Positions 1 through 23,006 of a stretch of 23,006 nucleotides of DNA are shown here, piece after piece. Position numbers and translations under genes: made by a program. The stretch comes from a virus: IMG/VR virus record IMGVR_UViG_3300032073_000271, positions 1 through 23,006 of that record. One strand, 5' to 3'. How positions within the stretch are numbered: the stretch's first letter is position 1; every line of letters starts with the position of its first letter. The notes beneath the pieces are model-generated. The model was given only the letters and a program-made list of their open reading frames with translations. It searched no databases and was not told where the DNA came from.

Positions 1-70
1 TTCATTTAAACGGAACTCTAACGGTAAGTTAGTGTCTGAGACTAGTAAACGCGAGCGTAAGAAAAAGTGA
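1..70 (+). CDS. C-terminal end of an unidentified phage protein (5' end outside window)
   Basis: Reading from base 2, 22 sense codons run without interruption into a TGA at 68-70. The visible tail is Ser/Asn-rich and then strongly basic, ending in SKRERKKK. The TGA overlaps the GTG start of the downstream helicase gene (GTG at 67-69) in a GTGA arrangement. The same junction type recurs in this arm (GTGA at 2058-2061, ATGA at 3556-3559), which is the main reason to treat it as a real gene end rather than chance. Nothing in these residues identifies a family. By position it should belong to the replication or early operon. Confidence 0.6.
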   Translation, partial: SFKRNSNGKLVSETSKRERKKK

Positions 71-1620
71 AAATAGTTAACGATAGAGCAGTTGTACTTA
101 AAACCAAACGGCCTCATCTCATTACCGAGAAAGTAAAGAACTATAAAATACTTGCAGAGGACAAAGGTGTTTACAAAATTGTAATCCCTTGGGGTCTAGA
201 AGAAGCTCAAGTACTTGCTGACCTCAAAGTAAAACAGATTAGCTCTCCTATGTTTAGGGACTATGAGTTTAATGGTAGGTACAAACCATTTGCTCATCAG
301 AAGGATACATCTTCTTTCCTTACGCTAAACAAAAAAGCTTTTTGTTTTAACGAACAAGGTACAGGTAAAACAGCTTCTGTAATATGGGCAGCAGACTATT
401 TAATAAACGCGGGTCAAGTAAACCGCATACTCGTAATATGCCCTCTATCCATTATGAAGTCGGCGTGGCAAGAGGACTTGTTTAAATTTGCTATGCACCG
501 TACTTGCTCTGTTGCTCATGGAACTTCTGCAAGGAGAAAGAAAATAATAGAAGCAGGTGCTGAGTTTGTCATCATTAACTTTGATGGTGTTGCAGTAATT
601 AAAGATGAAATAATGAAAGGCGGCTTTGACATGGTGGTAGTCGATGAGGCTAACGCTTACAAAAACGCACAGACTAACCGATGGAAAACCTTACGCGATA
701 TAGTTGCCGATGTTCCGTGGCTTTGGATGCTTACAGGTACTCCAGCAGCGCAATCACCTGTAGATGCGTTTGGTTTAGCAAAGCTAGTAAACCCAAAGAA
801 AGCACCTAAATATTTTGGACAATTTAGAGATCAAGTAATGTACAAGGCTTCCCAGTTTGTATGGAAGCCCAAAAGAACAGCAGACAAAATAGTGCATGAA
901 GTTTTACAACCCGCTATAAGGTTTGAAAAAGACCAATGCTTAGACTTACCCCCTCTTACGTATGTAGAACGTGAAGCACCTTTGACTAAACAACAAAGCG
1001 CCTACTATAAATTACTTAAAGAGCGAATGATGATGGAAGCGGATGGGGAACAAGTAACCTCAGTCAATGCTGCTACTAACCTTAATAAGTTATTACAGAT
1101 ATCAGGGGGTGCGGTCTATTCGGATGATAAACAAATAATTGAGTTTGACGTTAGTAACAGACTCAAAGTAGTAAAAGAAGCAATAGATGAGTCTTCTAAC
1201 AAAGTGCTGGTGTTTGTACCCTTTACTCATACTATAGAATTACTAAATGATTTTCTAAATAAAAATAACATAACGTGTAAAATAATATCTGGGAAAGTAT
1301 CAGTAAATAAACGAAGCGAGATAATAAAAGACTTCCAAGAAACTGATAATATAGAAGTGCTTATTATACAACCACAAGCTGCATCTCACGGACTTACTTT
1401 GACCGCTGCTAACACAGTCATTTGGTATTCCCCAGTAACAAGTGTAGAAACATATTTACAAGCAAATGCTAGAGTAGACAGACCGGGGCAACACAGCCCA
1501 ATGACGGTTGTACACATACGTGGTAGTGAAGTGGAGACACGTTTATATAATATGTTGCAATCCAACATAAAACATCACCATAAAATAATTGATTTGTACA
1601 GAAAGGAAATCAATACTTGA
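67..1620 (+). CDS. SNF2-type superfamily 2 DEAD/DEAH helicase
   Basis: A 517-aa ATP-dependent DNA translocase or helicase, probably acting in phage replication, recombination or fork remodelling. Visible SF2 motifs in order are a Gln in AHQ (about residue 78), Walker A GTGKT (98-102), Walker B VVDEAN (191-196), motif III LTGTP (222-226), and the second RecA-like lobe ending in motif VI QANARVDRPGQ (465-475) with the expected Arg residues. The RxDRxGQ form of motif VI and the compact size are typical of the small SNF2-like helicases of phages; no HNH or other nuclease domain is attached. It starts with GTG at 67, overlapping the previous stop, and so is probably translated by coupling. The following gene is 51 bases away behind its own promoter and strong ribosome binding site. 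Family is secure; the exact role is inferred from context. Confidence 0.93.
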   Translation: MKIVNDRAVVLKTKRPHLITEKVKNYKILAEDKGVYKIVIPWGLEEAQVLADLKVKQISSPMFRDYEFNGRYKPFAHQKDTSSFLTLNKKAFCFNEQGTGKTASVIWAADYLINAGQVNRILVICPLSIMKSAWQEDLFKFAMHRTCSVAHGTSARRKKIIEAGAEFVIINFDGVAVIKDEIMKGGFDMVVVDEANAYKNAQTNRWKTLRDIVADVPWLWMLTGTPAAQSPVDAFGLAKLVNPKKAPKYFGQFRDQVMYKASQFVWKPKRTADKIVHEVLQPAIRFEKDQCLDLPPLTYVEREAPLTKQQSAYYKLLKERMMMEADGEQVTSVNAATNLNKLLQISGGAVYSDDKQIIEFDVSNRLKVVKEAIDESSNKVLVFVPFTHTIELLNDFLNKNNITCKIISGKVSVNKRSEIIKDFQETDNIEVLIIQPQAASHGLTLTAANTVIWYSPVTSVETYLQANARVDRPGQHSPMTVVHIRGSEVETRLYNMLQSNIKHHHKIIDLYRKEINT

Positions 1621-1644
1621 CACTGTAAAACTCCCTGCTAAACT
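1617..1644 (+). promoter_or_regulatory. Candidate sigma70-type promoter with extended -10
   Basis: A perfect -35 TTGACA lies at 1617-1622 and overlaps the helicase stop codon. After 16 bases there is a TAAACT (-10, 4 of 6 matches to consensus) at 1639-1644, preceded by TG at 1636-1637 in the extended -10 position. Transcription would begin near 1650, just before the strong ribosome binding site at 1662. It falls in the largest gap of the left arm, where a second transcript for the downstream five-gene cluster makes sense. Seen only as sequence matches; activity is inferred. Confidence 0.5.
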
Positions 1645-1661
1645 AGTCGTCCCGACTTAAT

Positions 1662-1669
1662 AGGAGGAG
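1662..1669 (+). promoter_or_regulatory. Strong Shine-Dalgarno for the 1672 gene
   Basis: AGGAGGAG lies directly before the ATG at 1672, leaving about 4 bases after the AGGAGG core. It is the strongest ribosome binding site in the left arm and fixes the start of the 129-aa gene, which unlike its neighbours is not overlap-coupled to the gene before it. Confidence 0.75.
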
Positions 1670-1671
1670 CG

Positions 1672-2061
1672 ATGAAAAAGCAAACACCAGATCAACTTGC
1701 CGACATTTATATAAAGATGAGGGAAGTGATAAAAGAAAAGGAAGAAGAAATAAAAAGTATTAAAGCCCAACAAGAAAAGGTTGAGCAGGAACTACAAACG
1801 TTTCTTGAGAAAGGAAATATAGACAGTATAAGAACACCGTATGGAACTGTTACACGCCGAGTGCATACTAGTTTCTGGACTAGCGATTGGGAATCAATGC
1901 ACGTTTTTCTTAAAGACAATGACGCTTTACATCTGTTAGAGAAACGCGTGCATACTTCTAACATGAAAGAGTTTTTAGAATCTAACCCTGACGTTGCACC
2001 ACCGGGCCTTCAAACTAATAGAAAGTTTATTGTTTCTGTACGAAAGCCACCTAAGAAGTGA
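1672..2061 (+). CDS. Small coiled-coil phage replication-region protein (Gp157/Gam-like appearance)
   Basis: A 129-aa soluble protein. Residues 8-48 are a highly charged Lys/Glu/Gln helix expected to form a coiled coil. A compact domain follows with a TPYGTV turn (55-60), an aromatic FWTSDWE segment (68-74) and a Lys/Arg/Pro-rich end. A coiled coil followed by a 'TPYGTV...W' domain, next to a phage ssDNA-binding protein, recalls the Siphovirus Gp157 and Gam-like host-nuclease-inhibitor type of protein, but this is resemblance from memory and not a proven family. A strong ribosome binding site and a candidate promoter precede it, so it heads a sub-operon. Its TGA (2059-2061) overlaps the GTG start of the next gene, which suggests translational coupling and a shared role in handling replication DNA. 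Confidence 0.75.
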   Translation: MKKQTPDQLADIYIKMREVIKEKEEEIKSIKAQQEKVEQELQTFLEKGNIDSIRTPYGTVTRRVHTSFWTSDWESMHVFLKDNDALHLLEKRVHTSNMKEFLESNPDVAPPGLQTNRKFIVSVRKPPKK

Positions 2062-3326
2062 GAAGGATAAAAACACAACAGGGGCGGTTTGTTCATCCGT
2101 ACACCTATGAGTCTTTAACCTCATTAGATGTAGTGATAGTTGATCCGGGTATTCTATCTAGAAACTACTACGGATTAGATAGTGAATTAAAATGTTGGTC
2201 TTCTAATTGTGACTTTCCAGACGAAGCAGTTTTGGCAAGTAACAAGCAAGCGCCGCGTTGTTTAGACTGTAGTAAAAGTATAAAGAACGCAGGTGTTGGA
2301 GGAAGAGCTGCTTGTAAATTTTTTACTAAGATTAAGGTAGCTTTTCTTTCCGAAGAATATCTTTATGAAATCAGACTGGGTGCTTTGAGTTTGTTTTCAA
2401 AAGAAGATAACAGGATGAGTTTATATAAGTACGTAGCTTATCTTGAGCGCAACCAAGAACATATTGGTAATGTGCTAACCGAAATATATTTTGTACAGCA
2501 CCGAAACTTTTACAAAATGTTTTTTAAACCAGTTCGACCTTTAACAGAGGAAGAGCTTGCGAATATACAACAAACAAAAGAAACAGAGGAAATATTTATG
2601 GCTAATCAATCTCACATTATAAAGAACGTAACAGCCCGTTACCCACGTTTGGATCAACCATACAAGTTTGATCGTAAAGCAGGGGCAAATGGTAAAAGCG
2701 TTCCATGTGATGCAACTGTACAAGGTAGTAGTTACGATTTAGATTTTGTAATGAATAAAGCACAAGCAAAAGAACTCCATGAGTTAATGCAAGATGCGTA
2801 TACCAACGCACCGGGACGTGACAAAAGCTGGCCTAAGAAACTAGAAATTAACTTTAAGAAGTTAGATGATGGTACTTTTGCAGGGAAAACTACTCGTAAA
2901 GCATCTTATGACGGTGTTCCAACATCTCCCCCTTTACAGTTTGATGCGAAGAACAAAGCGTTAGGCCCGGACTTTATGCTTACTACAGGTAGTATAGTAA
3001 ACATAGCAGTAGAGTTTATACCTTATAAAATAGAAGCATCAGGAGCAACAGGTGTATCTCTTAGGCTTCGGGGCGTACAGGTGCTTAACTATGTACCTTA
3101 TAAGGCTCCTTCACCTTTCGATGAAGAAGATGGCTTTACAGCAGACGAAGACTCATCAAATCCTTTTGAATCAGTTGATGCAGAAGTAAAAGAAAAACCT
3201 GAAGCAGACCCTTTTGATGACGAGGAAGAAGTTAAGGAACCTGTCAAACGTAAAAAGAAAAAAGATGACGACGATGATGATGACGACATCGAAGACATCA
3301 TTGCAAATTGGGGTGATGAAGACTAA
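2058..3326 (+). CDS. Probable ssDNA-binding protein fused to a Cys-rich N-terminal domain
   Basis: A 422-aa protein made of two clearly different halves. Residues 1-180 contain C46, C51, C68, C71 and C86, with a CxxC pair and a GGRAACKFF stretch, suggesting a zinc-binding module. Residues 181 to about 350 begin MANQSHIIKN and look like the OB-fold ssDNA-binding proteins of phages (T7 gp2.5 or DUF2815 type): beta-rich, with basic stretches. The last 65 or so residues are extremely acidic, including a run of eight Asp, and end IIANWGDED. Acidic tails are a hallmark of phage and bacterial SSBs, where they compete with DNA and recruit replication partners. The start is GTG at 2058 inside the previous stop (GTGA). 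An in-frame ATG at codon 181 with its own ribosome binding site may give a second product. The downstream HTH gene overlaps by one base (TAATG). The SSB assignment rests on architecture and context. Confidence 0.7.
   Translation: MRRIKTQQGRFVHPYTYESLTSLDVVIVDPGILSRNYYGLDSELKCWSSNCDFPDEAVLASNKQAPRCLDCSKSIKNAGVGGRAACKFFTKIKVAFLSEEYLYEIRLGALSLFSKEDNRMSLYKYVAYLERNQEHIGNVLTEIYFVQHRNFYKMFFKPVRPLTEEELANIQQTKETEEIFMANQSHIIKNVTARYPRLDQPYKFDRKAGANGKSVPCDATVQGSSYDLDFVMNKAQAKELHELMQDAYTNAPGRDKSWPKKLEINFKKLDDGTFAGKTTRKASYDGVPTSPPLQFDAKNKALGPDFMLTTGSIVNIAVEFIPYKIEASGATGVSLRLRGVQVLNYVPYKAPSPFDEEDGFTADEDSSNPFESVDAEVKEKPEADPFDDEEEVKEPVKRKKKKDDDDDDDDIEDIIANWGDED
2585..2600 (+). promoter_or_regulatory. Possible internal ribosome binding site and start codon for the SSB half alone
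   Basis: AGAGGA at 2585-2590 precedes an in-frame ATG at 2598-2600 (codon 181 of the 422-aa protein), with about 8 bases between the GAGG core and the ATG. The protein that would start here, MANQSHIIKN onward, is 242 aa and contains the whole OB-like domain plus acidic tail, and nothing of the Cys-rich domain. The position exactly at the domain boundary is what makes it more than a chance match. Confidence 0.45.
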
Positions 3327-3559
3327 TGAGTTACGGCTATACGACACGTCTCGGTAGTCTGAATAAGCAAGCAGATGGTTCTCTTCTGGGAGTTAAGTTA
3401 GGCAGGGTGTGTATTAAACACGAAGTACCTGTCATTGACGTAGCTTCCCAGTTGGGAGTCAGCAGGCAAACCGTGTACAACTGGTTTATGGGAACGCATG
3501 AACCTAAAGAAGAATTAACTCTTTATATACAAGAACTAATAGATGAATTAAAAAGATGA
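3326..3559 (+). CDS. Small helix-turn-helix DNA-binding protein
   Basis: A 77-aa protein with a Cro/XRE-like helix-turn-helix. Residues 35-54 read VPVIDVASQLGVSRQTVYNW, with the typical Gly at the turn and SRQTVYNW as recognition helix. The N-terminal 30 residues are short and Gly-containing; the C-terminal helix ELTLYIQELIDELKR may serve dimerisation. It probably binds DNA as a dimer, as a transcriptional switch or replication accessory; the sequence does not say which. The ATG at 3326 shares a base with the preceding TAA, and its TGA overlaps the ATG of the primase-helicase gene (ATGA at 3556-3559), so it is locked into the replication operon. No operator-like inverted repeat was recognised nearby. 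Confidence 0.85.
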   Translation: MSYGYTTRLGSLNKQADGSLLGVKLGRVCIKHEVPVIDVASQLGVSRQTVYNWFMGTHEPKEELTLYIQELIDELKR

Positions 3560-6369
3560 ATAAATATGACCTGCTAGATCATGTCGTACCAAAAGGCGGC
3601 ATCTATAGTGTGGTCGGCATGAAGGAAGGTAAACCAGTACCAAGGTTTACTGATAGCTTAGAAGAAGCACACGAAATGGCGGATGCTTTTTCAGAGCAAG
3701 GTTTAGATGTTTATTTTGCGTTAGGTAAACTTAAAGAAAAAGGAAACAGAAGAGTAGACAATGTAGAATCACTTGGAGCTATCTGGCTAGATATAGATTG
3801 CGGTGGTGATAAAGCAGATAAGGTAGAAACGTCTACGGGTTTACCACAAGGTTATGCTGATAGGAACGAAGGCGGAAAAGCACTTGTAGAATTTAGTACA
3901 ACCGTCGGTTTACCTGAACCAGTAATAGTAAATTCAGGATATGGTTTGCACGTATACTGGGCTTTTACTGAAGAAGTGCCTACAGAGAAATGGCAACCTA
4001 TAGCAAATAGACTGAAGGACATCTGCGTTACGCAGAAGTTTTATGCTGACCCTAGAGTTTTTGACGCTGCACGGATACTACGTGTACCGGGCACCTTTAA
4101 TCATAAGGGTACTCCTCCTAGAGAAGTAGTAGTCAGAAATCCTAATACCAAACGGTATACACCTGATTATATACGCGAGTTGCTCGGCGTAGACCCTACT
4201 TTAGTAGTGAAGAAAAAGAGTAATACGTTTACACCAAACGCGTTAGAAAAACTATTCGATCAGAATACAAACTATAAGTTTTCTAAAATAGTAGGCCGTA
4301 AAGACCCGTGCCTACAGCTAAAAGATAGTCTTATAAATAGAGACACTCTTATAGAACCACGATGGTTTGATGCGTTGTCTGTGGCTAAATTTTGTGATGA
4401 CGGCGCTAAAGCTGTGCATAGTGTATCCATAGGACATGCTGATTACGACTACGCTACTGTAGAAAGAAAAATTGTTGGCATAAAAGGACCGCATTCTTGT
4501 GAAGAATTTAAAAAGAATAATCCTGATGGCTGTAAAGAATGCGTACACAAAAACAATAAAGAGATTAAGGGTCCATACAACTTAGGTAAAATAGTAAAGA
4601 AAGCCACCAGTAGTCCCATTAATAAATTTGAACCATACTTTAGGGGGCAAAATGGAGGCGTATACAAAAAGGATGGGGACGATGCACAGTTTATATATGA
4701 CCACGACTTTTATTTAAAGAAACAAATGTGGGATGACGTGGATGGATACCAATCTGTTTTTGTGTTTCATTCTCCACATGACGGTGTGCGCGAGTTTTCC
4801 ATACCTAACGATGGGTTGGAAAAAAGACTGCTTATAAGAACTCTTGCAAAAAACGGAGTAGTGTCAGGTGTATCAAACCAAGGATTTCTTCACGAGTACG
4901 TAACTACTTCCATTAGATTACAGCAACAAGAAAAGGCATCAGAAACAATGAGAAGACAATTTGGGTGGGCAGATGGCGACACTAAGTTTATCGTCGGGGA
5001 AAGAGAGATAACCGTGGATGGGGTGTATCACTCTCCTGCTTCTTCAGTAACTAAAGCGTACGTAGCTTATTGCGAACCAAGAGGCACTCTTGAGAAATGG
5101 CAAGAAGTATTTAATTTATATAATGAGAAAGGGCTAGAAGTGCAAGCATTCGCTGCGCTGTCTGGGTTTGGCTCTCCCTTGCTAAAGATTACAGGACAAA
5201 GCGGAGCAGTTATAAGCCTTGTGCATAAGAACGCAGGTACTGGTAAAACTACAGTGCTACGCATGGCTAATAGTATATACGGACACCCTAAAGAATTGCT
5301 TGGTAAATTTAATGACACCCAAGTATCACGTATAAACAAATTGGGGATACTAAATAATATAGTTCATACTGTTGACGAACTTAGCAACATGGATGGCGAA
5401 GAAGTAAGTAACTTTGCTTATGAAATATCACAAGGGAAAGGTAAAGACAAAGGTAGAGCCGACATAAGTGGTAACCGTGAGAACTATACTACATGGAATA
5501 ATATAACTTTAACTACAGCTAACTCTCCGTTTTACCAACGTTTGATGGCAAAGAAAGGTTTACCTGAAGGTGAACTTATGAGGATTATTGAATTTAACGT
5601 AGAACATGCGGGTGAAATTGTTACTAAAAACGGAAAGGACTTGTTTGACAGGCAGTTAAATGAAAACTACGGGCACGCTATTGTACCTTTTATACAATAT
5701 ATAATAGCAAACCCAGAGAAAGTTAAGAAAAAAGTAATAATGGTGCAAAACAAAATAGACAAAGAATTACGTTTGACATCACGAGAAAGGAACTGGTCAG
5801 CTATTATTGCAGCCAACATAGCAGGTGGGTTGATTGCAAACCAATTAGGTATAATAAAATTTGACATGGGACGCATCTACAAAAAAGCTGCTGAACTTAT
5901 ACAAATATTAAGGGAAGAAACTACAGCACCTGTGGATTCTTACGTATCTGTACTTGGGGCTTTTATCGTAGACAATTTTAACAGGCTGTTAATGGTTAAT
6001 GGCGACGAAGATAAACGCAACCAAAAACAAAATGCCCCTATACTAGAACCTAAATTTGGCGAATTAGTTTTACGCTACGAACCAGATACAAAAAAATTAT
6101 TTATACCTGTAAAAAAATTGCGGGATGCGTTAGATAAAGACTACACAGACTATAAAGCCTTTATAAAAGATTTAGGGACGCGTGGTATATTCATCGAAAC
6201 TGTAAATAAAAGAATGTCAAAAGGTATGGCGTTTACAGCACCCGCACAAAGATGTGTGGTGTTTGACGCATCTCATTCTGAATTCATAGATATGTCAAAA
6301 GTGGTAGAGAAAGTTAAAGAAGATGCAGATAGAGAAGGTGGAATACCAGATCAACTGGAAAAAGTTTAA
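3556..6369 (+). CDS. Primase-helicase fusion (AEP-like primase, zinc motif, SF3/DUF927-like ATPase)
   Basis: A 937-aa replication protein that probably primes and unwinds at the phage fork or origin. Residues 1-200 look like an archaeo-eukaryotic-type primase (RepB/PrimPol-like): catalytic acidic pair in WLDID (D79, D81), SGYGLHVYW with H132, and a basic RILRVPGTFNHK motif (173-184). A CxnCxxCxH cluster (C315, C326, C329, H331) in a GPHSCEEF...GCKECVHK segment probably binds zinc. The C-terminal half has a P-loop NAGTGKTT (559-566), Walker B VDEL with D607/E608, and a sensor-type TTANS around 653-657, in the manner of the DUF927/SF3 helicases. Both start and stop are coupled: ATGA with the HTH gene, and a 47-base overlap with the 65-aa gene. 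The motifs make the two-enzyme assignment firm; the precise helicase subfamily is less certain. Confidence 0.9.
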   Translation: MNKYDLLDHVVPKGGIYSVVGMKEGKPVPRFTDSLEEAHEMADAFSEQGLDVYFALGKLKEKGNRRVDNVESLGAIWLDIDCGGDKADKVETSTGLPQGYADRNEGGKALVEFSTTVGLPEPVIVNSGYGLHVYWAFTEEVPTEKWQPIANRLKDICVTQKFYADPRVFDAARILRVPGTFNHKGTPPREVVVRNPNTKRYTPDYIRELLGVDPTLVVKKKSNTFTPNALEKLFDQNTNYKFSKIVGRKDPCLQLKDSLINRDTLIEPRWFDALSVAKFCDDGAKAVHSVSIGHADYDYATVERKIVGIKGPHSCEEFKKNNPDGCKECVHKNNKEIKGPYNLGKIVKKATSSPINKFEPYFRGQNGGVYKKDGDDAQFIYDHDFYLKKQMWDDVDGYQSVFVFHSPHDGVREFSIPNDGLEKRLLIRTLAKNGVVSGVSNQGFLHEYVTTSIRLQQQEKASETMRRQFGWADGDTKFIVGEREITVDGVYHSPASSVTKAYVAYCEPRGTLEKWQEVFNLYNEKGLEVQAFAALSGFGSPLLKITGQSGAVISLVHKNAGTGKTTVLRMANSIYGHPKELLGKFNDTQVSRINKLGILNNIVHTVDELSNMDGEEVSNFAYEISQGKGKDKGRADISGNRENYTTWNNITLTTANSPFYQRLMAKKGLPEGELMRIIEFNVEHAGEIVTKNGKDLFDRQLNENYGHAIVPFIQYIIANPEKVKKKVIMVQNKIDKELRLTSRERNWSAIIAANIAGGLIANQLGIIKFDMGRIYKKAAELIQILREETTAPVDSYVSVLGAFIVDNFNRLLMVNGDEDKRNQKQNAPILEPKFGELVLRYEPDTKKLFIPVKKLRDALDKDYTDYKAFIKDLGTRGIFIETVNKRMSKGMAFTAPAQRCVVFDASHSEFIDMSKVVEKVKEDADREGGIPDQLEKV

Positions 6370-6520
6370 AAAGGGATGGTCGTTTTTTATCCCATGTTTA
6401 AAACCAGTAGAAGCTAAACAGATTTTATTGGCGGAAGCTAAAAGACTTAAGTACGAAGTGACTACTAAAATAACAGTAGAAGACGGAGTGCGGGGTGTAC
6501 GTATGTGGAGAGTTAGCTGA
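6323..6520 (+). CDS. Conserved small phage protein of unknown function (65 aa)
   Basis: A 65-aa basic protein, the last gene of the left arm. Its core, INWKKFKKGWSFFIPCL (residues 10-26), then an Ala/Lys-rich helix and a GVRGVRMWRVS ending, matches from memory a small protein type often found near phage primase or regulatory genes; its function is unknown to me. It overlaps the end of the primase-helicase by 47 bases in another frame. A GTG at 6338 (Val6) is an alternative start, and neither start has a convincing ribosome binding site, so the true N-terminus is uncertain. The stop at 6518-6520 overlaps the end of the opposing 2317-aa gene by 8 bases. Coding quality and its non-overlapping body argue that it is real. 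Confidence 0.7.
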   Translation: MQIEKVEYQINWKKFKKGWSFFIPCLKPVEAKQILLAEAKRLKYEVTTKITVEDGVRGVRMWRVS

Positions 6521-9500
6521 TACCACCGTAATAACTTATGTTTTCTAAATTGCGGAAGAAAGGGTCGAGGTTTCGTCTGAAGTTACGGTTAAAACGTATA
6601 CCTGCTATGTACTCTCTTTCCGCTGCTCTACGTGATTTGTATGAACGGGTAAGCGTATCATTAGTAATTAGTCTGGGGTATGACCTTCTGAAGCTACTTA
6701 TACGTTCATCTACACGCTTACGTAGTTCTCTGTCACCAGTAGTAATTGCCAAATAACGTGCTTGCAATAACTCAGAACGTTTTTTCATTACCGCATTTTC
6801 ATATTGTTTAGCAAGTGCCCGTGTCTCATAAGTAAAAGATAAATTACCGGGAGTAAACCCAAGCGCTTGCATGTACAAATTATGAGCCTCCAAATCTTCA
6901 GTTATAGGACGACCATCTTTTGTTCTAGCGCCTTCTTCTAAGAAACGCATAGTTTTAAACCCATTACGTAAAAAGCTAGGTGCTAATCGTTCAAACCCTC
7001 TACCCAAATCTCCTTTTGATATTTCATTAAACGCAAGATTTATGTTCTCAGGAGCATCCATAACATAACTCCCCATAGGACCAAGCATTTGAAGAAACAT
7101 AGCAGGGGCATAACCAAACTTTTCTATCTCATAAGGGTCTTCTCTAAACCCTATACCATTTGCAATACTAGCTCTTCCTGATACTTCAACATCTAGGAAA
7201 CGATTAGTTGGACCTTTAAGGATTAGTTCAGATAAACCCAGTTCCTGCACTAAGTATTGACGAGCGTTGAATGGCGCATCTTCTTCATCATCAAACATAT
7301 CATATACACTTGCAACTATATTAACTAACGTTGCAAGTGCTCCAAAAAAAGGTAGCCCAAACAGTCCACCTATGGCGTAACTCATGCCATACATAAGAAA
7401 TAATTGTTTAAGAGCTGCTTTCTTTGTTGCTGCATCTTGGCCTTTTAGCACTTGGTGCATCGCCCTTCCTGTAACAAAAGCGCTTTGCCAAATAAAACCT
7501 TTAAACGTAAACATGACACGGCCTATATCATTCTGCATCCATTTGGGTGCAGTCGTAGCCATGCCTGAAGTATTTACATCTTTAACTATTTTCAGTGCGT
7601 AGTCTGCTGCTTCTTGGTCCGACTTGCCTTCAGCCTTCATCAAGTCGTATGCCATTACTCCAGTAGTAGCACGGTTATAACGTTCCGTTGCAGATATAGG
7701 CCAAGAAAGAAAACTAAGTAGTTTAGCTGTGCCAGTTCTATATTGTTCAGTGGTTTGTCTAGCCCCTTCTAAGACTTCTCTTTCTAAGGTGTGTCGTAGC
7801 TGACCGTGATCGCTTAGTGTTTTATACAAAGTTTGATACTTAGGATCAGAACCCCAATCAGAGTTTACAGCTACCTTACCCGCTGTCGTGAGCGCAGCGG
7901 CTGCTTTTACAGTACCAAAACGACCCGCAAGTATGGGGTAAGACATCAAAGGAACGGAGCTTAAGTTAACTAACGCAGAAGATATGTTACCCGACATATA
8001 CATAAAGTAGCTGCCGCTAGTAGCTTTAGAAGCAAGGAACCCGTAAGTAGGGTTTAAAGTAAAATCTTCTCTTGATGCTATGTTTTCGGCAACTGATTGT
8101 ATGGTTAATTCCGTAGGGTCTGAAGAATCAGTTTGAACATAACTTGCGCCCTGACTTCTTACTCTGTTAAACCCTTGTTGTATCTTACCGTTATATTTTA
8201 TATCTGCTAGTTTACGTGACCACTTAACCATTGTGTCTCCGTACACACGCAGCACGTCTTCAGATGGTCCTAATACGTCCTCAGAACTTCTAAAACTTTG
8301 CATTACAGAAGACTCTGGAAACAAATCTACGTACGCTTCATATACATCTGTAGCTAAAATATCACTTTGTTTGTCGCCTAAACCTAACTCTTTTGCGCTG
8401 TCTTTAACTGCTTGCATCGCATCTGCAACAAAACCTTCGGGTGGTAAGGTTTTACGTGCTAAATCTTTTATACTATTTACGGTGTAGTATTCATTTTCAT
8501 TTAGATCCGCATCACGTTTTCTTTTACGCAAGGCTTCTTTTTCTTCGTCCGTGGTAGCTTTTTCTAGGTCAGCTTGTATATCAAAACGTTCAGTTAACCC
8601 CCGTGCTTTTATCTCTTCGTTTCTTTTTGATTGAGACTCAAATGCAACTACAGTTTTCTTCCCTGTGTCTTTGTCTTTATAAACTAGTATAAACTCTCCG
8701 TACCTACGAGAAGGTATGTACCCTGCTATAGGGGGAGCTTCATCAAATTTCTTTTCTATTTCTTGCCTTAGTTGTGAGTTTGATATACTAGACAAAACTA
8801 CATCTACGTAATCGTTATACATTCTATCAAAATCAGTACGCATAATTTTGTACATATTTTGTACAGACTTTCCGCCTTCCATCTTTCCTATTTTTTCAAA
8901 AGCAGCTTTTCCTTTATTGTAGGCTTTTAGTTCTTCCTCTACTTTAGCTTTTGCTTTCTTACTTGTTATATTAGAGGAGGCAGGGTTAGGAGGAGGTTTA
9001 AATATATCCACTCGTGCAAGCCTCATCTCCATAGCCATTTTACCCATTGCTTCGTAAGCAGCTTTAAATTTATGGGATATGATATGAAAGTCGTTATACT
9101 TTTTATTAGCCGCTTCTATACCTCTTTCTTGTTCTGCTTGACGCATCTCGGTGTTATCTATAATTTCTTTAGTGCCGGGTAATTCTTTTTTGTACAAATC
9201 AAACAAATTATCTAGACGTGCCGCACCTGATAAAATACCTTTTATCTTCCCTGCCTCTGGTCCTTTTACATTTTCCATTGCTTCTTTTAAACGACGAGCG
9301 CGGTAAGGAGGAAAATTAGCTAACACTTCTTTAAAAGCTACATCTGGATTCTCATTACCAAGGAATACACTTTCCGCAGAAGAAGGTTCTATGGAGGGCC
9401 GTGCAGTTAATATATCGTTTAAAAACTTAAGGGACTTGTCGTATGCACTTTGCCCTTTACGTATACCAAGAAAGTTTAGAATAGTTTCTACTATAGTATC

Positions 9501-12500
9501 CCAAAGGGATTTACTCTCCGGTGCTTTTATTTCTTTAAGTAAGTTTTGAAACTTAGAGCTACCTAATAGTTCTGCAACGAACTCATAAAGATCATTGCCT
9601 CCATACGCATCCCCCATTTGAGTCTTTATCGAAGAGTAAAAATCAAAAAGTTGTTTTACTTCTTTAGAATTAGGATCAGCTAAAATTTTATCCAAAGCTG
9701 CGTGAGAAAGTTCATGGAATACAGTTTCTTTGTTAAGCCCACGTTCGGGGTCTAAAGCTATTACTTTTTCATCATAGTAATACCGACCTGTTTCTTCTGG
9801 GTCAGAAAAAGATTGCAAACGTATCTTAACGCCTGTAGCCATATCGCGTAGCTTACGGATAATGGGTCTTATTTCTTTAGGCTCTGAATCTATAATCGCT
9901 TTAATAGTTCGATTAAGGTTACCTGTCCGAGCTGCTTCTGCTACTACAGGGTCTACGCTAGTATCAGGTAGAGACTTTCTTGATTTGAATTTTTTATTAT
10001 CAGGTGCAGTTGCTGTACGTTTTTTTACTACTTCTCCTGCTATAATGTCACCAGCGAATGGGACTTCTGTTACTTTACGTCCGGTTGCTAGATAGTCTTT
10101 CTGATCTTGCTCCAAATTTGCTTTTACGCCAGCTATGCGCTCCGCGTCTAGTCGTTTCTGTTCTATCCGTGCTTTTTCTACCGCTGCTTTTTTCCCTGCT
10201 AAAACTATATCTTGTAATGATTTTGTTTCCTTTATAAATTCAAGCTCCCATTCTTTCCCTCTGTCACTAGGAAAATCTTTTAACGATTTATTTTTATATC
10301 TTTCAGTCATTACCTCGTTTGTACGTCTTATGGCTTCATCTCTAATAACATCATAGTCTGACGCAGTAAGTACTCCTTCCACTTGCCTTTGAAGGGTTTC
10401 TATATTAGCCTTTGTATCTTCGTCAGCTTGCGTTATTCCCCTTGCAAACTCCGTGTCTCCTTTAAGTTCATCTACAACCTCCGCTACTGTAACGTCTGTG
10501 TCTCGCACTGCTATTACTAACGCACTTCTTCTTGTAACCTTGACCCCCAAATCTTTAAATTCTTTGACGATTTCATCTGTTTCTAGCTTTCTTTTTTCTG
10601 TTGCTTCTTCATCTGCTATTCTGTCTGCTTCGTCTTTCGCTTTTCTAACGTCCGCTTCTGTATCTAATTGTTTTTTAAAAGCAGCATTTATAATGTCTTC
10701 TCTATATTCTCCTCTAAATCTTGCTACTAACTCTGCAAATTCTTTTTTTACTTCGGGGCTAAGTTCTGATTCAAAGTAAACCCAACTAGCCGCGTCTCGC
10801 AGTCCTTCTGCTTTTAAAGTAGTGCGTGTTATTGTGCCCCTCTTCAATCCAGCGGTACGGTTTTTAATAACTTCGTTTAAATCCTCTTCTGGAATTCTAC
10901 TTATTACGCCTTTTAACCGAGTTGGTACTGAACTCGGGGGATTAACATCTATATCTTGTTTAATAGTAATAGGTTGCAATTCTTCTACAATGCTGTCTGG
11001 ACTATTGGCAAGGTCGTACGCTATTTCATAAAGCCCTGCTTTTGGAGTACCTTTAACCACCGGAAGTTTAAAATATTTACTTGCAGCTATCGCTTTTTTT
11101 CCAGAGGGTCTTTCCTTTCTTACTTCTTTTAAAGCAGCTAAATTACTTTCTTTGTTAGCATCAAAACTTTTTAACTCTTTCTTATATGTTTCCTCTAAAC
11201 TTTCTTTTTCAGCCAGTTTTTCTACTAGTCTGACCGGATCACCACCTTTTTTTGCTACGTTGCCTCTAACATCTACAGCAAATACTTGATTTAAAATATT
11301 TTTATGTTTGTTTCGTGTTTGATTTACTGCTTCTATGTCTTCTGTACGTGTAGCTACAGGTACTTTTGGAAATGCTTTTTTAATACGTTGCTTAAAAGAT
11401 GCAATAAAATCTGAGCCTTCTGGGGGAAGAGGAGCTTCTTGGGCTATTGCTTTGTCTTGTTCTTCTAAAAATATTACAAAATTAGATTTTTTATTCTGTC
11501 CTGTTTGTTTTTTTCCAGAAGGATATACATAGTCTTTATTTGAATCGTAACCTCCTTCTTTTAAAAGTTTTCTTATTTCTGTGTCATATAAATCATAGGC
11601 ATCGCTTTCTTCTTGCTGTATGGCTCCAAATCTTTTTCTAAACGTTGTTTGTTGTTTTTCATTAAGACCAAAATTAAGTTTTTTATTAAGGGCATCTAAA
11701 CCTTCTTTGGTACTACCTTCTTTAAGGAAAGCACTTTTTATTCTATCTGGTTGATCTTCAAGTCCTTCTAAAAAAACATCCATAGCTGTTCGTTCATCAG
11801 CATCTAAAGATAAAGAATCTACTAGTTCAACATCTTCCTCTTCTTCTAGCTCTCTTTGCCTTTCTTCGGCACGTTGTTTAAACTGTGGTCCTAACCGCCC
11901 TGCTAACGCATCTTCTAATGCTCGCCTTCTGTTTTCTACAGCCTCTATTCCATCAGCTCCAAGTGTTTGTTCAGCCAGTTGTTGTAACTCTGGCCCAAGC
12001 ATTCCCTCTAGTGCGTCCTCTATGTATGCTTGATCCCTTGGACTCGCATCGTTCATAGCTCCAAGTTTTATTTGTTCTTCAGCAGCTTTTAGTTTTTGTT
12101 GCCCTGCATAGCTTTCTGAGTCAGCAAACTCTCCCGATGCTTTATCTTCAGCTTCTCTTACTCTTTTTTGATATTCTTTTTCTACTTTGCGGCTGTTTAT
12201 ATCTACGTCTAATTCGGCTGCTATAGCGGCTTTGACCCTAGACTCTTGCTTTTCTTCTTCCTGTGCAGTTTCTTCATAGGACTGAAGGAACTCATCTAGT
12301 TCGGTCTTTGAAGCTTTTCTTTTTTCACGTTCAGTTTCTTCTTCTTGTGCTTTTATTGTTTGCTCTTCCGCTAGAGTAGCTAGACGTTCTTCTACCTCTC
12401 CAAGTTTTGTGCCTCTTGGTTTTATTGCATCTGAACCTACTGAGCTTATTGCTCCAACAGGCGCACCGACTGCACCTTCTAAGGTAGCAGCCCCTGTCAC

Positions 12501-13466
12501 ACCTCTGAATGTAGGTACGTCAAACCCTTCTCGTTGCAAGGCTACGTTACGAGTGAACTGTTCCTGTCCACCTTGTAGGGCTTCAGGTAATGCTTCTTTT
12601 AACGCTGTGCGAGATGCTTCTTTTATAATCCCTGCTTTAGTTGCGTTCTTTAGCCCTGTTTCAGATACACCACCCGCTAACTTTTGACCTACTGCACGGG
12701 TAAGTATTTTTGGTTCTATTCCCACTCTTGCAGCTAAAGCGCCAAGGAAACCACCAAATGCAATGTTGTCTAGGTTTTCTCCGCTGTACGCTTGTGCTTC
12801 CTGTGCAGCTTCTTTAGCTTGTGCTTCAGATATACCGGCATTTACTAATTCTTGAAAAACAGCATCGTAAGCAGCGTCTTTACTAATACCAACTCCGGTA
12901 AGTACACCTACCCCAGTAGCCACACCTAAAGCGGGTAGGCCCGCTACACTACCTAGTACACCTGCTACTAACGTAGGTCCAGACGTACCAAATGCGTTAG
13001 CTATTAAATCTACAGGAGCAACGGTTAAGGCTTGTAAACCTGCCATGACTTGAGCACCCATGCCCTTATTCTCTGCTTCTTCCATGATGCGTGCTATTTC
13101 TTCTTGGTCGCGTTTGGATTGAGCAGAAAGCAAACTATCTAGGGTGTCTTCTACACCACTTAGAGTACGGGATACGGGGTTATCTGCCCCAAAAACATCA
13201 GTAAGAAAACGAGTGCCTGTAACAGCTCCTTTACCCAACTGAATAACAGGATCGAATGCTTCCTTTACAAACGACCTTTCTCTTGCGTCAGGTAACGGAC
13301 GACTCGTAGGGGGAGATGCAAGGGGAGATATAGGTGCAGGTGTAGTGGGTGCGGGTTGTGAAGCATATAACTCCCTAAAACCAGCTTCTACAGTACTAAA
13401 TGCGGGCGTGCCTTTTTTATCTTGGTTATCTACTATCCAAGTTGCTAGACGCTCCAAGTCGGACAT
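6513..13466 (-). CDS. Giant internal virion / large polyvalent protein with HExxH metallopeptidase
   Basis: A 2317-aa protein, about 30% of the window. Order of parts: short N-terminal domain and Pro-rich linker (to about 65); hydrophobic Gly/Ala/Val region (about 160-205); very long charged, coiled-coil-rich section (about 350-1170) with many Glu/Lys/Arg; zinc metallopeptidase with HELSH at 1251-1255 and likely third ligand in the YEFVAELL segment (E1295 or E1299); more helical sequence; and a C-terminal region (about 1800-2130) with membrane-like segments, including one around 2019-2058. The peptidase plus the C-terminal NRATTGVMAYD...FTFKGFIWQSA block resembles the LPD domains of phage large polyvalent proteins. 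As last gene of the structural operon, after an SLT protein, it sits where T7 gp16 lies (1318 aa), so an ejected channel or effector protein is likely. ATG at 13464-13466 follows an AGGGGAG ribosome binding site, one base after the previous stop. Role inferred, motifs seen. Confidence 0.8.
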   Translation of the reverse strand: MSDLERLATWIVDNQDKKGTPAFSTVEAGFRELYASQPAPTTPAPISPLASPPTSRPLPDARERSFVKEAFDPVIQLGKGAVTGTRFLTDVFGADNPVSRTLSGVEDTLDSLLSAQSKRDQEEIARIMEEAENKGMGAQVMAGLQALTVAPVDLIANAFGTSGPTLVAGVLGSVAGLPALGVATGVGVLTGVGISKDAAYDAVFQELVNAGISEAQAKEAAQEAQAYSGENLDNIAFGGFLGALAARVGIEPKILTRAVGQKLAGGVSETGLKNATKAGIIKEASRTALKEALPEALQGGQEQFTRNVALQREGFDVPTFRGVTGAATLEGAVGAPVGAISSVGSDAIKPRGTKLGEVEERLATLAEEQTIKAQEEETEREKRKASKTELDEFLQSYEETAQEEEKQESRVKAAIAAELDVDINSRKVEKEYQKRVREAEDKASGEFADSESYAGQQKLKAAEEQIKLGAMNDASPRDQAYIEDALEGMLGPELQQLAEQTLGADGIEAVENRRRALEDALAGRLGPQFKQRAEERQRELEEEEDVELVDSLSLDADERTAMDVFLEGLEDQPDRIKSAFLKEGSTKEGLDALNKKLNFGLNEKQQTTFRKRFGAIQQEESDAYDLYDTEIRKLLKEGGYDSNKDYVYPSGKKQTGQNKKSNFVIFLEEQDKAIAQEAPLPPEGSDFIASFKQRIKKAFPKVPVATRTEDIEAVNQTRNKHKNILNQVFAVDVRGNVAKKGGDPVRLVEKLAEKESLEETYKKELKSFDANKESNLAALKEVRKERPSGKKAIAASKYFKLPVVKGTPKAGLYEIAYDLANSPDSIVEELQPITIKQDIDVNPPSSVPTRLKGVISRIPEEDLNEVIKNRTAGLKRGTITRTTLKAEGLRDAASWVYFESELSPEVKKEFAELVARFRGEYREDIINAAFKKQLDTEADVRKAKDEADRIADEEATEKRKLETDEIVKEFKDLGVKVTRRSALVIAVRDTDVTVAEVVDELKGDTEFARGITQADEDTKANIETLQRQVEGVLTASDYDVIRDEAIRRTNEVMTERYKNKSLKDFPSDRGKEWELEFIKETKSLQDIVLAGKKAAVEKARIEQKRLDAERIAGVKANLEQDQKDYLATGRKVTEVPFAGDIIAGEVVKKRTATAPDNKKFKSRKSLPDTSVDPVVAEAARTGNLNRTIKAIIDSEPKEIRPIIRKLRDMATGVKIRLQSFSDPEETGRYYYDEKVIALDPERGLNKETVFHELSHAALDKILADPNSKEVKQLFDFYSSIKTQMGDAYGGNDLYEFVAELLGSSKFQNLLKEIKAPESKSLWDTIVETILNFLGIRKGQSAYDKSLKFLNDILTARPSIEPSSAESVFLGNENPDVAFKEVLANFPPYRARRLKEAMENVKGPEAGKIKGILSGAARLDNLFDLYKKELPGTKEIIDNTEMRQAEQERGIEAANKKYNDFHIISHKFKAAYEAMGKMAMEMRLARVDIFKPPPNPASSNITSKKAKAKVEEELKAYNKGKAAFEKIGKMEGGKSVQNMYKIMRTDFDRMYNDYVDVVLSSISNSQLRQEIEKKFDEAPPIAGYIPSRRYGEFILVYKDKDTGKKTVVAFESQSKRNEEIKARGLTERFDIQADLEKATTDEEKEALRKRKRDADLNENEYYTVNSIKDLARKTLPPEGFVADAMQAVKDSAKELGLGDKQSDILATDVYEAYVDLFPESSVMQSFRSSEDVLGPSEDVLRVYGDTMVKWSRKLADIKYNGKIQQGFNRVRSQGASYVQTDSSDPTELTIQSVAENIASREDFTLNPTYGFLASKATSGSYFMYMSGNISSALVNLSSVPLMSYPILAGRFGTVKAAAALTTAGKVAVNSDWGSDPKYQTLYKTLSDHGQLRHTLEREVLEGARQTTEQYRTGTAKLLSFLSWPISATERYNRATTGVMAYDLMKAEGKSDQEAADYALKIVKDVNTSGMATTAPKWMQNDIGRVMFTFKGFIWQSAFVTGRAMHQVLKGQDAATKKAALKQLFLMYGMSYAIGGLFGLPFFGALATLVNIVASVYDMFDDEEDAPFNARQYLVQELGLSELILKGPTNRFLDVEVSGRASIANGIGFREDPYEIEKFGYAPAMFLQMLGPMGSYVMDAPENINLAFNEISKGDLGRGFERLAPSFLRNGFKTMRFLEEGARTKDGRPITEDLEAHNLYMQALGFTPGNLSFTYETRALAKQYENAVMKKRSELLQARYLAITTGDRELRKRVDERISSFRRSYPRLITNDTLTRSYKSRRAAEREYIAGIRFNRNFRRNLDPFFRNLENISYYGGIS
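11881..12020 (-). repeat. Degenerate 35-codon internal duplication in the giant protein
   Basis: Two related segments lie 105 bases (35 codons) apart. On the protein they read ALEGMLGPELQQLAEQ (upstream copy) and ALAGRLGPQFKQRAEE (second copy), inside the coiled-coil region at about residues 480-530. The similarity is clear in the first half of the unit and fades afterwards. This suggests the long charged section grew partly by duplication. Confidence 0.45.
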
Positions 13467-13467
13467 T

Positions 13468-16400
13468 TTACTCCCCTACGACGTTGAGCGCATCTCGTAC
13501 TACGGAACTACCACCGCCTCCAGTACCACCACCGCCTCCAGTAGCACCGCCGCCTCCAATAAATAAACCCGGAGCAGCCTCAGTAATAGCACCCAGTAAC
13601 CTCTTTAATGTTTCATTTTGCACCTCTGTGCTTTGTACCTCTTGTTGCAGCTCTTCTGCTACTCGTTCAGCTAAAGTATCAAAAGTTACGGAACCAACTA
13701 AGGATTGGATTAAATCAAACTGAGCTAACCTTTCTTGTGTAGCAAAGGCTTCTCTATCCACGTCTATTCTTTCACGCATAGTATCCAGTTCTTGTTGCTG
13801 GAAGTCTCTAGCCATTTGGTTAGCTATTAGCTGAGTACCTTCTTGTCCTCTAGCAGCACCACCTGCCATGCCTAATGTTTGAAACGCATCATAAAGACTA
13901 TTAGCTCGGTCAGAGGAAAGGGCTGAACCAAGACGACTTAGAATACCCCCTCTGTCTTCCTGCCCCCCTTTGCCCTGCATCCTATTACGGGCATTTTCAG
14001 CACCTTCTCTACTGCGCGTTGCTTTATCCTGTGCGTACTTTGAAGTTCCTTGTTTCAAACCGGCGTACACATTAGGTAATTCTTGTTGTAAACGCTGCAT
14101 ATCCTCTGTAAGCGCTTCAGGGTTTTGTGCGGCTGTTTCGTCGCTACCAAAAAAACTGCCTAAACCTGCCGCGCCTAATCCTACTCCCGCACCTGAACGT
14201 GCAGTTTGTAAACGGCTAAAAACTCTAGGAGCAACTAATGGATCTCGTGCAGGAGCATTTGGTAATAGCTTACCGCTTTTATCTCTACCTCTTGATACTT
14301 TACCCCGTGGTTTCATAGCTTCTTTCATACTTACGGTTTTACCTAAACCGGGGTCACGTACCCCAATCCTAGGGTCAATATTACGTTTAGTAAACGGGCT
14401 AGATAATACATTACGTGTCTTACTACCTGCGCCAAACACACCACCCGGACCAAAGCTACCTTTCAAAGCTGCTAATCCTCTAGGTGCATATTTAGCCGCA
14501 GCCGCCCCTGCGCGACCTAATGCAAATAAACCACCACCGGGTACAAGCATAAGCCCCATACTTAATAGTAACCCCGGATTCTCGGCAGCGAAATTGTATA
14601 TTTGAGATAACTTACCTTCATCTTTAACTACGGACTCAATAGGCACTCCTTGTTCACCACCCTCTAACTCTACTAAATCTCCTTCTTGGAAACCTCTAAC
14701 TTCACCACCTTCGTTAAATAAACCCTGCACAAAATCTAAAATTTCACTGAAGTCATCTCTAACATTAGTAAAAAGATTATTGCCTCTGGTTTTTTGTGGA
14801 GCGGTATCTTTTGGACTCATGGCATAACGAGCCGCTGCATTGGCAGCGCCCGGAAAAGCTTGCCTCATACGTTGTGCAGGGCTTTCCATACCGCCCTCAA
14901 CTACAAACTCTTCGTTAATGTCGATGCCTTCAAGGTTGGTAGCAGGATTAGCCCTAGCAATCATGTCCTCTTGCCCTTGCATCATCTTTAAAAAGTTACT
15001 AGCACGTTTTGCTTCTTCTTCTTGTTTTCTACCTATGGATTGAAGGTAACCTATTCCACCTTGAGCACTTTGATCTTGATTTCTTCCTACGCCACGTAAA
15101 GAACCTATAGCTGGATTGTTTCGTAGTATTCTTCTTCTTTCCGCCGCAGCTAACCCCGGAGATACATTCACCCCTCGTCTGCGTTCTTCATCACTTTCTT
15201 CTTGCCTTCTTCCTACGCCACGTAAAGAACCTATAGCTGGATTGTTTCGTAGTGTTCTTCTTCTTTCTGCCGCAGCTAACCCCGGAGACACATTCATTCC
15301 TCGTCTACGTTCTTCATCACTTTGGCCTTCCATTTGACCTAGTATCTTTCTTATATAAGGTTGAGTTATGTCAGAGTGAGGCAGTCCTTCATAGTCTCTA
15401 CCAGTAGATACAAAGTTATCGGCATTTTGGTAACCTGCGTTATACGCAATAAGAGCTGCTTCTACATCCCCATCGTAACGGTCAATCAAGGCTTGAAGGT
15501 ACTCTCTAGAAAAATCTCGACTAGCTTCGGGGTCAAAAAGATCGCCTGTAAAAGGAGTTACACCAAATCCCGGTTGTGCCGCAGTTGAAGGTCTAATTTG
15601 ATACGCACCTAACTCGCCCACACCACCAACTGCATCGGGGTCACCTCCGCTTTCCGTCATCATCAAAGCGGTAAGAAGGTCTTCTATATCTACGTCACTT
15701 GCTTGTACTAAACCACGGTTAGCAAAACCAACAACACCACCGCCAGCCATTCCATCGCCCCTTGTAGCTTCAAAAAGCTGTTCCATTCCGTTTAACGTTT
15801 CGCCTTTTGCTTTCTTTTTATCTATAATGTCGTGCACATTTTGCCGAAATTTTTCTCCTTCTTCCCTCCTTAAAGAGGTTTGATAATCACTAGGTCCACC
15901 TCTTATCATTTCTAGGTCGGCTAAAAAATTAAGTCCTGATGCTCTTGATTTCAAACCAGACAAAAAATTATCATATGTTTGTTGAGCAACATCTCTGTAC
16001 CTTGGATCAGCGTTTTTAAGCGCGTCTTTATAGTACTTTTCATTCATAAGAAAGTTATTTACAAACTCAGGTTTGTACCTTTCCATTAACCCAATAATAG
16101 GTTGTCTGTTACCCATAAAGCCCTTACCTTTTTCTCTTCCTATTTGTATATGGCGCGGGTCTTTTTTCAACAGCTCGTCTAAACTACTTATGCCTTCCCC
16201 ATATTCAGGTCGCTCTTCTCTAACATTACCGCCATCATCAAACCCAACAATCCCACCGCCAGCCATACGCATGGGAGCTTGTTGCATACCTCGTTGCATA
16301 CCCGGCTGCATACCCATTGCTTTACGCATTTGGGCTGCTTGCATTTGTTTACCACGTTGTTGAAGCCCCGGACGGGCAGTAGCAAAAGCTTCTTGTTGTC

Positions 16401-16614
16401 CTAAATTACCTAAACCCATAAGTTTTTTATCTATGACACTAGGACCAACTTCTCCAGTACCCATCAACTTTGCACGTTGATCTTCTTGTACGGTTTTTTC
16501 TAAGTTTTCTAGGGCAATACCAACAAGTAACTTAGGGTTCTGCTGCTGCAATTTTTGCAGTGCAGGTAATCCCATGCCTTCATAAGTATCAACTTCTTCT
16601 TGAATATTTATCAT
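13468..16614 (-). CDS. Internal virion protein with lytic transglycosylase (SLT) domain
   Basis: A 1048-aa protein whose enzyme domain (about 307-426) is a soluble lytic transglycosylase: catalytic Glu in MMTESGG (E321), GELGAYQIRPST (333-344) and LIAYNAGYQNAD (388-399). Such domains locally cut peptidoglycan during DNA entry, as the SLT domain of T7 gp16 does. Before it lie a Gln/Met-rich N-terminus and two Gly-rich motifs, AGGGIVGFDDGG (118-129) and AGGGVVGFANRG (290-301). After it come two near-identical 42-aa units (about 432-510), a third motif EGGEVRGFQEGD (about 636-647), a hydrophobic Gly/Ala region around 680-710 and a Gln/Glu-rich helical end with a Gly-rich stretch. It lies between the gp14-like gene (17-base gap) and the giant protein (1-base gap). 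A ribosome binding site is weak (AAAGG about 8 bases upstream). SLT assignment is firm; virion location is inferred. Confidence 0.87.
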   Translation of the reverse strand: MINIQEEVDTYEGMGLPALQKLQQQNPKLLVGIALENLEKTVQEDQRAKLMGTGEVGPSVIDKKLMGLGNLGQQEAFATARPGLQQRGKQMQAAQMRKAMGMQPGMQRGMQQAPMRMAGGGIVGFDDGGNVREERPEYGEGISSLDELLKKDPRHIQIGREKGKGFMGNRQPIIGLMERYKPEFVNNFLMNEKYYKDALKNADPRYRDVAQQTYDNFLSGLKSRASGLNFLADLEMIRGGPSDYQTSLRREEGEKFRQNVHDIIDKKKAKGETLNGMEQLFEATRGDGMAGGGVVGFANRGLVQASDVDIEDLLTALMMTESGGDPDAVGGVGELGAYQIRPSTAAQPGFGVTPFTGDLFDPEASRDFSREYLQALIDRYDGDVEAALIAYNAGYQNADNFVSTGRDYEGLPHSDITQPYIRKILGQMEGQSDEERRRGMNVSPGLAAAERRRTLRNNPAIGSLRGVGRRQEESDEERRRGVNVSPGLAAAERRRILRNNPAIGSLRGVGRNQDQSAQGGIGYLQSIGRKQEEEAKRASNFLKMMQGQEDMIARANPATNLEGIDINEEFVVEGGMESPAQRMRQAFPGAANAAARYAMSPKDTAPQKTRGNNLFTNVRDDFSEILDFVQGLFNEGGEVRGFQEGDLVELEGGEQGVPIESVVKDEGKLSQIYNFAAENPGLLLSMGLMLVPGGGLFALGRAGAAAAKYAPRGLAALKGSFGPGGVFGAGSKTRNVLSSPFTKRNIDPRIGVRDPGLGKTVSMKEAMKPRGKVSRGRDKSGKLLPNAPARDPLVAPRVFSRLQTARSGAGVGLGAAGLGSFFGSDETAAQNPEALTEDMQRLQQELPNVYAGLKQGTSKYAQDKATRSREGAENARNRMQGKGGQEDRGGILSRLGSALSSDRANSLYDAFQTLGMAGGAARGQEGTQLIANQMARDFQQQELDTMRERIDVDREAFATQERLAQFDLIQSLVGSVTFDTLAERVAEELQQEVQSTEVQNETLKRLLGAITEAAPGLFIGGGGATGGGGGTGGGGSSVVRDALNVVGE
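15085..15323 (-). repeat. 126-bp tandem duplication (42-aa repeat) in the SLT protein
   Basis: Two copies start at 15085 and 15211, a period of exactly 126 bases. Over about 113 bases they differ at only a few positions, mostly silent or conservative. The encoded units share DEERRRG-NVSPGLAAAERRR, then LRNNPAIGSLRGVGR, and lie directly after the transglycosylase domain. A degenerate third GIGYLQSIGRKQEEE follows. The unit is basic and could be a flexible or DNA-contacting linker; that is inference. Confidence 0.92.
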
Positions 16615-16631
16615 GGTTTATGCCTTTACTT

Positions 16632-17495
16632 TTAACTTTTATTAAAGAAACCGCCTTCACCAAACATGCCCTCTGGACCAAAAAGTGCTGACCCAGTAGC
16701 TCCTACTAAACCTAAATCACTTAGAAATTGACTTAAACCACTAGGTTCTATGTAGTCACGAGACACTGCTTCTATGGGTAGCCCTTGTAATAAAGACTGC
16801 ATGTATTGTACTTTTTTGAAGGGGTCGTCTCGCTCTTCTTTAAACTGCATATAATCAGCAGCTACACCTTGTTGTTCTAGAGCTTGTTGTTCTCTACCTG
16901 CTAATTGTTGTGCACGCAGTGCATCCAAACCATACTTTTGTTCTTTGCCGAATAAATCAGAGGCTTTATCATAAGCCGTTAGATACCCTTCTGCTGTTAT
17001 ATCATCTAGCCTATTTAGTAAACCTTGGTCTAACTCGCTTTCAGCTATTGCTTGTCGTCCACCCCCATAAGCACCCGCTTTGCTATACCGACTTTGCATC
17101 TCTTCCTTTAGTTTGTCTGATTGTCGCATAGCTGCATTGTACTGGGGCTGAAGCGCAGCTTGCAGGTAAGGATTCATATACGCTTGTACTGGACTAGCCC
17201 CCGCTCCTGCAAACGGTTGAGGTGTTTCGCCCCCTGCAATTTGTTCAGCAGTAAGCGGTGTGTAAGATGCGCCTGTAAAAGAACCTGTGGCGCTTGCGGC
17301 GGGCATACCCAAAGAACCGAGGCCACTAAACGCTTGGTTTTGCAATGCAGAAGGGCCAGCAGTTAACGGCCCTGTATACGCTTGGTAAGGCGTGGCAGCT
17401 AGAGCTTGCCCCTTGCCTAACATTTCGGTTACATAGGGAGCGGCATAAGGTGATATTGATTCAACCGCTGATGTTTCTGATCCTACTGCACTCAT
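16632..17495 (-). CDS. Probable internal virion / ejection protein (T7 gp14-like position)
   Basis: A 287-aa protein, Ala/Gly/Gln-rich. Residues 1-100 are low-complexity with many Ser, Ala, Pro and Tyr. From about 105 on it is helical: NPYLQAALQPQYNAAMRQ, then a KAGAYGGGRQAIAESE turn (139-154), then Gln/Glu/Ala helices and a Gly/Phe-rich tail. The 'GAYGGGRQAIAE' helix break is familiar from marine phage structural proteins with no assigned function. Its size and position, after the nozzle and before the SLT protein, parallel T7 gp14 (196 aa), which forms the outer-membrane part of the ejection channel; this parallel is inference from gene order. The ATG at 17493-17495 has a ribosome binding site TAGGAG (17503-17508) that overlaps the previous gene's stop. 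No signal peptide is visible. Confidence 0.72.
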   Translation of the reverse strand: MSAVGSETSAVESISPYAAPYVTEMLGKGQALAATPYQAYTGPLTAGPSALQNQAFSGLGSLGMPAASATGSFTGASYTPLTAEQIAGGETPQPFAGAGASPVQAYMNPYLQAALQPQYNAAMRQSDKLKEEMQSRYSKAGAYGGGRQAIAESELDQGLLNRLDDITAEGYLTAYDKASDLFGKEQKYGLDALRAQQLAGREQQALEQQGVAADYMQFKEERDDPFKKVQYMQSLLQGLPIEAVSRDYIEPSGLSQFLSDLGLVGATGSALFGPEGMFGEGGFFNKS

Positions 17496-17505
17496 CGTTA
17501 TTCTC

Positions 17506-20319
17506 CTATGCTGGCATCATCTTGGTAGGGTTAATCTCTGGGCCTTGCTTAGTAGTTCCAGTGCGTTCATCGCGTACCCTATCCATCATTGAGTATAATT
17601 GTTCTGCTCCTGCATCGGAATTGCCATTGCCTAAATGACTTACCACGTCAGCAGGTATTACAAATTCACCGTCGCTTAAAGCAGCGGGTTGCGAGTTATT
17701 TATTGTAGCAGGAATAAGGTCAGCCATGCCGTCAGTAGGCCCACCTAAATAGTATCCTTGAGCCATGCCGCCTTGTGCAAAACCCTTAAGCCCTCTTTCC
17801 TTTGCGTATTCCCGAACTTGATCTGCCGTAACACCTGCAAGATCAGGGTAATCTTGGTTATTAGCGTAATAAGCGGCTATTTCTTCTGGTGTTGCACGCC
17901 CTTGAACTAACAAACTTTCCATAAGTTCTACTTCGGTAAGGCCGATGTTATCTGAACCCTCATTAACTAATGTTAAACGCTCTGCCATTTGTGCTGGAGT
18001 TTCATACCCTCCTCTTAGCATAGCTTCTATTACATCCATGCTATCTAGGTCATACCGCTTGGCTACATCATCCATACCTGTTTTGCCACCAAGTATCAAC
18101 GCAGCTACGCTATCTGCTTCTGACTTTTGAAAACCATCTGACGGGTCAATTAAATCAAAAACACTCTGCATTTCTGCTTGAGCTATAGCATTACTTAACT
18201 TAGTTGCATCTACCCCTAACGTACTAGCAATGTTAGATAAATCGTACCCACTATCCCTTAACTGAATAAGTTGTGATGGCGATAATGACTGGCCGTAAAA
18301 AGGAGATATAAAGTTATTGAACGCAGCAGTAGGGTCTGGTGTAGGCGCAGGTGCAGGTGCAGGTGCAGGTGCAGGTGCAGGTGTTGGTGCAGGTGTTGGT
18401 GCAGGTGCAGGTGCAGGTGCAGGTGCAGGTGTTGGTGCAGGTGTTGGTGCAGGTGTTGGTGCAGGTGCAGGTGTAGCGGCGGCATCTTGAACAGAACCCA
18501 TACCAGCACTAGCCGCTTCGGCTGCACCTTGGGCGTAATCCCCAATACTAGAGATTGGATTAACACCTGCGATAACATCACTAGTTACATCATAAGTGCT
18601 ACCTGTGGCATCTGTAGTAGCTGTAGTATCTCCACTTCCTCCCCCAAATAACCCACTTAGCGCCTCAAATGCAGCGCTGGGGTCTATTGCTTCAGAAGGA
18701 CCACCAAACTCAGGTAATAACTCTCTTTTGTACGTATACTTTGGTATTTGTATTTTGCTGGAATCTAAAGATTCGCCACCAAGTGCAGTGCCTGTGGGTG
18801 CAAACGCTCCTTGGGTAAAATAATTTCTACCGTACTCTCCCGGTCTTCTAGTTACCATGTCTACTGCATCTTGTTCAGCGTTAGCCACTTCGCCACCCTG
18901 TGCAAATATACGTAAATTTTTCATCTCATCATCTTCTTGTGTGGTTATAAAAGGTTGATCTAAACCTTTATCAAAGTCATACAAATAATCTATATCTACT
19001 AAATCACCCGGTTCCTCTTTAACTCCCCTGTAACTCTGTGGTAAAGACGCAACACCACTACCACCACTACCAGCAGGGTCTTTTATGTCTTTTATTTCTG
19101 GCCCAGTTTTAATTTCACCTGTCTCAGAAAGATTAACTTCGGGGTTATATTCGCCATAATCAACTTCGGGGTAAGTTATATCTTTTACTTTGGTTTCAAT
19201 TTCGTAGTCGTCAGAACCTACACTTCCACCTATTATATCTCTTGCTTTAGTTTCAATTGCGTAATCGTCAGAACCTACACTTCCACCTATTATATCTCTT
19301 GCTTTAGTTTCAATTGCGTAATCGTCAGAACCTACACTTCCACCTATTATATCCCGTGTATCGACTTTAGATGCAGTATCATTAGTAGGGTCAAACGGGC
19401 CATCCTTTGGTTGAACACCGTTTAAAACTTCCTCTTTTGTAAGATCAACACCAAATTTTGTATCGGGTGTCAACACATCTACTATTTGTCCACCAGCTTC
19501 AACTGCCCCTTCTACTGTGTCTGTGCTTACACCTGCTTCTCTTGCCACTTCAGCTATTACGATATCTCTAAGCACCTCTGGGGTTAGCACCTCTCCAACC
19601 GTTACTTTGCCTGTTAATACTTGAGTAACTTTATTAAGCACCGCGTCTAAAGCAGGAATTCCTGTAGTAACTCCTGTTTGTGTACCTGCTCCAGTTGTAC
19701 CTGTGTTTATAACAGGGCTACCCCTACTGCTTCCCCATACTATTGTGCCGCCCGGACTATTCGGCGCTGCAATGACTTTAGTGGGGTTAGGTATATTTAA
19801 AATATCAAATACAGCATCTATACCATCTCCAACTACACTCCCTACTTTATTTATACCATCCCCAACTACACTCCCTACTTTATTTATAACAGATTGGTTT
19901 GCAGGGGGTAGTCCATACCCATACTGTGAAGGACTAGGACTTGTTAACTTACTAGCAACGCTGCTTGCTATACCTGCACTTTGAACTAAATCCCCAAACG
20001 CTGCATCATTAGCAAGTGTAGTTAGGTAATCTTGGATAGCGTTAGCACCACTAATAGAGGCATCTGCTCCTAGAGTAGAAACACCACACTCTCCGGTAGC
20101 AGAATCGAACTCACCCCCCGCCGCTGCACATTTAAGCCGCTGTTCTTCCATTTGTTCTGCTTCTGCACCTTCAGCCATTATGGCTCTTAGCACCGAATCT
20201 ATTTGATCTCCACGGGCAGCGTTTTGTGCTACAGAAGGGGTGTCGATAGAGTAATTACCACCATACCCTCCTCGTGGGGCTGTAGTTATTAGCTCTACTA
20301 TGTCAAAATCGTCAGCCAT
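17506..20319 (-). CDS. Repeat-rich structural protein with DGEFVIPADVV C-terminal module
   Basis: A 937-aa protein of unknown function. Visible parts in order: N-terminal domain (1-130); two INKVGSVVGDG units (145-166); a Val/Thr-rich domain (170-310); three RDIIGGSVGSDDY units (323-371); an acidic linker; an AQGGEVANAEQD motif (about 471); a Pro-Ala/Pro-Thr repeat (615-660); helical UBA-like looking segments (670-840) such as LRDSGYDLSNIASTLGVD; and a C-terminus with FAQGGMAQGYYLGGPTDGM, then DGEFVIPADVVSHLGNG (from D883). That last module is one I recall on many marine phage virion proteins. It sits between the jelly-roll gene (8-base gap) and the gp14-like gene (10-base gap), so it is likely a virion component: fibre, scaffold or an ejected protein. 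ATG at 20317-20319, preceded by a GGGATAGG site. The N-terminal half and repeats match no family I know. Confidence 0.8.
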   Translation of the reverse strand: MADDFDIVELITTAPRGGYGGNYSIDTPSVAQNAARGDQIDSVLRAIMAEGAEAEQMEEQRLKCAAAGGEFDSATGECGVSTLGADASISGANAIQDYLTTLANDAAFGDLVQSAGIASSVASKLTSPSPSQYGYGLPPANQSVINKVGSVVGDGINKVGSVVGDGIDAVFDILNIPNPTKVIAAPNSPGGTIVWGSSRGSPVINTGTTGAGTQTGVTTGIPALDAVLNKVTQVLTGKVTVGEVLTPEVLRDIVIAEVAREAGVSTDTVEGAVEAGGQIVDVLTPDTKFGVDLTKEEVLNGVQPKDGPFDPTNDTASKVDTRDIIGGSVGSDDYAIETKARDIIGGSVGSDDYAIETKARDIIGGSVGSDDYEIETKVKDITYPEVDYGEYNPEVNLSETGEIKTGPEIKDIKDPAGSGGSGVASLPQSYRGVKEEPGDLVDIDYLYDFDKGLDQPFITTQEDDEMKNLRIFAQGGEVANAEQDAVDMVTRRPGEYGRNYFTQGAFAPTGTALGGESLDSSKIQIPKYTYKRELLPEFGGPSEAIDPSAAFEALSGLFGGGSGDTTATTDATGSTYDVTSDVIAGVNPISSIGDYAQGAAEAASAGMGSVQDAAATPAPAPTPAPTPAPTPAPAPAPAPAPTPAPTPAPAPAPAPAPAPTPDPTAAFNNFISPFYGQSLSPSQLIQLRDSGYDLSNIASTLGVDATKLSNAIAQAEMQSVFDLIDPSDGFQKSEADSVAALILGGKTGMDDVAKRYDLDSMDVIEAMLRGGYETPAQMAERLTLVNEGSDNIGLTEVELMESLLVQGRATPEEIAAYYANNQDYPDLAGVTADQVREYAKERGLKGFAQGGMAQGYYLGGPTDGMADLIPATINNSQPAALSDGEFVIPADVVSHLGNGNSDAGAEQLYSMMDRVRDERTGTTKQGPEINPTKMMPA
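18339..18476 (-). repeat. Hexanucleotide repeat coding for a Pro-Ala/Pro-Thr stretch
   Basis: About 138 bases built from GGTGCA and GGTGTT hexamers (plus-strand reading), which code on the minus strand for Ala-Pro and Thr-Pro pairs. It has around twenty units; the order of A and T units is itself partly repeated. The unit is six bases, so gain or loss of units keeps the frame. The product would be an extended, stiff linker separating the N-terminal repeats from the helical C-terminal half. Confidence 0.93.
19208..19353 (-). repeat. 57-bp tandem repeat, two full copies and most of a third
   Basis: Copies start at 19208, 19265 and 19322, an exact 57-base (19-codon) period. Adjacent copies are essentially identical until the third diverges after 19353, where ATCTC becomes ATCCC. 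A decayed partial unit precedes them at about 19190-19207. The encoded unit is RDIIGGSVGSDDY followed by AIETKA. Near-identity at silent positions points to recent duplication. Confidence 0.95.
19822..19887 (-). repeat. 33-bp direct repeat, two adjacent copies
   Basis: Units at 19822-19854 and 19855-19887 differ at a single base (ATCTCC versus ATCCCC). They encode the 11-residue unit INKVGSVVGDG twice. Again a whole number of codons, in the same gene as the 57-base and hexamer repeats. Confidence 0.95.
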
Positions 20320-20327
20320 ACCTATCC

Positions 20328-20978
20328 CTACGGTGTCGGTAGTGTTTCAGGCAATGCTGAAATCAAATGTACGGTTACTAGAGTAGACGGTATTGCAGGG
20401 CGGGGACTTGAAGCCGCCTGATAATCAATCGTTATGCCTGTATCGTCTGTTGCCCACATAAGCTCTATGTATTGCCCTGCTTGTACGTCAAGCGTAAAAC
20501 TATATTCAAAGTCGTCTACGCCGCCAGAACCCGCCACTACGTGCAGTCTACCAGTGTTTGCTATGTCTACTCCGCTCCTACGCACCCAAAACGACAGTTC
20601 TTTTGAGTTAGCATTAGTACTAGTCAGCTCTACGGAAAGCTCAAAGTTGTAAACTCCTGAATAAGTTGGAGTTATTTGGGTGTTAGAGCCTCCAGCTATG
20701 GTTATGGCTTCCCCTAAATACGTATTTTCAAACTGTAATGCGTAAGCTGTATTTACTATCGCTGCATTTTGATCTACTGTGGAGAAGAACTTACCATTGG
20801 GGGTACTAATAAAACGCCCCCCGTAATCTCCAGATAACAAGTTTACAGTATTTGTTAGGCCGGTGAACAATAAACGTAGAATATTATTTAAGTCATCTAA
20901 ATAAGTACTTAGAGAGGTTTCTCTTGGAGCAACAGGAAGAGCTGGGTTAGTAACCTGATTTATAAGGTCGTTAGCCAC
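20328..20978 (-). CDS. Small jelly-roll-like virion fibre or decoration protein
   Basis: A 216-aa protein. Residues 1-55 contain a short Pro motif (LPVAPRE) and an amphipathic helix (LSTYLDDLNNILRLLFTGLTN) that look like an attachment region. Residues about 80-210 are beta-rich with a C1q/TNF-like or jelly-roll pattern: SGVYNFELSVELTST, then ELSFWVRRSGVDI, FEYSFTLDVQAGQYIELMW, and a closing PAIPSTLVTVHLI. I recall this pattern in phage proteins encoded next to tail nozzle genes, consistent with a trimeric fibre, spike tip or decoration protein. It starts with GTG at 20976-20978; an AGGAGAGG site and a one-base overlap with the nozzle stop (TAGTG) support this start. Receptor binding is possible but not shown by the sequence. 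An 8-base gap separates it from the next gene. Confidence 0.72.
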   Translation of the reverse strand: MANDLINQVTNPALPVAPRETSLSTYLDDLNNILRLLFTGLTNTVNLLSGDYGGRFISTPNGKFFSTVDQNAAIVNTAYALQFENTYLGEAITIAGGSNTQITPTYSGVYNFELSVELTSTNANSKELSFWVRRSGVDIANTGRLHVVAGSGGVDDFEYSFTLDVQAGQYIELMWATDDTGITIDYQAASSPRPAIPSTLVTVHLISALPETLPTP

Positions 20979-22867
20979 TAACCTCTCCTACCATCAGGGC
21001 GCATCTGTAAACGAGGTACACCTAACTTCCAAGTAACTCCAACCTCCGTAGACTCCAGTTTAAAGGACATTTGCCTACCTCGTACCCGTGTATCTACCAT
21101 ACCAGTAAAAGCTTCAATCGGTGCTACAGCGGTACGAGTTACGGCAGCGTTATCGCTACCTCCTACTGAAGCAGGGTTATAGTACCCAGACCCAGAATCT
21201 TTTAACGGCAACAAAGTAACAACAGCACTGGGAGAACCTGCTGTAGAACCTTCAAAGGTTAAATCAGGTAACATTTTGTTTATTAACATAAATTTATCAC
21301 CGTCATCCAAATCAAATTGAGAAGAGGTGATACTGGCTGTTATGGCTGTTGGAGTACCCGTTTCATTATTATCCACGCCTTTTTCTTGATTAATTAGTTT
21401 ACCGTCAAACCCAGCAGCTATTGGGAAATCTCGTAAGTCCGAATCTAGCCATGCAGAACGTGCCAACGTGCCGTAATACCAAATGTTTTCTACGTAGTTA
21501 TACACAACGTACCGGTCATTACGAGTTACCCCAGAGGAACAATAAAACCACCATATTTCATCAAATTCTTCGTTAGACCCACATACTATTTGTTCCGTTT
21601 GTTGACTATTAAAATCATCAAATACATAGCTGCGTACCGAGCAAGGCAATGTTTTAACTGTGCCATCGTAGTAATAAAACTTACTTGTTCCCATCCAGTA
21701 GGCAATGTTATTGGAGTACACGGCTGCATTGGAGCTGGCTATAGTAATATTAGACCCCAATAGAGTTGCACCCCACACCAAAGGCGCACCTAAATACTGT
21801 AGGCCATACATAGCTGAATCAGTCCACACCAGTACTTCTTGCCGTGCTTGTACAGCCTGAACTATTTCTGTGCCTTCGGAAAGACTAAGACTTCCTGCTT
21901 GATTGACAGAAGTAGGATTCCAATCGGCAATATTCTCTTGGTCAGACCACCGCAAAAGCATAGGGTCTAAAGTAGCACTACCTATAGCATTTGCACCAAA
22001 ACAAAAAGCAAACCTAAATATATCTGATACAAAAGCAATATTAGCTACAGTAGGTACTTGTGCTGCACCACCTAAAGAACTTACTAACACCCCTCTTGTG
22101 GTAACACCACTACTTGCATCCCAGTAATATAAAGCGCCGTTTCTATGGACAAAAAACAAATCTTCCCCAAAATTGGCTTGACTCCAAAGACGCATTCCAG
22201 CAAGAGTAATACCGCCATTGCCCCAAGTGCTTTGTCCCCACGTACCTGCACCCCAACCCGTAAACGGAACTTCTATTTCGTTTCCAGTATTAATTTGGTA
22301 AGTACCTACAGTGTTGGAGCCTCCATTACCTGTATCTGATCCACTAGCCAACACAGTACTACCAGAAGTATCTTTGGCTTCTATGGTGTAAGAATTACCG
22401 TTGACTATAGTAGCTATCTGATACTCTTGATTAAGCACTGCCGCTGTGATGACCCCACCCAAACTCGCCGCACCCGAATAAGTAACAAAATCTCCTACAA
22501 CAGCCCCATGAGCTGTATCCGTAACAGTAATAGTGGCATCGCCGTTTACAGCCGCAAAAGTAACATCCCCCGCTGCTGTAGTTAGTCTAATAGGAGTAAT
22601 GTCGTTGTATGCTCCACCACGTTCTATATAGTATTTAAGGTTAGTACCTACAGAAACAAGGTTTTGAAGGCTTAAAGTAGCCCAGTTATGTAAGGAGCGT
22701 GCTACTCCTAGATAAGTATTAGCAGACAGTCGTTCCCAACCACCAATTTTCTGGGGTAAACCACGTCTGAAGCGCACTTTTTCAGTCTCATACCAAGCAC
22801 CTTCTGCTGCATAGCGAGTGTTTTCCCGATCTACTCCTGCTTTAAACTGTACTTTTTTGTAAGGCAT
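20978..22867 (-). CDS. Tail nozzle / DNA stabilisation protein (P22 gp10 or T7 gp12-like)
   Basis: A 629-aa beta-rich protein. The N-terminus, MPYKKVQFKAGVDRE with KVRFRRGLPQKIGGW (residues 30-44), and the body with repeated blade-like strands (for example LFFVHRNGALYYWD, MLLRWSDQENIADWNP, AYWMGTSKFYYYDG, IWWFYCSS) match what I know of the P22 gp10 'phage stabilisation' family and the related beta-propeller nozzle T7 gp12. These plug and extend the tail below the portal and hold in packaged DNA. At 629 aa it is longer than P22 gp10 (472 aa); the extra length is largely an inserted Thr/Val/Gly-rich domain at about 96-200. ATG at 22865-22867 overlaps the upstream TAA (TAATG); its own stop overlaps the next GTG. 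It anchors the right arm as a short-tailed phage structural operon. Family fairly sure; P22-type versus T7-type not resolved. Confidence 0.8.
   Translation of the reverse strand: MPYKKVQFKAGVDRENTRYAAEGAWYETEKVRFRRGLPQKIGGWERLSANTYLGVARSLHNWATLSLQNLVSVGTNLKYYIERGGAYNDITPIRLTTAAGDVTFAAVNGDATITVTDTAHGAVVGDFVTYSGAASLGGVITAAVLNQEYQIATIVNGNSYTIEAKDTSGSTVLASGSDTGNGGSNTVGTYQINTGNEIEVPFTGWGAGTWGQSTWGNGGITLAGMRLWSQANFGEDLFFVHRNGALYYWDASSGVTTRGVLVSSLGGAAQVPTVANIAFVSDIFRFAFCFGANAIGSATLDPMLLRWSDQENIADWNPTSVNQAGSLSLSEGTEIVQAVQARQEVLVWTDSAMYGLQYLGAPLVWGATLLGSNITIASSNAAVYSNNIAYWMGTSKFYYYDGTVKTLPCSVRSYVFDDFNSQQTEQIVCGSNEEFDEIWWFYCSSGVTRNDRYVVYNYVENIWYYGTLARSAWLDSDLRDFPIAAGFDGKLINQEKGVDNNETGTPTAITASITSSQFDLDDGDKFMLINKMLPDLTFEGSTAGSPSAVVTLLPLKDSGSGYYNPASVGGSDNAAVTRTAVAPIEAFTGMVDTRVRGRQMSFKLESTEVGVTWKLGVPRLQMRPDGRRG
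20982..20989 (-). promoter_or_regulatory. Shine-Dalgarno that decides the GTG start at 20978
   Basis: On the minus strand AGGAGAGG ends three bases before the GTG, with about six bases from the AGGAG core. Because no ATG is placed as well, this site is the reason to accept GTG as start of the 216-aa protein. It lies inside the end of the nozzle gene. Confidence 0.7.
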
Positions 22868-23006
22868 TACTCTACATACTCGCCTGTTTTAATTAAGTCA
22901 CTAAGTTCTAATGCTCTGCCACCAACTTGTTTGGCCCATCTGGAGTCTAAAAATTCTGTAGCAGCTACCTTGTAGTCACCGCTTTCCATTGCCGAAAGAG
23001 CGCGTT
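22867..23006 (-). CDS. C-terminus of a T4-lysozyme-like (GH24-like) muramidase, 5' end outside window
   Basis: On the minus strand 45 sense codons run from the window edge to a TAA at 22867-22869. The peptide ends with SRWAKQVGGRALELSD and then LIKTGEYVE, preceded by MESGDYKVAATEFLD. This follows the C-terminal helix pattern of T4 lysozyme-type proteins: a 'gdy..aa..fl.SrWa.Q...Ra.....l.tG' layout with Trp, Gln, Arg-Ala and terminal Thr-Gly conserved. The catalytic N-terminal Glu/Asp/Thr region lies outside, so activity cannot be judged. The stop overlaps the nozzle ATG by one base, so it belongs to the same late operon. It could be the endolysin, or a virion-associated lysozyme given the structural context. 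Confidence 0.78.
   Translation of the reverse strand, partial: RALSAMESGDYKVAATEFLDSRWAKQVGGRALELSDLIKTGEYVE

Follow-up and report, generated by a model that had tools for sequence, protein, structure and literature searches.

What does a short glycine-rich motif do when it recurs in two large proteins of one phage gene cassette, and is it maintained at the level of the protein or of the DNA? The window analysed here, the whole 23,006-nt stretch of virus record IMGVR_UViG_3300032073_000271 (positions 1 to 23,006), raises this question. The record is of the short-tailed-phage type. Its plus strand carries SNF2-like helicase and primase-like genes, labelled from the sequence alone, and its minus strand carries, in this order, genes for proteins of 629, 216, 937, 287 and 1048 aa, the last with a lytic transglycosylase (SLT) domain, and for a DarB-like giant of 2317 aa. 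We number the cassette from the 937-aa protein (gene 0) through the 287-aa (gene +1) and 1048-aa (gene +2) proteins to the 2317-aa giant (gene +3). Coordinates are collected in Table 1.

Table 1. Cassette genes, domains and motif copies in the window
Feature	Position	Strand	Remarks
629-aa tail/stabilization protein	20978..22867	-	PHROG 3287, E 3.1e-64; query for the collection of relatives
937-aa protein, gene 0	17506..20319	-	conserved C-terminal GGPTDGMADxIPATI...LSDGEFVIPADVV module
287-aa DNA ejection protein, gene +1	16632..17495	-	PHROG 4287 'DNA ejection protein', E 1.2e-8; without motif
1048-aa ejection-type virion protein, gene +2	13468..16614	-	ORF; PHROG matches to internal virion / lytic tail proteins
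2317-aa giant, gene +3	6513..13466	-	PHROG 10089, DarB-like, E 9.7e-62; without motif
Motif copy 1, (M)AGGGIVGFDDGG	16228..16263	-	aa 118-129 of the 1048-aa protein; closes the common N-terminal region; 37.2 bits
Exchangeable helical module	15748..16227	-	aa 130-289, between copies 1 and 2; helices aa 172-284
Motif copy 2, (M)AGGGVVGFANRG	15712..15747	-	aa 290-301 of the 1048-aa protein; immediately ahead of SLT; 26.3 bits
SLT lytic transglycosylase domain	15415..15684	-	aa 311-400 of the 1048-aa protein; Pfam and Foldseek
Motif copy 3, divergent, (FN)EGGEVRGFQEGD	14677..14712	-	aa 635-646 of the 1048-aa protein
(F)AQGGEVANAEQD	18868..18906 with F, 18868-18903 without	-	aa 472-484 / 473-484 of the 937-aa protein
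(F)AQGGMAQGYYLGG	17740..17781 with F, 17740-17778 without	-	aa 847-860 / 848-860 of the 937-aa protein

By size and position, genes +1 to +3 follow the gp14-gp15-gp16 order of three consecutive genes (287, 1048 and 2317 aa in the window), and the same three genes are found in most relatives, with products of about 270-340, 450-930 and about 2000 aa. The consecutive genes gp14/gp15/gp16 of T7 and gp7/gp20/gp16 of P22 have a similar size order, and in the window it is the middle gene that carries the hydrolase. No sequence match to the T7 or P22 ejection proteins was detectable beyond the transglycosylase, which is also the only part to match PDB entries, whether by sequence or by fold. The domain itself is clear: PF01464 matches with 69.1 bits (E 3e-19; Pfam gathering cut-off 21.3), a locally built SLT model places its start at aa 307, and Foldseek relates the predicted structure to MltD (8rhf, probability 1.00, E 5.5e-3), which likens it to the MltD-type, GEWL-like SLT transglycosylases. 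PHROG 342, an internal virion protein with endolysin domain, matches the protein at aa 311-445 only. Among relatives, gene +2 encodes SLT in 13 of 71 cases by Pfam and Glucosaminidase in one of 71; SLT is thus only one exchangeable module of this gene. Hydrolase domains are described as moving between gp15-like and gp16-like proteins, K1E gp35 being an example (PMC8954989). Gene order, PHROG matches and the hydrolase domain together suggest that the 1048-aa and 937-aa proteins lie inside the virion or are ejected from it.

The 1048-aa protein is laid out as a common N-terminal region, the motif, a helical module, the motif again, SLT, a third copy and a C-terminal helical part. The five strings singled out in the earlier note are all present on the minus strand, at slightly corrected coordinates. 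Copy 3 is identical in relative L002, reads FQEGGQIKNFQEGD in L003 and takes the canonical form FQGGGIVGFTPGGE in the matching context of L021. In the 937-aa protein, relatives' versions of the (F)AQGGEVANAEQD string are YAEGGDVDNQDAVDM and YAEGGEVANEDAVDM, while the (F)AQGGMAQGYYLGG string marks where an ordered domain of helical repeats (aa 661-848) gives way to the C-terminal module. The core that the earlier note proposed as shared, (A/E)-x-GG-(E/I/V/M)-V-x-x-F, describes the copies of the 1048-aa protein, but those of the 937-aa protein do not fit this form with F, and the true common core is [FYLM]AxGG.

Each protein was shuffled 2000 times. The 1048-aa protein has three matches to GG[EIV][VI](x)GF (shuffle mean 0.00; reached by 0 of 2000 shuffles) and the 937-aa protein none. 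The loose pattern [AE]x(0-1)GG[EIVM] occurs seven times in the former (mean 1.3, fraction 0.001) and five times in the latter (mean 0.8, fraction 0.0025). [FYLM]AxGG is found twice in each, with shuffle fractions of 0.04 and 0.008 in the window, and becomes decisive only across relatives. Motif frequency is therefore far above the expectation for Gly-rich proteins given by composition-matched shuffles, which rule out chance occurrence.

Relatives were gathered by scanning viral contigs with two motif-free queries, the 629-aa protein and the last 79 aa of the 937-aa protein, and further with the 1048-aa protein and with the motif DNA, which found 41 stretches; all scans together gave about 200 loci. 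Relatives served to seed the scoring matrix, one set of 41 loci was picked by the motif, and the 71 representatives used below were picked for having it. An assessment independent of motif-based selection comes from 38 loci fetched by the C-terminal DGEFV module of the 937-aa protein, each with that gene identified and with no less than 3.5 kb after it. The motif lies downstream in 36 of these 38, normally in the second gene (gene +2), with its first copy at aa 100-182. Since members share ancestry, none of these counts are of independent events.

The 71 representatives carry one to three copies with the consensus M-A-[DG]-G-G-I-V-[GA]-[FY]-x-x-G-G-x-V or, at greater length, [PN]xxRMA[DG]GGIV[GA][FY]xxGGxV. 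The first copy lies at aa 100-187 in 71/71, a position range of 85-200 having been a selection criterion. The only invariant columns of the whole protein in the 71-member alignment are G120 and G121 (window numbering), both within copy 1. Conservation extends beyond the glycines: first copies keep A in 64/71 (90%), I in 66/71 (93%), V in 62/71 (87%) and F or Y in 67/71. A Q/P/M-rich stretch just upstream drifts freely. Many uncultured phages, most of them aquatic, thus carry the motif in nearly the same form.

Named relatives, recognised by the 629-aa protein, include DSL-LC04 (38.5% identity), roseophages CRP-901/902, cyanophage MinM2 and pelagiphages HTVC023P/HTVC027P. A 645-aa protein of DSL-LC04 carries MANGGIVQRFQEG at aa 162; in the two pelagiphages the motif is weak or recast (FKEGGLGSL; MFRKGG...). 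In these (L084 22016-22876 and L087 22240-23079, respectively), the protein that follows the ejection protein starts with a Gly-rich signature (FKEGGLGSL; MFRKGGNVGTGVMTGIVDR), possibly the recast motif. A 35-aa tblastn query for the motif in named phages returned weak matches to T4-like tail-fibre adhesins (E 4-10), which we take as chance. Viral contigs gave 41 stretches of the motif DNA; a search of 257 Gb of prokaryote genomes for an exact DNA pattern gave none. Literature searches found no paper for the motif strings and nothing relevant on cyanophage MinM2; the accessible part of PMC8954989, on T7-type ejection proteins, makes no mention of the motif. The junction motif is real and conserved, and apparently undescribed.

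That it is a junction follows from comparing gene +2 products. The window protein aligns with that of L002 over aa 3-129 and 290-1010, an EF-hand-like cassette (FPDLSGDGKVTQKDVLMGRGV) replacing the helical module, and with that of L003 over aa 3-131 and 289-1011, with nothing between the two copies. The boundaries of the swapped or absent module thus coincide exactly with motif copies 1 and 2. When all pairs are taken together, 59% of internal C-terminal alignment ends lie no more than 15 aa from where a motif stops, compared with 8% in rotated controls; for second and third copies alone the count is 171 of 520 ends, compared with 40 +/- 11 (0/2000). The pairs are related, and these figures give direction and size rather than exact significance. 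The 86 aa upstream of the motif fall into one cluster holding 62-66 of the 71 members, and the 80 aa downstream into 38-41 clusters. The motif is thus the exact joint between a common N-terminal region and about 40 unrelated downstream sequences. Modules adjoining it are SLT transglycosylase, which starts 0-11 aa past the motif in 8 of 12 cases, the EF-hand-like cassette and unnamed helical modules.

An EF-hand/dockerin-like half-module, FPDLSGDGKVTQKDILMGRGV, lies between two motif copies in L002, L008, L011, L013, L016, L047 and L139. In L095 it follows the motif and the second copy is degenerate. The window protein is without it.

Conservation of a joint could reside in the DNA, the encoding sequence being kept because it promotes module exchange by recombination. 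The position of the homology breakpoints at the motif would fit such a site, as would a codon usage that differs from the protein average (ATT, for example, 70% against 39%). Codon identity at fourfold-degenerate identical residues disfavours it: in distant pairs this is 0.32-0.36 at the motif and 0.29-0.36 upstream, and most identity bins give close values, for instance 0.324 and 0.321, or 0.464 and 0.439. A synonymous excess at the motif is modest and confined to the two lowest-identity bins, with no consistent excess at higher identity, and synonymous sites are not conserved above the flanks as expected of a recombination hot-spot. Copies within one protein also use different codons. A DNA-level recombination site accordingly has very little probability. 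The main signal points to selection on the protein, and the skewed codon usage may reflect a weak nucleotide-level component.

AlphaFold models of the 1048-aa and 937-aa proteins were built with 71 and 58 aligned sequences, respectively, a depth at which low pLDDT is weak evidence of disorder. Copies 1 and 2 lie in segments with pLDDT below 50 (aa 101-145 and 284-301), between helical parts and SLT, and copy 3 just past a helix, at a pLDDT of about 53-62. In the 937-aa protein the AQGGEVANAEQD copy falls within a long low-confidence segment (aa 277-506) and the AQGGMAQGYYLGG copy at the end of the confident helical repeat domain, where pLDDT drops from above 90 to about 45. Foldseek with both models returned the transglycosylase only, plus weak helical-repeat matches. 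The motif therefore does not sit inside folded domains but in low-confidence linkers between them, and its assignment to domain borders in the earlier note is backed by both the predicted structures and the homology breakpoints.

Such a location invites a passive explanation, the main rival of the one we prefer: a Gly-rich soft joint, with no binding partner, that lets modules unfold and pass serially through the narrow tail. Glycine content, low pLDDT and position at module borders are all as a hinge would have them, and ejection proteins are reported to leave partly unfolded through a narrow channel (PMC8954989). A hinge would, however, not need the retention of A, I, V and the aromatic residue seen here, next to a stretch that drifts freely, and we consider it rather unlikely. 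Linear binding motifs typically appear as strongly conserved segments inside linkers. The hydrophobic run IVGF/Y, flanked by glycines and present several times in some proteins, could instead be read as membrane-active or beta-forming, either inserted into the conduit across the host envelope or lining it. This is very improbable: about four hydrophobic residues are followed by polar or charged positions, and no beta strand is predicted at copies 1 and 2.

The distribution of the motif across the cassette is selective. At 11 bits the full motif is found in 46 of 53 gene +2 products, in 10 of 70 gene 0 products (0.4 in shuffles) and once in gene +1, with no match in the 70,687 aa of the gene +3 family. 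The core [FYLM]AxGG is enriched 11.3-fold in gene +2 and 6.5-fold in gene 0, where 59 of 70 proteins have it, and is depleted in gene +1 (1 against 7.0 in shuffles, 0.1x) and gene +3 (3 against 12.1, 0.2x). In gene 0 it stands at a nearly fixed distance, 33-54 aa, ahead of EFV in 55 of 69 relatives. G850 and G851 are invariant among 58 relatives, in an alignment from which one row from the phages collection was left out and whose 34 invariant columns all lie within the last 88 aa. Two neighbouring structural proteins, as the earlier note had it, are in fact separated by one gene; that they share the motif is right at the family level, given the core enrichment in genes 0 and +2, the nearly fixed position and the invariant GG.

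The C-terminal module of the 937-aa protein (17506-17766, minus strand, aa 852-937; GGPTDGMADxIPATI..LSDGEFVIPADVVSHLGNGNSDAGA) is highly conserved in these phages. For this DGEFV module the relatives share no Pfam or PHROG model, and a PDB search by sequence gave nothing significant. Helical, HTH-like repeats occupy aa 661-848 and 255-269, the array being confidently predicted just ahead of the motif; across the relatives' alignment many HTH and sigma-70 region 4 Pfam families match, each in one member.

Restriction to two genes bears on whether the motif is a processing site, with a cut at or after A-x-G-G freeing the modules and removing an N-terminal targeting region, as in internal head proteins. 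The motif does end a conserved N-terminal region and precede modules, genes +1 and +3 are poor in its core, and AxGG resembles the Gly-Gly sites known for some viral cysteine proteases, a resemblance that we treat as a lead only. Against cleavage speak the conserved residues on both flanks of the GG and the very small fragment that cutting at two copies would make of the EF-hand-like cassette. Neither S78 nor a ClpP-type prohead protease was found in 18 records, most of them of near-genome length, although the controls matched; C39 gave one match, below the cut-off, and S77 and C48 gave none in searches whose controls also failed to match. With these prohead protease families undetected (the S77 and C48 searches being uncontrolled), cleavage becomes less likely, and we judge processing improbable. 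In T4, internal head proteins bear an N-terminal capsid-targeting sequence that is cleaved by gp21. This is likewise a short conserved signal of proteins packed into the head; the motif studied here differs in lying at aa 100-187 in the family and in being repeated, and a protease of that kind was not found (the S77 search being uncontrolled).

The reading that we prefer is a linear docking or assembly motif at the module junctions of a gp15-like, presumably internal, ejection protein of short-tailed phages; we regard its chances as evenly balanced. The motif would close the conserved N-terminal region and recur ahead of each module fused behind it, and a common partner would recognise it through a groove or a beta-edge, as we infer from the retention of A, I, V and F/Y along with the glycines. 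Recognition might, for example, hold the proteins in the virion core, or it might assemble the periplasmic conduit once the proteins have been ejected, in the way that T7 gp15 is stitched by the 'molecular tape' of gp16 (PMC8954989). There, the extended tape of gp16, which follows its transglycosylase domain, cements the gp15 tunnel; the likeness to the motif is one of working logic and makes no claim of membership. Unlike in T7 and P22, the motif of the window is common to an extra upstream gene, the one with the DGEFV module. Docking would also make the motif a portable joint, behind which new modules could be inserted without disturbing assembly, and this would explain the breakpoints. Of the processing, docking or assembly signal first suggested, docking or assembly fits the restriction to two of four genes and the invariance, while processing is weakened by the failure to detect S78 and ClpP-type proteases in the 18 records. 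Docking would explain why residues other than glycine are kept, why the motif lies in linkers and recurs at borders, and why it is restricted to two genes.

More tentatively, and somewhat doubtfully, the motif may be a virus-specific portable anchor tag that docks two ejection-cassette proteins on a common hub and lets interchangeable envelope-breaching modules plug in. If so, it would define the module slots in one cargo system of abundant uncultured phages. Ejection proteins diverge fast and are hard to recognise, and a signature of 13 residues whose GG never varies, and whose place in the gene order is fixed, aids annotation in uncultured phages and marks the points of module swapping. The motif predicts a specific binding or processing site, and the junction yields a parts list of the envelope-breaching modules behind it.

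Both proteins also contain repeats. After the SLT domain of the 1048-aa protein there is a direct tandem duplication (15066-15323) of a 126-bp unit, equal to 42 aa, DEERRRGxNVSPGLAAAERRR.LRNNPAIGSLRGVGR. In the 937-aa protein a 57-bp unit (ARDIIGGSVGSDDYAIETK) is present in three copies at 19176-19353, and a 6-bp array at 18338-18473 encodes a Pro-Ala-Thr linker.
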